A stretch of 64,000 nucleotides of DNA from Dehalococcoidia bacterium. GTDB lineage: Bacteria; Chloroflexota; Dehalococcoidia; Bin125. Positions 1 through 64,000 of this stretch are shown here, in pieces; positions within the stretch are counted from its first letter, which is position 1, and each line of letters opens with the position of its first letter. The position numbers and the translations under genes were made by a program. The stretch covers positions 62,001 through 126,000 of the forward strand of contig JAJEJC010000005.1 of NCBI GenBank assembly GCA_022828105.1, in the 5' to 3' direction. The notes beneath the pieces were generated by a model. It saw nothing but the letters and a program-made list of their open reading frames with translations, was not told the origin of the DNA and did no database searches.

Positions 1-2
1 CG

Positions 3-68
3 AAGTACGTGACCGGGGTGATCCTGCCGATCGACGGCGGCGTCACTGTGCGCGGGCCGGATCGGTAG
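3..68 (+). CDS. SDR-family oxidoreductase, C-terminal end only
   Basis: The window opens inside this gene. The last 21 codons before the TAG read KYVTGVILPIDGGVTVRGPDR, apart from the missing upstream part. 'YVTG..LPIDGG' is the typical C-terminal strand and dimer-interface motif of classical short-chain dehydrogenases/reductases. The cofactor-binding and catalytic parts lie outside the window, so the substrate cannot be judged. It is convergent with the lipoprotein gene on the other strand, and the 54-bp repeat lies between them. Confidence 0.7.
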   Translation, partial: KYVTGVILPIDGGVTVRGPDR

Positions 69-71
69 GTC

Positions 72-125
72 GGGAAGCCCCCCTGTGCCTTCGGCGTCTC
101 CCCCCGCTTCGCGGGGGGAGAGAGG
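72..125 (+). repeat. 54-bp GC-rich dispersed repeat, copy A
   Basis: First of three ungapped copies in this window (the others are at 43949-44002 and 60993-61046, both reversed). The element starts with a C6 tract, has a small GCC-TTC-GGC hairpin, and ends with an 11-bp perfect stem around a TTC loop (TCTCCCCCCGC / GCGGGGGGAGA). By hand, A matches copy B at 42 of 54 positions and copy C at 41 of 54. Here it lies between two convergent genes, so the hairpin could also serve as a transcription barrier. There is no T tract on either side. Confidence 0.75.
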
Positions 126-142
126 ATGCAGGGCCCGTCGCC

Positions 143-1774
143 CTATTGGGCTTGCTGGTCTTCCTGGTCTGATTCTTCCGGTTCCTCGCTCGGGATCTCG
201 TAGACGGCGGCGTCGCCGGCGTCTTCGCCGGCCTCGGTGTCGGCGAGCCATGCGCCGACGACCACCGTGTTGCCGGAAACGTCCGTCGCCCAGCCGAACT
301 CCGCGCGCTCCCCGGCCAGCACGGCGTCAACGGGACCGAACACGCCGACTTCGACCCATTCATCGTCACGCAGCTCGAATGCGTAGGCCGCGCCGCTGCG
401 GTAGGTCTGCGACTCCGGGTGGGCTCGGTGCGGCGCGCCGATCACCATCCAGTTGCCCTCGATCGCCGAGGCGTAGCCGAACCAGTCGCCCGGCTGAGCG
501 TCGGAGGCGGTCAGCTTCGAGTGGAACTCCCAGAGGTTGTCCAGCTTCCAGACGTAGACCGCGCCCATGCTCCAGAGCGGGGTGTCGTGGTCGTATCCGC
601 CGGCGACGAGCCATCGCTCGTGCAGCGCGACCTGCGAACCAAGCCGATCGAGTTCCAGTCCATCGGAGGCCAGCAGCTTGCCAGCGAAGTTCCATTCGTT
701 GTTGTAGTGGTGCCAGACGAAAACGGCGCCCGCATCCTCGGCGATCGTGTCGTCGCCCGGCGCGCCCACGACGAGCACGTTGTTGAACAGCTCGATGTCG
801 CGGCCGAACATCTGACGCTCGGTCGGCTCGGCGGGGGTCAGCACGGCCTCGGCTCGCCACAGACCCTTGTGCTGGCGGAAGACCGTGACCGAGCCCGCGC
901 CCACGCCGTTGACCCGGTCCTCCCAGGCCGAAACGGCGATGCGGTCGCCGAAGATCGCCACGCTCCAGCCGAACGACGCGCCCGTGGTCGGCACAGCGGG
1001 CAGCAGTGTGCCGGTCCGTAACCAGTCGCCGCCGATCTTCTCATAGACGTAGGCGACTCCGGCGTCCTCGACGAAGCTGCCGTCCTCGGTGAGTACGTCC
1101 TCGTAGGGGGCGCCGATGACCAGGCGGCCGGCGTCAATCGCGAGCCAGCGTCCGAACCAGCCCAGCGGATCGGCGAACGGCGGCAACAGGTATGCCGTTT
1201 CAACCCATTCGCCGTCGATCCGCTCGAAAATGAAGACGGCGCCCGTGTCCTCGCCGAGGACATCGTGGTAGGGCGCGCCGATCGCCATCACGTCGCCTTC
1301 GACCACGGCCGACCAGCCGTACTCGTCGAACGGCGCAGGCACGCTCGGCGTGAGCGACACGCCCTCGGCCAGCCACTGGCGGACCGGCGGCACCGGCGCG
1401 GACGACTCCTGTTGGGACTGGCCTGAGCTGCTTGCGTAGGGATCGTCGGCGTCGTAACCCTGCTGCCCCTGGCGCGGCGCGCTGGTCATTGACTGCGCGG
1501 CGGACGATTGATCGTCCTGCTCCTGCGGCGTGTCCTCGGCCTGGGCCGATGGATCGTCCGCTTCTTGCTGCTGCGCCGAGGGCTGCGAGTCAGTTTGCTG
1601 CGGCTGCTCGTCCTGCTGCTTGACCTCGGCGGTCGCGTCCGCTTGCGAGTCCGTGGGCTCGGCCTGGTCAGCGCTGTCGGAGCAGGCTGCCAGCACAACC
1701 GCAAGGTAGGCCGCAAGGAGTGTGATCAGGAGGGATGTCACCCAGTATCGGGACAGCGTCGGACGCAACGCCAT
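143..1774 (-). CDS. FG-GAP repeat lipoprotein, predicted seven-bladed beta-propeller
   Basis: 543 aa. The N-terminus has a hydrophobic signal segment (about residues 12-30) ending in the lipobox LAAC (Cys31), so it is predicted to be a surface lipoprotein. Residues ~32-125 are a Q/S/D-rich low-complexity linker. The rest holds seven FG-GAP-like units of about 50 residues, each with a core such as FGWSVAIFGDRIAVSAW, FGRDIELFNNVLVVGAP or FGYASAIEGNWMVIGAP. Seven units fit one closed propeller like the integrin-alpha family. Ligand and role are unknown; extracellular adhesion or scaffolding is a guess. It is a single gene, convergent with the SDR at the window edge. Confidence 0.75.
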   Translation of the reverse strand: MALRPTLSRYWVTSLLITLLAAYLAVVLAACSDSADQAEPTDSQADATAEVKQQDEQPQQTDSQPSAQQQEADDPSAQAEDTPQEQDDQSSAAQSMTSAPRQGQQGYDADDPYASSSGQSQQESSAPVPPVRQWLAEGVSLTPSVPAPFDEYGWSAVVEGDVMAIGAPYHDVLGEDTGAVFIFERIDGEWVETAYLLPPFADPLGWFGRWLAIDAGRLVIGAPYEDVLTEDGSFVEDAGVAYVYEKIGGDWLRTGTLLPAVPTTGASFGWSVAIFGDRIAVSAWEDRVNGVGAGSVTVFRQHKGLWRAEAVLTPAEPTERQMFGRDIELFNNVLVVGAPGDDTIAEDAGAVFVWHHYNNEWNFAGKLLASDGLELDRLGSQVALHERWLVAGGYDHDTPLWSMGAVYVWKLDNLWEFHSKLTASDAQPGDWFGYASAIEGNWMVIGAPHRAHPESQTYRSGAAYAFELRDDEWVEVGVFGPVDAVLAGERAEFGWATDVSGNTVVVGAWLADTEAGEDAGDAAVYEIPSEEPEESDQEDQQAQ

Positions 1775-1892
1775 ATCGCAAAGCCTGCCATTCCACGATC
1801 TCAGTGATCAATGCGCCCCGCCGCATCACTGCCCGGACAACGCGGCGTGCCCCGCACTGCGTGTTAGCGTAGCCCCGATTCGGCGTACGGCG

Positions 1893-2690
1893 TTAGCGCC
1901 GATAGACAGGCGGGCGCTTCTCGCGGAAGGCGTCCTGCGCTTCGACGGCGTCGTCGCCGCTCATGGTGACCTGCTCCATCGCCAGCGAGAGCGGCAGCAC
2001 CATGTTGCTGACGTGCTTGATCCACTTGTTGATCGGAACCTTGGAAGCGGAGATGGCCGCCAGAGGACCGTTGCTCAGCCGCTCGGCCAGGGCCAGCGCC
2101 GTGGGCATCAGCTCATCGTCCTCGCAGACGTCCTGGACCAGACCCAGCTCCTTGGCCTGCTCGGCGCGGATGTGCTCGCCGGTCATCAGGAAGTATTTTG
2201 CGCGCGCGGGACCGATCAGCATGGGCCAGACCACGCCGCCGCCGTCGCCCGCGCCGATGCCCATATTGACGTGCGTGTCGCCCAGCACGCCGGAGCGGCC
2301 GATGTAGACCACGTCCGACAGCAGCGCGACGGTCGCGCCCAGCCCGAGCGCGTACCCTTTCACCGCCGCAATCGTCGGCTTCTCGCAGTCGAGCCAGTTA
2401 TCGACAATCAGCCGCGCCTCGTTGAGATCGTTGAGGTAGTTCGCGCCCGAACGTCCGTCACGGCTGCCCGAGAAGTCGCCGCCGGCGCAGAAGGCGCGTC
2501 CCGCGCCGGTCAGCACCAGCACGCGCGTGTCGGGATCGCGGTTGGCGTCAATCGAGAGCGAGGCCAGCTCGCGGTGCATTACGGCATTGACCGCGTTCAG
2601 CTTCTCAGGACGGTTGAGCGTGGCAACCGTCACGCCGTCCGAGCGCTTGTCAATAGCGATGGCCGAGTAGTCGTCGGGGTTGAGGTACAT
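1893..2690 (-). CDS. enoyl-CoA hydratase/isomerase family protein (crotonase fold)
   Basis: 265 aa, the usual length for a single-domain crotonase. It has the oxyanion-hole segments GAGRAFCAGGDFSG and KPTIAAVKGYALGLGATVALLSD. In the active-site region, LGDTHVNMGIGAGDGGG, the usual first catalytic Glu is replaced by His and an Asp sits near the second catalytic position. This points to a crotonase subgroup rather than textbook enoyl-CoA hydratase, so the exact reaction is open. It ends the minus-strand run begun by the amino-acid transporter, 9 bp after the haloacid dehalogenase stop, and is probably co-transcribed with it. Confidence 0.85.
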   Translation of the reverse strand: MYLNPDDYSAIAIDKRSDGVTVATLNRPEKLNAVNAVMHRELASLSIDANRDPDTRVLVLTGAGRAFCAGGDFSGSRDGRSGANYLNDLNEARLIVDNWLDCEKPTIAAVKGYALGLGATVALLSDVVYIGRSGVLGDTHVNMGIGAGDGGGVVWPMLIGPARAKYFLMTGEHIRAEQAKELGLVQDVCEDDELMPTALALAERLSNGPLAAISASKVPINKWIKHVSNMVLPLSLAMEQVTMSGDDAVEAQDAFREKRPPVYRR

Positions 2691-2699
2691 GCGGTGCTC

Positions 2700-3416
2700 C
2701 TAACAGCCGAGTTGGGCGGCGAGGTCGTGGAAGTCGGTGGCGACGATGTCGAAGGATGGGTCTGGGGTGAGGTCAACGGGGTAGTTGGGGCCGGCTTCGT
2801 CGGGTCGGGGCACAAAGGCGGTGCGCATCCCCGTCCTGGCGGCGGCGAGCAGGTCACCCTGGTGGGCGGCGACCATCATCACCTCGCCTGAGTTGCAGCC
2901 CAGGAGCTCGGCGGCGCGCCGGTAGCACTGCGGCTCGGGCTTGAACGCGCCGGTGATCTGCGCCGAGAGCACGCAGTCCCAGGGCAGGCCGCCGAACTTG
3001 GCCATGTTGACCAGCAGGTCGACGTTGCCGTTGGAGAGCGTGGACACCACAAATCGCGAACGCAGGCGCTGTAGTCCGCCGGGCGAGTCGATCCAGGGAT
3101 GCAGGCGGTGCCAGGCGCGATTGAGTTCAACCACTTCATCCTCAGCCGCATCGATGTCCAGCTCTTCGAGCAGGATCCTGAGCATCCGCAAATGAAGCTG
3201 GTCGGCGGTCTGGAAGGGCAGCTCGCCGTCGCGGACCAGTCTCATGCCGCCGGCGTAGCCTTCGCGTCGCCAGCGGTCGGTGAACATACCGGCGTCGGCT
3301 TCGACGCCGTGGCGTCCGAGGAATGCGGCGACCTCTGCTGAGACGGAGGATCGCCAGTCGACCACCGTGCCAAAGACATCGAACGTGAGGGCCCGAACAC
3401 TGCTGAGATTGGTCAT
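2700..3416 (-). CDS. haloacid dehalogenase type II (HAD superfamily)
   Basis: 238 aa. HAD motif I is [11 protein letters not shown] near the N-terminus, with the nucleophilic Asp and the Trp-Arg typical of L-2-haloacid dehalogenases. Motif II is STLSNGN, motif III KPEPQCY, and motif IV is in the AAHQGDL segment. The family hydrolyses C-halogen bonds in 2-haloacids or acts on related small acids through an Asp-ester intermediate. It lies 7 bp after the transporter ATPase stop and 9 bp before the crotonase, which suggests a joint transcript. A paralog of identical length is at 57403-58119. The substrate is not proven. Confidence 0.85.
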
Positions 3417-3423
3417 CTACCGG

Positions 3424-4275
3424 CTACAGGATCTGGCTGAGGAAGAGCTTGGTACGTTCCTCGCGCGGGTTGGTGAAGAAGTGCTCGGGCGTGCCCTGCT
3501 CGACCAGGGCGCCCTCGTCGAAGAAGACCAGCCGATCGGCGACCTCGCGGGCGAATCCCATCTCGTGGGTGACGACGATCATCGTCATGCCGGACTCGGC
3601 CAGTTCCTGCATCACGTCGAGCACTTCCTTGATCATCTCCGGGTCGAGTGCGGAGGTCGGCTCGTCGAAGAGCATGATCTTGGGTTGCATGGCCAGAGCG
3701 CGGGCAATGGCGACGCGCTGCTGCTGGCCGCCGGAGAGCTGGGCGGGGAACTTGTCGGCCTGCTCGGGAATGCCGACGCGCTCAAGCAGCTGCATGGCCA
3801 GCGCCTCGGCCTCGAGCTTGGGCACGTGACGCACCTTCTGCGGGCCGAGCGTGATGTTGCTCAGTACCGACAAGTGCGGGAACAAGTTGAACTGCTGGAA
3901 GACCATGCCGACCTCGGACCGGATCGCCTGCATCGCCCGCACGTCTTCGTTCAGTTCGATCCCGTCGATCACGATGCGTCCGGCGTCGTGTTCTTCGAGT
4001 CGGTTGAGACAGCGGATGTAGGTCGACTTGCCCGAACCCGACGGTCCGAGGATGACGACAATCTCCTCTTCCTTGATGTTCAGCGTGACGTCGTCAAGGG
4101 CCTGAAAGTCGCCGAACCACTTGTCGACGTGTTCGGTCACGATCATGTCCCTGGCATTGGCCAATCGAGGCGAGAGCTCATCAGGCTCGGCACTGGGCGA
4201 GCGGTCGGTCGCAACGGCCGCCTTGGGTCCGGCCGACTCGGCGATGATGTCGGCGGGTGATCGTTCGTCTGGCAT
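3424..4275 (-). CDS. aapP: amino-acid ABC transporter ATP-binding protein
   Basis: 283 aa. Walker A is GPSGSGKST (residues 77-85), the signature is LSGGQQQR (from 180) and Walker B is [13 protein letters not shown] (from 201). This matches the polar amino-acid (GlnQ/AapP) ATPase group. The start shown gives a roughly 43-residue N-terminal extension. An internal Met44 ([14 protein letters not shown]) would give the normal family length, so the true start is uncertain. It follows the two permeases and the binding protein and powers import of amino acids at the cytoplasmic face of the membrane. Confidence 0.92.
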
Positions 4276-4307
4276 CTCTCGCTCCTCGTACCGATTCTGG
4301 AGTCAGG

Positions 4308-5579
4308 CTAGCGTTCCCCGACTCCCTGGGCCCGCTCGACCCGCTGAGATATCCGCGACATCATGAAGGCCACGATCCAGAAGATCACGGCGACAAAGAC
4401 GTAAGCCTCAATCCGGTCGGGGGTGAACTCGAACTGCGAGATCGCCGAGTCGGCATTGCCCTTGAGCTCTCGCAGCGGCAGGATCACCGTGACCAGCGTG
4501 GTGTCCTTCCAGATCGAGATGGCCTGACCAACCATCGGCGGAATCGAGATGCGCAGCGCCTGTGGCATGATGATCAGGCGAGTCCGTTGCCACTGGTTGA
4601 GGCCGACGGCTTGACCCGCTTCGTACTGTCCGCGCGGCAAGGCCTGCAGCGCGCCGCGGATGTACTCGGCCATGTAGGCGCCGGTGAAGACGGCCATCAC
4701 AACCATCGCGCGGATGATCAGATCGCCGCCGATGATGTCGTCGAGGATGAACAGCGCCACGAAGAGCCAGCCCAGCAGCGGCGCGCCGCGCACGATCTCG
4801 ATGTAGGCGGTGCAGGTCCAGGAGATGCTCTTGAGGCTGGACGCGCGGCCCACGGCCAACGGAATCCCGATCAAGATGCCGCCGACGATGCCGACCGGCG
4901 CCAGGACTAGATTGAGGACGAATCCGTCCAGGCTCCGGATTCCCACGTCGCCGCCAACCAGCAAGAGCAACAGCACGATCGGCAGAGCGAGGATCAACAG
5001 GCCGCCGACGACTCGGACCTGCAACGTGCGCAACGACGAGGTGGCGCGCGGCAACTGGTAGGTGAGCAGGTAGCCCAGGTACATGCAGCCCACGGCGATC
5101 AGGAAGTAGACGCTCGACCAGATCTCGGCGCCGCCGTGCGCCATCAGGAAGATGACGAATCCGCCGACGAGCAGGACAAACAGGTGATCTCGCCGGCCGA
5201 GCGAGGACCAGGTCCCGTAAGCCAGACCAATCAGCCCAAAGACCACGGCAATGCTGACCCAGAGCCGCCAGGCTTCTTCGCGGGGGAAGCCGCCCGCGAA
5301 GAGCAGCCAGCGGTTGTGCGTGATCACTTCCCAGTTGGCGCCGAAGAACACGAACGCAATGACGCCGGCAGCGATCAGGCCGAGCACGCCCGCGGCGAGC
5401 GCGGTCAGCAGCGTCCCGCGCCAGGAGGGGAACAGGTTCCGGCGCACCCACTCGCGAGCGCGGACCGAGCGGGGCCGCCGCGCGCGCTCGCGATGCGGGG
5501 GTAACACGATTCGGCGCGGGCCTCCGGCGGGCGGCAACGGCTGCTGTTCGGGACGTGGAATTGGCGGCAGTTCTGACAT
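4308..5579 (-). CDS. aapM: amino-acid ABC transporter permease, AapM-like
   Basis: 423 aa from the ATG at 5579, preceded by GGGGCGAG. A GTG five codons upstream overlaps the stop of the preceding permease and is the alternative start. It has a Pro-rich cytoplasmic N-terminus, several hydrophobic segments in the first half, and the HisM/GlnP-type inner-membrane domain in the second half. The coupling loop includes YEAGQAVGLNQWQRTRLIIMP. The extra N-terminal membrane region (about twice the minimal family length) is characteristic of the general L-amino-acid Aap/Bzt type rather than of single-substrate permeases. It is the partner of the 5591-6814 permease. Confidence 0.9.
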   Translation of the reverse strand: MSELPPIPRPEQQPLPPAGGPRRIVLPPHRERARRPRSVRAREWVRRNLFPSWRGTLLTALAAGVLGLIAAGVIAFVFFGANWEVITHNRWLLFAGGFPREEAWRLWVSIAVVFGLIGLAYGTWSSLGRRDHLFVLLVGGFVIFLMAHGGAEIWSSVYFLIAVGCMYLGYLLTYQLPRATSSLRTLQVRVVGGLLILALPIVLLLLLVGGDVGIRSLDGFVLNLVLAPVGIVGGILIGIPLAVGRASSLKSISWTCTAYIEIVRGAPLLGWLFVALFILDDIIGGDLIIRAMVVMAVFTGAYMAEYIRGALQALPRGQYEAGQAVGLNQWQRTRLIIMPQALRISIPPMVGQAISIWKDTTLVTVILPLRELKGNADSAISQFEFTPDRIEAYVFVAVIFWIVAFMMSRISQRVERAQGVGER

Positions 5580-5590
5580 CTCGCCCCCAC

Positions 5591-6814
5591 TCACACGCCG
5601 ACCCGCGTCACGCGGGCGTTCACGAGATTCATCACCGCGGAAATCACGAGTGATATCAACATGTAGGTGACGATGATGACGAAGAACATCTCCAGCGCGT
5701 GGCCTGCCTTGTTCTGGATGATCCCGGCGACGCGGAAGAGATCGTCGTAAAGCACGGCGTAGGCCAGCGAGGAGTTCTTGTTGACGTTGAGGTACTGGTT
5801 TGTGATCGATGGGATCATCTGGCGCAGCGCCTGGGGCAGGATGATCAGGGTCATGCGCTGATAGGCGGATAGGCCGACCGCATTGGCCGCTTCGGTCTGT
5901 CCGCGCGGCAGCGCCTGGATGCTGCCGCGAACGATCTCGGCGTTGAACGCGCCGGTGTAGAGCGTGAGGCCAATCGTGAGGGCGGCAAACTCGGGCCGGA
6001 TCACCATGCCTTCGAGATAGCGAGTGCCTTCCACGTAGGGTCGGTCAATGCTGACCGGCAGGCCCAGCACGATGAACGTAACCAGCGCGCCCACGGCGAA
6101 GATGCCGAACGCCCAGCGGTTGCCGTACTGTGGCTGACCGGTGGCGCGCTCGCGATCCTGGCGTTGCCGCCGCACGGTCATGGCGACCGCCCCGATGGCA
6201 ATCAGCAATGCGACCCAGACGCCGACGCCCCAGTCCGGCAAGCCCCACAACCCTGCGTCGGGCACCGGCCAGGGAATCGCCACACCCCGGTTCGAGACGA
6301 AGGCGAAATCGCCGATATTGAGGACTTCCTGAATGATCGGCGCGCCGACCAGGAAGATCGCGTAGACGAGCACGACCTGGACCAGCAGGGGGGTGTTGCG
6401 GAAGACCTCGACATAGAGCATGGCCATCCGCGCGACCAGCCAGTTCGACGAGAGGCGCGAGACGCCGACCACAATGCCCACAACTGTGGAGAGCAGGATG
6501 GCGACGAAGACCACGCGCAGCGACGCCCAGACGCCGACCAGATACATCGTGATTCGCGAGTTGGTGACGCCGTCGATATCGATCAGCCACTGATTGGCGA
6601 CCTTGAACGCCGCCGGATCGCTGAGAAATCCGAATCCGAACTCGCGCAGGTTCAGCGCGTCGTAGATGTACCAGAAGAGCAGCCCGGTGGCGGCAACGTA
6701 CAGGCCCTGCTGCAGCAGGCGGCGAAATCCGCGCCGATAGAAGAGCGGCACGCTTCCTGACGGCGCGGGTCCTCCTGAGGACGGCGAAGGCGGCGCGGGC
6801 GCTTGTGCGGACAT
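5591..6814 (-). CDS. aapQ: amino-acid ABC transporter permease, AapQ-like
   Basis: 407 aa from the ATG at 6814 (MSAQAPAPP...). An upstream GTG at 6898 would add 28 unlikely residues. A membrane segment near residues 35-50 is followed by the HisM-type permease domain with the coupling-helix motif in ALPRGQTEAANAVGLSAYQR and the pair-forming loop near YLNVNKNSSLAYAV. A long periplasmic or linker insertion in the middle of the domain is typical of AapQ. It overlaps the possible GTG start of the second permease by 4 bp. It acts as a heterodimer with aapM in the cytoplasmic membrane. Confidence 0.9.
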   Translation of the reverse strand: MSAQAPAPPSPSSGGPAPSGSVPLFYRRGFRRLLQQGLYVAATGLLFWYIYDALNLREFGFGFLSDPAAFKVANQWLIDIDGVTNSRITMYLVGVWASLRVVFVAILLSTVVGIVVGVSRLSSNWLVARMAMLYVEVFRNTPLLVQVVLVYAIFLVGAPIIQEVLNIGDFAFVSNRGVAIPWPVPDAGLWGLPDWGVGVWVALLIAIGAVAMTVRRQRQDRERATGQPQYGNRWAFGIFAVGALVTFIVLGLPVSIDRPYVEGTRYLEGMVIRPEFAALTIGLTLYTGAFNAEIVRGSIQALPRGQTEAANAVGLSAYQRMTLIILPQALRQMIPSITNQYLNVNKNSSLAYAVLYDDLFRVAGIIQNKAGHALEMFFVIIVTYMLISLVISAVMNLVNARVTRVGV

Positions 6815-6920
6815 CTCAACCCGTTCGCGGTCTGGTTCGACAGGGCAGCTCCGCCACAGGCTAACGGAGAGATCGGAATGGTTGGCTTGCGAGACCACGC
6901 GACCGAACGAGCGGGCATAG

Positions 6921-6950
6921 CAAAGGGGCCGCCCGGAAGGCGGCCCCTCC
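6921..6950 (-). terminator. intrinsic terminator-like hairpin after the aap binding protein
   Basis: A perfect 9-bp stem, GGGGCCGCC / GGCGGCCCC (6925-6933 and 6939-6947), with a 5-nt loop. On the minus strand it is followed by CCCTTTGC, a short T run. It lies 28 bp after the binding-protein stop and before the first permease gene. It may therefore be a leaky attenuator that lets the binding protein be made in excess over the membrane subunits, as is common in ABC operons. Confidence 0.65.
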
Positions 6951-6974
6951 GTGTGCTATCCGAGTGTGGTCGGT

Positions 6975-8165
6975 TTAGCGGTACGGCAGCGCGTACATGA
7001 TGCCGCCCTCGCCGGGACCACAGTCGACCGCTTCGCTCGGCAGCGGCCGCGCGAGCGCGTTCAGGGTGCAGTCACGCGGGATGGCGTCGCCGATTTCTCG
7101 GTCGTAGATCTCGCCGTAGTTGCCCACCGCAGCGATCGCGCGCTGGATGAACTGCGCATCCACAACTTCGAAGCCAAGCGTCGAGACCGATCCGCCCTCG
7201 AACGGGACGCCCAGCAGTCGGGCGACCTCGGTGTTGGGCGGGTTGGCGGCGTTGGCAGCCACGTTCGCCTGGGTCAGTCCGATTTCCTCAGCGCGGATCA
7301 GACCGTGAACGACCCAGTTGACGACGTCTTTCCAGTCGCTGTCGTAGTCGCGCACGCCAGGAGCCAGCGGCTCCTTGGAAATGATCTGCGGGAGGATCTT
7401 GTAGTCGTCGGCGTTGTCGCGAACGACGATGCGCGAGGCGAGGTCAGACGCGTCGGCCGTCAGCACGTCACAGCGGCCCTCGAAGAAGGCGGCAGCGACA
7501 TCCTGGCTCAGACCACCGGTCGGCTCGTAGTCGAGACCGATGTCGGTGAAGTGATCGGCGACGTTCTGCTCGGTCGTCGTACCGGTCTGGACACAGATGG
7601 CGGCATTGGCCATGTCGCGGGTCGAGTTGATACCGGAGTCCTTGCGCACCGCGAAGCCCTGACCGGTGTAGAACGTGGTCTGGGCGAAGTCAACGTCGAG
7701 TTCCATGTCTCGGGAACTGGTGATCGTCGTGGTGCGGATCAGGATGTCAATCTGACCATCGGCGAGCAGCTCGAAGCGCGTCGAGGCGTCGGACGCGTCG
7801 ATGTACTCGACCGCGTCGGCGTCCTTGAGCACGGCGGCGGCAATCGCCTTACAGAATTCGATGTCGAATCCCGTCACGTTGCCGTCTTCGTCGCGGTTGC
7901 CAAACAGCGGCTGCGTCTGCTTGACGCCGCACTTGAGCATGCCGCGGTCCATGATCAACTGCAGCGTGTTGCCGCGCGGCTCACCCGAGACCTGGGCGGC
8001 CGGCTGGTCTTGATCCTGTTGCTGCGTCTGTTGCTCGACGGCCTGGGCTTGCTGCTGATCCTCGTCCGAGGTACACGCGCCAATCACGGCCCCCGCCACC
8101 AACGCCGCGCCTGCAAACAGCAGAGCGCTGACAAGGCGTCGCCCCTTCAAACTCGGCAATCTCAT
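6975..8165 (-). CDS. aapJ: amino-acid ABC transporter substrate-binding lipoprotein, AapJ-like
   Basis: 396 aa from the ATG at 8165, which has a good ribosome binding site (GGAAGGAAA); longer upstream reading adds nonsense. A signal segment at residues 11-30 ends in the lipobox VIGAC (Cys31), followed by a Q-rich linker. The body is a type II periplasmic binding fold: LKCGVKQTQPLFG, the TGFDIEFCKAIAAAVL signature of family 3 solute-binding proteins, and DILIRTTTITSSRD. The lipid anchor, instead of a soluble periplasmic form, fits a monoderm or atypical envelope as in Chloroflexota. It is the first gene of the transporter run. Confidence 0.9.
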   Translation of the reverse strand: MRLPSLKGRRLVSALLFAGAALVAGAVIGACTSDEDQQQAQAVEQQTQQQDQDQPAAQVSGEPRGNTLQLIMDRGMLKCGVKQTQPLFGNRDEDGNVTGFDIEFCKAIAAAVLKDADAVEYIDASDASTRFELLADGQIDILIRTTTITSSRDMELDVDFAQTTFYTGQGFAVRKDSGINSTRDMANAAICVQTGTTTEQNVADHFTDIGLDYEPTGGLSQDVAAAFFEGRCDVLTADASDLASRIVVRDNADDYKILPQIISKEPLAPGVRDYDSDWKDVVNWVVHGLIRAEEIGLTQANVAANAANPPNTEVARLLGVPFEGGSVSTLGFEVVDAQFIQRAIAAVGNYGEIYDREIGDAIPRDCTLNALARPLPSEAVDCGPGEGGIMYALPYR

Positions 8166-8284
8166 TCGCAGTTTCCTTCCATGATTCGGTCGGCTCCGAA
8201 CAGAACCCTGACCTGCTCGCTCACGTGCGGAGTATACACACTGGAGTACAACAGAGTGGCGAGGTCTCCACCCCAATTGTCAAG

Positions 8285-9511
8285 TTATCGCTTCGACTCG
8301 GGCACGTCGAAACCGAACAGCCGACCGGCGTTCAGACCCAGGATCTTGGCCCGCTCTTCGTCGGTCAGATCACCCATGGTGCGCTCGATTGCCGCTGCGG
8401 AGTGCGGCCAAGAGCCCTCGTGGTGCGGGTAGTCGTTGGCCCAGAGCAGGTTGTCGATCAGGTCGTACTTGCGGGCCAGGTCCACGCCCGGGCCGTCGTC
8501 CTGGAACGAACCGAAGCAGTGCGCGCGATAGTATTCCGAAGGCAGGCCCTCGAGCTTGGGGAACGCCCACATGTGGTGCTTGTGGTAGGCCTCGTCCATC
8601 GCCGTCATCGCCCAGGGAATCCATCCGATGCCGGCCTCGATTGTCCCGGCGCGGAGATCGAGGAAGCGCTGGAAGACGCCCGAAGCGCACATGTTGATGA
8701 TCGGTTCCATCGTCATCGCCAGCGAGTGGAAGACGTAGTTGGTCACTGCGCCGCCGTTGCCGCGCGCCCCGCGCGGGTCGCGGCCGGTCGAGACGTGGAA
8801 CGTGATCGGCAGGCCGGTCTCCTCGACCGCAGCCCAGAGCGGGTCGAACTCGGGCAGGTTGTAGTTGCGCGAGTCTTCGCCCGTTGGTCCCCAGACCGGC
8901 TTGGCCGGGAATGAGAAGCCGCGGAAGCCGCGCTCGGCCGAGCGCTGGACCTCGGCGATCGCGCCGGGGATGTCGCCGGTCGCGACGCAGGCCAGCGGCG
9001 AGGACCGGTCATACACATCGCCAAAGGTCTCCCAGGCCCAGTCGTTCCAGGCTCTGCACATGGCGTTGGCGAACACCGGGTCGGAGGTCGCCCACATCGA
9101 GAGCCCCTTGTTGGGGAAGATGATCTCGGCGTCGACGCCGTCGCGGTCCATGTCCTTGACGCGCTCTTCGGGCACGGCGTTGCCGTGCTTGTCGCGCAGC
9201 AGGTCTTCGCCGGCCAGCTTCAGGTCGCGGATCTTCGTCGGTCGGTGACCCTCGGTTACCTGCCAGCGGACGCCGTCCTCGTCGACTTCGATACGCGGCA
9301 GCCGGTGCCGGTACTGCTCGTCAACGCGGCGCTCCCAGAGGTCGACCGGCTCGTGCACATGGCAGTCGGCGGAGACCATGAAGTACTTGTTCGGGTCGTC
9401 CGGCCGCGCGGTGCGGAGCCAGCCCTCAATGCCGGGTGTCCGCGTGCGATGTTCCGGAATCTCGTAGCCAACCGGGTCGGCCGAGGCTCGTTCGGCGGTA
9501 ACCATGCGCAA
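8285..9511 (-). CDS. amidohydrolase family protein (metal-dependent TIM-barrel hydrolase)
   Basis: 408 aa. The metal-binding start of an amidohydrolase-2 barrel is seen in SADCHVHEPVDLWERR (about residue 47). A central FHVSTGRDPRG segment supplies a further His, and the final Asp is in WANDYPHHEGSWP. The family cleaves or decarboxylates aromatic and amide-type substrates; relatives are often annotated as ACMSD-like decarboxylases. It is the last gene of a minus-strand set after the crotonase and the small ORF at 9573. A second family member is at 49557-50753. The substrate is unknown. Confidence 0.85.
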   Translation of the reverse strand: MRMVTAERASADPVGYEIPEHRTRTPGIEGWLRTARPDDPNKYFMVSADCHVHEPVDLWERRVDEQYRHRLPRIEVDEDGVRWQVTEGHRPTKIRDLKLAGEDLLRDKHGNAVPEERVKDMDRDGVDAEIIFPNKGLSMWATSDPVFANAMCRAWNDWAWETFGDVYDRSSPLACVATGDIPGAIAEVQRSAERGFRGFSFPAKPVWGPTGEDSRNYNLPEFDPLWAAVEETGLPITFHVSTGRDPRGARGNGGAVTNYVFHSLAMTMEPIINMCASGVFQRFLDLRAGTIEAGIGWIPWAMTAMDEAYHKHHMWAFPKLEGLPSEYYRAHCFGSFQDDGPGVDLARKYDLIDNLLWANDYPHHEGSWPHSAAAIERTMGDLTDEERAKILGLNAGRLFGFDVPESKR

Positions 9512-9572
9512 ATCCTTCCGGGCAGGCGCAGCCTGCCGTCTCTCGATCTTTGCAGCGAGTCTAACCGAGTCG

Positions 9573-9884
9573 CTAGAGCTGCGACAGATCCAATCGCGAG
9601 AACGGACCAGGGTGGTCGTAGTCCAGCGCGATCGTCTCGATCACGCCGCTTTCGGGCAGCGGCAGGTCGATGTACTCGGGATCCAGGCCCTCCGACGGCC
9701 AGAAGCGCAGCCGCACGCCGACCGCATCCTGGGGCGGATCATGCGTCGTCTCGTCTGCCCCGCGCCCGGAGTGGAACCAGTCGCCTTCCGTCTCGCCGTC
9801 GCCGACCAACCAGGAGCCGAACCAGGGCATCGGCTGTCCGAAGTCGGAGGTCTGTTCGTGCCAACGGATTCTCAATGTGGCCAT
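9573..9884 (-). CDS. hypothetical protein, 103 aa
   Basis: I do not recognise a family. The protein is acidic and rich in Trp, Pro and Gly, with no signal peptide or membrane segment, and looks like a small beta-rich domain (MATLRIRWHEQTSDFG at the start, VRLRFWPSEG in the middle). It starts 3 bp after the stop of the crotonase and lies 61 bp before the amidohydrolase, so it is very likely translated from the same mRNA. That makes it a candidate accessory protein of that small pathway. Confidence 0.6.
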   Translation of the reverse strand: MATLRIRWHEQTSDFGQPMPWFGSWLVGDGETEGDWFHSGRGADETTHDPPQDAVGVRLRFWPSEGLDPEYIDLPLPESGVIETIALDYDHPGPFSRLDLSQL

Positions 9885-9887
9885 GGG

Positions 9888-10763
9888 CTAGGTGTCCGTG
9901 AAGTTGGGCAGGCGCTTCTCGGAGAACGCCTTGGGGCCTTCGATTGAGTCGTTCATGCCTTGCAGATTCTGTTCGATCGCTGCGCCGAACTGCTGGGCCA
10001 TGATCGGTTCCATGTAATAGCCGCGGTAGAGCGCCTGCTTGATGTTGCGCACTTCGCGCGGGGCCAGGTAGAGCATCCGACGCGCGTACTGCAGCGCCGT
10101 CTCGAGCAGCAGCTCCTGCGGCACCACGCGCTGAACCCAGCCGAGCTGATGGCAGCGCGCAGCGTCATACTGCGTGTCGCCCCAGAGCGCGAGTTCGAGC
10201 GCCGAGCCGAGCCCGATCTGGCGGGTCAGCGGGGTCATCCAGCCTGCGCCGCCCATGTTCCAGCGCGTTTCGGCGATGCCGATCTTGGCCTCTTCCGACA
10301 TGATCCGGATGTCGCACTGCATCGCGTACATGAAGCCGCCGGCCACGGCCCAGCCGTTGATCGCCGCGATCGTCGGTTTCCACAGGCCCAGCGATTCCGA
10401 GAGCGGCACGGGATTCTTGCGCCGTGAGATGATCGGCGCGGCGCCCGACTCGCGGCCCTCGCGCTCGGCCTCGCGGGTCTCGGCGGTGTTGATCAGGTCT
10501 GCCCCGGCGCAGAAGGCGCGGCCGGCGCCGGTCAGCACGGCGCAACGGGCCCTGGGATCGTCGCGGTACTCCTCGAACGCGTCGTACAGCGCGTCGCTCA
10601 GGCCGTCGCCGATTGCATTGAGCCGGTGCGGGCGGTTGAGCGTGATCAGGTAGACGCCGCCGTCCTCGAGCTTGTCGACCTTGACGACCGGCCCGAAGAC
10701 CTCCTGCGGCGTCGCGCGGTTATGCACCGTCGGGTCGTAGGTCTCGTACTGTTGCTCTGCCAT
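9888..10763 (-). CDS. enoyl-CoA hydratase/isomerase family protein
   Basis: 291 aa from the ATG at 10763 (MAEQQYETYDPTV), preceded by GAGGACGGA. Longer reading to 10850 would run into the divergent carbonic anhydrase promoter region. Crotonase features are GAGRAFCAGADLI, KPTIAAINGWAVAGGFMYAMQCDIR and the active-site Glu in KIGIAETRWNMGG. The second catalytic Glu position of classical hydratases is not obvious. It leads a three-gene minus-strand unit with a hypothetical protein and an amidohydrolase, consistent with degradation of a CoA-linked acid. Confidence 0.88.
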   Translation of the reverse strand: MAEQQYETYDPTVHNRATPQEVFGPVVKVDKLEDGGVYLITLNRPHRLNAIGDGLSDALYDAFEEYRDDPRARCAVLTGAGRAFCAGADLINTAETREAEREGRESGAAPIISRRKNPVPLSESLGLWKPTIAAINGWAVAGGFMYAMQCDIRIMSEEAKIGIAETRWNMGGAGWMTPLTRQIGLGSALELALWGDTQYDAARCHQLGWVQRVVPQELLLETALQYARRMLYLAPREVRNIKQALYRGYYMEPIMAQQFGAAIEQNLQGMNDSIEGPKAFSEKRLPNFTDT

Positions 10764-10874
10764 TGTTCCGTCCTCAAGACCGCGACGGAATCTGTGTCCG
10801 CCTGAGCGGTGATCGTCAATGTGCGCACGATAATCTACCGCTCGAAGCACAAGCGTGAGACGGAGCCCGACGCG

Positions 10875-11495
10875 ATGAGCTCAGCAGGCAACCTGGGAAA
10901 CGGCCAGTCACCAATCGACCTCAGCGGCTGGGTTGCGTCCAACGAGCCCGCGCCCATCCTTGGCTACAACAGCGACGCGGCGCGCGTCGAGCGGTTGCCG
11001 GGCTTCGTCATGATCCACTTCGATCCGGGCAGCGAACTGACGCTGGGCGAGGATCGCTACCGGCTGCTTCAACTCCATTGGCACACGCCTGCCGAGCACA
11101 CGATCGACGGCGATGAGTTCGCCGCCGAGGTCCACTTTGTTCACATCAATAGAGAGGACCAACTGCTCGTCGTGGGAACTGTCTACCGCCTCGGAGACGC
11201 AGACGAAGGACTGCAGCAGATCATCGACTCGATTCCACCGGCTGACGCTGCGGACGAAGTCCCGACCCTGTCCGCGACCAACCACCCTTCCGATTCTGAC
11301 GGCTTCTATCACTACGTCGGTTCGCTCACTGCCGCGCCGTTCAGTGAACCCGTCCTCTGGTACGTCGGCAGATCGGTGCGCAGCGTCTCTCAACGCCAGG
11401 TCGAGCAGCTCCAGGCGTTGTGCGGCGGTCCCAATGCGCGGCCGCTGCAGGATCGCAACGAGCGGACGATCCTCTGCGTCGGCTGCGGCCGCTAA
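10875..11495 (+). CDS. alpha-class carbonic anhydrase, no signal peptide
   Basis: 206 aa from the ATG at 10875. Alpha-type motifs are QSPIDL near the start, LLQLHWHTPAEHTIDG with the first two zinc His, AAEVHFVH with the third, and the C-terminal FYHYVGSLTAAPFSEPVLWYV. It interconverts CO2 and bicarbonate. Bacterial alpha enzymes are normally exported, but this one begins almost directly at the catalytic domain with no hydrophobic leader. The position matching the proton-shuttle His64 (NNGH in relatives) reads PGF, so turnover may be reduced. The C-terminus has two Cys (ILCVGCGR). It is divergent from the crotonase gene. Confidence 0.88.
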   Translation: MSSAGNLGNGQSPIDLSGWVASNEPAPILGYNSDAARVERLPGFVMIHFDPGSELTLGEDRYRLLQLHWHTPAEHTIDGDEFAAEVHFVHINREDQLLVVGTVYRLGDADEGLQQIIDSIPPADAADEVPTLSATNHPSDSDGFYHYVGSLTAAPFSEPVLWYVGRSVRSVSQRQVEQLQALCGGPNARPLQDRNERTILCVGCGR

Positions 11496-11544
11496 GCGCC
11501 GCTACCATCGAGCCAATCCCGGCCAGCTACGACGAGCAACGACC

Positions 11545-13077
11545 ATGCCACCTCAAGTCACCACTTCTCTCGGCAAAGTCCAGGGCGCGGAGGACGACGG
11601 CTGCGCCGTCTTCCACGGCGTCCCGTTCGCCTCGCCTCCGGTCGGCGAACTGCGCTGGCGTCCGCCCGAGCCGATCCAGCCCTGGGACGGCGTCCGCGAC
11701 GCGACCGAGTTCTCGGCCTCGGCTATGCAGCGCCAGCTGCCCGGCGACGTCGGCGATCTGATCGGCATTCCGGCACAAACCCAGTCGGAAGACTGCCTCT
11801 ACCTCAACGTCTGGACGCCGTCCTGCGACGAGCGCAAGCGACCGGTGATGGTCTGGATCCACGGCGGCGGCAACACGGTCGGTTCCGGCACTCAGCCGCG
11901 CATCGACGGGCGCACGCTAGCGATGACCGGCGACGTGGTCGTGGTGACGCTCAACTACCGGCTGGGCGTGTTCGGCTGGCTGCACGCTCCGATCCTCGGC
12001 GCATACGGCAACGAGGGCCTTCTCGATCAGACGGCGGCGCTGTTCTGGGTGCGCCGGGAGATCGAGGCGTTCGGCGGCGACCCGAACAACGTGACCGTGT
12101 TCGGACAGTCGGCCGGCGGATTCGACATCGCCCACCTGATGGCGATGCCGGCGGCGACGGGCGCGTTCGACAAGGCGATCCCGATGAGCGGCTCGCTGAT
12201 CGACACGATCACCAAGGTCGAGGCGCGGGCAGTGGCGGAACGCTTCCTGATGCGCTTCGGCGGCTGGGAGGATCCGGAGCGGATGCGCCGCGTCGACGCC
12301 GGCGACCTGCTCGACTACCAGGTCGAGCTGACCGGCGGCGGATTCGGCGGCGCACGATTCGGACCCGTCGCGGACGGCTACTCGCTCGGACTCGACGCCG
12401 AGCGGCGCATCGGCGCGGGAATCCAGACCCGGGGCATGCCGCTGCTGATCGGTCACACCAAAGACGAATTCAACCTCTTCACCGCGACGCGCGAGGGCGC
12501 CGACCAGATGTCCGACAACGATCTGCTCGCCGCGGCCACCGCGCCCTTCGGCGGCATGCGCGCCGCCGAAGGCGTCGACCGCTATCAGCGAGCGCGCGAC
12601 GCTCGCGGCGAGCCGACCGACAACTTCTCGGTCTGGAACGCGATCATGACCGACTCGATGTTCCGCATCCCGGCAGTCAAGACGGCCGAGGCGCAGAGTC
12701 GCCACACACAGGAGGTCTGGAGCTATCGCTTCGACTATCCGTCGCCCGCATACGACGGTCGGCTGGGCAGTTGCCACTCGCTCGACATCCCCTTCATCTG
12801 GGGCACCTACGAGGCCGAGAACATGAAGCGCTTCTGCGGCGACGCGTCGCCCGAGCTGGAGTCGTTGTCGGACACGATGATGCAGACCTACCTCGCCTTC
12901 GCCAGGAATGGCGACCCGAACAACGAGCAGCTACCCGATTGGCCGGCCTACAACGCGGAGGATCGCGCGGTGATGACACTCAATCACCACAGCGAAGTCG
13001 TCAACGCCCCGGCAGACGAAGAGCGCGACTTCTGGGCCTCGCTAGCGCCGAGAGAGCTGTCCCGGGTGGGGGGTTAG
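11545..13077 (+). CDS. type B carboxylesterase/lipase family protein
   Basis: 510 aa from the ATG at 11545. The alpha/beta-hydrolase features are clear: the family N-terminus FHGVPFASPPVGELRW, SEDCLYLNVWTP, the oxyanion-hole WIHGGGN, the nucleophile elbow FGQSAGG (Ser189), an acidic residue in the GHTKDEFN region, and the catalytic His in CHSLDIPFIWG. It hydrolyses carboxylic esters of small or medium alcohols. No leader is present, so it is cytoplasmic. The stop overlaps by 4 bp the stop of the PIN gene on the other strand. An in-frame open stretch upstream (11113-11544) lies over the carbonic anhydrase gene and was excluded. Confidence 0.9.
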   Translation: MPPQVTTSLGKVQGAEDDGCAVFHGVPFASPPVGELRWRPPEPIQPWDGVRDATEFSASAMQRQLPGDVGDLIGIPAQTQSEDCLYLNVWTPSCDERKRPVMVWIHGGGNTVGSGTQPRIDGRTLAMTGDVVVVTLNYRLGVFGWLHAPILGAYGNEGLLDQTAALFWVRREIEAFGGDPNNVTVFGQSAGGFDIAHLMAMPAATGAFDKAIPMSGSLIDTITKVEARAVAERFLMRFGGWEDPERMRRVDAGDLLDYQVELTGGGFGGARFGPVADGYSLGLDAERRIGAGIQTRGMPLLIGHTKDEFNLFTATREGADQMSDNDLLAAATAPFGGMRAAEGVDRYQRARDARGEPTDNFSVWNAIMTDSMFRIPAVKTAEAQSRHTQEVWSYRFDYPSPAYDGRLGSCHSLDIPFIWGTYEAENMKRFCGDASPELESLSDTMMQTYLAFARNGDPNNEQLPDWPAYNAEDRAVMTLNHHSEVVNAPADEERDFWASLAPRELSRVGG

Positions 13078-13484
13078 CTCGAGAACAGCTCCACACCTTG
13101 GGCGGCAGCCGCGCTTTCCAGATCGTTGTCCAGAGTCGCCAGTGGCAGGTTGTGGCGAATGGTGAGTTCGAGATACAGGGCGTCGTAGAAGGTCAGGTCG
13201 TGGTCAGCGGCTAGAGAGAACGTGTGGTCGAGCGCTAAGTCAGCATCGATCTCAATCATCAGGTCATCCAGGTAGTGGAAGCGTTCCATTGACTCGCCGC
13301 GGCGCAGTCGCCCTCTGCGCTCGGCGACCAGGAGCGAGTTGGCTACCTCGAATCGCCAGTGTTGCGGTACTACCGCACCACCAGCTTGTACCGACCGGTG
13401 CACCGAGAGTGAGAACGTGTCCTGCTCATCATCCAGCAGCCAACCGATCGTGACTGATGCATCCAGGACGATGAGGTTCACCAA
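13074..13484 (-). CDS. PIN-domain ribonuclease toxin, VapC-like
   Basis: 136 aa. The PIN-domain acidic residues can be placed: Asp in LIVLDASVTIGWLL, Glu in RFEVANSLL, and Asp in LTFYDALYLELT with a further Asp in LATLDNDL. VapC toxins cleave tRNA or rRNA with Mg2+. It overlaps by 7 bp the upstream antitoxin gene (13478-13759), the normal translational coupling of a type II module. It is convergent with the carboxylesterase. Confidence 0.85.
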   Translation of the reverse strand: MVNLIVLDASVTIGWLLDDEQDTFSLSVHRSVQAGGAVVPQHWRFEVANSLLVAERRGRLRRGESMERFHYLDDLMIEIDADLALDHTFSLAADHDLTFYDALYLELTIRHNLPLATLDNDLESAAAAQGVELFSS

Positions 13485-13759
13485 CGATGGCCTTCATGAC
13501 GCCAGGCCAGAATCTCCTCACGCGTGACATTCATGGGTGACCAGGTCGCTTTGACTTCCAGGAAGTCGGCCAATCCGGTCCAACTCTCTTTCGTGTAGAA
13601 CTCCTGCTTCGCCCCTTGCGAAAACACCGCCAGGACTCTGTCCCCCGATGTGACGGCCACCGTCCTCCCCGCCTCGACAAGAGCAAGCAACTCATCGATG
13701 CGACGTCTGAACTCGTCGATTGGACACAACACCCGAGTGCTGACATCTTCCACGACCAT
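13478..13759 (-). CDS. antitoxin of the PIN toxin, Phd/YefM-like
   Basis: 93 aa. The N-terminal part (EFRRRIDELLALVEAGRTVAVTSGDRVLAVF) has the helix-strand layout of Phd/YefM antitoxins, which bind DNA and repress their own promoter. The C-terminal half (WSPMNVTREEILAWRHEGHRW) is the likely toxin-neutralising tail. It sits just upstream of, and overlapping, the PIN gene. The family assignment is weaker than for the toxin; position and size carry much of the case. Confidence 0.7.
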   Translation of the reverse strand: MVVEDVSTRVLCPIDEFRRRIDELLALVEAGRTVAVTSGDRVLAVFSQGAKQEFYTKESWTGLADFLEVKATWSPMNVTREEILAWRHEGHRW

Positions 13760-13900
13760 TGAAGGCTCCTGTCTCTCTTCATGAGCAGCCTACCTCGATT
13801 CAGATGCCGTGGTCGTTGCTATCGACTTCTGTCGGCGCGGCCCTAATATGTGATTCATCGAACAACATCGGCGCAATCACTCGCCGGAAGGGGGTCGGAC

Positions 13901-15004
13901 ATGAAAATCGAAACAGGATTCGGCGGCGGCTGGCTGGGCGGAATCGCCGAGCAGGTCAAGACGCTGGAGGCTCGCGGCTTCGACTCGATCGTCGTGCCCG
14001 AGACCAAGCACAACTCGCTGTTCCAGATGATGATCGCCGCCGAACACACCGAGCGGGTGGAGATCTCCTCATCAGTCACGATCGCCTTCCCGCGCACGCC
14101 GATGATCATGGCCCAGGCCGCATGGGATTTGCAACAGTTCTCCGGGGGACGGATCAACCTTGGTCTGGGCAGCCAGGTCAAGGGACACAACGTTCGGCGG
14201 TTCGGCGGCACCTGGGCGCCTCCGGCCAAGCGCATGGAGGACTACATCAACATGATGCGCGCCGTCTGGCACTCCTGGCAGACCGGCGAGCGTCCTGAGT
14301 TCATCTCCGACAACTACACCTACACGCTGATGACGCCGATGTTCGATCCGGGGCCGATTGAGTTCGACGCGCCCAAGGTCTCGCTGGCCAACGTCGGTCC
14401 GCTCATGGCGCAGACCGCCGGCGCCTGCGCCGACGGTCTCAGGCCGCACGGCTTCATGACCCACAAGGTGATGATGGAAACGGTCATCCCCAACGTGAAG
14501 AAGGGCGCCGACCGCGCCGGCCGCAGCCTCGACCAGATCGACTTCAGCGTCGGCGGCTTCCTGGCCTTCGGCGAGACCGAGTCCGAGGTCGAGCAGTCGA
14601 TCGACGGTCTGCGCCGCGCCATCTCCTTCTACGGCTCGACGCGCAGCTACCACGGCGTCTTCCGCGCGCACGGCCTCGAGTCCCTCGGCATGCAGTTGCA
14701 CGAACTCTCGCTCAAGGGTGAGTGGGACAAGATGCACGAAGCGGTCAACTTCGAGGTAGCGGCCGAAATGGCGCACGCCACGACCTGGGACGATCTGCCC
14801 CGCTACGTGCGCCAGAACCTGGGCTACGCCAGCCGCATCTCGCTGGGCCAGTATGCGCGCCAGGCGGAGGAAGGCGCCGGCAGCGGCTTCGGATACCCCG
14901 GTCAGAAGCGTGGCGAGTCCAGTGCCCCCAGCCTCACCGAGGAGCGGCTGTCCTGGCTGATGGACGAGCTCAAGCCGCTTGGCGCGAATCCCTCGGCGAG
15001 CTAG
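13901..15004 (+). CDS. LLM-class (luciferase-like) F420-dependent oxidoreductase
   Basis: 367 aa from the ATG at 13901, with GGAAGGGGG upstream. It has the bacterial-luciferase fold: MKIETGFGGG, LEARGFDSIVVPETKH, then IAFPRTPMIMAQAAWDLQQ and SGGRINLGLGSQVKGHNVRRFG, typical of the F420-using TIGR03617-type group. It probably oxidises or reduces a small alcohol, ketone or CoA-linked intermediate with coenzyme F420. It opens a plus-strand set with a DinB-like protein and two CoA-transferases. A paralog is at 58150-59217. Confidence 0.85.
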   Translation: MKIETGFGGGWLGGIAEQVKTLEARGFDSIVVPETKHNSLFQMMIAAEHTERVEISSSVTIAFPRTPMIMAQAAWDLQQFSGGRINLGLGSQVKGHNVRRFGGTWAPPAKRMEDYINMMRAVWHSWQTGERPEFISDNYTYTLMTPMFDPGPIEFDAPKVSLANVGPLMAQTAGACADGLRPHGFMTHKVMMETVIPNVKKGADRAGRSLDQIDFSVGGFLAFGETESEVEQSIDGLRRAISFYGSTRSYHGVFRAHGLESLGMQLHELSLKGEWDKMHEAVNFEVAAEMAHATTWDDLPRYVRQNLGYASRISLGQYARQAEEGAGSGFGYPGQKRGESSAPSLTEERLSWLMDELKPLGANPSAS

Positions 15005-15022
15005 CCGCCGCCAACTCGCGCC

Positions 15023-15805
15023 ATGCCGGACCCCTACCAGCAACTGCTTGACGATCTCGTCGCCGAGCAGCAGTACCTCGACGAACAGCTCGCCGACATC
15101 CCTGATAGCGTCTGGGAACATGACACGCCCTGTCGCGGTTGGATGGTGCGCGATGTGATCGCCCATTTGGCCGAGGTCGACGACAACGCGGCTGCGGTCG
15201 CTTCAGGCGTGGCCTCGCAGATGGAAGGCGGCGGCCGCTCGGCGGATGGACTGCGTTCCGCTCTGCAGGACAGCTCGCGGCAGATGACCCGGTTGCAACT
15301 CGTCGACTGGTGGCGCGCCGCTCGGCAACGGCTGCAGGACGCGCTGCGACCGCTCGATGCCCGCACTCGCTTGCCCTGGGCCGGACCGCCGATGAGCGCG
15401 CGCTCGTTTGCCACCGCGCGGTTGATGGAATGCTGGTCGCACGGGCTCGACGCGCTCGACGGCGCAGGCGTCGAGCCGATCCACTCGGACCGGTTGCAGC
15501 ACATCGCGCATCTCGGCTTCATCACCCGCAGCTTCGCCTATCAGACGCGCGGCCTGGAACCGAACACCGACCCCTTGCGAGTGGAGTTGGCGCTGCCCTC
15601 GGGCGCCGACTGGGTTCGCGGCGACGAGGGCGCCGCCAACGTCATCTCTGGCTCGGCGGTCGACTTCTGCCGCGTCGCGACCCAACGCATTCACTACAGG
15701 GACACCGAGCTCAGCTTCACCCCGGGCGCCGCCGAAGAGTTCCTCCAGGTCGCCCAGGCCTTCGCCGGCCCACCCGGCGAGGGCCGCGCGCCGCAGCGCC
15801 GCTAA
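15023..15805 (+). CDS. TIGR03084-type metal-binding protein (DinB/maleylpyruvate isomerase-like fold)
   Basis: 260 aa. It has a four-helix DinB-like N-terminal domain with likely metal ligands His48 in IAHLAEVDDN and the Glu/His of MECWSHGLDAL. The C-terminal domain contains ISGSAVDFCRVATQRIHY, as in the actinobacterial/chloroflexal TIGR03084 family. Related proteins are mycothiol- or other thiol-dependent isomerases, but the true reaction of this family is unknown. It starts 18 bp after the LLM gene and is followed 26 bp later by a CoA-transferase, so it belongs to the same transcript. Confidence 0.85.
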   Translation: MPDPYQQLLDDLVAEQQYLDEQLADIPDSVWEHDTPCRGWMVRDVIAHLAEVDDNAAAVASGVASQMEGGGRSADGLRSALQDSSRQMTRLQLVDWWRAARQRLQDALRPLDARTRLPWAGPPMSARSFATARLMECWSHGLDALDGAGVEPIHSDRLQHIAHLGFITRSFAYQTRGLEPNTDPLRVELALPSGADWVRGDEGAANVISGSAVDFCRVATQRIHYRDTELSFTPGAAEEFLQVAQAFAGPPGEGRAPQRR

Positions 15806-15831
15806 GCAGGCAGACGGTTACCCTGCCGCTG

Positions 15832-17070
15832 ATGTTGTCGCCCTATCGAGTCATCGACCTCACGGACGAGCGCGGCGTGCTGGCCGGGCAGATGCTTGCC
15901 GACCTCGGCGCCGACGTGATCCAGGTCGAGCCGCCGGGCGGTTCGACCGGTCGCGGCATCGCGCCTCTTTTCGCCGACCGGCCTGAGGACTCGATCTACT
16001 GGGCCGCCTACACGCGAGGCAAGCGTGGGGTCACCTGCAATCTCGAAGATGGGCGCGGGCGCGACCTGCTCCTGCGACTCCTGGAAACCGCCGACTTCCT
16101 GATCGAGTCCTCCGATGTCGGGCGGATGGCCGAACTGGGTCTCGACTACGAGTCGCTGCATGAGCGATTCCCGCGCCTGATCTACACCTCGATCTCCGCG
16201 TTCGGACAAACCGGACCGAAGGCGCACTACGTCGGTTCCGATCTCGCGATCTGGGCGGCCGGGACGCCGCTGCTGATGACCGGCGACGACGACCGCCCGC
16301 CCGTGCGCGTCTCCCAGCCGCAGTCGTGGGGCCACGCATCCGGCGATGCTGCAGGCGGGGCGATGCTGGCGCTGCACGCTCGCCACCAGACGGGACGCGG
16401 CCAGCACGTTGATGTGTCGGCGCAGGTCTCGGCAGCCCAGGCGACGCTGGCGCAGATCCTGGCTTACTCAGTCGGATCGCCTGACCCCGAGCGCTACGGC
16501 GGCGGACTCAAGCTGCGCGGCGTCGGGCTGCGCGGCACGGCCGATGTCCACGACGGCCATATCGTGATGACCCTCGCGCCGGGACCGGCAATCGGCCACT
16601 TCGCCAACCACGCCGTGAAGTGGCTGGTCGACATCGGCGCCGTCGACGAGAGCCTGGCCCAGGAGGATTTCGTCACCTACGCCGATCGCGCGGCGGTGGG
16701 CCAGGCCGATCCCGAGCTCTTCCCGCGCGTCCAGCAGATCATGCGCGAGCAGGTCGCGACTCGCACCAAGCAAGAGATGCTGGAAATCTCGATCGAGTAC
16801 GACCTGCTGCTCGTCCCCGTCCTGGACGTCGTCGACCTCGGCGCGAGCCGGCAACTGGAGTCGCGCGAGTTCTGGCGGGAGATTGAGCACGAAGACGGCC
16901 GCGTCGTCACCTATCCCGGTCCGCCGCTCAAGGTCTACCTCGATGGGAGCGCGATGGACGGGCGGATGACGCCGCCGCCGATGCTGGGACAGGACAACGA
17001 AGCGGTGTACGGGGAACTGGGTCTGAGCGCGAATGAGCTGGCGTCGCTGGAGTCGGCAGGCGTGATATGA
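15832..17070 (+). CDS. CaiB/BaiF class III CoA-transferase
   Basis: 412 aa from the ATG at 15832 (MLSPYRVIDLTDERG). The family N-terminus is followed by LADLGADVIQVEPPGGS, RGKRGVTCNLED, LIYTSISAFGQTGP and TGRGQHVDVSAQVS. The Asp that forms the acyl-anhydride intermediate fits in HASGDAAGGAM. It moves CoA between carboxylic acids. It is translationally coupled to the next CoA-transferase (ATGA overlap), which suggests a heteromer or two successive steps on one substrate. Confidence 0.9.
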   Translation: MLSPYRVIDLTDERGVLAGQMLADLGADVIQVEPPGGSTGRGIAPLFADRPEDSIYWAAYTRGKRGVTCNLEDGRGRDLLLRLLETADFLIESSDVGRMAELGLDYESLHERFPRLIYTSISAFGQTGPKAHYVGSDLAIWAAGTPLLMTGDDDRPPVRVSQPQSWGHASGDAAGGAMLALHARHQTGRGQHVDVSAQVSAAQATLAQILAYSVGSPDPERYGGGLKLRGVGLRGTADVHDGHIVMTLAPGPAIGHFANHAVKWLVDIGAVDESLAQEDFVTYADRAAVGQADPELFPRVQQIMREQVATRTKQEMLEISIEYDLLLVPVLDVVDLGASRQLESREFWREIEHEDGRVVTYPGPPLKVYLDGSAMDGRMTPPPMLGQDNEAVYGELGLSANELASLESAGVI

Positions 17071-18299
17071 CCCAGCCATCTGGCCTGCCCGAGGGGATTG
17101 GACCGCTCTCCGGAGTCAACGTGCTCGACCTGAGCTGGATCGTCGCCGGTCCGACGGTCGGCCGTGCGATGGCGGACTACGGCGCAACGGTGATTCGGGT
17201 CGAGTCGCCGACCCGAGTCGACACGGCGCGGGTCGTGGGCCCGTTCCACGCCGACGAGCCGGGCGTCGAGAACTCGGGACTGTACGGCAACGTCAACGCC
17301 GGCAAGTGGGGGCTGACGCTCGATCTGCGAATCGCGGAAGCGAGAGACATCTTCCGCCGCTTGGTTCAATGGTCCGACATCCTCTGCGAGTCGTTCACCG
17401 CCGGCATCCTTGGCCGCTGGGAGTTGGACTACGCGCATCTGCGCGAGGACAAGCCCGATCTGATCATGCTCAGCAGCACACTCCTGGGCCAGACCGGCCC
17501 GTACAACACGGTCAGCGGATTCGGCAGCCAGGGCGCAGGCATGGCCGGCGTTCAGTATCTCGTCGGCTGGCCCGATTATCCGCCTGCCGGTCCGTTCGGA
17601 CCCTACACCGACTATCCCGCGCCGCGCTTTGCGTTGGCCGGCATCCTCGCCGCGCTCGACCACCGCCGCCGCACCGGCGAGGGCGTGTTCATCGACCAGG
17701 CCCAGGCCGAAGGCACGCTGCAACTGCTCGCGCCGGCCCTGATCGACTACAAGAACGGCGGCCCGCCGCTCGAACGCCGCGGCAACGACGACCCGCAGAT
17801 GTCGCCGCATGGCGTGTACGCGTGCCAGCCGCCTGAGGGCAGGGCCGAGTCATGGGTCGCCATCGCCGTCGCTGGCGAGGAGCAGTGGCAGCGATTCGCG
17901 CCAATCATTGGCGCTGAGGCCTCGCTGGCGCTGCAGGATCGTCGGGAACGCAAGGACGTTATTGACGACCAAATCTCCGCCTGGACGCGTCAGCGGTCCG
18001 CCGGCGAGGTTGAGTCGACGATGCAGACCCTGGGCATCTCCGCACACGTCCTCTCAAACACCGAGGACGCCGCCAGCGATCCCCAGCTCATTCACCGCGA
18101 CCACCTCCGCCGCCTGCCCCACGCGCTGCACGGCGAGACGGTCGTCGAGGCTCCGCGCTACATCCACTCCGACATCCCAGCCACCCCCGCCCGTCCCGCC
18201 CCCCAATACGGCGAGCACAACGAGCAAATCCTCCGCACCGTCCTCGGCCTCAGCGATAAGCAAATCGAAACGCTCGCCGCCTCCGGCGCGTTGAGCTAA
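17067..18299 (+). CDS. CaiB/BaiF class III CoA-transferase
   Basis: 410 aa, overlapping the previous gene by 4 bp. Features are LSGVNVLDLSWIVAGP near the start, MADYGATVIRVESPTRVD, NAGKWGLTLDL, the family's VSGFGSQG region, a possible catalytic Asp in YTDYPAPRFALAGIL, and GVFIDQAQAEGTLQ. It resembles the succinyl-CoA or formyl-CoA transferase group, but the substrate cannot be read off. Its end overlaps the GMC oxidoreductase end by 4 bp on the opposite strand, so the two units are convergent. Confidence 0.9.
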   Translation: MTQPSGLPEGIGPLSGVNVLDLSWIVAGPTVGRAMADYGATVIRVESPTRVDTARVVGPFHADEPGVENSGLYGNVNAGKWGLTLDLRIAEARDIFRRLVQWSDILCESFTAGILGRWELDYAHLREDKPDLIMLSSTLLGQTGPYNTVSGFGSQGAGMAGVQYLVGWPDYPPAGPFGPYTDYPAPRFALAGILAALDHRRRTGEGVFIDQAQAEGTLQLLAPALIDYKNGGPPLERRGNDDPQMSPHGVYACQPPEGRAESWVAIAVAGEEQWQRFAPIIGAEASLALQDRRERKDVIDDQISAWTRQRSAGEVESTMQTLGISAHVLSNTEDAASDPQLIHRDHLRRLPHALHGETVVEAPRYIHSDIPATPARPAPQYGEHNEQILRTVLGLSDKQIETLAASGALS

Positions 18300-19861
18300 C
18301 CCTCCGCCGACATCCACTCGGCGACGCGCTCGCCCATCATCATGCAGGTGAAGTTGGTGTTGGCTCGGACCAGGGTGGGCATGATCGAGCCGTCGACCAC
18401 GCGCAGGTTCTCGACGCCGTAGACGCGGCCTTCGCTGTCGACGACCGCGCCTTCGGACGGGTCGGGTCCCATCGGGCAGGTGCAGGTCGGGTGGGCCATG
18501 CTCGTCGCCGTAGCGTGGATCCACTCGTCCAGCCTCTCGTCGTCGTCGACGGTTGCCTGGTCGATGTCGATCGCCCCTCGGTGGTACGGCTTGAGTTCGT
18601 CCGACTGCGCCAGGTTCCAGGCCAGCCGCGCGCCCTCGCGCAGGCGAACCCGATCGCCCTCATGCTCGTCAAACTTCAGGTCGATCTTCGGATGCTGCGT
18701 GTGGTCGGCGCTCTCCAGCGTGACCGAGCCGAACGAGTTCGGCAGTTGCACGCCCGGCGCAATGCCCCAGACCCAGTCCGAGTCCGGCGCGTCCTGCTCC
18801 TCGCCGACCCATGCGCCGAAGCGCGCCTCGGGGCCGATCAGGATGTGGCCCAGCAGGTAGACCTGCATGTCGTTGAACTCGCCGGTGGCCGAGGTGTAGC
18901 GCAAGAGCGTCTGGGCCAGCGGACGGTCCGGATCGACCGTGCCCGGCGCGGGCCAGAACAGCATTGGCGTCATCGGGTGGTCCATCAAGTGCTTGCCTAC
19001 GCCGGGCAAGTCGACCAGCGACGGGATGCCGAGCTCGGCCAGCTCCGAGGCTGGACCGATCCCGCTGCGCAGCAGGATCGCCGGACTCATGATTGCGCCC
19101 GCCGAGAGCACGATCTGCTTGCCGCGCACCTCCTGCAACTCGCCCTCGCACTCGACCGCGAGACCGACGGCGCGGCCGTCCTCGAACAGCACCCGGTCGA
19201 CCAGGCAGTGTCCGCGCACGGTCAGGTTGAGTCGATTGCGCGCCTGCGAGAGGAAGCCGAGATTGGCCGACCAGCGCGTCATCCGTTCGGGACCGTCGCG
19301 GTTCATCGCCAGCGGCGAGATGCCGGTCGACTCGGGGTCGTTCTGGTCGTTGGTCTGCTCGAAGCCGTGCGCGACGCAGGCGTCGTAGAAGCCGCGCTGC
19401 ACAGCCTCCATCTCGTCGAGCGTCCAGCGTCGCACCGGAATCGGGCCGCCCTGCCCGTGGAAGTCGCCGCCTTCGTCCTTGTCGTCTTCGATCCCGCGGA
19501 AGTAAGGCAGGCACTCCGACCAGGCCCAGCGCTCGTCGCCGGTCATCTCGGCCCAGACGTCGTAGTCGCCGGGCGCGCCGCGGATCGCGACGCCGGTGTT
19601 GATCGCCGACGATCCGCCAACCAGCTTGCCGCGCGGCAGGGGCGCGTCGCGGCCGGGCACAAACGTCGCGTTGAAACCCCAGTCGTGCCGCTGCACCGAC
19701 GGTTCGTGAATGCTGTTCACGTCGCTCGGCAGCTCGCCCAGCGTGCGGTAGTCGGGTCCCGCGTCGAGCAGCAGGACCGATCGCGAGCGATCCTCGGACA
19801 GCCGCGTCGCCATGACCGCGCCCGACGATCCGCCGCCCACGATGATCACGTCGTATTCCAT
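18296..19861 (-). CDS. GMC-family FAD oxidoreductase (choline/alcohol dehydrogenase-like)
   Basis: 521 aa. The dinucleotide-binding start is VIIVGGGSSGAVMATRLSED, followed by LLLDAGPDYRTL, the GMC signature LPRGKLVGGSSAINTGVAIRG in the FAD domain, QIVLSAGAIMSPAILLRSG, and the C-terminal active-site His in SMAHPTCTCPMG. It oxidises a primary or secondary alcohol with FAD. No export signal is present. It is a single gene beside the catabolic CoA-transferase set; a joint pathway is inferred only from position. Confidence 0.9.
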   Translation of the reverse strand: MEYDVIIVGGGSSGAVMATRLSEDRSRSVLLLDAGPDYRTLGELPSDVNSIHEPSVQRHDWGFNATFVPGRDAPLPRGKLVGGSSAINTGVAIRGAPGDYDVWAEMTGDERWAWSECLPYFRGIEDDKDEGGDFHGQGGPIPVRRWTLDEMEAVQRGFYDACVAHGFEQTNDQNDPESTGISPLAMNRDGPERMTRWSANLGFLSQARNRLNLTVRGHCLVDRVLFEDGRAVGLAVECEGELQEVRGKQIVLSAGAIMSPAILLRSGIGPASELAELGIPSLVDLPGVGKHLMDHPMTPMLFWPAPGTVDPDRPLAQTLLRYTSATGEFNDMQVYLLGHILIGPEARFGAWVGEEQDAPDSDWVWGIAPGVQLPNSFGSVTLESADHTQHPKIDLKFDEHEGDRVRLREGARLAWNLAQSDELKPYHRGAIDIDQATVDDDERLDEWIHATATSMAHPTCTCPMGPDPSEGAVVDSEGRVYGVENLRVVDGSIMPTLVRANTNFTCMMMGERVAEWMSAEG

Positions 19862-19958
19862 CCGGCTCCTCCTCGCTCGTTCGCTTCACTCGGTCGCTGC
19901 TGTTGCGACGCTGAGGGTACGACATCGCCGCGTCGGCCTCGTCCTGCGAGTCCGGCGA

Positions 19959-20240
19959 TCAGTCGCCGCCGGACCGGTTCGGTCGCGACACGGCGATCAG
20001 CTCGGCGGAGAGCGGCGAGAGCTTACGCGCCGCCGCGACCACCTGCGACAGCCGCGGTCGGCTGGCGAGCATGACCCAGAGCAGGCCCGTCGCCGCGCCG
20101 ATGCCCACGACCGTGAATCCCAGCATGAAGTCGCCTGTCGCGTCGCGCAGCGTGCCCACGACCAGCGATCCGGCGACCATGAAGAGCATCATCACGGTCG
20201 ACGACCAACCCATGATCTGACCGAAGCTGGATGCGTCCCA
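19959..20240 (-). pseudogene. truncated MFS transporter, C-terminal remnant
   Basis: From about 20237 down to about 20030 the minus strand reads SSFGQIMGWSSTVMMLFMVAGSL...RDATGDFMLGF...LLWVMLASRPR. This matches the last two membrane helices of the complete MFS gene at 21308-22663, which reads SQFGRIMGWTSLVMMPFM in the same place. Everything upstream of that point (the first ten or so helices) is missing. The sequence changes abruptly at about 20240 into lower-GC DNA with an RHH gene. It looks like a transporter cut off when the island was acquired or rearranged. Confidence 0.7.
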
Positions 20241-20296
20241 ACGGGAAAGGAGCCGACGTGAAACTGCTTCCGCCCTATTGAACGGCAAAGCGCACC

Positions 20297-20458
20297 CTAC
20301 GTGTCTTTCCCCGTTGCTTCCAACTCACTCGCCATACGTTCTCTAAGCACCCTGCGTATCCAGGCGCTCATCGTTCGATCATCTTTATGCGCTAGTCGAC
20401 CTATCGCCTCCTTCTCGGCGAATGTAAGACGCACATCATTCCTCTCGGTGCGGTTCAT
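20297..20458 (-). CDS. small ribbon-helix-helix (Arc/CopG-type) DNA-binding protein
   Basis: 53 aa from the ATG at 20458 (an earlier in-frame Met at 20482 would add 8 residues). The layout is a short N-terminal strand (NDVRLTFAEKE), a helix (EAIGRLAHKDDR), a turn, and a second helix (MSAWIRRVLRERMASEL), which is the RHH pattern of Arc, CopG and many antitoxins or plasmid regulators. It is probably a dimeric repressor. The 10-bp direct repeats 43-72 bp upstream of its start are a natural operator. It is divergent from the 160-aa exported protein gene. No toxin-like gene directly adjoins it. Confidence 0.6.
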   Translation of the reverse strand: MNRTERNDVRLTFAEKEAIGRLAHKDDRTMSAWIRRVLRERMASELEATGKDT

Positions 20459-20500
20459 AGCAGAACACAATAGCACCAACATTCCTGATGCTCATCAGCC

Positions 20501-20530
20501 TGTCAGACACTATCCGACACTGTCCGACAA
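20501..20530. promoter_or_regulatory. operator-like array: three direct 10-bp repeats
   Basis: Three consecutive decamers, TGTCAGACAC, TATCCGACAC and TGTCCGACAA, share the core T-TCMGACAM with no spacing. The exact 10-bp period places each unit on the same face of the helix, as in operators of RHH repressors. The array lies in the 174-bp gap between the RHH gene (minus) and the 160-aa ORF (plus), so it could control both. Three units are too few to claim a replication-origin iteron set. Confidence 0.6.
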
Positions 20531-20632
20531 GGTTCTACATTCGCAAACGTTGTCAGCGACACCTACACCTCCTTCACTCCAACACTTCGTCAGACGCAGC
20601 ACGAGCGTCAGTTCTCTAAAAGAGAGATCGTC

Positions 20633-21115
20633 GTGAGTGGATTGACCACGACAAACTGGCTACGCATTCTTGGGCCGATTTCAGCAGGAGTTCTAGTCGC
20701 CCTAGCGGTGACCATTGGCCTGGTCAGTGCGGACCCGGAGGTACCGACCCAGGACACCGTCGTTCAGTACATTGGCCAAGGGGCCGATCCTGGGCTCACT
20801 GAGACCGAGTACGACGCCAGTTTCGGCGAGACGTATCTTACAGGCACTGCTGCGCACTTCGCCTCCCAAGGCGCAGGTATGCACCCGACACACGATCCCG
20901 ATCCACAGATTGCAGCCGAAGTGCACACGATTCTGACCAATGAGGAAGTAACAACGCCTCCAGATGTCGTGGGACAAGTTGTTCATGACGAGATAATGGA
21001 AGCATTGGACGTACCACTGGTGGTTCAACCACACTCCGATCTTCCAGAGAACAGTCAGGACATGTCCGACGGGTGCAGCCTGTCCGTGTTTGGACTCTGC
21101 CTCGTCTTCGACTAG
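20633..21115 (+). CDS. unknown exported or membrane-anchored protein, 160 aa
   Basis: It starts with GTG after an A/G-rich AAAGAGAGA. Residues ~12-33 (RILGPISAGVLVALAVTIGL) form one hydrophobic segment, so the rest is predicted outside the membrane or the leader is cleaved near VSADPEVP. The remainder is acidic and His/Asp-rich (MHPTHDPDPQ) and ends in a short tail with two Cys (DGCSLSVFGLCLVFD). I recognise no family. Codon use is clearly more A/T-rich than in the neighbours. It has its own terminator and a divergent RHH gene with an operator array, so it looks like a self-contained regulated cargo gene. Confidence 0.6.
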   Translation: MSGLTTTNWLRILGPISAGVLVALAVTIGLVSADPEVPTQDTVVQYIGQGADPGLTETEYDASFGETYLTGTAAHFASQGAGMHPTHDPDPQIAAEVHTILTNEEVTTPPDVVGQVVHDEIMEALDVPLVVQPHSDLPENSQDMSDGCSLSVFGLCLVFD

Positions 21116-21125
21116 TGCCCTGCCC

Positions 21126-21167
21126 AGCCCCGGCCTTTCTCAGAAGGGTCGGGGCTTTGGGTGTTTT
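21126..21167 (+). terminator. rho-independent terminator of the 160-aa ORF
   Basis: The stem AGCCCCGGCCTTT / AAGGGTCGGGGCT (21126-21138 with 21144-21156, two wobble pairs) encloses a short loop and is followed by TTTGGGTGTTTT. It lies 10 bp after the stop at 21115. A second small perfect hairpin (AGAGTC-CAGAA-GACTCT, 21177-21193) follows. The rest of the 192-bp gap to the MFS stop shows nothing further that I recognise. Confidence 0.8.
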
Positions 21168-21307
21168 ATCTCAGTAAGAGTCCAGAAGACTCTCTTGAAG
21201 GTCTTCTTAAGTTGACAAAGCCACACCCTGTGTGCATCGCTCATCCCCTGCAATGCAACGAGAGCACCTGTACGGAGCGATTGCAACAAGCGCCGCTGTC
21301 TTCAGTG

Positions 21308-22663
21308 TCAGCGAGAGTCCAGCCTTCTCGCTCGCAGTGCGTTGAAGCGTTCAGTGAGAATATGACGCAAGCTTCGGCTTGGGCTGCTTCCTGTCGCGGG
21401 TAGCCTAGGGGGTGCGGCCAACAGCACCCAAAGTATACCTGTTCCCGCCCCGATGCTGAAGACGACGAAGGGCAGATCGTAGGTTCCGAAGATGTCTCGC
21501 ATGATTCCAGAACCCAGCATTCCGATCGTCATGAAGGGCATCATTACCAGTGATGTCCAGCCCATGATTCGGCCGAACTGCGAAGCGCCAAAGTACTCCG
21601 CGCGAAGAGCAGTAATCAAGGTACCTCGTCCTCCCCACGCAATACCGTTCAGTACAGCGAATGCCAACAGCAGTAACCATCCCTCGGCCAGAGCAAGCGA
21701 TATCCCACCAGCAAGGTGCCCAGCCATACAGGCGATGAGCAGCGGCCGCTTCGGATAACGGTCCCCGATCCAGGCTGAGAGCAATTGGCCAATGAGTTGT
21801 GTCACGACCATTACCGTAACCACGATTCGTCCGTCTGCGGCGCTGAACCCGGGCAGTTCCGCGATGTGGAGGACGCCGTGCCCCAACCACATGCCTACCA
21901 CCATCAGCGGTGCACCGTGAGCCAGCGCCAGACCCCAAAACGCCCGCGTCCGCAGTGCTTCTCTAGCTGTGAAGTCGCGGTGCCGGTGCGGGTTGGATGC
22001 TAGAGCCGCTGAAGTCCCTCCTCCGTCCATCAGTGACCCTTCATGCCCGCCGTCGACTTCCAGCCCCTTGTCTGCCGGGTGCCGCACGAACAGGAACGAC
22101 AGTCCCCAACCCGCGACCAACAGGAAGATTCCTGTTACGACGGATGCCTCACGCCAACCAAGTGCCCCGATTAGCACCGAAGCTACGATCGAGATCAACG
22201 CACCAAATGTGAAACCCATTGACATGAACCCGATGGCGCGTGAACGCTTTCGCTCAAACCACGTCACAACAGCCACGGAGACCGTCATGAATCCGCCGAT
22301 TGAAGTGCCGACTGAGAGAAGGATGTAGAAGCCGATGAACGAAGCAGGATCCCAGAGCCAAGCGAAAAGAACCATCCCAAGCGCGGTCGTCGTCACGCCA
22401 ACGCGGAGCATCATCCGTGGTCCAAAGCGGTCAATTGCCCAGCCCTGGATAGGGCCGAGCAGCCCAGATTCGACTCGCGTCACTGCTGAAGCGATCCCGA
22501 AGATCGTCGCTGACCAGGCGAACTCCTCCTTCAGCGACGCGGCGTAGAACCCAAAGGCGTGCATCACCAGGCCACCCATTAGCATATTGATGATCAGCCC
22601 GGCGCCGACGATGTACCACCCGTAGAAGATCTTGCGGTTCGATCCGAACAGTGCGGGCAGCAC
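21308..22663 (-). CDS. MFS transporter (monocarboxylate/OFA-like, 12 TM)
   Basis: 451 aa with twelve hydrophobic segments in two halves separated by a charged loop near residues 205-235 (VDGGHEGSLMDGGG). The start FYGWYIVGAGLIINMLMGG and the loop GWAIDRFGPRMMLRVG are typical of the oxalate:formate/monocarboxylate-like MFS branch. It probably moves a small organic acid across the cytoplasmic membrane. GC is lower than in the flanking host genes. The truncated copy at 19959-20240 and the gene at 53530-54885 belong to the same branch. Confidence 0.85.
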   Translation of the reverse strand: MLPALFGSNRKIFYGWYIVGAGLIINMLMGGLVMHAFGFYAASLKEEFAWSATIFGIASAVTRVESGLLGPIQGWAIDRFGPRMMLRVGVTTTALGMVLFAWLWDPASFIGFYILLSVGTSIGGFMTVSVAVVTWFERKRSRAIGFMSMGFTFGALISIVASVLIGALGWREASVVTGIFLLVAGWGLSFLFVRHPADKGLEVDGGHEGSLMDGGGTSAALASNPHRHRDFTAREALRTRAFWGLALAHGAPLMVVGMWLGHGVLHIAELPGFSAADGRIVVTVMVVTQLIGQLLSAWIGDRYPKRPLLIACMAGHLAGGISLALAEGWLLLLAFAVLNGIAWGGRGTLITALRAEYFGASQFGRIMGWTSLVMMPFMTIGMLGSGIMRDIFGTYDLPFVVFSIGAGTGILWVLLAAPPRLPATGSSPSRSLRHILTERFNALRARRLDSR

Positions 22664-22884
22664 TCAGGCCAATCCTCTTCAAGCCCCTATGCCCGCCTCC
22701 AGTCGACCGGCGCGCGGTCGTATCAGATCGGAACAGGTGACCAGATGCCACTCTATCGCCGCCGCGCCGCAGGGTCTGCGCTCTGGCATACTGCCAGCCG
22801 TCGGGCGAGCCGATTGCGCCGCTCGATCGCACGCAGCAGCACGCAACAGCATGCACACAACGCTGCCTGGAAAGGACCTCGGAC

Positions 22885-23820
22885 ATGGCCATTCAGAGCG
22901 GAACACGAGCGGATGTCGACGCAATGGCGCAGCAACTCTCCAACTGGGGACGCTGGGGACCGGATGACCAGCGCGGCACGCTGAACCTCGTCACGCCCGA
23001 GGTTTCGGCCGCGGCCGCGGCGCTGGTCTCGGAGGGCGTCACCGTGAGCTGCGCGCTCGAGCTGGCCAAGACGCCGGCAGCCGACAACCCGACGCCGGTG
23101 ACCCACTTCATGACCGGCGCCGGCGACGTCAGCGGACTGGGCGGCGTGCGCGGACTGGAGGCGACCGGCGACGGCTTTGTGATCTCGCCGCACGGGATGG
23201 CCAACACCCACATCGACGCGCTCTGCCACATTCTCGACCAGGGCAAGATGTACAACGGATACCCGGCCTCCGAGGTGCTCTCGACCGGCGCGGCCAAGAA
23301 CTCGATCATGGCGCTCGAACAGGGCGTCTCGACGCGCGGCGTACTGCTCGACATCGCCCGCCTCAAGGGCGAGGACTGGCTGGAACCGGGCTACGGCATC
23401 GGCGTGGACGACCTGGAAGCGGCCGAGGCGGCGCAGGGAGTCCGCGTGCGATCCGGCGACATCCTGCTGGTCCGCACCGGTCGCGACAACCGCCGCGAGG
23501 CCGAAGGCGCGACGCCGCCGTTCGCCGGTATGGCCGGATTGCTGATGGAAACGCTGCCATGGATCCGCGAGCGCGAAGTCGCGATCCTCGGCTGCGACGG
23601 CGTCTCGGACGTGATTCCCTCAAATATGGACGGATCGCCCTTGCCGATCCATCACATCATCATCACCTACATGGGCGTCCACCTGATCGACAACGCCCGG
23701 CTCGGCCCGTTGGGCGAAGCCTGCGCCGGGCGCAATCGTTGGGAGTTCCTGCTGACCATCGCCCCGCTGCGCCTGGTCGGCGGCACGGCCTCGCCGATCA
23801 ACCCGATCGCGATGTTCTAG
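22885..23820 (+). CDS. cyclase family protein (kynurenine formamidase-like metal hydrolase)
   Basis: 311 aa. The metal-binding motif of the family (HxGTHxDxPxH) is present as HGMANTHIDALCHIL, with further conserved segments GVLLDIARLKG, SGDILLVRTGR and ILGCDGVSDVIPSN. The N-terminus (LSNWGRWGPDDQRGTLNLVTPE) matches the long-cyclase subgroup, common in Chloroflexota and Actinobacteria. It is a hydrolase of unknown amide, lactone or ester substrate. It has its own promoter region, divergent from the MFS gene, in a 221-bp gap where I see no clear regulatory motif. Confidence 0.88.
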   Translation: MAIQSGTRADVDAMAQQLSNWGRWGPDDQRGTLNLVTPEVSAAAAALVSEGVTVSCALELAKTPAADNPTPVTHFMTGAGDVSGLGGVRGLEATGDGFVISPHGMANTHIDALCHILDQGKMYNGYPASEVLSTGAAKNSIMALEQGVSTRGVLLDIARLKGEDWLEPGYGIGVDDLEAAEAAQGVRVRSGDILLVRTGRDNRREAEGATPPFAGMAGLLMETLPWIREREVAILGCDGVSDVIPSNMDGSPLPIHHIIITYMGVHLIDNARLGPLGEACAGRNRWEFLLTIAPLRLVGGTASPINPIAMF

Positions 23821-23850
23821 CCGCGACCGGGTTGACCACGAGCAGGCCGC

Positions 23851-24192
23851 TCAGAGCACCTCGCGGCCGCGCTCTCCGGTGCGGACGCGGACGGCTTCCT
23901 CGACGTCCGTGACGAAGATCTTGCCGTCGCCGGTGCGGTCGGAGCGGGCGCCGGCGATGATCGCTTCGATCGCCGGCTCCACGTTGAAGTCCGAGATCAC
24001 CGTGATGATCTTCACCTTAGGAATCATGTCGACGGTGTAGAACTGTCCGCCGCGGCCGGCCTGGACGACGCCGCCCTGGTAGCCGTGCCCGGCGACCCGC
24101 TCGACGTGCAGTCCGGTGATCCCTGCCTCGATCAGCTTGCGCTTGACCGGTTCCAGTGACTCGGGACGGACGATTGCTTCGATCTTTTTCAT
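23851..24192 (-). CDS. glnB: PII nitrogen signal protein (GlnB/GlnK) without the Tyr51 site
   Basis: 113 aa, full PII length: MKKIEAIVRPESLEPVKRKL, the C-terminal GDGKIFVTDVEEAVRVRTGE and the PKVKI strand are all conserved. The T-loop reads GHGYQGGVVQAGRGGQFYTVD, so the Tyr that is uridylylated or adenylylated in other bacteria (ELYRGAEY) is Gly here and the loop is one residue longer. Control is therefore probably by ATP/ADP/2-oxoglutarate alone. It overlaps the end of the ammonium transporter by 4 bp (amt first, PII second), so it most likely gates that channel. Confidence 0.92.
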   Translation of the reverse strand: MKKIEAIVRPESLEPVKRKLIEAGITGLHVERVAGHGYQGGVVQAGRGGQFYTVDMIPKVKIITVISDFNVEPAIEAIIAGARSDRTGDGKIFVTDVEEAVRVRTGERGREVL

Positions 24193-25511
24193 GACAGCAA
24201 CCTCTTCAGCGCTTCGGTTCCGCTGGGGATCGGTTCGTCGATCGCCTCGCTCGCGTCCCAGCCGAATCCGATTTCATCGTATTCGTAGGCCGGTTCGTTG
24301 TGCTCGCTGCGGTCGAGTCCGATCATCTCGTCGGTCTCGTCGACGCGGAGCGGCATGAGCTTCTGTACGACGATGAACAGGACCGAGGACAAGACCAGCG
24401 ACCAACCCAGCGCGGCCAGGACGCCAACCGCCTGCCGCCAGATCAGGTCGACCGATCCGCCGATGAAGCCGTTCGGTCCGCCGGTGACCTCGGAGACGGC
24501 GAAGATACCGATGGCCAGCGCGCCCCAGATGCCGCCCACGCCGTGAACGGCGAAGACGTCGAGCGTGTCGTCCATGTCGCGCCAGCGGTGCATGGCGCGG
24601 ATGGCGAAGAATCCCAGGATTGCGGCGACGGCGCCGATGCAGAGCGCTGGGAAGAAGTTGAGATACCCGTCCGTCGCGGGCCACTGTCCGACGGAACCGG
24701 CGGCCGGCGTGATCGCGACCAGTCCGGCGACCGCGCCGGTTGCCGCGCCGATGATCGAGGGGTGTCCGGTGTAGCGCCAGGACAACAGCACCCAGGCGAC
24801 GAGTCCGCCCGCAGCCGAGATCTGGGTCTGGACAAAGGCGTTGATCGCCGATTCGTTGGCGGCCAGGGCGGAACCGGCGTTGAAGCCGAACCAGCCGAAC
24901 CAGAGCAGTCCCGCGCCCAGCACGACCTTGGAGACATCGTGCGGGCGCGTCTCGGCGACGGAGTCGCGTCGGCGTCCAACAAAGAGCGCTCCGGCCAGCG
25001 CGGCTGCGCCGGCATTGATGTGAACCACGGTGCCGCCGGCGAAGTCGAGCGCGTCGAGCTGGAACAACCAGCCGTCGCCGTGCCAGACCCAGTGGCAGAG
25101 CGGCGCGTAGACGACGGTGATCCAGAGCACGGTGAAGACGAGCAGCGCCTTGAACGAGATGCGCTCGACGAAGGCTCCCGTGATCAGCGCGGGGGTGATG
25201 ATGGCGAACATCATCTGGAAGACCATGAATGCGAGACCGTCAGCGGTCGGCTCCAGGCCGCGCAGGCCGAAGTTCGTCAGATTCCCGACGAATCCGCCGA
25301 TGTCGGTCCCGAAGGCGAGCGAATAGCCCCACAGGACCCAGACGATCGTCGCCACGCCGGCCATCACGAACGACTGCATGATCGTCGCCGCGGCCGACTT
25401 GGTCCGGACCAATCCGGAGTAGAAGAATGCCAGGCCCGGCGTCATCAACAGCACGAGCGCGGCGGAGGTTAGCAGCCAGGCATTGTTCCCAGCTTCTCCG
25501 ACTTCCAACAT
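24189..25511 (-). CDS. amt: ammonium transporter (Amt/MEP family)
   Basis: 440 aa from the ATG at 25511 (MLEVGEAGNNAWLL); the longer reading to 25559 lacks support. Eleven membrane segments are seen. Signatures are LVLLMTPGLAFFYSGLVRTK near the N-terminus, the first pore His in GGTVVHINAGAAALAGALF and the second in FAVHGVGGIWGALAIG. The C-terminal cytosolic tail (DRSEHNEPAYEYDEIGFGWD) is the region that PII binds. It is coupled by overlap to the PII gene downstream. Confidence 0.93.
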   Translation of the reverse strand: MLEVGEAGNNAWLLTSAALVLLMTPGLAFFYSGLVRTKSAAATIMQSFVMAGVATIVWVLWGYSLAFGTDIGGFVGNLTNFGLRGLEPTADGLAFMVFQMMFAIITPALITGAFVERISFKALLVFTVLWITVVYAPLCHWVWHGDGWLFQLDALDFAGGTVVHINAGAAALAGALFVGRRRDSVAETRPHDVSKVVLGAGLLWFGWFGFNAGSALAANESAINAFVQTQISAAGGLVAWVLLSWRYTGHPSIIGAATGAVAGLVAITPAAGSVGQWPATDGYLNFFPALCIGAVAAILGFFAIRAMHRWRDMDDTLDVFAVHGVGGIWGALAIGIFAVSEVTGGPNGFIGGSVDLIWRQAVGVLAALGWSLVLSSVLFIVVQKLMPLRVDETDEMIGLDRSEHNEPAYEYDEIGFGWDASEAIDEPIPSGTEALKRLLS

Positions 25512-25673
25512 GGGCGTCTCCCCTCGCGGCGAGGTCGATCTTCCCGCAGGTACGATCAACCCAGCCGTCCGCTGAACCAGTGCAAGAAGTGTCGCCTACC
25601 GAGTGGAACAACTGGTTACGGACATATGAATTCGAGATATCTGGGCAAGTGGATTCGGTGATAGCCTCGCCGC

Positions 25674-26438
25674 ATGGTCGCTTCCGACTCACTTCCGCTC
25701 TCAGGCGAGGTCGCGCTGGTCACCGGCGCGTCGCGCGGGATCGGCCGCGCCATCGCGCTTGAGCTGGCCGCGCAGGGCGCCGATATCGGCGTGAACTACA
25801 CCTCCTCAGCCGCCGCGGCCGAAGAAGTCGCTTCGCTGATTCGCGACCTGGGACGCAACGCCCTGGTCGTCCAGGCCGACATCTCCGACGCCGACGCCGT
25901 GAGCGCGATGACCAAGTCCGTCACTTCAGAACTCGGCGCTCCGACGATTCTGATCAACAACGCCGGCATCACCCGAGACATGCTGGCCATGCGGATGAAG
26001 TCGGCCGACTGGGATGCGGTGGTGGGTACGAACCTGACCGGCTCGTTCCTGACCACGCAGTCGGTGCTGCGCGGCATGCTGCGCGCGCGCAAGGGCCGGA
26101 TCATCACGATCGGGTCGGTGATCGGCACGGTCGGCAATGCGGGACAGGCCAACTACGCAGCGGCCAAGGCCGGATTGGCGGGCATGACCCGCTCGCTGGC
26201 GCACGAACTCGGCTCGCGCGGCATCACCGTCAATCTCGTCGCGCCGGGATTCATCCAGACCGATATCACGGCAGACCTGTCGGAGGACGTGATTGGCAAC
26301 GTGTTGCAGCGCATCCCGCTCGAACGCCTGGGGGATCCCGCCGATGTGGCCCCGCTCGTCGCGTTTCTCGCCGGTCCCGGAGGCGCCTACATCACCGGGC
26401 AGGTGATTCATGTCGACGGCGGCATGATGATGGGTTGA
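25674..26438 (+). CDS. fabG: 3-oxoacyl-ACP reductase FabG
   Basis: 254 aa SDR. It has the NADP motif VTGASRGIGRAIALEL, LINNAGITRD, the catalytic Ser in TIGSVIGTVGNAGQ, the catalytic pair in NYAAAKAGLAGMTRS, and the FabG-type ending YITGQVIHVDGGMMM. It reduces 3-oxoacyl-ACP in each fatty-acid elongation round. It is first in a plus-strand set with fabD, two fabF genes and acpP, which supports FabG over a generic SDR. A 151-bp gap separates it from fabD. Confidence 0.92.
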   Translation: MVASDSLPLSGEVALVTGASRGIGRAIALELAAQGADIGVNYTSSAAAAEEVASLIRDLGRNALVVQADISDADAVSAMTKSVTSELGAPTILINNAGITRDMLAMRMKSADWDAVVGTNLTGSFLTTQSVLRGMLRARKGRIITIGSVIGTVGNAGQANYAAAKAGLAGMTRSLAHELGSRGITVNLVAPGFIQTDITADLSEDVIGNVLQRIPLERLGDPADVAPLVAFLAGPGGAYITGQVIHVDGGMMMG

Positions 26439-26589
26439 CGGCTACCGATCGTTTCTGATCGCGTATTGTTCGCCAATCCGCACTTGACAGTTGCATTACG
26501 GCCAATGCGCGGCGCAAAGCCGATAGAATTGATGACCAACCTCCGGCGCGGCCCGTAGTCGTCGATAGCGCCGGAGATCAGGAGCCGAG

Positions 26590-27630
26590 ATGGAAACGCT
26601 CACGCTTACCGACGAGTCAGCAGACGAACCGCCATCGGGTGAGCACCCGGCGCTCAGCGACGACGATTACGCGCTGCTTTTCCCCGGACAAGGATCGCAG
26701 TCGGTCGGCATGGCTGGCAAAGTGCTGCGCGTGTACCCCAACGCCGAGCAGTGGTTCACCCGCGCAAACGAAGTGCTGGACTACGACCTGCTGCACCTGA
26801 TCGAGCACGGCCCCGAGGAGCAGTTGAACGAGACCACCCACTCGCAGCCCGCGATCTTCGTCGCCTCCGTCGCCTGGCTGGAAGCGCTGCGGGACGCATG
26901 GGATCAGGCCGGCCGCACGCTCGCGCCCGGCGTCGTCTCGGGACACAGCATGGGACAGATCACGGCGATGCTCGCGGCGAGGGCGGTGGACTTTGACGAA
27001 GCCCTGCGCCTCGTCCGCAGGCGTGCCGAGATCATGCACGCGGCCGACTCGCTGCGCCCTGGCGGCATGGCCTCGATCATCGGCCTGCGCGACCGCGTCT
27101 TGCGCCGACTGGTCGGCGAAGCTTCGGACGAGGGCACGCTGGTCGTCGCCAACGACAACTGTCCGGGGCAGACCGTCGTCTCGGGTGATGAAGCGCCGTT
27201 GCGCAAGATGATGCGGCTGGCCGACGAACACGGGGCGCGACGTGTGGTCAGACTGCCGATCTCGATCGCCTCGCACTCGCCGTTGATGGCCGGCGCACAA
27301 TCGCACTTCAGCGAGGCCGTGCATGCGATTCCCTGGCGCGACCCCGTGGTCCCTGTGGTCAGCAACATCTCGGGCGGTCTGATGCACACCAAAGATCAAC
27401 TTACGAGCGAGCTATCCGAAGCGCTGACCGCGCCGGTGCAGTGGCAGCAGGCGGTCAAGACCATGGCTGCGCAGGGCTCGACACTATTTGTCGAAGCCGG
27501 ACCCGGCGACGTGCTCTCCAAGCTGGTGCGGCGCATCTCGCGGACCTCGTGGACGTTCCCGCTGTCGGACGACGACAACGGACTCTCGAGCCGCGACTAC
27601 CCGGACAAGAGCGACGGGATCCCCAAGTAG
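26590..27630 (+). CDS. fabD: malonyl-CoA:ACP transacylase FabD
   Basis: 346 aa. Motifs are YALLFPGQGSQSVGMAG, the nucleophile Ser in GHSMGQITAML, an Arg in the RLVRRRAEIM region, the catalytic His in ISIASHSPLM, and the late FVEAGPGDVLSKLVRR. It loads malonyl groups onto ACP. A 30-residue acidic N-terminal extension and a 35-residue C-terminal tail make it longer than the usual ~310 aa. Its TAG overlaps the GTG start of the first fabF by one base. Confidence 0.93.
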   Translation: METLTLTDESADEPPSGEHPALSDDDYALLFPGQGSQSVGMAGKVLRVYPNAEQWFTRANEVLDYDLLHLIEHGPEEQLNETTHSQPAIFVASVAWLEALRDAWDQAGRTLAPGVVSGHSMGQITAMLAARAVDFDEALRLVRRRAEIMHAADSLRPGGMASIIGLRDRVLRRLVGEASDEGTLVVANDNCPGQTVVSGDEAPLRKMMRLADEHGARRVVRLPISIASHSPLMAGAQSHFSEAVHAIPWRDPVVPVVSNISGGLMHTKDQLTSELSEALTAPVQWQQAVKTMAAQGSTLFVEAGPGDVLSKLVRRISRTSWTFPLSDDDNGLSSRDYPDKSDGIPK

Positions 27631-28913
27631 TGGCCTCCAGCAGCGCCTCGGCCGGCCGCCGCCCCGAACGCCGCGTAGTGATCACCGGCGTCGGAGCCGT
27701 CACCCCCGTCGGCCACGATATGCCGACCACTTGGCGAAACCTCATTGAAGGTCAGAGCGGGGTCGGTCCTATCCGACGCTTCGATCCGCAGGAATGGGGC
27801 GTCAAGATTCCGATTGCGGCCGAGGTCAAGGACTGGGACCCGGAGCCGATGCTGCCCGACGCCAAGGCGCTGCGGCACATGGACCTGAACACCCAGTACG
27901 GCATGGTCGCCGGACTCGAAGCGCTGCGCGACTCCGGGCTCCAGGTCACCGAGGACAACCATCACCGCATAGGCGTCATCTTCGGCTCGGGCGGCGGTGG
28001 GATGGAACTGGTGACCCGTTGGCAGGACACGCTCGTCAGCCGCGGCGCTCGCCGCGTGTCGCCATTTGCGATGCCGAACCTGATCGCCGACGCGGCCTCA
28101 GGCCACCTCTCGATTGCCACCGGCGCGACAGGTCCGAACTATTCTCCGACCTCCGCCTGTGCGACGGGCGCGAATGCGGTCGCCGACGGGCTCTTACACA
28201 TCCGCTCGGGCCGCGCCGATGCACTCCTGGTCGGCGGTTCCGAGGCGATCATCCTCCCGCTGTTTCACATCTGTTTTGAACGAATGGGCGTGCTCGCGAC
28301 GCCGTCCGAGCCGCTCAGCGCTTCCTGCGCGCCCTACGACTTGCACCGCAACGGATTCGTGCCCGGCGAGGGCGCGGCGGCGATGATGATCGAAGACCTC
28401 GATCACGCGTTTGCCCGCGGCGCCCCGATCTACGCCGAGGTCGTCGGCGGCGGCTCGGCTAACGACGGCCACGACATCGCCCAACCGGAACCGCACGGAC
28501 GCGGCCTCATGGTCAGCGTCCAGCAAGCGCTCGACGAGGCGCAGGTCGATCCGGCGAGCATCGGTTACGTCTCGACCCACGGCACGGCGACCAAGCTGGG
28601 AGACCAGGTTGAAGTGACGGCACTCAAGCGCATGTTCGGCTCACACGCCGACGACTTGGCGCTGTCTTCGATCAAACCGGCGACCGGTCACATGATGGGT
28701 GCGTCGGGAGCCCTTGAAGTCATCGTCTCGGCCATGGTGATCAAGGAAGGCATCGCGCCGCCAACGCTTAACTACCAGACGCCGGATCCGGAACTCGACA
28801 TTGATGTGATCCCCAACGAAGCCAGGGAGATGCGCGTTGAGGCAGCGCTCTCATTCTCGGTCGGGCTGGGCGGTCACAACGCGGCCGTGCTGTTGAAGCG
28901 TTTCGACGAGTGA
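27630..28913 (+). CDS. fabF: beta-ketoacyl-ACP synthase II (first of two)
   Basis: 427 aa from the GTG at 27630, which shares a base with the fabD stop. KAS motifs are RRVVITGVGAVTPVG, the active Cys in TSACATGANAVADG, the two His in STHGTATKLGDQVE and KPATGHMMGASGALE, and the C-terminal GLGGHNAAVL. It condenses malonyl-ACP with acyl-ACP. It is coupled by a GTGA overlap to a second KAS gene. All catalytic residues are intact. Confidence 0.92.
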   Translation: MASSSASAGRRPERRVVITGVGAVTPVGHDMPTTWRNLIEGQSGVGPIRRFDPQEWGVKIPIAAEVKDWDPEPMLPDAKALRHMDLNTQYGMVAGLEALRDSGLQVTEDNHHRIGVIFGSGGGGMELVTRWQDTLVSRGARRVSPFAMPNLIADAASGHLSIATGATGPNYSPTSACATGANAVADGLLHIRSGRADALLVGGSEAIILPLFHICFERMGVLATPSEPLSASCAPYDLHRNGFVPGEGAAAMMIEDLDHAFARGAPIYAEVVGGGSANDGHDIAQPEPHGRGLMVSVQQALDEAQVDPASIGYVSTHGTATKLGDQVEVTALKRMFGSHADDLALSSIKPATGHMMGASGALEVIVSAMVIKEGIAPPTLNYQTPDPELDIDVIPNEAREMRVEAALSFSVGLGGHNAAVLLKRFDE

Positions 28914-30184
28914 GCAACCCAGGCCGATCATCCCAGCGCCCGCCCGAAGAGCGGATCGTGATCACGGGAATCGGTCCCGTGACCCCGATCGGTGTCGGCG
29001 TGGACGCGTTCTGGGACTCGCTCACGCATGGCCGCTCCGGCGCGCGCCGGGTTCCGGAGCTGGTCGACGCGGGCCTCAAGGTGCAGATCGCCGCCGACAT
29101 TCCCGAGTTCGACCCGTCCGACTACATGGACCCAAAGTCCGCGCGGCGCATGGCGCGCTTCGCGCAACTCGCCGTGGCGGCGTCCACGCTGGCCGTCGCC
29201 GATGCGGGACTCGACCTCGAAGCGTGCGATCCCGAGCGAGTAGCTGCCGTGATCAACACCGGTGGCGGCGGTGTCACGACCATTGCGCAACAGGCCGAAG
29301 TGCTGAACAGCCGTGGACCCGGGCGCGTTTCGGCGATGTTCGTGCCGATGATGGCGGGCAACATGGCATCCTGCCAGGTCTCGATCGAACTCGGCTTGCG
29401 CGGGCCTGCGCTGACGTCGCTGGCCGCCTGCGCGGCCAGCATTTACGCCTTCATCGACAGCCGCCAGATGCTGCTCGGCGGCGAGGCCGACCTCGCGCTG
29501 ACCGGCGGCACCGAATCCAACGTCTCTGCGCTCGGCATCTCCGGGCTGGCCAACATGCAGGCTCTCTCTCGCCGCAATGATGAACCCGCGGCAGCCTCGC
29601 GTCCGTTCGACGCCGACCGCGACGGCTTCGTCTTCGGCGAGGGCGCCGTTGTCTGCGTCACGGAGTCGCTGGCCAGCGCGCGCCGGCGCGGAGCGCGCAT
29701 CTATGCGGAAGTCCTCGGCGGCGGACGCACCGCCGACGCCTTCCACATCACCGCCCCGGATCCCGCCGGAGACGGCGCGGCGCGCGCGATGTCCACCGCG
29801 TTGCGCAACTCGGGACTGAATCCCGATGAGATCGGCTACATCTGCGCCCACGGAACGTCGACGCCGCTCAACGACGCCATCGAGACGCGAGCGATCCGCA
29901 ACGTCTTCGCTGACCACGCCGATCGGCTGGCGGTCTCCTCGGTAAAGTCGATGTCCGGTCACCTGATGGGCGCCGCGGGTGCGCTCTCGGGCGCGGCCAC
30001 GGCCCTGGCTCTGTATCACGGCGTGTTGCCGCCGACGATCAATCAGGAAACGCCGGATCCGGACTGCGATCTGGACTATGTCCCGAACGAAGCCCGCGAC
30101 TGTGACCTGCAGGCAGCGCTCGTGAACGGCTTCGGCTTCGGCGGACAGAACGGCGTCGTCGCGCTCTCGCGGATTGACGGCTGA
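28910..30184 (+). CDS. fabF: beta-ketoacyl-ACP synthase II (second of two)
   Basis: 424 aa from the GTG at 28910 (4-bp overlap with the first). It has ERIVITGIGPVTPIG, the active Cys in LTSLAACAASIYAFID, His in CAHGTSTPLNDAIE and in KSMSGHLMGAAGALS, and the ending GFGFGGQNGVVAL. Because the Cys is present it is not a chain-length-factor-type KAS-beta. The two enzymes differ clearly in the acyl-pocket region, so they may split chain-length duties or form a heterodimer. It is followed by acpP. Confidence 0.92.
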   Translation: MSNPGRSSQRPPEERIVITGIGPVTPIGVGVDAFWDSLTHGRSGARRVPELVDAGLKVQIAADIPEFDPSDYMDPKSARRMARFAQLAVAASTLAVADAGLDLEACDPERVAAVINTGGGGVTTIAQQAEVLNSRGPGRVSAMFVPMMAGNMASCQVSIELGLRGPALTSLAACAASIYAFIDSRQMLLGGEADLALTGGTESNVSALGISGLANMQALSRRNDEPAAASRPFDADRDGFVFGEGAVVCVTESLASARRRGARIYAEVLGGGRTADAFHITAPDPAGDGAARAMSTALRNSGLNPDEIGYICAHGTSTPLNDAIETRAIRNVFADHADRLAVSSVKSMSGHLMGAAGALSGAATALALYHGVLPPTINQETPDPDCDLDYVPNEARDCDLQAALVNGFGFGGQNGVVALSRIDG

Positions 30185-30255
30185 TCTCTTACCGTCATTG
30201 ATACCCTCGTTGCTACAACCGGCAGACATCCGAACGCCCAGGCAGGAGCCGCCAT

Positions 30256-30519
30256 ATGCCCGACGACCACAGCCTGCTCGCCCGTGTCTCCCAGCTCGTC
30301 GCCGACCAATTGCGCCAGCCGCTTGAGAGGGTCACGGTCGACGCGCATCTAATCGACGATCTCGAGGCGGATTCGCTCGACATCGTCGACCTGACGATCG
30401 CGGTCGAGGAAGAGTTCTCAACCGACGACATCCAGCTCGAGATTCCGGAAGACGATGCGGCGGACATTCGGACCGTGAAGGATCTGCTCGACTACTTGAA
30501 CAACGCCGGAATCGAGTAA
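30256..30519 (+). CDS. acpP: acyl carrier protein
   Basis: 87 aa, acidic and helical. The phosphopantetheine site is LEADSLDIVDLTIAVEEEF with Ser40 as attachment residue, and the tail is TVKDLLDYLNNAGIE. It carries the growing acyl chain for the upstream fabG-fabD-fabF-fabF enzymes. It starts 71 bp after the second fabF, with a GGAGCCGCC upstream of the ATG. Confidence 0.95.
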   Translation: MPDDHSLLARVSQLVADQLRQPLERVTVDAHLIDDLEADSLDIVDLTIAVEEEFSTDDIQLEIPEDDAADIRTVKDLLDYLNNAGIE

Positions 30520-30521
30520 CC

Positions 30522-30806
30522 ATGCCCTTGCGCCGGATCACCGCCAGCGCAAGCGGCGCAATCAGCTCCCAGGCAACCACGATTGCCTCCGAGGCGATCC
30601 GCTTGCCGGCCGGAGGCAGCGCCCTCAATCGCAAGACTTCAGGACCCACGGCGTTGATCGTTGCCGAGGGCGCCGTCGCGGTCGGCACGCTCGACGATGA
30701 CGCCACGCTCGGCGTGGGCGAAGGCGTCCTGCTCGAGGCGCAGGCGCCCTACTCCCTGATCGCCGAGACCGACTCGTTGACCCTGCTGTTCTCCGTACCC
30801 GACTAG
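30522..30806 (+). CDS. small cupin-like protein
   Basis: 94 aa. The start lies 3 bp after the acpP stop. The pattern EAIRLPAGGSALNRKTSGPTA... then VAEGAVAVGTLDDD... GVGEGVLLEAQAPYSLIAETDSLTLLFSV follows the two-motif beta-barrel layout of cupins, but the metal-binding His and Glu of classical cupin motif 1 are absent. It is thus either a metal-free barrel or a non-enzymatic helper. Its place directly behind acpP suggests a link to fatty-acid synthesis. Function unknown. Confidence 0.55.
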   Translation: MPLRRITASASGAISSQATTIASEAIRLPAGGSALNRKTSGPTALIVAEGAVAVGTLDDDATLGVGEGVLLEAQAPYSLIAETDSLTLLFSVPD

Positions 30807-30831
30807 TACCCGACCAATGCCTGACTAACCG

Positions 30832-31752
30832 TCACGCCCCGCGCGCCAGGACCTTCTCCGGCTGCCAGGTGGCCGCGCTCAGTTCGTCGCGCCGCAACAC
30901 GGCGGCGACGTGTTGCTCGGGGGTCACCGCAAGCGCCTTGTCGCAACCGTCGACCGGCGCATGGCGAATCTTCTGTCCGCGCCTGACTCGCTCGAGCTGC
31001 GGCCCCTCGAGCAGGAACTGGGGCCAATCGGGGAAGAGATCGGCCGGGGAAATCGCGAGCGACCAGATCTCGCCCGCGTCGGCGGCAGCCTGCATGTCGT
31101 CCAGGCAGTGACCATCCGTAGCGTCGCTCTGTCCGATCCTCGTGCGCCGCATCTCGACGACGTGCGCGCCGCAACCGAGCGCCGCGCCCAGATCCCGTGC
31201 GATGGCGCGGACATACGTGCCCGTGCTGACCGACATCGTCAGTTTCACCAGCGGAGCCGAATAGTCCACGACATCCAGCTCGTGGACGGTCACCGCGCGA
31301 GCGTCGATATCGACCGACTCTCCCGCACGCGCTGAGCGATAGGCGGCCACTCCTTCGCGCTTGACGGCGCTGAACTGCGGAGGCACCTGCTCGATCTCGC
31401 CGCGAAACTGGTCCAGGGCCGCGTCGATCTGAGCCACAGTCAGGTCCGGGACCGGCGCGTGTTCGATGACCGCGCCCTCGCTGTCGTCGGTCGCGGTCGA
31501 CTGACCGAGTCGGACCGTCGCTTCGTAGTGCTTGCGGTACGGCGCGAGATACTCGTTCAGACGTGTCGCGGCGCCGACGAAGATCGGCAGCAGGCCGCTG
31601 GCTAGCGGATCGAGCGTGCCGCCGTGTCCGACGCGTCGCAGGCCGGTCCAGCGCCGGACCTGGCGCACCACGTCGTGCGACGTGGGACCGGTCGGCTTGT
31701 CAATCAGGAATACGACGCCGGGGTGGTACGGCTCGCGGCGTCGGCGGCTCAT
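30832..31752 (-). CDS. truB: tRNA pseudouridine(55) synthase TruB
   Basis: 306 aa. It has the N-terminal FLIDKPTGPTSHDVVRQVRR, the catalytic Asp48 in GHGGTLDPLASGLLP, and YEATVRLGQSTATDDSEG. The C-terminal part has a PUA-like end (VRRGQKIRHAP). It makes pseudouridine 55 in the T-loop of tRNA. It overlaps rbfA by 4 bp and is the last gene of the nusA-ylxR-infB-rbfA-truB block. It is convergent with the cupin-like gene. Confidence 0.95.
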   Translation of the reverse strand: MSRRRREPYHPGVVFLIDKPTGPTSHDVVRQVRRWTGLRRVGHGGTLDPLASGLLPIFVGAATRLNEYLAPYRKHYEATVRLGQSTATDDSEGAVIEHAPVPDLTVAQIDAALDQFRGEIEQVPPQFSAVKREGVAAYRSARAGESVDIDARAVTVHELDVVDYSAPLVKLTMSVSTGTYVRAIARDLGAALGCGAHVVEMRRTRIGQSDATDGHCLDDMQAAADAGEIWSLAISPADLFPDWPQFLLEGPQLERVRRGQKIRHAPVDGCDKALAVTPEQHVAAVLRRDELSAATWQPEKVLARGA

Positions 31753-32201
31753 GGCGCGCCCAACGAGCGCAACCGCTGCTGAACATCCGCAGCGCCTGCG
31801 ATGCGCGGATCAAGTTCGAAGCTCAACCAGGGCACGCGCTTCAGATGCAGGCGCCGACGGATCGTGCGGTGGACAAAGGGCGCCGCACGAGTCAGCGCGT
31901 CGATTGCGCCCGACGCGGCGTCGGACTGTTCCGACTCGCTCTGCCTGGGCGCGCCCATCACCGACACCAACACGACGGCACGGCTCAGGTCGCGCGAGGC
32001 GCGCACCTCGGTCACGCTCAGCAGCGCGATCTCCAACCTCGGATCCTTGAGTTCGCGCGCGATCACTTCCGAAATCGTGTCGCGCAGCAAGTCGTTCAGC
32101 TTCTCCATGCGATCGACGCCGCCGCGATCTCGCGGCGCGGCAAACGGCCGCACGTTCCTGGCATTGCCGTCGGATCGGGTCATGAGCGGAGCCGCGATCA
32201 C
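31749..32201 (-). CDS. rbfA: ribosome-binding factor RbfA
   Basis: 150 aa if started at the GTG overlapping the infB stop; an ATG at 32183 would shorten it by six residues. The KH-like core is recognisable: MEKLNDLLRDTISEVIARELKDPRL, then LLSVTEVRASRDLSRAVVLVSV and RRRLHLKRVPWLSFELD. It binds the 30S subunit and assists 16S rRNA 5'-end maturation. A 25-residue basic N-terminal extension precedes the core. It overlaps both infB and truB by 4 bp, so the three are translationally coupled. Confidence 0.92.
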   Translation of the reverse strand: MIAAPLMTRSDGNARNVRPFAAPRDRGGVDRMEKLNDLLRDTISEVIARELKDPRLEIALLSVTEVRASRDLSRAVVLVSVMGAPRQSESEQSDAASGAIDALTRAAPFVHRTIRRRLHLKRVPWLSFELDPRIAGAADVQQRLRSLGAP

Positions 32202-34084
32202 CGGGTCACGTTGCGGATCTCGCCACCCTGGACGACCCGCGACTGTGTCTCAATGTGGAAGAACTCCAGCTGATCGCCGGCCTCGAACGTGTCGAAGCGG
32301 GCCAATGCGACACCGAACTCCTGTCCCGCCTCCACTTCCTGCACCGAGTCCTGGAAGCGGCGCAGGCTGGAGATTTGCGACTCCGCGATCTGCTCACCGT
32401 TGCGGTAGACATGGACCTGGGCCTCGCTGCGGATGTTGCCGTCCAGCGAGCGGCAACCGGCGATGTTGCCCAGTCCGCGAATCGGAAAGACCTGCAGGAC
32501 TTCGGCGTGACCGTCGACGACTTGCATCTGGACCGGCTCGAGCAACCCGCTGATCGCCGCCTCAACCTGCTCGATCACCTCGTAGATGATCGAGTAGCGC
32601 CGGATCTCGATGCCCTCAAGCTCGGCCAACCGCTCCGCGCCCGGTTCGATTGGCGTACTGAACGCGATCACGAGTCCCTGCGATGCCAGCGCGAGATTCA
32701 CGTCGGCCACCGTGACCGGACCGGCCGCGGCGTGGATCACCTTGACCGCAACCTCCTCGTTCGACATCCGCTCCAGTTCGTCCCGCAACGCCTCGTACGA
32801 ACCGACGACGTCGGTCTTGACAATCAGATTGAGCGCCGAGACGTTGCCCCGCGAGATTTCGCCGAACAGCGCGTCGAGCGTGGCCGAATGCTGCACCTGC
32901 GCCTCGCGCGCCTCACGCTCGCGCCGCGCTTCCTCATAGATGCGCTTTGCTTCGCGGCCGCTGCCGACGGCCCGAAACGCGTCGCCGGCCTCCGCAACCT
33001 CCTGCAAGCCCAACACCACGACCGGCATCGACGGCCCGGCCTCGTCAATCCGATTGCCGGCGAAATCGGTCATTGCCTTAATCCGGCCCCAGGTCTGGCC
33101 GACGAGCACCGCGTCTCCCTGCCGGAGCGTGCCGCGCTGCACGAGCAGCGTCGTCCGTGAGCCCTGCCGGCGGTCGAGTTCGGCCTCCAGCACCACTCCC
33201 GACGCGGCTCGGCTGGGATTCGCCGAGAACTCCGCGATGTCGGCCACGAGCAGGATCGTGTCGAGCAACACCGACATGCCGTCGCCGTTCGTCGCCGACA
33301 CGGGTACCAGCGGAACCTCACCGCCGTACTCTTCGATCTGCACCCCTACGTCGGCGAGCGCTGCCTTGACGCGATCGGGATTGATGTTCTCCAGGTCCAT
33401 CTTGTTCAGCGCGACGATGAAGGGCACCCCGGCTGCCGCGATGTGGTCGATCGCCTCTCGGGTTTGCGGCATCACGCCGTCGTTGGCGGCGACGACCAGG
33501 ATGGCGATATCGGTCGCCTGCGCGCCTCGAGCGCGCATTTCCGTAAACGCCGCGTGGCCGGGCGTGTCGATGAACGTGATCAGCCGCTCGTTCGCACTGG
33601 CCTGATAGGCGCCGACCCGCTGGGTAATGCCGCCGGCTTCGCCATCGGCAACATTGGCGTCGCGGATGTAGTCAAGCAGCGAGGTCTTGCCATGGTCGAC
33701 GTGTCCGAGCACGGCGACCACGGGAGGACGGCTGCGGAGATCGGCCGGATCGTCATCCTCTTCTTCCGCGCCCAGGCCCAGGATGTCGATCGTGGTCGGC
33801 GCTTCCTCCTCCTCGACGACATCGCCCGCCTCCTCCGGATCGAATCCGCGATCCATCGCCACGATTGCGGCCGTGCCGTAATCCAGCGTCTTCGACACGT
33901 CGGCCATGACGCCGTTGGTCATCAACGTCTTGATGATCGACACCGGCGTGTCGCCCAGCAATTCGGCCAACTCGCGGACCGTGAGCGTACGCGGAATCAG
34001 GACGGTCGCGTCCTGCCCCGCCTGAGCAGGATCGGCCGGCGCCGTCGTTGTCTGTGGGTGCTGAATCGTCTGTTGTGTCGCCAT
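32198..34084 (-). CDS. infB: translation initiation factor IF-2
   Basis: 628 aa from the ATG at 34084 (GGAGCACCAC upstream); extension to 34315 would run through ylxR. After a short N-terminal region with a RELAELLGDTPVSIIKTLMTNG module, the GTPase domain shows GHVDHGKTS (G1), DTPGH (G3), NKMD (G4) and SATNGDG (G5). Then come domains II to IV, including LNLIVKTDVVGSYEALRDEL. The long basic N-terminus of enterobacterial IF-2 is absent. It brings fMet-tRNA to the 30S ribosome. Confidence 0.96.
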   Translation of the reverse strand: MATQQTIQHPQTTTAPADPAQAGQDATVLIPRTLTVRELAELLGDTPVSIIKTLMTNGVMADVSKTLDYGTAAIVAMDRGFDPEEAGDVVEEEEAPTTIDILGLGAEEEDDDPADLRSRPPVVAVLGHVDHGKTSLLDYIRDANVADGEAGGITQRVGAYQASANERLITFIDTPGHAAFTEMRARGAQATDIAILVVAANDGVMPQTREAIDHIAAAGVPFIVALNKMDLENINPDRVKAALADVGVQIEEYGGEVPLVPVSATNGDGMSVLLDTILLVADIAEFSANPSRAASGVVLEAELDRRQGSRTTLLVQRGTLRQGDAVLVGQTWGRIKAMTDFAGNRIDEAGPSMPVVVLGLQEVAEAGDAFRAVGSGREAKRIYEEARREREAREAQVQHSATLDALFGEISRGNVSALNLIVKTDVVGSYEALRDELERMSNEEVAVKVIHAAAGPVTVADVNLALASQGLVIAFSTPIEPGAERLAELEGIEIRRYSIIYEVIEQVEAAISGLLEPVQMQVVDGHAEVLQVFPIRGLGNIAGCRSLDGNIRSEAQVHVYRNGEQIAESQISSLRRFQDSVQEVEAGQEFGVALARFDTFEAGDQLEFFHIETQSRVVQGGEIRNVTR

Positions 34085-34100
34085 GTGGTGCTCCGCGTGG

Positions 34101-34385
34101 TCAGGTGTGGTCGGCGATTTCGGCGATCGAACTGAGGGTTGATTCGGACGGAGAACGACGCAGTGCGCGCGCGAGGCGCCGGGCGTCGGACGTTGCGGTT
34201 GCAATGCACTGCGAATCTCGATGCATGTACGCGCCGCGGCCGTCAACCGTGGAGTCGACCGCGATCGCCCCGCTCGGCCTGCGCACGACGCGAAGCAACG
34301 CCGTTTTCGGCGCATACTCGCGACAACTCACGCAGCGGCGCAGCGGTGGTCGCATTGCGGCTTGGCTCAAGCTACGGACGGACAT
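34101..34385 (-). CDS. ylxR: YlxR family protein (RnpM-type RNA-binding protein)
   Basis: 94 aa; an ATG at 34355 (MRPPLRRCVSCR) is an alternative start giving the usual length. The family marks are RRCVSCREYAPKTALLRVV and DGRGAYMHRDSQC. YlxR proteins bind RNA, and in Bacillus one modulates RNase P. Its place between nusA and infB is the conserved location in Gram-positive bacteria and their relatives. Confidence 0.9.
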   Translation of the reverse strand: MSVRSLSQAAMRPPLRRCVSCREYAPKTALLRVVRRPSGAIAVDSTVDGRGAYMHRDSQCIATATSDARRLARALRRSPSESTLSSIAEIADHT

Positions 34386-34460
34386 CTGATTCCTTCGTGC
34401 TGCGCGGGGCTGGAACCCGCGTGGTCGTCAGACGGTCAAAGAGGCTGAGCGCCAGTGCGC

Positions 34461-35918
34461 TTAGAATTCCTCCTCGTACTCCATGTACTCGGCGTACGGA
34501 TCGTCTTCGAGACCTTCGTCCACTTCGTGGTAGCGAGGCCGACGACGACGACGGTCACGCTGCGATTGCTGTTCTTGCTCGCGCCGCAGCAGCTCTTCGC
34601 CGAAGCGAATCTGACCCTCGTCGCGCGCGGCGGGCGCGAGTTCGGTCGCTTGCAGGGCCGGCTCGAGTTCCGGCTCCTCCTCGACCAGTTCGGGTTCCTC
34701 GCTCGGCGTCGAGGGCGCGGGAATCTCGATTGGCGGAGGCGCAGGCGCTTCGGCCGCCGGACGCTCGGGCTGAGGCGCGGCGCGCACCGGTTCGGGCTCC
34801 GGCAGCGGCTCCGGCTCGATCTCGATCTCCTCCTGCGGCGCGAATGGCCCGCGTCCCTCTTGCTGCATCCGCTCTGCGACGGTTTGCGGCTTGATATCGA
34901 TGCGGAATCCGGTCAGCCGGGCCGCCAGCCGGGCATTCTGCCCCTCGCGGCCAATCGCCAGACTCAGTTGCATATCCGGAACGGCGCACTCGGCCGTGTT
35001 CGTTTCGCGGTCGATCCGGACGGCGAGAATCTGCGCCGGACTCAGCGCATGCTCGACGAATCGGCGCGGATCGCGCTCCCACTGGATCACGTCGACACGT
35101 TCGCCGTGCAGTTCGTTGACGATGTTCTGAATGCGCATCGCACGCATCCCGATGCAGCTGCCAATCGGGTCAACCCCTGGTTGCCGCGACCAGACGGCGA
35201 TCTTTGTGCGGTGTCCTGGTTCTCGAGCAACGCCGCGAATTTCAACCACGCCGCGCATAATCTCGGGCACTTCCAGCTCAAACAGCCGCCGCACGAAATC
35301 GGGGCGCGACCGTGAGATCACGATCTGCGGTCCCTTGTTCGCGCGCAGTACCTCGACCATGATCGCCTTGACGCGCTGGCCCGAGCGGTAGCGCTCCATG
35401 CGCACCTGCTCCTGCGCGGGCATCACCGTCTCGGTGTGGTCGGCCAGCTCGACGATCACCTGGTGCGGCTCAACGCGCTGGACATCGCCGCTGATCACCC
35501 CGCCCTCTTCGCCGGAGTACTTGGCGAAGACTGCCTCGCGCTCCGCTTCGCGCAACGCCTGCAGTACGACTTGCTTGGCAGTCTGGGCCTCGATCCGGCC
35601 GCCCACGCCTTCGATGTCGTGGGCCTCGCGCAACGTCGAGCCAATGCTCACCTGGGGATCGATCTGGCGCGCGCGATCCAGCTCAATCTGCAGATCGGGG
35701 TCCGAAATGTCCTCTTCGATTTCCACGACTTCGCGCTCGGAGGCGACCGACATGCTGCCGTCGTAGCGGTCGATGCTGACCAGCACATTGCCGGGCAGCT
35801 CGTATCGCCGCTTGACGGCCGCAGCCATGCCGCGCTCGACGGCGCCGAAAATCACTTCGTCGTCAAGATTCTTGTCCGAATGCAGCTGTTTGATCGCCAG
35901 CAGGAAGTCGGTTTTCAT
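34461..35918 (-). CDS. nusA: transcription termination/antitermination factor NusA
   Basis: 485 aa. The N-terminal domain (MKTDFLLAIKQLHSDKNLDDEVIF...) is followed by an S1 domain (GGVISGDVQRVEPHQVIVEL), KH1 (REPGHRTKIAVWS...GVDPIGSCIGMRAMRIQNIVNEL) and KH2 (MQLSLAIGREGQNARLAARLTG). The last ~130 residues are a Pro/Glu-rich low-complexity tail with an Arg cluster (DRRRRRPRYHEVDE) and an acidic end. This replaces the AR domains of enterobacteria. It regulates RNA polymerase pausing. It is first of the block; rimP, which often precedes nusA, is not here. Confidence 0.95.
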   Translation of the reverse strand: MKTDFLLAIKQLHSDKNLDDEVIFGAVERGMAAAVKRRYELPGNVLVSIDRYDGSMSVASEREVVEIEEDISDPDLQIELDRARQIDPQVSIGSTLREAHDIEGVGGRIEAQTAKQVVLQALREAEREAVFAKYSGEEGGVISGDVQRVEPHQVIVELADHTETVMPAQEQVRMERYRSGQRVKAIMVEVLRANKGPQIVISRSRPDFVRRLFELEVPEIMRGVVEIRGVAREPGHRTKIAVWSRQPGVDPIGSCIGMRAMRIQNIVNELHGERVDVIQWERDPRRFVEHALSPAQILAVRIDRETNTAECAVPDMQLSLAIGREGQNARLAARLTGFRIDIKPQTVAERMQQEGRGPFAPQEEIEIEPEPLPEPEPVRAAPQPERPAAEAPAPPPIEIPAPSTPSEEPELVEEEPELEPALQATELAPAARDEGQIRFGEELLRREQEQQSQRDRRRRRPRYHEVDEGLEDDPYAEYMEYEEEF

Positions 35919-36064
35919 GTCTCGAGAGCCTGATCGATGTCGCGCTCAATGATCCGTGCGGCTGACGCAGGATCAGACAGGACCGCCCGACCCGCACCCA
36001 TCATCCGCACCACTTGACTATACACCGACAATCGAGCGGCTCGGCGCGAACTATCAAGCGGTAA

Positions 36065-37774
36065 TCAGCCGCTCAGCGAGTCCAACGCGGTCAACGCGGC
36101 TTCGACGGCGCTCTCCACGGGCACCGACGTTGGTTCAGCGTCGCGCCTCAGCTTCAGCTCGACCTGACCCTCCGTGAGTCCTCGCGATCCGACCGTGATC
36201 CGAAGCGGCGCGCCGAGCAAGTCGGCGTCGTTGAACTTGACGCCGGCGCGCTCGTTGCGGTCGTCGCTGAGCACCTGCAGCCCGGCGTCGGCCAACTGCG
36301 ACTCAATCTGCGAGACCGCTTCGGCCACGTCGTCGCTGCTGCCGAGCGGCACGATGTGCACGTCGAACGGAGCGACCGCGCGCGGCCAGACGATGCCCAA
36401 CTCGTCGTGATTGGCCTGCACCACCGCGGCCATCAATCGCTCGATGCCGATGCCGTAGCAGCCCATGATCGGCGTGCGCCGTTCCCCGTCGGCGTCCAGA
36501 AACGTCGCCTCCATCGGGTCGGTGTAGCGGGTGCCCAACTTGAAGATGTGACCCAACTCGATGCCCCGCTGCATTGCCAGCGCGTCGTCACATTCCGAGC
36601 AGGCATCGCCCGGCTGAGCCATGGCGATGTCGGCGACGGTCGCCGCCTTCCAGTCGCGGCCGTAGGTGACATTGCGTGCGTGCATCCCGACCCGATTCGC
36701 CCCGGCGACCAGACCACCCGCATCTACGACGCTGGGATCAGCAATGACGAGCGCCGGATCGACCCCTATCGGAGACGCATACCCGGCGACCCAACCGGCC
36801 TCTTCCACTTCCTCAGGCAACAGCGGCCGCGCCTCAAGCGCGTCCAGCGCATTGATCAACTTGAGCTCATTGACTTCCAGGTCGCCCCGGACAACCGCAA
36901 ACGTCGGCTGGCCATCGACCAGAAAGAAGGCTGCCTTGGCGGTCGATTGCGCAGGAATGTTCAGGAACTCGGCCAGTCCTTCAATCGTGGTGATTCCGGG
37001 CGTCTCGACTTCCTCCAGCTCGCCGACCGTGCCGGCCTCCGGACCACGGGTGAACTCGGCCCGCTCCTGATTTGCGGCATAGCCGCAACCCGAACAGAGG
37101 ATGATGTTGTCTTCGCCGATCTCGGTCAGGAAGATGAACTCCTCCGACTGTTTGCCGCCAATCGCCCCGGAGTCTGCCTGCACGGCCACCACCGGAACGC
37201 CGCAACGCGCAAAGACGTTGTAGTAGGCCTGCCGCATCGCGTTGTAGGTGAGCTGAAAGGCGTCGTCGTCCACATCGAATGTGTAGGCGTCTTTCATGAT
37301 GAACTCGCGCACCCGCACCAGTCCGCCGCGCGGACGCGGCTCGTCGCGGAACTTGGTCTGCATCTGAAACACGCTTTGGGGCAAATCGCGATATGACTGT
37401 ACGACCTTGCGGAACAGGTCGGTGACCGACTCCTCGTGCGTCGGCGCGAGCACCATCGTGCGGTCGCGCCGGTCCTTGAGGTTGAACAACACAGGGCCGT
37501 AGGAGTCGGCGCGGCCCGACTCTTCCCACAACTCCCTCGGCTGAATGGCCGGCATCCGCATCTCCTGCGATCCGGCCGCCTCCATCTCCTCGCGGACGAT
37601 CTGCTCGATCTTGCGCAGCGTGCGCCAGGCCGGCGGCAGAAATGAGTAGACGCCGGCGGCAAGCTGCACGATCAATCCGCTGCGCAGCAGCAGTTGGTGA
37701 TTGGCCGAGTCGGCGTCGGCCGGCGCCTCGCGCAGCGTGCGTCCGAACAGACGGGACATACGAGTGACGGGCAT
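36065..37774 (-). CDS. proS: prolyl-tRNA synthetase, bacterial type with editing insert
   Basis: 569 aa. Class II motifs: [24 protein letters not shown] (motif 1 region), [23 protein letters not shown] (motif 2 with the Arg) and [16 protein letters not shown] (motif 3). Between motifs 2 and 3 sits the ~180-residue INS editing domain ([21 protein letters not shown]...), followed by the C-terminal anticodon-binding domain ([12 protein letters not shown]). The start could be Met1 or Met6. It lies 146 bp upstream of nusA on the same strand, with a TATAGT box on the minus strand (36017-36022) that might serve nusA. Confidence 0.96.
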
Positions 37775-37820
37775 AGCGCAACGCCTCGGCTAATCAAGCG
37801 GGACCGTTGCTGCGACGATA

Positions 37821-38132
37821 TCAGCGCCGCTTGCGCGCCAGACCGGCAAAGCAACGATCGAGTCCGAACCGGTCCCAGCACGCGAATCCCAGCCAACACG
37901 CGAGCGCCGAACCGACCAGCGCCGCCAACATCGAGACGCCGATGCCCAGCGCGTTGTCCAGACCGGCGAGCGGCACCAGCACCGCGCCGCCGACGCCGCC
38001 CGCGGCTGCGAAGGGTGCGGACCAGAGCGATCCCCGCGCTCGGCGCGGCAGGCTCAGCGCGATCCAGCTCAGCATCGAGATCAGCAGCCAGGTCGCGACG
38101 AACAGGATCAGGAAGATCGCATCGAAGAGCAC
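37821..38132 (-). CDS. small membrane protein of unknown function
   Basis: 103 aa with three hydrophobic stretches: residues ~4-27 ([20 protein letters not shown]...), ~40-60, and ~64-85 ([23 protein letters not shown]). The C-terminus is basic (LARKRR), so inside by the positive-inside rule. No family is recognised. It lies 46 bp upstream of proS on the same strand and is divergent from ispG. Confidence 0.55.
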
Positions 38133-38179
38133 GCATCAACGGTACGATGCAGGTGTCCAGTGGTGGGAGGACGAACACC

Positions 38180-39337
38180 ATGGCGGAGACGATTCAACTG
38201 ACCGGCGACCTGCGCCGCAACCCGACGCGGTCCGTCCGAGTGGGCGAAGTGACGATCGGCGGCGGCAATCCGGTCGTCGTGCAGTCGATGGCTGCGACAC
38301 GAACGCAGGACGTCGAGGCGACCGTTCGGCAAGTGAAGTTGCTCGAACAGGCTGGCGCCGATCTGGTCCGCGTCGCCGTCGACTCACGCAAGGACGTCGA
38401 GGCGCTTGCCGCCGTCCGGGAGCAGACCGCAGCCCCGCTCTCCGTCGACCTGCAGGAGAATTATCGGCTCTGCACCCAGGTCGCGCCGCACGTGGACAAG
38501 ATCCGCTACAACCCCGGCCATCTGCATCACCACGAAAAATCCAAGTCGGTGCGCGACAAGGTTGCCTTCATCGCCGAAACCGCCGAGGCGCACGACTGCG
38601 CCATCCGCGTCGGCGTCAACTGCGGCTCAATCGATCCGCGCATGCTGGAGCGCTACCCCGACGATCACGTCTCCGCAATCGTCGCCTCCGCGACCGAGCA
38701 CTGCGGCCTGCTGGATGCACTCGGATTCGATCGTTACGTCGTCTCGCTCAAGGATTCGGACTGGAAACAGGTCGTCGAGGTCAACGAGAAGTTCGCCTCG
38801 GAACGGCCCGACGTCCCGCTGCATCTCGGTGTGACCGAAGCGGGTATGCCGCCCGAGGGCGTGATCAAGACCCGTGTCGCGTTCGAGCAACTGGTCAGTC
38901 AGGGCATCGGCGATACGGTCCGCGTCTCACTGACGGTCCCCTTCGACGACAAAGGCATGGAGATTCACGTCGCCCGCGAGATCCTCGCCGACATCGCCGC
39001 CGGGCGTTTCCGATCGGTGCCGCCGAAGTTCGACGAGGGCCTCAACATCATTTCCTGTCCGTCCTGCTCACGGGTCGAGAACGAGAAGTTCGTCGACCTC
39101 GCCCAGGACGTCAAGGAGATGAGCCAATACGCTTCCGAGTACGACATCACGATCGCCGTCATGGGCTGCCGCGTGAACGGCCCGGGTGAAACGGACGACG
39201 CCGACCTCGGTCTCTGGTGCGGCCCGCTCGCCGTCAACCTCAAGCGAGGCGAAGAGTCCCTCGGTCACTACCCCTACGACGAAATCCTGCCCCGCCTCAA
39301 GCAGGAGCTGGACGAGATCATCGCGTCGCAGGCGTGA
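38180..39337 (+). CDS. ispG: 4-hydroxy-3-methylbut-2-enyl diphosphate synthase IspG (GcpE)
   Basis: 385 aa from the ATG at 38180, with GGGAGG upstream. The TIM-barrel part has [20 protein letters not shown] and KIRYNPGH. The [4Fe-4S] ligands are in [13 protein letters not shown] and [10 protein letters not shown]. It converts methylerythritol cyclodiphosphate to HMBPP in the MEP isoprenoid pathway. A TTC or TTG upstream is possible but not needed. UppP, which recycles the isoprenoid carrier, is 0.7 kb downstream. Confidence 0.96.
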
Positions 39338-39351
39338 CGCTGGGTGAGCTC

Positions 39352-40017
39352 TTAGCCCCCGAACACGTCGCCGTCGAATCGATCGATGGTCGCGAAATCC
39401 TCGACCGGGCTGCGCTTCAGCCTGCTGAGCTGCTTGACCGGCTTGCCGATCGGCAGGAAAGCCGCGATTGCATAGTGGTCGGGCAAGCCGAGAATCGGCT
39501 TGAGCTCCGGCTCATTCGCGATCGGAATCGTAGTCAGGGTCCCGCCGTAGCCCTCGTTGCGGGCCATCAACAGCAGGCTCCAGACGAACGGGTAGATCGA
39601 ACCGCCAGAGATCACGCCGACGCGCTCGAGTTCCTTATCGACCGAAGCGACCACGCCGAGGTCGACGCAGACGGCGAGCAGCACCGGCGCCTCGATGTAT
39701 GGGTCCATCAACCGTCTCGGCGTGGGAACGGTTGCGGCGGACTCGTCGGTGACGCTGGACGGAAAGGCCGCGTTCCACGGACCCTCGCCGGCCTGTTGCA
39801 TGGCGACGTAGCGCTTGGCCGGACGCTCGGCGGCGCGGGCGATCGCCGCGCGGATCTCAGGGTCGCGCACGACGATCACGTGCCAGCCCTGGCGATTACC
39901 GCCCGAAGGCGCGAATCGGGCGTGTTCGAGCATGCGCTCGATCACCTCGTCGGGCACAGGATCGTCCGTGAACTGCCTGGCCGCGAACGTGGTGCGGATG
40001 ACCTCGGAGATGTCCAT
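39352..40017 (-). CDS. nitroreductase family flavoprotein
   Basis: 221 aa. The FMN-binding N-terminus is MDISEVIRTTFAARQFTDDPVP with the Arg typical of the family, followed by ARFAPSGGNRQGWHVIVV and, later, YPFVWSLLLMARNEGYGGTL and GLPDHYAIAAFLPIG. It is an FMN-dependent NAD(P)H oxidoreductase of unknown substrate (nitro, quinone, enone or halogenated compounds). It is a single gene between ispG and uppP, divergent from uppP. Confidence 0.88.
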   Translation of the reverse strand: MDISEVIRTTFAARQFTDDPVPDEVIERMLEHARFAPSGGNRQGWHVIVVRDPEIRAAIARAAERPAKRYVAMQQAGEGPWNAAFPSSVTDESAATVPTPRRLMDPYIEAPVLLAVCVDLGVVASVDKELERVGVISGGSIYPFVWSLLLMARNEGYGGTLTTIPIANEPELKPILGLPDHYAIAAFLPIGKPVKQLSRLKRSPVEDFATIDRFDGDVFGG

Positions 40018-40052
40018 GTCGGCTCCTACAGTGACTGTGGAGCGAAGTCTAC

Positions 40053-40877
40053 GTGAGCATCGTTGAAGCCATCGTCCTCGCCATCGTTCAGGGCCTGACC
40101 GAATTCCTGCCGGTCTCGTCGAGTGGGCATCTCATCCTCGTTCGTTGGCTGTTCGGCTGGGAAGATCCCGGCCTCGACTTCGATGTCGCGGTGCATATCG
40201 GCACTTTGGCCGCGATCCTGTTTGCCTTCCGCCGCGAAGTCTGGAGCGTGCTGCGAGGGCTGCGAGAACAGCGCGGTGATGCAAGCACGGTCGACGGACT
40301 CAGGCCACGAAGACTCACGTGGCTCGGCCTGATCGGGACGATTCCGATCGTGATCGTCGGCGGCCTGCTCTACCAGACGCTGGAGCAGGAACTGCGCGAC
40401 GCAACATCTGCCGGTGCGTTGCTACTCGTCACCGGAGCGCTGATCTTCGTGGCGGAGTGGCGCACCAGGCAGGCGAGCGCTCCGTTGGCCTTGGCGCAAC
40501 TGGACGAGCGGCGGTCGCTGGCCATCGGCCTGGCCCAGTGCCTGGCGGTCCTGCCGGGCGTCTCGCGAGCTGGCATGTGCATAGTCGCGGCGATGTCCCT
40601 GGGCCAGAGCCGCGAGGCGGCGGCGCGCTGGGCATTCTGGCTGTCGATGCCGGCGCTCGCGGGAGCGGGCGTCCTCGCGGCCGCCTCCTTGATCGATGAC
40701 GGCGGCGGCGTGGACGTCGCACCAATGGCGATCGGTACGGTCGTGTCGTTCGCGACGGCGTTGGTCGCCATTCGAGCCTTGCTCTGGCTCGTGCGTGGAC
40801 GGTCGCTGCTGCCGTTCGCCGGCTACTGCCTGATTGCCGGAGCCGCCGTCCTGATCGCGCGTGCCGCCGGCGGCTAG
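40053..40877 (+). CDS. uppP: undecaprenyl-diphosphatase UppP (BacA)
   Basis: 274 aa from a GTG start. The two inverted-repeat active-site motifs are present: IVQGLTEFLPVSSSGHLIL and LAVLPGVSRAGMCIVAAM. There are about eight hydrophobic segments. It dephosphorylates undecaprenyl pyrophosphate on the outer face of the membrane to recycle the lipid carrier for cell-wall or surface-glycan synthesis, and gives bacitracin tolerance. The end overlaps the carboxylase gene end by 4 bp on the opposite strand. Confidence 0.94.
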   Translation: MSIVEAIVLAIVQGLTEFLPVSSSGHLILVRWLFGWEDPGLDFDVAVHIGTLAAILFAFRREVWSVLRGLREQRGDASTVDGLRPRRLTWLGLIGTIPIVIVGGLLYQTLEQELRDATSAGALLLVTGALIFVAEWRTRQASAPLALAQLDERRSLAIGLAQCLAVLPGVSRAGMCIVAAMSLGQSREAAARWAFWLSMPALAGAGVLAAASLIDDGGGVDVAPMAIGTVVSFATALVAIRALLWLVRGRSLLPFAGYCLIAGAAVLIARAAGG

Positions 40878-42457
40878 GGCCGAACGCCATAGAGCGGTTT
40901 GCGCTCCAGTTCGTATGGCAGAACCTTGTATGCGCGCTCGACGAACTGCTGGAGGTAGCTGCGCGTCTCGCGCGGATCGATGATCTCCTCGATCCCAAAC
41001 GTCTCCGCCGTGCGGAACACGCTGCGAAGCTGGCGCAACTCGGCCTCGATCTCTTCGCGTTTGGCTTCGGGGTCGGGCGCGTTGGCGATTTCTCGGCGGT
41101 AGGCGGCGTCGACTCCGCCTTCGATCGGGATGGAGCCCCACTCGCCGGAGGGCCAGCCCAGCCGGTAGTTGAGCCGGGTCGGATTGCCGGTCGCCATGCC
41201 GGCCATGCCGTAGCACTTGCGGATCACGATCGTCAGTTGCGGCACGGTCGCCTGCAGACCGACCCACATCGCGCGCATCCCCGCGCGCAGCGTGCCCTCG
41301 CGCTCGGCCTGTTCGCCAATCATGAATCCGGGCACGTCGACGAGGTAGACGACGGGGATGTGAAAGTAGTTGCAGAGCTCGAGGAAATGCGTCTGCTTGT
41401 CCGAACCGTCGCGGTCGAGCGCGCCGCCGTTCTTGCGCGGATTGTTGGCGACGATGCCGATCGGCAGGCCGTCGACTCGGGCGAACCCGGTGATCACGGC
41501 CGTGCCCCAGTGCGGCTTGACCTCGAAGAAGTCGCCGCCGTCCACGACCGAGCAGATCAGCTTGTGCATCGAGTAGGGCCGACGCGTGTTGCGCGGGACG
41601 AGGTCGATCAACGCTTCGCCCGCGCCCTCGGGCGCATCGACGACTGGCGCAGACGGCGGCAGCTCGTTCACGTTGTCGGGCAGATAGGAGAGCATGGCGC
41701 GAATCTGACGGAAGGCGTCCTGCTCGTCGTCGGCTTCGTTGTCAATGCAGCCGGAGGTATGCACGTGGACCTGCGAACCGCCCAATGACTCGTTGGTCAC
41801 GTCGTGTCCGATGCCGCGCTTCACGACCGGCGGTCCGGCAGCAAACATCGCCGAGCGGCCCTTGGTCATCACGCTCCAGTGGACCATCATCGCCCGTCCC
41901 GAGGGTCCGCCGGCGATCGCGCCGAGCACCGCGCCCAGGACCGGCACGTTCTGCATCGCCTCGATCGAGGTCACGAACGAGCGGCCCGTGCCCGCGCCGT
42001 TGGGCAGGTAGGTCGTGCCCATCTGCTTGGTCGCTCCGACGTTGGCGCCGGCGCCGTCGATCAGCAGGATCATCGGAATCCGATACTCAAGCGCAAGCTC
42101 TTCGCAGAATCCGCCCAGCCCGCCCTTCGAGCGCTGCATCGGGTAGAGCGCTGATCCGCCCTGGATGGTGAAATCCTCACCGCCGACCGCGACCGCCCGG
42201 CCGTCGATCTTGCCAATACCCATCACATAGGAGGCCGGCGAGAATTCGACCAGCTCCCCGTCTTCGTACTCGCCCAGCCCGGCCAGCGCGCCGACCTCGT
42301 GGAAGGAGCCGTCGTCCAGCAGTTCGTGGATGCGCTCGCGCACGGTCAGACGGCCCAACCGATGCTGCCGCTCGATCCGGTCCGGCGTGCCGCCCCGAGC
42401 GGAGAGCGCCAGGCGGCGCCGCAGTTCGTCAACTTCCGGTTCCCAGACCATGCTCAA
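40874..42457 (-). CDS. acyl-CoA carboxylase, carboxyltransferase (beta) subunit
   Basis: 527 aa, full length for PccB/methylmalonyl-CoA decarboxylase alpha-type subunits. Motifs are RLTVRERIHELLDDGSFHE, FTIQGGSALYPMQRSKGG, LLIDGAGANVG, the C-terminal-half FARVDGLPIGIVANNPR and VPGFMIGEQAEREGTLR. It transfers CO2 from biotin to a short acyl-CoA such as propionyl-CoA or acetyl-CoA. No biotin carboxylase or biotin carrier subunit is in the window, so partners must lie elsewhere. Confidence 0.9.
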   Translation of the reverse strand: MSMVWEPEVDELRRRLALSARGGTPDRIERQHRLGRLTVRERIHELLDDGSFHEVGALAGLGEYEDGELVEFSPASYVMGIGKIDGRAVAVGGEDFTIQGGSALYPMQRSKGGLGGFCEELALEYRIPMILLIDGAGANVGATKQMGTTYLPNGAGTGRSFVTSIEAMQNVPVLGAVLGAIAGGPSGRAMMVHWSVMTKGRSAMFAAGPPVVKRGIGHDVTNESLGGSQVHVHTSGCIDNEADDEQDAFRQIRAMLSYLPDNVNELPPSAPVVDAPEGAGEALIDLVPRNTRRPYSMHKLICSVVDGGDFFEVKPHWGTAVITGFARVDGLPIGIVANNPRKNGGALDRDGSDKQTHFLELCNYFHIPVVYLVDVPGFMIGEQAEREGTLRAGMRAMWVGLQATVPQLTIVIRKCYGMAGMATGNPTRLNYRLGWPSGEWGSIPIEGGVDAAYRREIANAPDPEAKREEIEAELRQLRSVFRTAETFGIEEIIDPRETRSYLQQFVERAYKVLPYELERKPLYGVRP

Positions 42458-42521
42458 CTCCAGTCCTTGACCTACGCTGGGCTGAGTCTAGGTTGGACGT
42501 GGACATTGCGAGGGTCGGGTC

Positions 42522-42767
42522 ATGGCGGGCTTTAAGAATCGTTTGCATGAGCAGCTTGCGCGCCGTACGGCGCGGGAGGCGTTTCGCGATGCCGGACCCG
42601 ATGCGGAAGCCGTGACCGTCCACTGCGACGTCACCGATGTCTCGTTCACGTCGTCCGACGAAGGCGACCTGCGCGCGCAGTTGGAAGCGCACTACAAGTC
42701 GGCTGAGTACCGCCGCGCCACGAACATCACGATCGAGAAGCAGCGAGCCTACCGCGAGCAGCGCTGA
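42522..42767 (+). CDS. hypothetical protein, 81 aa
   Basis: A small, charged protein with no signal or membrane segment: N-terminal basic helix (KNRLHEQLARRTAREAFRDAG), a strand-like middle (EAVTVHCDVTDVSFTSSDEG) and a C-terminal helix (LRAQLEAHYKSAEYRRATNI...EKQRAYREQR). No family is recognised. It is divergent from the carboxylase gene and followed 50 bp later by the fused CoA-transferase on the same strand. Confidence 0.5.
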   Translation: MAGFKNRLHEQLARRTAREAFRDAGPDAEAVTVHCDVTDVSFTSSDEGDLRAQLEAHYKSAEYRRATNITIEKQRAYREQR

Positions 42768-42817
42768 ATGTTTCGGACGCCGGCGACTACCCTGACCGCT
42801 AGACGGGAGCGGGGTAC

Positions 42818-45241
42818 ATGACCACTGCGCTCGAGGGACTGCGAGTCCTCGACATCTCCGAGGGCCTCGCTGCGCCATACGCAGCCAAACTGCTGGGCGA
42901 TCTCGGCGCGGACGTGATCAAGCTGGAGCCGCCCGAGGGTGACGAGGCGCGGCGGCGCGGGCCGTTCGCGGGCGCAGCGGATATCGAGGCGTCCGCCCCC
43001 TTCATCTACGCCAACACGTCCAAGCGCAGCGTCGTGGTAGACCCCTCCAATCCCAATGACCTGGGACTCCAGGCACGGCTGCTCGCCGATGCCGACATCG
43101 TCATCTCGCATGAGATCGAACCGGCGCTCGCTGCCCGGGGACTGGGATACGAGCATCTGCGAGAACAGAACCCGGGAGTGGTGCTGGTGACCGTGACCGG
43201 CTTCGGCTCCAACGGTCCCTACGCGGATTGGCAATGGAACCACCTGATCGCCGGCGCGCTGGGCGGATTCACGCACCTGTGCGGCCGCCCCGATCGCGAG
43301 CCAATCCAGATGGGCGCGACTGTGACCGAGACGCTGACCGGCGCCTACGCCGCCGTGGCGACGCTGATCGCCGTGCGCGCGGCGGGCGAGCACGGACGCG
43401 GTGACCATGTCGATGTCTCCGCCATGGAGACGGCGGTCAACGCCGCCCTGTTGCCGGTGCAGCGCTACGACTACACCGGCGCAATCGGCGTGCGCAGCGC
43501 CGATGTCGGTCCGGCGCCGTCGTTCATCCTGCCGACCGCCGACGGATACGTGGGCGCCAACGTGTTGACTCAGGCGCAGTGGGAGATGATGTGCCAGTTC
43601 TTCGGGCGGCCGGAGCTGATCGACGATCCGCTGTTCTCCGACGCGTGGTCGCGGATGGAGAACTCACGCGAACTGGCCAATGAACTGGCCGAGCAGACCC
43701 GCTCGCGCACATCGGAGGACGTCTTTCACGACGCCCAGACCTGGCGCATTCCCTTCGGCCTGATTCCCAACATGGCGGAGGTGCTCAACCTGCTGCCGCA
43801 TCGTGAGCGCGAGTTCATCTTCGAGTTCGAGCATCCCCGCGCCGGCCGCGTGCGGATGCCCGGTGTGCCCTGGATGTTCGGCGACGAGCGCCCGCACGGC
43901 CGTCGGACCCCGCTGCTGGACGAACATACCGAAGAGGTCCGCTCCTCATCCCTCTCCCCCCGCTCCGGGGGGGGTGATGCCGACGGCAGTGGGGGGCTCC
44001 CCTCCCGACCACTCGAAGGCCTCCGCGTCATCGACCTCTCGATGTTTATGTCGGGCCCGATGACGTCGCTGATCTTCGCCGACGCAGGAGCCGACGTGAT
44101 CAAGATCGAGTCGGTGCAGCGCATCGACGGTTGGCGCGCGGGTGGATCGTCGGATGACTTCTGGTGGGAGTGGGCGCCGCAGTTCAACTGGGTCAATCGC
44201 AACAAGCATGGGGTCACGCTCAATCTCAACGACCAGCGCGGCTCCGATGTCGTGCGCCACTTGGTCCGCGAGGCCGACATCCTGGTCGAAAACTACACGC
44301 CCCGGGTGATGGGCAATTTCGGCCTGAGCTACGAGCAACTGCATGAGATCAATCCCGAGCTGATCATGATCTCGATGCCCGGCTTCGGGCTGACCGGGTC
44401 GTGGTCGCACTACACCGCCTTCGCCAACACGACCGAGCAGATGTCGGGGCTGCCGCACCTGACCGGCTACGCCGATGACCAGCCGATCTTCAGCGGCACG
44501 ACCGGCGGCGACCCGCTGGCCGGGGTTATGGGCGCGCTGGCCTTGCTTGCGGCGCTGGAACGCAAGCGGCGCTTGAATGCCGACGGCAAGCCCGGCGGCT
44601 GCCACATCGACCTCTCGCAGACCGAAACCGCGACCTGCTTCACCGGCGAGGCGATCACGGCCTACTCCATCTCCGGGAACGATCCCGGACGGGTCGGCAA
44701 CTTCCACCCGCGGATCGCGCCGCATGGCACGTATCCCTGCCGCGACGACCGTTGGATCGCGATCGCCTGCGAGACCAATGCGCAGTTTGCCGACCTCGCG
44801 CGGCTGATCGGGCGCGACGACTGGCTCGAGATGGCATCCGACTTCGTCCATCGCGACGCCGCCCGCGAGGCGATCGACGCCGCCATAGCCGGCTGGACGT
44901 CGTCCCGCGACGCCGTGGAACTGATGCGCACCTTGCAGGAACTGCGCATCCCGGCAGGCGCGGTCTACACCGGACGCGACCTGCTCGAGGATCCGCACCT
45001 GCAGGCTCGCGAGTTCTTCATCACCCAACGCCACACGCATGCGGGCGACCACCGCTATCCGCTCCAGCCCTACCGCTTCCGCAACTGGTCCCGACCGGAG
45101 GCGGATCGTCCATCGCCGACCCTGGGCCGCGATACCCGCGAGGTCCTGGCTCGGTTGACGTCGTTGACGGAGGCGGAGGTCGATCGGATGGAGGCCGACG
45201 ACGTGATCGGCACGATTCCGCTGGCCGCACGCGGCGATTAG
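42818..45241 (+). CDS. tandem fusion of two CaiB/BaiF class III CoA-transferases
   Basis: 807 aa, twice the family length, with GGGAGCGGGG upstream. Domain 1 (residues ~4-377) starts LEGLRVLDISEGLAAPYAAKLLGDLGADVI-like and ends with the usual LLDEHTEEVR. Domain 2 (~398-800) starts again with PLEGLRVIDLSMFMSGPM and LIFADAGADVIKIES. The linker, residues 378-395, is encoded exactly by one copy of the 54-bp repeat. The catalytic Asp is retained in domain 2 (TTGGDPLAGVMGAL), but the matching position in domain 1 is Glu (TVTETLTGAYAAV). Domain 1 may therefore be structural or altered. The next gene is an FAH-family hydrolase. Confidence 0.9.
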   Translation: MTTALEGLRVLDISEGLAAPYAAKLLGDLGADVIKLEPPEGDEARRRGPFAGAADIEASAPFIYANTSKRSVVVDPSNPNDLGLQARLLADADIVISHEIEPALAARGLGYEHLREQNPGVVLVTVTGFGSNGPYADWQWNHLIAGALGGFTHLCGRPDREPIQMGATVTETLTGAYAAVATLIAVRAAGEHGRGDHVDVSAMETAVNAALLPVQRYDYTGAIGVRSADVGPAPSFILPTADGYVGANVLTQAQWEMMCQFFGRPELIDDPLFSDAWSRMENSRELANELAEQTRSRTSEDVFHDAQTWRIPFGLIPNMAEVLNLLPHREREFIFEFEHPRAGRVRMPGVPWMFGDERPHGRRTPLLDEHTEEVRSSSLSPRSGGGDADGSGGLPSRPLEGLRVIDLSMFMSGPMTSLIFADAGADVIKIESVQRIDGWRAGGSSDDFWWEWAPQFNWVNRNKHGVTLNLNDQRGSDVVRHLVREADILVENYTPRVMGNFGLSYEQLHEINPELIMISMPGFGLTGSWSHYTAFANTTEQMSGLPHLTGYADDQPIFSGTTGGDPLAGVMGALALLAALERKRRLNADGKPGGCHIDLSQTETATCFTGEAITAYSISGNDPGRVGNFHPRIAPHGTYPCRDDRWIAIACETNAQFADLARLIGRDDWLEMASDFVHRDAAREAIDAAIAGWTSSRDAVELMRTLQELRIPAGAVYTGRDLLEDPHLQAREFFITQRHTHAGDHRYPLQPYRFRNWSRPEADRPSPTLGRDTREVLARLTSLTEAEVDRMEADDVIGTIPLAARGD
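43949..44002 (-). repeat. 54-bp GC-rich dispersed repeat, copy B, in frame inside a CDS
   Basis: Reverse-oriented copy of the element at 72-125, matching it at 42 of 54 positions without gaps. It begins exactly on a codon boundary (codon 378 of the fused CoA-transferase) and its 54 bp supply 18 codons without a stop, reading SLSPRSGGGDADGSGGLP. Both C6-or-longer tracts and the GCC-GTC-GGC mini-hairpin are kept. Gly/Ser/Asp-rich output is well suited as a flexible linker. Confidence 0.8.
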
Positions 45242-45279
45242 GCTGAGACCGATGAGGCCGAAGATCGAGAGGAGCCCTG

Positions 45280-46164
45280 ATGCGCCTTGCCAGTTTTTCC
45301 TTTGAAGACACCGTCCGGGTCGGCGTCGTCGTTGACGACGAGATCGTCGACCTGTACCTCGCCGAGCCGGAGGCGCCGACGGACATGCGCGAATTCCTCG
45401 CGCTGGGCGAAGAAGGCCGCGTGATGGCCGAGTTCGCGGTCGAGCGCGGCGGCAATCGGCGTCCGCTCTCCGACGTGACCCTGCTCGCGCCCGTGCCGCA
45501 TCCGCAGAAGTTCCTCGCCGTCGGACTCAACTACGGCGATCACATCGCCGAGACCGGGTCGCAGACGCCGCGCATGCCGACGATCTTCACCAAGCAGGTG
45601 AGCTGCGTCCAGAACCCCGGCGGCGGCATCCAGATCCCGCATACGTCGAAGATGGTCGACTACGAGGGCGAGTTGGGCGTCGTGATCGGCGAGACCTGCC
45701 GCCACGTCTCGGCCGCCGACGCGCCGTCCGTGATTGCCGGGTACACGATCGTCAACGATGTCTCGGTGCGCGACTTCCAGCGGCACACGCCGCAGTTCAC
45801 GATGGGCAAGTCGTTCGACACCCACGGCCCGGTCGGTCCGGTGATCGTCACCCCGGACGAACTGGGCGATCCGCACACGCTGGACATCCAGACCCGCGTC
45901 AACGGCGAGCTGCGCCAGGACTCGAACACGAAACACCTGATCTTCAACTGCTACGACATCATCGAGTACGTCAGCCAGGCAATGACGCTCGAGCCCGGCG
46001 ACATCATCGCCACCGGCACGCCCTCAGGCGTCGCCGCCGCAATGAACCCGCAGCGCTGGCTGGTCGCCGGCGACGAAGTCAGCATCACCGTCGCCGGCAT
46101 CGGCACCCTGACCAACACCTGCATCGTCGAGCCCGAGGCCTCAGCCGATGAAGATCATCACTAA
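45280..46164 (+). CDS. fumarylacetoacetate hydrolase (FAH) family protein
   Basis: 294 aa with a strong GAGGAG before the ATG. The N-terminal domain is followed by the catalytic domain starting FLAVGLNYGDHIAETG. The metal ligands are in SKMVDYEGELGVVIG and, later, YTIVNDVSVRDFQ; further marks are GKSFDTHGPVGPVI and GDIIATGTPSGV. Relatives hydrolyse or decarboxylate 2,4-dioxo acids or act as 2-hydroxyhepta-2,4-dienedioate isomerases in aromatic breakdown. It lies 38 bp after the fused CoA-transferase, so the two are probably one unit. It is convergent with the ThDP enzyme genes. Confidence 0.92.
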   Translation: MRLASFSFEDTVRVGVVVDDEIVDLYLAEPEAPTDMREFLALGEEGRVMAEFAVERGGNRRPLSDVTLLAPVPHPQKFLAVGLNYGDHIAETGSQTPRMPTIFTKQVSCVQNPGGGIQIPHTSKMVDYEGELGVVIGETCRHVSAADAPSVIAGYTIVNDVSVRDFQRHTPQFTMGKSFDTHGPVGPVIVTPDELGDPHTLDIQTRVNGELRQDSNTKHLIFNCYDIIEYVSQAMTLEPGDIIATGTPSGVAAAMNPQRWLVAGDEVSITVAGIGTLTNTCIVEPEASADEDHH

Positions 46165-46169
46165 AGGCG

Positions 46170-46787
46170 CTAGTCAGCCGCCAGGGCCTCCGCGACCGGC
46201 GGCCACATTCGGGCGAGGGCTGGGGTGATGCCGGGCGGCGTTGGGCGGGCGCTGTAGAAGCGGCCTCCGGGTCTCGTGTAGAGCTGGATCAGGGTGGGAC
46301 CCTTGGCGGCCAGTAGCTCGTCGAGCGCGGCGTCGAACTCCTCGGCGTCGCCGAACGAGGCGGTCTGCGCGTAGCCCGCGCCCTCGGCCATCCGGGCGAA
46401 GTCGACCTGCTGCTGCGAGGGCAGCGGCTGCGATCCGCTGGTCTCGTAGACGCCGTTGTGGATCACGATGTGCAGGAAGTTGTTCGGAGCGGCGCCCGCG
46501 ATCGTGCCCAGCGAGCCGAGCTGCATCATCAACGAGCCGTCGCCGTCGATCACCCAGACGTCGCGCTCGGGCTGCGCGAGCGCCACGCCCAGCGCCAGCG
46601 TCGACGCGCCGCCCATGAATCCGATGCAGGCGAGATTGAGGTCGTGGGGCGACTTCTCGCGCCAGACGCCGTTAGCGGTCATCGTGCCGACCACGACCTG
46701 CTCCTCGCGGCGCCGGGCGAGTACGTCGAGCGCCGATTCGAGCGACATGCGTTGGACTTCGGAGTTGTCGGGAGTTCTGTCGGTCAT
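46170..46787 (-). CDS. ThDP-dependent decarboxylase-like subunit, pyrophosphate-binding half
   Basis: 205 aa, the C-terminal half of a 2-oxo-acid decarboxylase-type enzyme. The ThDP/Mg motif is VIDGDGSLMMQLGSLGTIAG with the distal Asn in HIVIHNGVYETSGSQ. It resembles the beta subunit of sulfopyruvate or phosphonopyruvate decarboxylases. It overlaps the alpha subunit gene by 4 bp. No gene of phosphonate, coenzyme M or taurine metabolism is nearby, so the keto-acid substrate is unknown. Confidence 0.85.
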   Translation of the reverse strand: MTDRTPDNSEVQRMSLESALDVLARRREEQVVVGTMTANGVWREKSPHDLNLACIGFMGGASTLALGVALAQPERDVWVIDGDGSLMMQLGSLGTIAGAAPNNFLHIVIHNGVYETSGSQPLPSQQQVDFARMAEGAGYAQTASFGDAEEFDAALDELLAAKGPTLIQLYTRPGGRFYSARPTPPGITPALARMWPPVAEALAAD

Positions 46788-47290
46788 GAGGTTGTCGTTC
46801 CTACCAGTAGGGCGACCGGGCCGCCGCGCTCTGCGGCTTCGTCGAAGGCGGCTGCGACGTGGTGCAGGTCGTCGGGTCCATCGAGCAGATACGACGGTAT
46901 GCCCAGCGTCTCAAGCAACGGCCGGCAGAGGCGAACCATCGAAGATCCGTCCGCTTCGGGCTCCAACTCCGGGTCGCGGCCCAGCAGACCGATCAACATG
47001 ACGATCGGGAACTGCCCGTCGAGCCCGACTCCGCGCAGGTTGTTGACCGATGCGTACAGTCCGGCGTGCTGAATCTGCATCATCGGTCGCCGTCCGCCGA
47101 TGATCAGCCCCGCCGAGACGGCGATCGCCTCATCCTCGGTCGAGCAATGCACGGTGCGGATGTGATCGTCGTCCATCAACAGGTCGAGCACCGTACGCTG
47201 GTGCGTGTCGGGCACCAGCACCACATCCTGCACGCCCGCCTCGCGGATCGCCGAGAGCAGCAAGTCCGCCGGAATCGACTGGGCCGTCAT
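46784..47290 (-). CDS. ThDP-dependent decarboxylase-like subunit, pyrimidine-binding half
   Basis: 168 aa, the N-terminal half matching the gene at 46170. The catalytic Glu that activates ThDP is in CSTEDEAIAVSAGLIIGG, followed by MMQIQHAGLYASVNNLRG as in ComD/phosphonopyruvate decarboxylase alpha parts. The two subunits would form the active site at their interface. It is transcribed first and divergent from the thioredoxin gene. Confidence 0.85.
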   Translation of the reverse strand: MTAQSIPADLLLSAIREAGVQDVVLVPDTHQRTVLDLLMDDDHIRTVHCSTEDEAIAVSAGLIIGGRRPMMQIQHAGLYASVNNLRGVGLDGQFPIVMLIGLLGRDPELEPEADGSSMVRLCRPLLETLGIPSYLLDGPDDLHHVAAAFDEAAERGGPVALLVGTTTS

Positions 47291-47352
47291 AGGCTGCCTC
47301 CTACCGAATCAAGGATCTCAGCAATCGCACCTTCGGGGCGCGCCCAACCGCC

Positions 47353-48411
47353 ATGAATGATACCGACGCCTCCCGGGAATCGGCCGACCTGCCCGACGAG
47401 AACCCGAATCGCCCCCGCGAATACCACGGTGCGCGCACGGTGATCGCGGGCGCGGGCGTCGTCGCCGCCGTCGCCGCAGCCCTGTGGTTGACCCTGCTCC
47501 AACCGTCGCCCGGAGGCGACGGCGGAGTCGTCGACCTGCCCTACTGGCATGCGAACGACACCCGCGACGTTGGTTCCCGCGTAGGCCAACTCGCGCCCGA
47601 TTTCGACCTGCAAACGCTCGACGGCGGCCGATTCCGGCTCTCCGACTGGCGCGGACAGCCGGTTCTGATCAACTTCTGGGCCTCCTGGTGCGGACCCTGC
47701 CGCCGCGAGGTGCCGGCGCTGATCCGAGCTCTCGACCAACACGGCGCGAAGGGGCTCACCATCGTCGGAGTCAACATCGAGGAGTCCACCTCGGTCGCCC
47801 AGGACTTCGTCGGCGAATTCGGCGTCGAGTATCCAATCCCGATGGATTTCGACGGCGCAGTCTTCCGCGCGTACGGCGGCGGCGGACCGAGCGGACCGCC
47901 GCGCTCGTTCTTCATCGATCCCGACGGCGTGATCGTCCACATCTGGGCCGGACAGGCGCCGGACGAGGTCGTCGAGGAACACACGGCAGCCTTCGCTGAC
48001 GCGTTTGCAACCGGTCGGGTGGGCCAACTGCCCGGACTGAAGTCGCCGCCGCCCGCCGATGCCGATGATGATGTCGCAACTGGCCTGGAAGTCGGCCTGC
48101 TCGCGCCCGACATGCTGCTGGCGCTTGCAGACGAGCCCAACGGCCGCTGGTTGCTGAGCAGCGAGCGAGGCCGCCCGGTCACGATCGCGATCGTCCCGCC
48201 CGGTTGCTTGCGATGCGCGGACGCGCTCGGCCTCCAGGACGCAAGGCTCGGTGGCGCGGTCTTCCTTCTTGGCGATGACCAGGGAACAGAACGACGCGAA
48301 CTGGCCTGGTCGCGAGACCTTGACCGCGTCTATGGCTCCGACGGCGATTTACAGTTGATACAGATAGATGAGCGCGGCGTGATCCGCAGCATTTCGGACA
48401 CGCTCGAATAG
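47353..48411 (+). CDS. membrane-anchored TlpA/ResA-type thioredoxin with a second CxxC domain
   Basis: 352 aa. One membrane helix (residues ~28-50) anchors it with the body outside. The thioredoxin domain (~75-220) has LAPDFDLQTLDGGRFRLSDW and the active site WCGPC (112-116), plus the cis-Pro region PPRSFFIDPDG. A further ~110 residues form a second thioredoxin-like domain (LLAPDMLLALADEPNG...) with CLRC (Cys285, Cys288) where WCGPC would be. TlpA proteins reduce or deliver disulfides for cytochrome or other extracytoplasmic proteins. The duplicated redox centre is unusual. Confidence 0.85.
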   Translation: MNDTDASRESADLPDENPNRPREYHGARTVIAGAGVVAAVAAALWLTLLQPSPGGDGGVVDLPYWHANDTRDVGSRVGQLAPDFDLQTLDGGRFRLSDWRGQPVLINFWASWCGPCRREVPALIRALDQHGAKGLTIVGVNIEESTSVAQDFVGEFGVEYPIPMDFDGAVFRAYGGGGPSGPPRSFFIDPDGVIVHIWAGQAPDEVVEEHTAAFADAFATGRVGQLPGLKSPPPADADDDVATGLEVGLLAPDMLLALADEPNGRWLLSSERGRPVTIAIVPPGCLRCADALGLQDARLGGAVFLLGDDQGTERRELAWSRDLDRVYGSDGDLQLIQIDERGVIRSISDTLE

Positions 48412-48449
48412 CCGAACGGCTCGCAATCGACCAGGTGAAGAGGTGAGAC

Positions 48450-49496
48450 ATGGCCGAGCTTCGCACCATCGACGACGAACGCTTCGAGGAGATCGCTCAC
48501 TGGAGCGACCCCGAGGCCGGACTCGAAGCGATCTGCGCCATTCATTCCATCGCTGCCGGCCCGGCAATCGGCGGGACCCGCTGGCAGCCGTACTCGGATT
48601 TCGACGCCGCCCTCTCCGACGTGCGCCGGCTGGCCGAAGCGATGACGCTCAAGTCCTCGGCGGCGCGACTGCCGTTCGGCGGCGGCAAGGCGGTAGTGAT
48701 CGGCGATCCTACAGCCAAGTCCGAGGCTCAGCTACGCAGCTACGCCGAGTTCGTCAACCGCTTCGAGGGCCGCTACCTGACCACCACCGATGTCGGCACC
48801 ACCACCGACGAGATCGACCGGCTCGCACAGTGGACGCCGCACGTTGTCGGCAAGTCGGTCGAGCACGGCGGCTCGGGCGACACCTCGGCGCTGACCGCGG
48901 TCACGGTGCTCGGCGGCATCCACGCCACGCTCGAAGCACTCGACGGCGACCCCAGCCCGGCCGGCAAAACGATCGTGGTTCTCGGTGTCGGCAAGGTCGG
49001 CTCGAAAGTCGCCCGATCCCTGGCCGAGGACGGCGCTGACGTCCTCGTCGCCGACATCCGCGCGATCGCGGCCGCCGTGTTGGCCTCGGAGATCGGCGCT
49101 CGCACCGTCTCCGTCGACGAGGCATTCGTGCTGCCCTGCGACATACTCTCGCCCAACGCGCTCGGCGGCGTCTTCGGACCGGACACGATTCCCGCGCTCC
49201 AGTGCCGCGCGATCTGCGGCGGGGCCAACAACCAGCTCGTCAACGACCCCGACGACGCCGCCCTGCTCAGCGAGCGCGGCATCCTCTACGCGCCCGACTA
49301 CGTGGTCAACGCCGGCGGCGTGATCTCCGTCGCCCAGGAGGTCGCCGGATGGAGCTACGACGAGGCGGTCGAACACGCCCAGGGCGTCTACCGGACGACC
49401 CGCGAGATCTTCGAGATTGGGGCACGCCGCAAAGTCACCACCGCCGAGGCCGCGCGCGCGTTCGCCGCCGAACAACTCGCTGGCGCTACGGCATAA
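48450..49496 (+). CDS. Leu/Phe/Val/Glu dehydrogenase family amino-acid dehydrogenase
   Basis: 348 aa. The catalytic region has AMTLKSSAARLPFGGGKAVV with Lys68 (substrate binding) and Lys80 (catalytic). The NAD domain has IVVLGVGKVGSKVARSL, and NALGGVF and GGANNQLVND follow. The length and the short N-terminal domain fit leucine or valine dehydrogenase rather than hexameric glutamate dehydrogenase. It deaminates branched-chain or aromatic amino acids to 2-oxo acids, linking the amino-acid importer and the CoA-based catabolic genes. Confidence 0.9.
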   Translation: MAELRTIDDERFEEIAHWSDPEAGLEAICAIHSIAAGPAIGGTRWQPYSDFDAALSDVRRLAEAMTLKSSAARLPFGGGKAVVIGDPTAKSEAQLRSYAEFVNRFEGRYLTTTDVGTTTDEIDRLAQWTPHVVGKSVEHGGSGDTSALTAVTVLGGIHATLEALDGDPSPAGKTIVVLGVGKVGSKVARSLAEDGADVLVADIRAIAAAVLASEIGARTVSVDEAFVLPCDILSPNALGGVFGPDTIPALQCRAICGGANNQLVNDPDDAALLSERGILYAPDYVVNAGGVISVAQEVAGWSYDEAVEHAQGVYRTTREIFEIGARRKVTTAEAARAFAAEQLAGATA

Positions 49497-49556
49497 GCCG
49501 CGAGCGACGGATTACCATGCAGGTGAACCATCTGGAGCAACCAGCAGGAGATCAGC

Positions 49557-50753
49557 ATGTCCCTCACCGTTCATGGCATTCCCGTCATCGACATCGACTC
49601 GCACTACACCGAGCCGCCCGACCTCTGGACCTCGCGCGCGCCGGCGAAATACAAGGACGCGGTGCCGCACATCACCCTCAACGACGAGGGCCAGCAGCGC
49701 TGGACGGTGCTTGACGACATCGACTTCGGCCCGCCCGGCTTCACCGTCGTCCGCGAAGACGGCAAGAAGGAGTACGGCACGATCTCGCTGGACAGTTTCG
49801 AGAACATGTCCAAGGCCGCGACCGAGCCCAAGGCGCGGCTGAAGATGATGGACAGCCTCGGCGTCGCCCAGCAGATCGTCTACCCCAACGTCGCCGGCTT
49901 CGGCTCGCAGAACTTCGTTCGCATCGAGGACACCGAGCTGCGCAACATCTGCTGCACGATCTACAACGACGCGATCGCCGAGTTCCAGGCCGAGGGCGAG
50001 GGCCGTCTCTACCCGCAGGGTCTGGTCCCCTTCTGGGACATCCCGGCCGCAGTCGACGAGCTACAGCGGATCAAGGACCTCGGCATGACCGGGATCACGA
50101 TGTGCGACACGCCCGAGGCATTCGGCCTGCCGCACCTCGGCGACGCCGCCTGGGACCCGTTCTGGGACGCTTGCCAGGACATGGAGATGCCGGTCAACTT
50201 CCACATCGGCGCGGGCGCCGGCGTGGCCGACAAACTGCTCTGGCCGGGCTACGGTCCGCAGCGCCGCCTCGCGCTCACTTCAATCAGCCTGTTCATCACC
50301 AACTTCAAGGTGATCATGAACCTGATCTTCTCCGGCCTCTGCGAGCGCTACCCGAAAATCAACTTCGTCTCCGTCGAGTCCGGCATCGGCTGGGTGCCGT
50401 TCCTGCTTGAGGCGATGGACTATCAGTTCGAGGAGACCGTCCCGACCGAGCGCGAAGGCCTGACGATGAAGCCGTCCGAGTACTTCCGCCGCCAGATTTT
50501 CGCCTCGTTCTGGTTCGAGGACTTCGGTCCGCGCGCCACGATCTCCGCGATCGGCGAGGACAACGTGATGTTCGAGACCGATTTCCCGCATCCCACGTGC
50601 CTCTACCCCCGAGCGCAGGAGCACGTCACCGAGGTCCTCACCGATCTCGACGAGGGCATCCGCGAGAAGGTCCTGCGCACCACCGCCGAACGCATCTACC
50701 ACCTGCCCCCGGCCCCGGCCTCGATCTACGAATCGGCGGCTGCGGGGGGATAG
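49557..50753 (+). CDS. amidohydrolase family protein (metal-dependent TIM-barrel hydrolase)
   Basis: 398 aa from the ATG at 49557, with AGGAG 6 bp upstream. It starts VIDIDSHYTEPPDLW, where the usual HxH is HxT/E-like, has the central MPVNFHIGAGAG His, and ends with the Asp of METD-type motif VMFETDFPHPTC. This matches the amidohydrolase-2/ACMSD-like group that is greatly expanded in SAR202-like Chloroflexota. It lies 60 bp after the amino-acid dehydrogenase. The substrate is unknown; the paralog at 8285-9511 shares the layout but little sequence. Confidence 0.87.
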   Translation: MSLTVHGIPVIDIDSHYTEPPDLWTSRAPAKYKDAVPHITLNDEGQQRWTVLDDIDFGPPGFTVVREDGKKEYGTISLDSFENMSKAATEPKARLKMMDSLGVAQQIVYPNVAGFGSQNFVRIEDTELRNICCTIYNDAIAEFQAEGEGRLYPQGLVPFWDIPAAVDELQRIKDLGMTGITMCDTPEAFGLPHLGDAAWDPFWDACQDMEMPVNFHIGAGAGVADKLLWPGYGPQRRLALTSISLFITNFKVIMNLIFSGLCERYPKINFVSVESGIGWVPFLLEAMDYQFEETVPTEREGLTMKPSEYFRRQIFASFWFEDFGPRATISAIGEDNVMFETDFPHPTCLYPRAQEHVTEVLTDLDEGIREKVLRTTAERIYHLPPAPASIYESAAAGG

Positions 50754-50924
50754 GCAGTCTCCGCCGGCGGTCCCGCGTGGGGGCGGCCCGTGCGGCTGCC
50801 CCTTCGTGCACGAGGCCTCTGCCTCGTTTGCTGACGAGCTGGAGACGCTGACCTCTGGAAACGACTAGGCACACGACCGGCAAGTCCTCGCCACTTCACG
50901 GCGAGACGGGTTAGTGATCAGGCG

Positions 50925-51665
50925 ATGAGCAATCGAAGTGACGGCGTGCAGAACGACGATCTCGAACCCGGCACCATTCTGACGTATCGCGAAATGTGTG
51001 AAGCAGAGCAATCCAGTCTCCAACGCGGTATGAACTACCGAATGCACGTAGACCACAGCGTGCTTCTGATGAGCCGCCGCCCAGGAGCCCCGTATGCGGA
51101 TATGGTCGAAGACGGCGGCTCTACCCTCGTTTACGAGGGCCACGACGCCACACGCTCACTCGATGGACCGGATCCAAAGCAGGTTGACCAGCCTCTAGTT
51201 ACCTCAGCAGGCAATCCAACCCAAAACGGGCTCTTCATGGCCGCGGCCACCGCCTTTCTCAGCGGGCAACATCAAGCGGAGCGGGTACGCGTGTACGAGA
51301 AGGTTCGAACAGGGATCTGGGTGTTCAATGGTCTCTTCCTTTTGACAGATGCATGGACGACAAACGCCTCAGGTCGCGAAGTGTTCAAGTTTCGCCTCGA
51401 GCTTGTACACGTCGACGAGTCTGTCACAAGCCGAGCAGATCGCAGTGTTACTTTGGGCCGTTCCCCAGGTCGCCTCATTCCATCGACCGTGAAACAAGAG
51501 GTCTGGAAAAGGGATGGTGGGAGATGCGTCGAGTGCGACGCCACGGATGATCTCCACTTCGATCACATCATTCCCTATTCGGCCGGAGGTTCTTCGACCA
51601 AGGCAGAGAACATCCAGATTCTCTGCGCTCGTCACAATCTCGAGAAGCGAGACCACATTCGGTGA
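50925..51665 (+). CDS. SRA-like/HNH fusion, predicted modification-dependent endonuclease
   Basis: 246 aa. The N-terminal ~165 residues follow the SRA/YDG pattern: GTILTYREMCEAEQSSLQRG, HSVLLMSRRPGAPYADMVEDGG..LVYEGHD, KVRTGIWVFNGLFLLTDAW and VFKFRLELV. SRA domains flip out 5-methylcytosine or its derivatives. The C-terminal domain is a complete HNH with zinc Cys: RDGGRCVECDATDDLHFDHI and IQILCARHNLEKRD. Such fusions act alone as type IV restriction enzymes cleaving modified DNA. GC is lower than in the flanks, suggesting acquisition. There is no methylase nearby, as expected for type IV. The SRA call is by motif and is less certain than the HNH. Confidence 0.75.
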   Translation: MSNRSDGVQNDDLEPGTILTYREMCEAEQSSLQRGMNYRMHVDHSVLLMSRRPGAPYADMVEDGGSTLVYEGHDATRSLDGPDPKQVDQPLVTSAGNPTQNGLFMAAATAFLSGQHQAERVRVYEKVRTGIWVFNGLFLLTDAWTTNASGREVFKFRLELVHVDESVTSRADRSVTLGRSPGRLIPSTVKQEVWKRDGGRCVECDATDDLHFDHIIPYSAGGSSTKAENIQILCARHNLEKRDHIR

Positions 51666-51736
51666 GCACTTCGAACAAACGCTAAACACATTGGCGCGAT
51701 GAGTCGCGAATCGCTCACTGAGAAACGGAGTACGAA

Positions 51737-52498
51737 ATGCCCGGACGACTCGAAGGCAAAGTTGCGATTGTGACCGGCGGCGGGGCGGGGATGGGCGCGG
51801 CGGAATGCCGGCTCTTTGCCCGTGAGGGTGCAGCCGTCGTGATCGCCGATCTCTATGAGGAAGGCGGCCGAGCGGTCGAAGCGCAGATCAGGTCCGAGGG
51901 CGGCGCTGCCAACTTCGTGAAGATGGATGTGACCGCCGAGGAGGACTGGAACGCGCTGCTCGCCTCCAGCCTGGACCGGCACGGCGGTCGGCTCGATGTA
52001 CTGGTCAACAACGCCGGACTCTCCTCGACTTCGGTCGACGATCCGGACTCGACCGAGGGCTGGCACCGGATCATGAACGTCAACGCGACCGGTGTCTTCC
52101 TCGGCACCAAGCTCGGCTCGGCCGCGATGCGCTCCGCCGGCAACGGCGGTTCGATCGTCAACATCTCTTCGATCTACGGCTTCGTCGGCTCGGACGGCGG
52201 ACACCCCGCCTACCACGCCTCCAAGGCCGCCGTGCGCAACTACTCCAAGGCCATGGCCGTCCGGCTCGGACCCGAGGGCATTCGCGTCAACACCGTCCAT
52301 CCCGGTTTTATGCCGCCGATGCGCTCCGGTGTCACCGTCAGCGACGAGGCGCGCGCTCGGTTGCGGCGCGCCATCCCGCTGCGCCGCACCGGCGAGGTCG
52401 ACGAGGTGGCCTACGGCGTGCTCTTCCTGGCCTCCGACGAATCTTCTTATGTCACTGGCGCCGAGCTCAAGATCGACGGCGGATTCCTGGCCCGCTGA
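51737..52498 (+). CDS. SDR-family NAD(P) oxidoreductase
   Basis: 253 aa with GGAG before the ATG. It has AIVTGGGAGMGAAECRLF (cofactor loop), LVNNAGLSS, catalytic Ser in NISSIYGFVG, YHASK, and the C-terminal SSYVTGAELKIDGGFLA. The pattern fits a 3-alpha/20-beta-hydroxysteroid dehydrogenase-like alcohol dehydrogenase. It stands alone between the nuclease and the secreted protein; the substrate is unknown. Confidence 0.88.
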   Translation: MPGRLEGKVAIVTGGGAGMGAAECRLFAREGAAVVIADLYEEGGRAVEAQIRSEGGAANFVKMDVTAEEDWNALLASSLDRHGGRLDVLVNNAGLSSTSVDDPDSTEGWHRIMNVNATGVFLGTKLGSAAMRSAGNGGSIVNISSIYGFVGSDGGHPAYHASKAAVRNYSKAMAVRLGPEGIRVNTVHPGFMPPMRSGVTVSDEARARLRRAIPLRRTGEVDEVAYGVLFLASDESSYVTGAELKIDGGFLAR

Positions 52499-52516
52499 GC
52501 GCCGACGTGAATCTGC

Positions 52517-52561
52517 ACGAGCGTTAGCTGGGCGCAAAATCGACGAGCGTCAGCCGGGCGC
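52517..52561 (+). repeat. two imperfect 19-bp direct repeats
   Basis: ACGAGCGTTAGCTGGGCGC (52517-52535) and ACGAGCGTCAGCCGGGCGC (52543-52561) match at 17 of 19 bases, with start points 26 bp apart. They sit directly behind the SDR stop. Downstream is a hairpin GCGCCGC / GCGGCGC without a T tract. The repeat may be a remnant duplication or part of a termination region. Confidence 0.5.
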
Positions 52562-52646
52562 CGCGGTTTGAGCGGCGCTACCGCGATAAACTATCGTCAA
52601 CTAACGCCAAGGCGGGCGGCCATCAGAAGAAGCTGGAGAAGCAGAA

Positions 52647-53468
52647 ATGCAGCACACGCTCTCGGACACGTGGACTCGGCGCGGGCTGATCATTGTCGCC
52701 GTCTTGGCCACACTCGCGGCGCTCAGCGTTTCACTGATTCCGTCAACCAGTGCGCAGCAAGGCTTGCCCGAGATTCCGCACTGGTTCTGGGGCACCGACG
52801 CACATGCCTTCAATGGCGCACGCGTGTCTGCCCTGGACCAGAACGGCAATGTCCTCGCGGTCACCGAAGAGGAAGACCACCCTGTCGTCAGACAGGGTGG
52901 ATGGTCCTACGCGATAGCGACGGACGAAGCATCGCGTGTGACATTCCGGATTGACACGCGGGACGGCACCTTTGAGACGGATCCCAAGACCGTCATCGGC
53001 GACGGAGAGGACACGGAGATCTCGATTGCCGAGTTCCGGCACGAAGTCACCGCCGCCGCAACCAAACCAATCCAGATCATTGCTCGACTGCACCCAACTC
53101 GCACGTACCGGACCGTCGAGTTCAACATCCGAATCAATGGAGTTGACGCTGACCCTGCCCCGCGGGCGCGATACATGAGTCCGCGAGAGGCAACCAATCG
53201 GTGGCTTGAGAGCAGCCTGATCGATGCCGGCGACGGATTCCAGGTTCGCGTCATCGCCTGCAAACGAGACAACGACAGCCTGGTATTCGGGTTGCGGGTC
53301 GAGGGTCACGATGACATCTTGCCGCGTCAGCGGCTGTTCAGTTCCTCGATCGAGGACAACCGATGGAAGCACAGCAACCCAATTGACGTCCCTCTACCCG
53401 GTCGCCAAGGCGAAGGCTTCGAGCTATCCCGAGACGAGGGCTGCACCGGAGGCCACCTGGCTCCCTAG
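52647..53468 (+). CDS. secreted protein with a PHWFWGT-type beta domain
   Basis: 273 aa. The signal peptide is at residues ~12-37 (GLIIVAVLATLAALSVSLIPSTSAQQ) with a likely AQ cleavage site. The mature part begins GLPEIPHWFWGTDAHAFNGARVSALDQNG, a small beta domain that I associate with exported proteins of Chloroflexota. The rest is beta-rich without recognised catalytic motifs and ends in a Cys-containing DEGCTGGHLAP. Function unknown. It has a GGAG before the ATG, and a hairpin follows the stop. Confidence 0.65.
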   Translation: MQHTLSDTWTRRGLIIVAVLATLAALSVSLIPSTSAQQGLPEIPHWFWGTDAHAFNGARVSALDQNGNVLAVTEEEDHPVVRQGGWSYAIATDEASRVTFRIDTRDGTFETDPKTVIGDGEDTEISIAEFRHEVTAAATKPIQIIARLHPTRTYRTVEFNIRINGVDADPAPRARYMSPREATNRWLESSLIDAGDGFQVRVIACKRDNDSLVFGLRVEGHDDILPRQRLFSSSIEDNRWKHSNPIDVPLPGRQGEGFELSRDEGCTGGHLAP

Positions 53469-53494
53469 GCACAGCCGACTCCGAAGACCACACC

Positions 53495-53523
53495 GAGCCC
53501 GTCGCCAACAGAGCGGCGGGCTC
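53495..53523. terminator. bidirectional terminator-like hairpin between convergent genes
   Basis: An 11-bp stem GAGCCCGTCGC / GCGGCGGGCTC with one G-T pair and a 7-base loop lies between the ends of the secreted protein gene and the MFS gene. It has no T run on either side, so it may be only a structural barrier. Confidence 0.5.
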
Positions 53524-53529
53524 GCCGCG

Positions 53530-54885
53530 TTAACCGACTGCTCGCTTCTGCTGAGCCGACCGCGCCGCAGGATTCGTTGACGGCGTGATCAGCGCCGCGA
53601 CACGCCGCACCAGGGTCGACAGCGGCATCCTCCGTTTGGCCGGCAGCCGCAGCATCAGGCAAAGAACCGCAGATGCACCCCAGAGGCCAGCACAGGCATA
53701 GAAGGCTACCTCGTATGAGCCCAATGCGTCGTGCGCATGACCAACTAGCGCGGGTGTTGCTGCGCTAATCCCCATTGCCACGGGAAACCCGACCGCGCGC
53801 ACCGAACCGAGAAATCGGCGGCCGAAGTACTGGGCCCAGAACATATCCTGAATCGGGATGTTTCCTCCAATTCCCAGCCCCATCAACGCCAGAGAGCCAG
53901 CGATCAACCAGATGTTGCCTGTCGGTCCGGCATTGATCACAAGAACAAAGCCAACAGCACCCATCGCGAACGAGACGAATCCGACCATTCGAGTATCGAG
54001 TCGGTCGAGCGCCCAACCCCACGGAGGTTTCGTCAGCATCGACAGCAACGAGAATGCACCAACCGCCAACGGCGCTTCAAAGCCGCTGAGTCCGTTGTCC
54101 CTCAGAAAGAAGACGCCGTTTGTCAATATTGCAAAGATTCCGACCACGGAAATGCCGAAGATGAGGACGATGAGGTAGAAGGCGGGAGTTCGCAGCGCCT
54201 CGCCGCGAGTCAGAGAGGTGACCTCATCGTGCTCAGCGGCGCGAACCTGGTCTGGCGTCAGGTGACTCGATCCTCCGTCAGGCAAGAGGCCGTGGTCTTC
54301 GGGTCTTCGTCGCATGAGTAAGGCTGAAGGAATCAAGAATGCCGCCACGCAGACGCCGAGCACAATCCAAGCTGTCCGCCATCCCAATGGGCCGATCAAC
54401 ACTCCAGCAACAAACGTCGGCCAGACCAGTCCAGCCATGGACACACCCATCGACGTCCAACCCAACGCTTGACCACGCTTGACGACAAACCACTTCGAGA
54501 CAGCAATGGAGACAACGAGAAATCCCGCAACCGAGGCGGAGGTGACGAGGAACACGCCACGAATCAGCAAGAACTGCCAATACTCCTGTACCTGGCTCAT
54601 GAGAATCGCCGCTGGAATGCAGATTACTGCCGCTGACAGCATGATCGGTCGAGCGCCGTAGCGGTCAACACGACTTCCAATCAGGAATCCGATCAGCATC
54701 AGGAGAAGCTGGCCAACAGTATCGGGTAGGAAGATCTGACCGCGGCTCCACCCGAAGTCATTCGCTAACTCAGGCGCAAACACAGCACTGACGGAGGTCT
54801 GCACCCCCACAGTGACGAACTGCGCGGTGAACGCCGCCGCGACCACCACCCAGCCGTAGAACACCGGTCGGCCGAAGATGGTCAT
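53530..54885 (-). CDS. MFS transporter (12 TM)
   Basis: 451 aa with twelve hydrophobic segments. It starts MTIFGRPVFYGWVVVAAAFTAQ, has the loop IGSRVDRYGARPIMLSA, and a charged central loop (DGGSSHLTPDQVRAAEHDE). It is the same OFA/monocarboxylate-like branch as the gene at 21308-22663. Lower GC than its neighbours suggests acquisition. The substrate is not readable. Confidence 0.85.
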   Translation of the reverse strand: MTIFGRPVFYGWVVVAAAFTAQFVTVGVQTSVSAVFAPELANDFGWSRGQIFLPDTVGQLLLMLIGFLIGSRVDRYGARPIMLSAAVICIPAAILMSQVQEYWQFLLIRGVFLVTSASVAGFLVVSIAVSKWFVVKRGQALGWTSMGVSMAGLVWPTFVAGVLIGPLGWRTAWIVLGVCVAAFLIPSALLMRRRPEDHGLLPDGGSSHLTPDQVRAAEHDEVTSLTRGEALRTPAFYLIVLIFGISVVGIFAILTNGVFFLRDNGLSGFEAPLAVGAFSLLSMLTKPPWGWALDRLDTRMVGFVSFAMGAVGFVLVINAGPTGNIWLIAGSLALMGLGIGGNIPIQDMFWAQYFGRRFLGSVRAVGFPVAMGISAATPALVGHAHDALGSYEVAFYACAGLWGASAVLCLMLRLPAKRRMPLSTLVRRVAALITPSTNPAARSAQQKRAVG

Positions 54886-54924
54886 GAACGAACGCGCTTC
54901 GCGGGCGTGACGTGTCAGGCGCGG

Positions 54925-55779
54925 TCAGGCCGAGGGGACTTCGAGGCCGAGCGCGGCGAACATCTGCTCCATGCCCTCGCCGAAGCTGCCATCGCGCGGA
55001 CGCCCCAGCGTCGCGCCGCCGTCGACCACCAGCGCGTGGCCGGTCACGAACGACGCATCGTCGCTCGACAGCCACAGCGCCGCGTGCGCGATGTCGGCCG
55101 GCTGACCCGAGCGCTGGATCGGCTGGAACCGGCCCATGATCTGCCCGACCGCCTCGACCGTCTTGTCCGCTTGCTCCGCCGAGAGCCCGAGCGACTTGGC
55201 GAAGATCGGCGTCGCGATCCCGCCCGGGCAGATGCAGTTGACGCGGATGCCGAACTCGCCCAGGTCGTACGCGGCGACCTTGGTCAGATGCATCACCGCC
55301 GCCTTGGCCACGCTGTAGACGGCAGGTCCGTTGCCCGCGCCCACGCCGGCGATCGATGCGGTCGACACGATTGAGCCGCCGTCGCCCTGCGCCTGCATCG
55401 CCCGCGCGGCGTGCTTGATGCCGAAGAACACGCCCTTGAGCAGCCCATCCATCGTCTGGTCGTACTCGGCTTCTTCGACCTCCGTCAGGCCGCCCAGCGC
55501 GCCCGCGTAGCCGGCGTTGTTGAAGATGGCGTCAATCCGCCCGAAGCGGTCCACGGCGTGCGCAACCGCGCCCTGCACATCGGCCTCGACCGAGACGTCG
55601 GCGTGGACATAGCTCGTGTCGCCGCCGATCGCCTCGACCAGCGCCTGCCCGCGCTCATCCTGGATGTCCGACACGACCACGCGACCGCCTTCTTCGGCGA
55701 ACAGCCGCACCGCGCCCTCGCCGATGCCGCTCGCGCCGCCGGTGATCACCGCCACCTTGCCGTCGATTCGTCCTGCCAT
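54925..55779 (-). CDS. SDR-family oxidoreductase
   Basis: 284 aa. It has AVITGGASGIGEGAVRLF, FNNAGYAGALGG, catalytic Ser in VSTASIAGVGAGNG, YSVAK, and the C-terminal ASFVTGHALVVDGGATLG. A 25-residue tail after the fold (RPRDGSFGEGMEQMFAALGL) may take part in the active site. It is a single gene divergent from the next SDR at 55918; the two are not closely alike, so they are not a recent duplicate. Confidence 0.88.
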   Translation of the reverse strand: MAGRIDGKVAVITGGASGIGEGAVRLFAEEGGRVVVSDIQDERGQALVEAIGGDTSYVHADVSVEADVQGAVAHAVDRFGRIDAIFNNAGYAGALGGLTEVEEAEYDQTMDGLLKGVFFGIKHAARAMQAQGDGGSIVSTASIAGVGAGNGPAVYSVAKAAVMHLTKVAAYDLGEFGIRVNCICPGGIATPIFAKSLGLSAEQADKTVEAVGQIMGRFQPIQRSGQPADIAHAALWLSSDDASFVTGHALVVDGGATLGRPRDGSFGEGMEQMFAALGLEVPSA

Positions 55780-55917
55780 GATGCGTCCTCCTGGGAGTGG
55801 ATTTCATTCGCGTCTTCGTAGGATACGCAGGGGCCGCGCTTCAGCGACTCTCTAGACTGCCCATCCGACGGCATCAACCCGCACAGCAACACGCACGGGT
55901 AGCAAAGGAACAGTCCC

Positions 55918-56661
55918 ATGGTCGACCGACTCAAGGACAAAGTGGCGTTGATCACGGGCGGATCGCGCGGCCAGGGCGCCGCCGAGGCCGAACTCTTTGC
56001 GGCCGAAGGCGCGCAGGTGGTGATCGCCGATGTGCTCGACGACGACGGCGCGCAAACCGCTGCGCGAATCGGCGGCGCCGCCAGCTACCACCATCTCGAC
56101 GTGACCGACGAGGACGCCTGGCACGCGCTCGTCGCAGAGATCGTCGAGCAGCACGGACGCCTCGACGCGCTCGTCAACAACGCCGGCATCTACCGCAACG
56201 CGCCGATCGTCGAAATGACGCAGGACATGTACCGCCAGGTGATCGAGATCAACCAGATTGGCGTCTGGTTGGGCATGAAAGCGGTCGGGCCGCAGATGAT
56301 CGCGCAGGAATCAGGCTCGGTCGTCAACATCTCGTCAACCGCCGGATTCCGCGGCGGCCCGGGATCAATCGCCTACACGGCCAGCAAGTTCGCCGTGCGC
56401 GGCATGACCAAGGTCGCCGCCCGCGAGTGGGGTCGCTACAACATCCGCGTCAACAGCATTCACCCCGGCCCAATCGACACGATGATGCTGCACCAGGTCC
56501 CCGGCTTCGAGGCCGACAGCGAACGCTTCCTGCGCAATACCCCGCTCAGGCGCGCCGCAGACCCCACCGAGGTCGCCTACCTCGCCCTCTACCTCGCATC
56601 CGACGAGTCCAGCTTCAGCACCGGCGCAGAGTTCGTCGTCGACGGCGGCGGCCTGGCCTAA
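55918..56661 (+). CDS. SDR-family oxidoreductase (hydroxysteroid dehydrogenase-like)
   Basis: 247 aa. It has ALITGGSRGQGAAEAELF, VNNAGIYRNAP, catalytic Ser in NISSTAGFRGG, YTASK, and SSFSTGAEFVVDGGGLA. The GGSRGQG cofactor loop and the overall pattern fit the 3-alpha-(or 20-beta-)hydroxysteroid dehydrogenase group. Its stop overlaps by 4 bp the stop of the PIN-domain gene on the opposite strand. Confidence 0.88.
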   Translation: MVDRLKDKVALITGGSRGQGAAEAELFAAEGAQVVIADVLDDDGAQTAARIGGAASYHHLDVTDEDAWHALVAEIVEQHGRLDALVNNAGIYRNAPIVEMTQDMYRQVIEINQIGVWLGMKAVGPQMIAQESGSVVNISSTAGFRGGPGSIAYTASKFAVRGMTKVAAREWGRYNIRVNSIHPGPIDTMMLHQVPGFEADSERFLRNTPLRRAADPTEVAYLALYLASDESSFSTGAEFVVDGGGLA

Positions 56662-57068
56662 TCTCCCGACTTCAGCGCGGCCAGGAATTCGGGCGCTCTG
56701 ACAATCTTCACACCCTCGAACTCGCCGAGCGACAGAAGGTGCTTCCGGTCTCCAGTTACGAGATAATCGGCCTCGGCGTGAACAGCGCACTCGAGCACGC
56801 GGTTGTCAGGGTGATTGCCTGGAACGACGGCGATGGTTCGCGGCGGGTCGATGATCGTCGCAAGATCTCGAAGGTCCAAAAGCGCCTCCGCGATCTCGGT
56901 TGCCGATCGACCGAATTTCCTGCCAAGAACCCCTTCTACTTCGCGAAAGATCAGGTCGGAACTGATGAGTTCGAACTGCCGTTTTAGGGTAGCCTCCAAC
57001 ACGCGTTCCTCGTTACCCGAGAAGAGCACACCAGAAACGATGACGTTTGAATCCAAAGCAGCCTTCAC
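56658..57068 (-). CDS. PIN-domain toxin (putative type II TA toxin)
   Basis: 136 aa. Acidic PIN residues: Asp in AALDSNVIVSGVL, Glu in IFREVEGVL, Asp in NHPDNRVLECAVHAEADYLVTGD. It is of the TIGR00305-type PIN family, which differs from the VapC form at 13074. It is preceded by a 4-bp-overlapping small gene with RHH-like features. It is expected to be an Mg2+-dependent RNase. Confidence 0.82.
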   Translation of the reverse strand: MKAALDSNVIVSGVLFSGNEERVLEATLKRQFELISSDLIFREVEGVLGRKFGRSATEIAEALLDLRDLATIIDPPRTIAVVPGNHPDNRVLECAVHAEADYLVTGDRKHLLSLGEFEGVKIVRAPEFLAALKSGD

Positions 57069-57322
57069 CTATAGAGTTCCGGATTTTCGGCGCGAAACTC
57101 CTCGATGAGTCGTGGCACATCCTCGCGAGTGATGCCGTGTTTCTTCGCCAATGCGTGCCCGTACTTGAAAGTCGCTTGCCAGCGCTCCTCGCGCAGTACG
57201 CGCTCAATCGCGTCACTGACGAACTCGTCGAGTGTGCAGCCCTGCTTGCTGACTTTAGCCTCAATGGACTCAACCTGAGCACACGTCAGCGTGACGGTGA
57301 GGTCAACGGTCTCATCAGTCAT
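57065..57322 (-). CDS. antitoxin-like RHH protein paired with the PIN toxin
   Basis: 85 aa from the ATG at 57322; further upstream reading to 57406 is possible but unlikely. The N-terminus VDLTVTLTCAQVESIEAKVSKQGCTLDEFVSDAIERVLREE fits strand-helix-helix (ribbon-helix-helix), and the rest (ATFKYGHALAKKHGITREDVPRLIEEFRAE) is a charged helical tail. Overlap with the toxin start indicates translational coupling. Confidence 0.7.
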   Translation of the reverse strand: MTDETVDLTVTLTCAQVESIEAKVSKQGCTLDEFVSDAIERVLREERWQATFKYGHALAKKHGITREDVPRLIEEFRAENPELYR

Positions 57323-57402
57323 GGGGCTACCTGACCAGCTTGCGCTTGTGCCGCCAATTGTGTTGGTGTGCGTGGCAATTGTCAACCGCGCCTTGTCGGT
57401 GT

Positions 57403-58119
57403 TCACGCCAGTAACTGCCTCGACAGATCGGCGAAGTCGGTGGCGTTGACCGTGAACGAGGGGTCGGGCGACAGATCGGGGTCGTTGCCCTCGCCGCGCT
57501 CACCGACCACGGGGACGTAGGCGGTGGGCATCCCGGCGCGGGCGGCGGCCTGGAGGTCGCCCTTGTGCGCGGCGCACATCATCACTTCCGAGATGTCCAG
57601 ACCCAGGAACTTCGCGCTCGCCTGGTAGGCCTCGGGCTCAGGCTTGTAGTGACCGAGGAACTCGCAGCTCAGGATGCCGTCCCAGCTAATCCCGTTGTAC
57701 TTGCTGCAGTCGACCGCGATTGCCCACGACATCACGGTCAGCACCGTCACCCTGTAGCGCGAGCGCAGCGACTCCAGGCATTCCGGCGATCCCGGCCAGG
57801 CGTTCATCCGATGCCAGACCTGGTTGAGCTCGTCCCGCTCGTTCATGTCCAGCGTGAGTTGTGGATGCGCGTCCATCACCTCGTCGAGCACCCGGCGATG
57901 AAGCTGATCGGCGTTGAGCCAGGGCAAGTCGCCGCGACGCACCAGTTGCAGCCGCCGGAACATGGTGAAGCGCCACATATTCGTGAACGCCGCCGCGTCC
58001 AGCTCGACGCCCTGCGCCTCGGCTATCGCCGAGACCTCGCCCTTGATCGTGTGGTGCCAGTCGAAGATCGTCCCGCCGACATCCCAGGCTAGGGCCTTCA
58101 CGTTGCTCAGATCGGTCAT
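57403..58119 (-). CDS. haloacid dehalogenase type II paralog
   Basis: 238 aa, exactly the length of the gene at 2700-3416 and of the same subfamily. Motif I is AWDVGGTIFDWH with the nucleophilic Asp. At the Ser-Asn of motif II (LSNGN in the paralog), it reads TVMSWA. Motif III is KPEPEAY, and MMCAAHKGDLQAAARAG follows. The altered motif II may change the substrate or lower activity. It precedes the PIN pair on the same strand. Confidence 0.82.
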   Translation of the reverse strand: MTDLSNVKALAWDVGGTIFDWHHTIKGEVSAIAEAQGVELDAAAFTNMWRFTMFRRLQLVRRGDLPWLNADQLHRRVLDEVMDAHPQLTLDMNERDELNQVWHRMNAWPGSPECLESLRSRYRVTVLTVMSWAIAVDCSKYNGISWDGILSCEFLGHYKPEPEAYQASAKFLGLDISEVMMCAAHKGDLQAAARAGMPTAYVPVVGERGEGNDPDLSPDPSFTVNATDFADLSRQLLA

Positions 58120-58149
58120 CGCCGCCTCCAGTTGCGCTTCTTCAATCGC

Positions 58150-59217
58150 TCAGGACATCGAGGCTAGCCGGTCCCGCACTCGGGGCAGAATCTCGCGCGC
58201 GACGCGAACGGTATAGCCGTCATCCGAGTCGTCCGGCGACGGTGGATTTGGGATTGGATGCAACACCACGTGCTCGAACTCAATCCCGTCCGAAGCGGCT
58301 TCGCTCAACACCGACACCAACTGCTCGGCGACTTGCTCGGATGTCCCGTGCAACGAGAACGCGTCCGCGTGGGATTCAGCCAGGAAATCGACCGCGCGCC
58401 CGGCCTTGAGCAGGTCCGGATCATGGTGGAAGTCGGGCCAGACGCCGCGCTCGTGCTTGAGTATCTCTGGGTCAGGCCCGTCCCAGGTCAGACCCGCCGG
58501 CTCGAACAGCATCGGCGAGTACTCGTAGTAGCCCGCGGCCATCGCCTTGCCCATGATCCGGGCCTCCTCCGGATCATCGACGAACACGGTATGGAAGATG
58601 ATCCCCAACGGGATCGACAACGGATCACGTCCGGCATCCTCAGCCCCGCGCCTGATCTTCGAGACCGTGTCCGCAATCGTGGTCTGATCCGTCCCCACGC
58701 GCATGAACACGCCGTCGGCGACGCGTCCGCCCATCTCCAGCGTGCGCGGACCGCCCGCCGTCAACCAGACCGGCACGGGTCGATGGAATGGCAGATACGC
58801 AGGACGCTCCGCGCCGACCTCGATCTCATCTCCGGCCAGCAAGCCGCGCATCAAGGCGATCGCGTCCTCCATCTCGGCGACCCGCGCAGGCCGCAGTCCG
58901 CTGAGACGCACTGCCGTGTCGCCGGCGCCGAATCCCAGCGCCACTCGACCTGGAGCCAGCTCGTCAATCGTGGCAATCGAGGAGGCCGTCACCGACGGAT
59001 GCCGCGTGACCGGATTGACCAGCAGCGTGCCCAGGTGGATCGACTCGGACGCTTGCGCCGCCGCTGCCAGCAGGACGTAGGTATCGCGCCGCCGCAACTG
59101 CGAGTCCGGCAACCAGGCGCAATCCCAGCCCAACGATTCGATCCGGGCGATGTCGGCGGCGAACCTGGCGGGCGACTCGGCGTCCTGCCGGTTGATGCCG
59201 AACTTCGGAACGCGCAC
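58150..59217 (-). CDS. LLM-class F420-dependent oxidoreductase
   Basis: 355 aa. It has the luciferase-like start KFGINRQDAESPARFAADI, IESLGWDCAWLPDSQ, TLLVNPVTRHPSVTAS, and GRVALGFGAGDTAVRLSG, which fits Mer/methylene-H4MPT-reductase-like and F420-binding relatives. It probably uses F420 for hydride transfer; a flavin is an alternative. It sits 30 bp from the HAD gene and 6 bp from the amidohydrolase, so the three form one minus-strand unit. Confidence 0.85.
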   Translation of the reverse strand: MRVPKFGINRQDAESPARFAADIARIESLGWDCAWLPDSQLRRRDTYVLLAAAAQASESIHLGTLLVNPVTRHPSVTASSIATIDELAPGRVALGFGAGDTAVRLSGLRPARVAEMEDAIALMRGLLAGDEIEVGAERPAYLPFHRPVPVWLTAGGPRTLEMGGRVADGVFMRVGTDQTTIADTVSKIRRGAEDAGRDPLSIPLGIIFHTVFVDDPEEARIMGKAMAAGYYEYSPMLFEPAGLTWDGPDPEILKHERGVWPDFHHDPDLLKAGRAVDFLAESHADAFSLHGTSEQVAEQLVSVLSEAASDGIEFEHVVLHPIPNPPSPDDSDDGYTVRVAREILPRVRDRLASMS

Positions 59218-59223
59218 GTCCCG

Positions 59224-60939
59224 CTACACCGAGGCCAGCACTTGACCCGTCGTCACGCCGGTCGGCTCCCCGTCGCGCATCGTGATCCCGCCGTTGACGA
59301 TCGACATGTGGTAGCCCTTGGCCTTCTGCACCAGACGGCGCTGCCCAGCGGGCAGGTCATGTTCGACCGTCGGTCGCTCGGGACCCACCGTGTCGAGGTC
59401 GAAGAGGATCAGGTCGGCCTTGTAGCCGCGGCGCAGCAGACCGCGATCGGGCAGCTCCCAAGCGGTCGCCATATCCCAGGTCAGGTACTTGATGCCCTGC
59501 TCGAGCGTGACCTCGCCCGAGTTGCGAACCCAATGCGCCAACACGTGCGTCTGCAGCGACGAGTCCATGATCTGCGACACGTGCGCGCCGCCGTCCGAGA
59601 ACGTGACCAGCGAACGCGGCTCGCGCATGATCTCGAGCACGGTGCCCTGGTTCTCGTTGGCCAGCGGCACCATGTAGAGCGTGTCGAGGTTCTGCTCAAC
59701 GCCCACGTCGATCATCGTCTTGACCGGATCTTCCTCGCGCTCGCGCGCGACCTCGCCTAGCCGACGGTTCGGCGTGCCGTCCATGTGATCGAGGATGAAC
59801 ACCCAATCCCAGTCCGACGGCTTGCGCGCCTGCGCCGGCATCACCCGCGAGAAATCCTCTTCCTCGGTGTTGGCGATCTGAACCAGCCGCTCCACGATCT
59901 CGGGATCGCTGAACTGCTTCATCTGCTCGTCCAGCGGCAGTTTGCGGATATCCCGCCACATCGAGAGCCGGTCGAACGGCATCTCCGTCCGCCATGACCA
60001 GTTCGTCGCCAGCTCGCGCGAATGCGCCTGACCAAACATCCGCCCGCCCTCGCCCGCCGCCTCCTGCGCGCGGTCGAAGAACCGCCGCCAGGTGTCCGGC
60101 GCGGCCCGGCGGCTGTGCAGCGCCGGGAAGAACATCGGCCGGCCCGACTCGATCGCCAGGTCGCGGAAGCGCCGCTCGTAGTGATTGGGATCGTCCGGGT
60201 CCTGGCCGATCGTCGGCTCGCCGCTGATCTCGACCGCGCCGCGGTTGATCTCGCCCAGCGCCAGCACGAGTTGCCTCACCTCGTCCCAACTCGCCAGTCG
60301 CGACGGCACCGGCGCGCCCTCGCGCGTCTTGTGCGCCGGCGAGCGCGTGGTCGAGAAGCCCATCCCGCCGGCCAGGACGCCTTCCTTGAGAATCTCCGCC
60401 ATCTCTGCAATCTCATCGTCCGAGGCCGGATCGGTGAAGGCGCGCTCTCGCATCACGTACGTCCGCAGCGCCGTGTGCCCCAGGTACCCGCCGTAGTTCA
60501 GGCCCTTGGGCTTGTCCTGTAGAAACTGCATGAACTCCGGGAACGTCTGCCAGGTCCAGTCGACGCCCGCCCGCTGCGCCTCCGCCGGAATGTCCTCGAC
60601 CGCCTCCAGCGTGCGCATCAGGATGTCCTGGTCGTCGGGATGACAGGGCGCCAGCGTGAAGCCGCAGTTGCCCATGATCACCGACGTCACGCCGTGATAG
60701 CAGCTCGACGTTCCGTACGGGTCCCAGGAAATCTGCGCGTCGAAGTGCGTATGACCGTCGATGAAGCCCGGCGAGACGATCAGTCCGCGAGCGTCGACCT
60801 CTTCCTTGCCCCGCTCCGGTATCCGTCCGATTGAGGCAATCCGGTCACCCTCGATGGCGATGTCCGCCTGGTATCGGGGAGCCCCGGAACCGTCCACGAT
60901 GGTCCCGCCCCGGATCACGATGTCGTAGGTCATGCTCAA
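59224..60939 (-). CDS. N-acyl-D-amino-acid deacylase/D-aminoacylase-type amidohydrolase
   Basis: 571 aa. It has the D-aminoacylase layout: the N-terminal beta barrel (YDIVIRGGTIVDGSGAPRYQ), the HxH metal site in GFIDGHTHFDAQ, the Cys-containing VIMGNCGFTLAPC, and the late VTFSDGGAHVSQ Asp. It removes acyl groups from N-acyl-D-amino acids or related amides. It is the first gene of a unit with an LLM oxidoreductase and a HAD protein. It is divergent from the hypothetical gene at 61097, with the 54-bp repeat between. Confidence 0.87.
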   Translation of the reverse strand: MSMTYDIVIRGGTIVDGSGAPRYQADIAIEGDRIASIGRIPERGKEEVDARGLIVSPGFIDGHTHFDAQISWDPYGTSSCYHGVTSVIMGNCGFTLAPCHPDDQDILMRTLEAVEDIPAEAQRAGVDWTWQTFPEFMQFLQDKPKGLNYGGYLGHTALRTYVMRERAFTDPASDDEIAEMAEILKEGVLAGGMGFSTTRSPAHKTREGAPVPSRLASWDEVRQLVLALGEINRGAVEISGEPTIGQDPDDPNHYERRFRDLAIESGRPMFFPALHSRRAAPDTWRRFFDRAQEAAGEGGRMFGQAHSRELATNWSWRTEMPFDRLSMWRDIRKLPLDEQMKQFSDPEIVERLVQIANTEEEDFSRVMPAQARKPSDWDWVFILDHMDGTPNRRLGEVAREREEDPVKTMIDVGVEQNLDTLYMVPLANENQGTVLEIMREPRSLVTFSDGGAHVSQIMDSSLQTHVLAHWVRNSGEVTLEQGIKYLTWDMATAWELPDRGLLRRGYKADLILFDLDTVGPERPTVEHDLPAGQRRLVQKAKGYHMSIVNGGITMRDGEPTGVTTGQVLASV

Positions 60940-60992
60940 CTCAATCCATTCAACGCTCAGGTTCCACCCATGCTAACCAATGCCAACCCCGC

Positions 60993-61046
60993 CTTTTCTC
61001 CCCCCGCTGCGCGGTGGTAGATGCCAAAGGCTGAGGGGGGCTCCTC
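60993..61046 (-). repeat. 54-bp GC-rich dispersed repeat, copy C
   Basis: Reverse-oriented copy matching copy A at 41 of 54 positions without gaps. The main stem is degraded (ACCACC where A has CCCCCC), while the outer C6 and G6 tracts and the GCC-TTT-GGC mini-hairpin survive. It lies in the divergent upstream region of the amidohydrolase (minus) and the 141-aa ORF (plus), so a role as a simple terminator is excluded for this copy. Confidence 0.7.
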
Positions 61047-61096
61047 ACACTGCATCTCGGCTACCCTCCCTTACGACAACGCGCCACCGGACCGGA

Positions 61097-61522
61097 ATGC
61101 ACGCCATGGTCAACCGCTCACCGCTGATCCTGCCGCCCGGCGCGGTGCCGACCGCGCCGAGTCCCTCGCCGTCCGGTCCGCCCTTCGATCGCAACTTCTT
61201 CGAGGCCGTCTTGCCCAGCGCGATCCAGTCCTACTGCACGCAGGTCGCCTGCACGGTGCCGCTGGTCCAGCTCTTCACCGCCGACGGCGCGCGCCACTAC
61301 ATCCGAGCCATCTCCGGCGTCAGCGATCAGTGGGTCGCCCTGCACACGCAGGAGGAAGCGAACGAAGAGCCGGTCCAGGTCTTCATCCCCTACGGCACCA
61401 TCATCCGAGTCGAGATCCACCCCGACCTCAGCCCCGACCTCCGCCGCTTCGGCTTCCTCACCGACGCTATGGAACCGGCGTCGGCGGAGCTGGATGCGGT
61501 CGAGCAAGAGTGCGCCGAGTAG
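61097..61522 (+). CDS. hypothetical protein, 141 aa
   Basis: Start chosen at the ATG at 61097 (MHAMVNRS); an ATG at 61106 is nearly equal. After a Pro/Ser-rich N-terminus, a compact domain with CTQVACTVPLVQLFTADGARH, IRAISGVSDQWVALHTQ and VFIPYGTIIRVEIHP suggests a beta-barrel fold resembling an Sm/Hfq- or AbrB-like small barrel; this is uncertain. The C-terminus is acidic. No family is recognised. Confidence 0.55.
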   Translation: MHAMVNRSPLILPPGAVPTAPSPSPSGPPFDRNFFEAVLPSAIQSYCTQVACTVPLVQLFTADGARHYIRAISGVSDQWVALHTQEEANEEPVQVFIPYGTIIRVEIHPDLSPDLRRFGFLTDAMEPASAELDAVEQECAE

Positions 61523-61565
61523 TCCGGCCGGTCGCGCGCAGGCCGACCGCCGAGGACCATCGCGC

Positions 61566-62594
61566 CTAAATCGCGTTCTCCTCGTGCGGGGTGACGATGA
61601 TCTTGCAGTGCTGCTCGGGGTTGCCGAGGGTTTGGAAGGCGGCCTCGACTCCGTCGAGGCCGACCTTGCCGGTGATGATCGGCTTGGGGTCAATCACTCC
61701 GCCGGCGATGTGGTCGAGCGTCTCGGCAAACTCCTGGGGCGTGTAACCGAGCACGAACCTCAGCGACAGTTCCTTCTCGATTCCGGCCATCGGCGTGATC
61801 GTGTCGTCCTGCATGCAGACGCCGACGACGACAATCCTGCCGCCGCGTTGCGGCGCTTCACGCATGGTCATCGCAATCGTCCCGCGCACGCCGATGGCGT
61901 CGAAGATCACGACGTCGCTGCCGTCCTGGTAACCCTGCCCGCGCAGCGCCTCGACCGGCGGCGTCTCGCGCGGATCGACCACGATGTCGGCGCCCATCAC
62001 GCCGGCCAGCTCGCGCCGCGCCGGCGAGAAGTCGGAGGCGATGATCGTTCCCGCGCCCTCGTTGCGCAGGCTGGCGATGGTGGCCAGGCCGACCGGTCCG
62101 CATCCGTAGACCACGGCCGGCTCGCCGCCGCTGAACTGTCCCGCGCGCACCGCGTGCAGACCGACCGCCATCGGCTCGGTCGTGGCCGCTTCCTCCGTCG
62201 ACACATGGTCCGGCACCGGCAGGACCATGCCCGCGTCGAGCACCATGTACTCGCTGTACGCGCCGGGATAGACGTTGCTGTACGCGCCCCGGCTCGGCAC
62301 CGACGTGACCCGCGAACCGACCGGCAGCCGCTCGGGCGTGTTCGGTCCGTAGCCCACGATCTCGCAGCAGAACTCGTGGCCCATCACGATGTCATGTCCA
62401 AAGTCCGGTGCGAACTGCGCATTGCCCGACTGCGACGAGCCGCGCATCATCTCCTCGCCGTAGAGCATGAAGTGCAGGTCCGACCCGCAGATGCCGCAGG
62501 CCAGGTTCTTGACCAGCACCTCGCCTTCGGCCGGTTCCGGCTGGGCGATCTCGACCATTCGAAGTGCTCCGCTGCGTGCCGCGACTGCTCGCAT
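61566..62594 (-). CDS. zinc-type alcohol dehydrogenase superfamily (MDR) protein
   Basis: 342 aa. It has the catalytic zinc residues in LACGICGSDLHFM and GHEFCCEIVGYG, the Rossmann VYGCGPVGLATIASLRNEG, and a substrate-binding half (DPKPIITGKVGLDG). The four-Cys structural-zinc loop of classical ADHs is absent. It oxidises alcohols or reduces ketones with NAD(P). It is a single gene convergent with the 141-aa ORF and divergent from the CoA-transferase fragment. Confidence 0.9.
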   Translation of the reverse strand: MRAVAARSGALRMVEIAQPEPAEGEVLVKNLACGICGSDLHFMLYGEEMMRGSSQSGNAQFAPDFGHDIVMGHEFCCEIVGYGPNTPERLPVGSRVTSVPSRGAYSNVYPGAYSEYMVLDAGMVLPVPDHVSTEEAATTEPMAVGLHAVRAGQFSGGEPAVVYGCGPVGLATIASLRNEGAGTIIASDFSPARRELAGVMGADIVVDPRETPPVEALRGQGYQDGSDVVIFDAIGVRGTIAMTMREAPQRGGRIVVVGVCMQDDTITPMAGIEKELSLRFVLGYTPQEFAETLDHIAGGVIDPKPIITGKVGLDGVEAAFQTLGNPEQHCKIIVTPHEENAI

Positions 62595-62688
62595 TGCCGG
62601 TTCCTCTCCAGGCTCTGTGATCTGTTACTCGCACAAAGGTTAGCCGTTAACCTGAGCACAGGCCGAGCAGAAGCGGGGGTATTCGGCA

Positions 62689-63081
62689 ATGGCGGACTTC
62701 GACGCGCTGCAACGCGCCTACCGAGCCACGGACGGATGGCTGCACCTCACGATCACGACCGACGAGGAGTGGCGGCGTCTGCGCGACACGCTGGGCGAGG
62801 CCGCGCTCGCCGACCACATGTGGGACCACCACGAGCGTCACCCGGCCGACGGCGAGGCCTACCTGCCCCAGTTCCAGCTCCAGGTCGAGGACGATCCCCG
62901 CTTCGCCACGTCGGAGTCGCGGCTTGAGCACGCCGCCGAGCTATCGACGGTCATCACCGAGGCGTTGCGCAATCGCACGCAGCGGGAATGGGCCGACCTG
63001 TTCGCCGCCCGCGGCGTCCCGCATGAAGTGCGCAATCCGGCCCAGCCGTCCGCGCCGTCGGCCCGGGGAGGCGGCGCGTGA
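62689..63081 (+). CDS. free-standing CoA-transferase C-terminal-domain-like protein
   Basis: 130 aa with its own ATG and a GGGGG at -12. The sequence follows the C-terminal small domain of CaiB/BaiF enzymes: ATDGWLHLTITTDEEWRRLRD, then DDPRFATSESRLEHAAEL and NRTQREWADLFAARGVPHEV. Everything that carries the active Asp is missing. The protein ends in a Pro/Ser/Gly tail. Its stop overlaps the GTG start of the Panacea-domain gene. It could be a decayed remnant, or a diverged domain now working as the partner of the Panacea protein. Confidence 0.65.
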   Translation: MADFDALQRAYRATDGWLHLTITTDEEWRRLRDTLGEAALADHMWDHHERHPADGEAYLPQFQLQVEDDPRFATSESRLEHAAELSTVITEALRNRTQREWADLFAARGVPHEVRNPAQPSAPSARGGGA

Positions 63082-63569
63082 CCACCCTCACCAGGTACAC
63101 CTCCGGTCTGGCCGACGCCAAGCTGCGCGAACTGATCATCTACCTCTGCGAGCGGCGGATCACCGCCCGCTCCTTCGGCACGAGCCAGTTGAACACGCTG
63201 CTCTGCCTGAGCGACTTTCTCCATTACCGCCGCCACGGCGAGTCGATCACCGGCGCCGACTACGTCGTCGCCGAGCACGGCCCCTGGCTGGTCAAGTTCG
63301 AGCTGTACCTGGACCCGCTGATCGACGACGGCAGCATCGTGATCCAGCCCTCGGACCTGGGCGGCTACACGCAGTACCGTCCGATGGCGCTGGCCAGCGC
63401 CGACCTCTTCGGCTTCAACGGCGCGGAGATCGCCACCACCGAGCAGATCCTGCGCGCCACCGAGGGGCAGACCGCTTCTGAACTCGGCGACCTCGCCCAC
63501 TCGCTCACCCACTGGCGTAACGGAGACCTCGGCTCGCCGCTGGCCTATGCGCTGGCGATCGACGACTGA
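63078..63569 (+). CDS. Panacea (SocA-like, DUF4065) domain protein
   Basis: 163 aa from a GTG that overlaps the previous stop (GTGA). The Panacea domain is seen in KLRELIIYLCERR, FGTSQLNTLLCLSDFLHYRRHG, SITGADYVVAEHGPW and LYLDPLIDDGSIV. Panacea proteins are antitoxins that neutralise many unrelated toxins or act as protease adaptors (SocA). The C-terminal 60 residues end in SLTHWRNGDLGSPLAYAL. In a TA pair the neighbouring overlapping gene should be the toxin; here it is a CoA-transferase-like fragment. Confidence 0.8.
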   Translation: MTTLTRYTSGLADAKLRELIIYLCERRITARSFGTSQLNTLLCLSDFLHYRRHGESITGADYVVAEHGPWLVKFELYLDPLIDDGSIVIQPSDLGGYTQYRPMALASADLFGFNGAEIATTEQILRATEGQTASELGDLAHSLTHWRNGDLGSPLAYALAIDD

Positions 63570-63672
63570 CCAGCCACACGCGTCCGCCGCAATCGGTTAG
63601 CTTCAGAAGAGGACGAGTAGTCCCGCTTCCATAGAACTTCAACCCCCACGCGACACCGGCAAGGAGCTGCAC

Positions 63673-63969
63673 GTGAAGACGCTAATCATGGAGATCGTCA
63701 CGCTGGTCGTGTTCTGGCCGCTGCGCATCGTCTCGCGGCTGTTCGGCCGCCGAGCCAATGCCCGCGTGCGCGAATGGCAGGACAACACCTGGACCTGGTG
63801 GCTGGGCGCCGCGGCGATTGGCTACATGGCCAGCGACCACTACACGGGCGACGCCGGGCAGAGCATCAGCGGTCTCGACCACGGTCACTTCGACGGCGGG
63901 CACGACGCCGGCAGCGGCTTTGACGGCGGCGGATTCGGCGGAGACATCGGCGGCATCGGCGGACTCTGA
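63673..63969 (+). CDS. small membrane protein with a Gly/Asp/His-rich tail
   Basis: 98 aa from a GTG with AAGGAG 6 bp upstream. A hydrophobic N-terminus (LIMEIVTLVVFWPLRIVSRLF), a basic stretch (GRRANARVREWQD) and a second hydrophobic or aromatic segment (TWTWWLGAAAIGYMA) are followed by a 35-residue tail of Gly, Asp and His (HFDGGHDAGSGFDGGGFGGD). The tail could bind metal or act as a flexible surface segment. No family is recognised. The window ends 31 bp after its stop. Confidence 0.6.
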   Translation: MKTLIMEIVTLVVFWPLRIVSRLFGRRANARVREWQDNTWTWWLGAAAIGYMASDHYTGDAGQSISGLDHGHFDGGHDAGSGFDGGGFGGDIGGIGGL

Positions 63970-64000
63970 ACCGCGACTGGCTTCACGACGGCGCGACGTC

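Follow-up and report, generated by a model that had tools for sequence, protein, structure and literature searches.

We show herein that a dispersed repeat of 54 bp stands in frame in the interdomain linker of a two-domain CoA-transferase gene from a Dehalococcoidia bacterium, that the fusion of the two domains is older than the repeat, and that the same joint holds other repeats, or none, in related genomes. The reading that we favor, with a probability of about 85%, is that short stem-loop repeats spread through these genomes, that selection spares the copies lying in joints and loops of proteins, and that such copies would there be translated and turned over. The DNA analyzed (the window) is a stretch of 64,000 nucleotides, positions 62001-126000 of contig 5 (C5) in a 2.74-Mb genome (G000). 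Its close relatives, given G numbers here, are metagenome-assembled genomes (MAGs) of Dehalococcoidia/Chloroflexota, which, judging from isolate names, are of marine-sponge origin.

The gene in question (42818-45241, forward strand, as are all features of the gene below) is an open reading frame of 807 amino acids, the translation of which contains no internal stop. Pfam recognizes CoA_transf_3 (PF02515) in two stretches of the protein (E = 8.7e-186, 617.8 bits), which places it in family III of CoA-transferases and agrees with the original prediction that a complete domain is present on either side of the repeat. Domain 1 comprises residues 1-374 (42818-43939), as delimited by Pfam, alignment of orthologues, and a match to solved CoA-transferases; domain 2 comprises residues 399-807 (44012-45238; Pfam 399-773). 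The linker between them, residues 375-398 (43940-44011), is hypervariable among orthologues in a MAFFT alignment of two-domain proteins. Within it lies the repeat, hereafter repeat A, at 43949-44002. Codon 378 begins at position 43949, and the copy supplies 18 stop-free codons (SLSPRSGGGDADGSGGLP), just as had been predicted.

Repeat A has a distinctive anatomy. In the linker copy, a pyrimidine arm (CTCTCCCCCC, 43952-43961) forms the 5' arm of hairpin 1, the 3' arm of which is the first purine-rich arm (GGGGGGTGA, 43969-43977). A small hairpin, TGCC-GAC-GGC (43978-43987), separates this from a second purine-rich arm (AGTGGGGGG, 43988-43996) that is the exact mirror of the first, an architecture of the triplex type. 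The consensus of the repeat, CCCTCTCCCCCCGCTCCGCGGGGGGAGATGCCGAAGGCAGAGGGGGGCTCCCC, folds as single-stranded DNA (z = -2.9) into two hairpins, a strong one (TCTCCCCCCGC/GCGGGGGGAGA) and then a small one, TGCC-GAA-GGCA, and has no stop in any of the six frames. Its purine arms, GGGGGGAGA and AGAGGGGGG, mirror one another at 9 of 9 positions in 68 of 103 copies and at 8 of 9 in a further 30; the second loop is 10 nt long. The A-to-T changes that the linker copy carries at 43975 in one purine arm and at 43990 in the other correspond in the mirror, and its symmetry is thereby preserved; the pair could be due to chance or could be a trace of arm-to-arm copying. The loop of hairpin 1 occurs among the copies of G000 in reverse-complement forms (TCC/GGA, TTC/GAA, and TCT/AGA), as if the hairpin had been flipped.

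The repeat is dispersed in G000 (BLAST E values down to 7e-17), as the original prediction held. A search with its 28-nt core, allowing up to 3 mismatches, gave 108 matches (59 forward and 49 reverse), and a reversed-pattern control for the same core gave 0. Other genomes of the genus contain 0 to 151 copies by the same core search. In a conservation profile of 103 copies, the most common base reaches at least roughly half from -20 to +33 of the core, the hairpin loop excepted, which gives an element of 53-54 bp (CTCTCCCCCCGC...GCGGGGGGAGATGCCGAAGGCAGAGGGGGG); projected on the linker copy, these limits fall at 43949 and 44002, in agreement with the boundaries first proposed. Besides the linker copy, the 64-kb window shows two others, both diverged: one at 64-122 on the reverse strand, beside the end of gene 143-1774(-) and forming with 43952-44010 an inverted repeat (I1) of 78%, and one at 60997-61044 on the forward strand (family D13, 75%), which according to the list of open reading frames is apparently located between genes 59224-60939(-) and 61494-62927(+). 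Rfam had no match at the linker repeat. No RAYT-type transposase (Y1_Tnp, PF01797) was found in G000, a genome about 97% complete, in a search that was positive in control genomes. Around the copies of repeat A, no clear target-site duplication of the MITE kind was seen: a flanking direct match of at least 5 nt is absent in 77 of the 103 copies, a count made without a shuffled control. The repeat has presumably been mobile.

Two histories had been offered for the gene: either the repeat was inserted into a fused gene, or two neighboring CoA-transferase genes separated by the repeat became one through the loss of a stop, so that the repeat was captured as a linker. Orthologues speak for the first. 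All 14 same-genus genomes that have the gene encode the fusion, in one frame or as pieces at contig ends, and so do two genomes from other genera of the family; the orthologue of G018, at 59% identity, is fused. In a tree of the domains, with linkers removed, the earliest branches are G015, then G005/G007, then G002, and the genes of these four genomes are fused and have linkers free of repeat. Because the basal branches, and G018 as well, are fused, the fusion predates the repeat, and entry of the repeat into an already fused gene is the better supported history on the sequences at hand. Loss of a stop accords with two observations, namely that the same genomes hold tandem, unfused CoA-transferase pairs and that the repeats are mostly intergenic. 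However, every orthologue is fused, the unfused pairs (e.g., VI*MTT) contain no repeat, no relative was found in which separate CoA-transferase genes flank a repeat, and the repeat has also entered genes for valyl-tRNA synthetase (ValRS), MTHFR, and DnaE, the repeat-free orthologues of which are whole genes. A lost-stop history for the 807-aa gene is thus largely refuted, and we consider it very unlikely.

While the flanking domains are conserved, the linker differs from one orthologue to the next. One to three tandem, in-frame copies of repeat A are found in the linkers of G000, G004, G010, G011, and G013. A second repeat, B, which is the TM-ECO triplex motif in antisense orientation, is found in those of G008, G009, and G014, and a third palindrome (TTCCCGC...GCGGGAA) in those of G003 and G006. 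A pattern search shows that the third palindrome is itself dispersed: 14 of 15 genomes have between 2 and 38 sites each. Low scores against A and B had suggested that G003 and G006 have repeat-free linkers, an assignment rejected once this palindrome was recognized. Fused relatives with an unrelated linker, which the original prediction had named as a ground for refutation, therefore do exist. They count against loss of a stop and leave the claim of a coding repeat intact, because several of these linkers are other dispersed repeats. Genome G009 is a close relative of G000 (88% identity), yet its linker contains B, and that of G000 contains A; repeat B occurs 85 times in G009 and twice in G000, and repeat A 23 times and 108 times, respectively. 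At this locus, the repeat in the linker is in both cases the one that abounds in the genome, although a sample of two does not allow a test.

An artefact of assembly, or a frameshift error at a G-rich repeat that is hard to sequence, is extremely improbable. Some contigs do end at the linker, and the orthologue of G012 is split there. Nevertheless, an identical in-frame layout recurs in MAGs of several independent projects, every orthologous linker is a multiple of three in length, and domain 2 remains in frame. With tandem copies, linkers range from 24 to 52 residues. That of G000 has 24 residues, as do repeat-free orthologues, and since it is no longer than these, the event looks like an insertion accompanied by loss of old sequence, or a replacement, rather than a clean insertion. 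Among those orthologues of the repeat-bearing group that were compared, differences at four-fold sites amount to 0.30-0.44. The copies of G004 and G011 are identical to the consensus at 53 of 53 and 52 of 53 positions, respectively, and four-fold sites differ by 30% between these two genes, which hints at recent arrival or homogenization in those cases.

The same junction has been filled repeatedly in paralogous genes. A survey with a score cut-off of >40 against A or B covered 106 linkers, from CoA-transferases with two domains or from adjacent pairs; 29 passed, compared with 0 of 561 domain segments of the same length from the same genes (Fisher P = 2e-25, a value that overstates the case, as related genes are not independent). 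Six of about ten fused paralogous families have repeat-bearing members at this junction. The repeat is in phase 1 in family I, in phases 0 and 1 in family II, in phase 0 in family III (plus one antisense copy), in phase 1 in family IV (plus one B), and, weakly, in phase 2 in family V; in the sixth family (G000, C5:170988) it is antisense. Family IV holds an additional, diverged copy of repeat A in G000. In that genome, four of about ten linkers have a core match, against 0.03 expected from uniform placement. Sense copies of repeat A predominate in most of the repeat-bearing families, as would be the case had the two-domain ancestor of the families received one insertion long ago and passed it on by duplication. 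The phases and orientation differ, though (1 in family I, 0 in III, 2 in V, and antisense in the sixth), the repeat is absent from the basal members in families I and III, and closely related orthologues may differ in having A or B, and inheritance among paralogues is accordingly highly improbable.

Repeat A is also found inside other genes of G000. The gene context of 103 of the 108 copies was classified by a simple codon model and inspection, with Pfam for the enzymes; a wider test was used, as a strict 50-codon test misses two intragenic copies. Twelve copies are intragenic, 11 of them in the sense orientation (two-sided P = 0.006). A thirteenth candidate, C4:248046, was rejected by eye, as it lies upstream of a probable start codon. 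None of the 11 sense copies is read in the third, Cys/Arg-rich frame that gives RCRRQRG (P = 0.012), an absence expected of a filter imposed by selection on translated protein. Most intragenic copies are in conserved enzymes, for most of which Pfam confirmed the identity. In ValRS, the repeat lies between the tRNA-synt_1 and Anticodon_1 domains, and in an S9 peptidase between the propeller repeats and Peptidase_S9; CopCD likewise has an interdomain copy. In MTHFR, DnaE, and a DUF255 protein, it lies within loops. A phage-terminase-like gene (C4:327255, Pfam Terminase_3) has two repeat-derived segments in frame, and the repeat is also found in a putative vWA-type protein. The in-frame copies in ValRS, MTHFR, DnaE, CopCD, the DUF255 protein, and the S9 peptidase strengthen the original prediction that an element of intergenic type codes for a Gly/Ser/Asp linker.

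Three of these genes show empty and filled sites side by side among orthologues. At the ValRS junction (C1:129162 in G000), repeat A is present in G000, G001 (a variant), G004, G006 (twice), G011, and G013. In G003, G007, G008, G010, and G014, and as a remnant in G012, the joint contains a different hairpin element, a candidate repeat known here from ValRS joints, with the peptide EGPLSRSATAPPEGE (SATAPPEGE or similar); G002, G005, and G009 have neither. The MTHFR loop has 9 residues in nine orthologues and 22 in G000 and G010, where it contains the repeat. The DnaE site (C5:431811 in G000) has 13 residues when empty, as in several relatives, 26 in G009 with one copy, 43 in G004 with two, 54 in G000 with three in tandem and in frame, and 96 in G011. 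The net gain of 13 codons in MTHFR and in single-copy DnaE is less than a whole element, so arrival of the repeat was accompanied by partial loss of the old sequence, through either insertion and deletion or replacement.

These observations could also be taken to mean that the repeats are kept because they are useful, for example as a flexible linker of tunable length, or by forming, in mRNA or DNA, a structure at which translation between domains is slowed. Their concentration at the domain junctions of multidomain proteins, their preferred strand and frames, the linkers of 24 to 52 residues built by tandem copies, and the near-perfect consensus identity in G004 and G011 in spite of the divergence at four-fold sites all fit such a role. 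Yet orthologues that are repeat-free or have unrelated repeats are equally intact, and the bias in location, strand, and frame is explained by tolerance alone. Retention for a benefit is consequently unlikely, and the inserts appear to be nearly neutral for the enzymes.

Our preferred reading, of spread followed by selective sparing, would run as follows. Repeat A is a short, high-copy, stem-loop element of the triplex type that would have amplified across the Dehalococcoidia genome. Because its consensus is stop-free in six frames, a copy whose net addition to a gene is divisible by three would be translated. Most copies would persist between genes, and those that land within structured domains would be purged by selection; intragenic copies would persist in interdomain linkers and surface loops, in a tolerated strand and frame. 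Once there, the element would undergo tandem duplication, degenerate, drop out, or give way to a repeat of another family, and owing to these events the linker would evolve fast between conserved domains. For the 807-aa gene, the CoA-transferase fusion came first and the repeat became its linker later. A bolder proposal, which we regard as tentative and somewhat doubtful, is that interdomain joints of enzymes in this genus act as standing "docks" into which the active triplex-forming repeat of a lineage is written, where it expands and contracts so that repeat turnover, and not point mutation, shapes the length and composition of linkers, perhaps aiding folding or translation.

In-frame palindromic repeats are already known from Rickettsia and some genomes rich in repetitive extragenic palindromes (REPs). 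The Rickettsia palindromic elements (RPE-1 and relatives; Ogata, Claverie) are dispersed, stop-free elements of 105-150 bp, specific to Rickettsia, that occur between genes and in frame in conserved genes, where the extra peptide is tolerated (PMC2229807, PMC10969869). The likeness drawn at the outset is apt. Repeat A is in frame in several conserved genes, further ones included, with empty sites in the CoA-transferase, ValRS, MTHFR, and DnaE, and the insert is predicted to be translated. At 53-54 bp, however, repeat A is set apart by length from the RPEs as described; in contrast to these, it is G/C-rich and of the triplex type, and orthologous joints are refilled by different repeat families. 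According to the accessible part of another report, small REPs tagged with GTAG or CGTC decorate open reading frames in many genomes, tRNA synthetase and DNA repair genes among them, and two Xanthomonas species have them at nearly the same position in recB (PMC3733652); repeated filling of interdomain linkers in a paralogous family is not among the cases in that part. Repeat A has no conserved end tetranucleotide of this kind (GTAG in 1-2, CTAC in 5-9, and CGTC in 7-8 of 103 copies); the commonest, GACG near the 3' end, is found in 18 of 103, and the consensus has none of these tags. Nor does it qualify as a RAYT-mobilized REP, given that PF01797 is missing from G000. Its way of working appears closest to that of the RPEs and REP-decorated reading frames, and it is neither by length, end tags, or transposase.

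The intrastrand triplex motif TM-ECO is always intergenic in Escherichia coli MG1655 (Holder et al. 2015; PMC4666352). Repeat B, on the opposite strand, fits its pattern, CCCTCNCCC-N3-GGGNGAGGG-N3-GGGNGAGGG, and is here moved into coding sequence. Repeat A shares the arm order of TM-ECO, an intrastrand triplex of the purine motif (a pyrimidine arm, a complementary purine arm, and a mirror purine arm). With a second loop of 10 nt, it does not fit the strict pattern, in which the arms are 9 nt and the second loop is 3 nt. Within the open-access literature, a triplex-type element that would serve as a protein linker, in Chloroflexota and with the same joints filled by different families, appears to be new. 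"Junk" DNA from several unrelated families of short, hairpin-forming repeats is apparently translated as protein linker here. With 15 related genomes, fused paralogues in six families, and a number of orthologous enzymes in which a given joint is empty, filled by A, filled by another repeat, or filled with tandem copies, nature has run a replicated experiment, in which one can ask if the inserts bring a benefit or are neutral, by what route they arrive when no transposase is known, and if triplex-forming DNA drives linker evolution.

The two halves of the 807-aa protein best match different subunits of the two-subunit benzylsuccinate CoA-transferase (PDB 9fn0), residues 8-249 matching 9fn0_A and residues 396-796 matching 9fn0_B; by comparison, the halves would here form a single chain through a repeat-derived linker. 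Structure prediction of the protein, with 11 close homologues, was poor (mean pLDDT 51.8, pTM 0.36), and the model is uninformative on the flexibility of the linker because residues 315-396 are below 50 and many others are likewise. Judging from the sequence, domain 1 seemingly has Glu171 where domain 2 has the conserved Asp565, and for that reason domain 1 may be non-catalytic. Just past the end of the window (C5:126053-128458), there is another two-domain CoA-transferase gene, with a TAG stop at codon 295, which is either a pseudogene or an assembly error.
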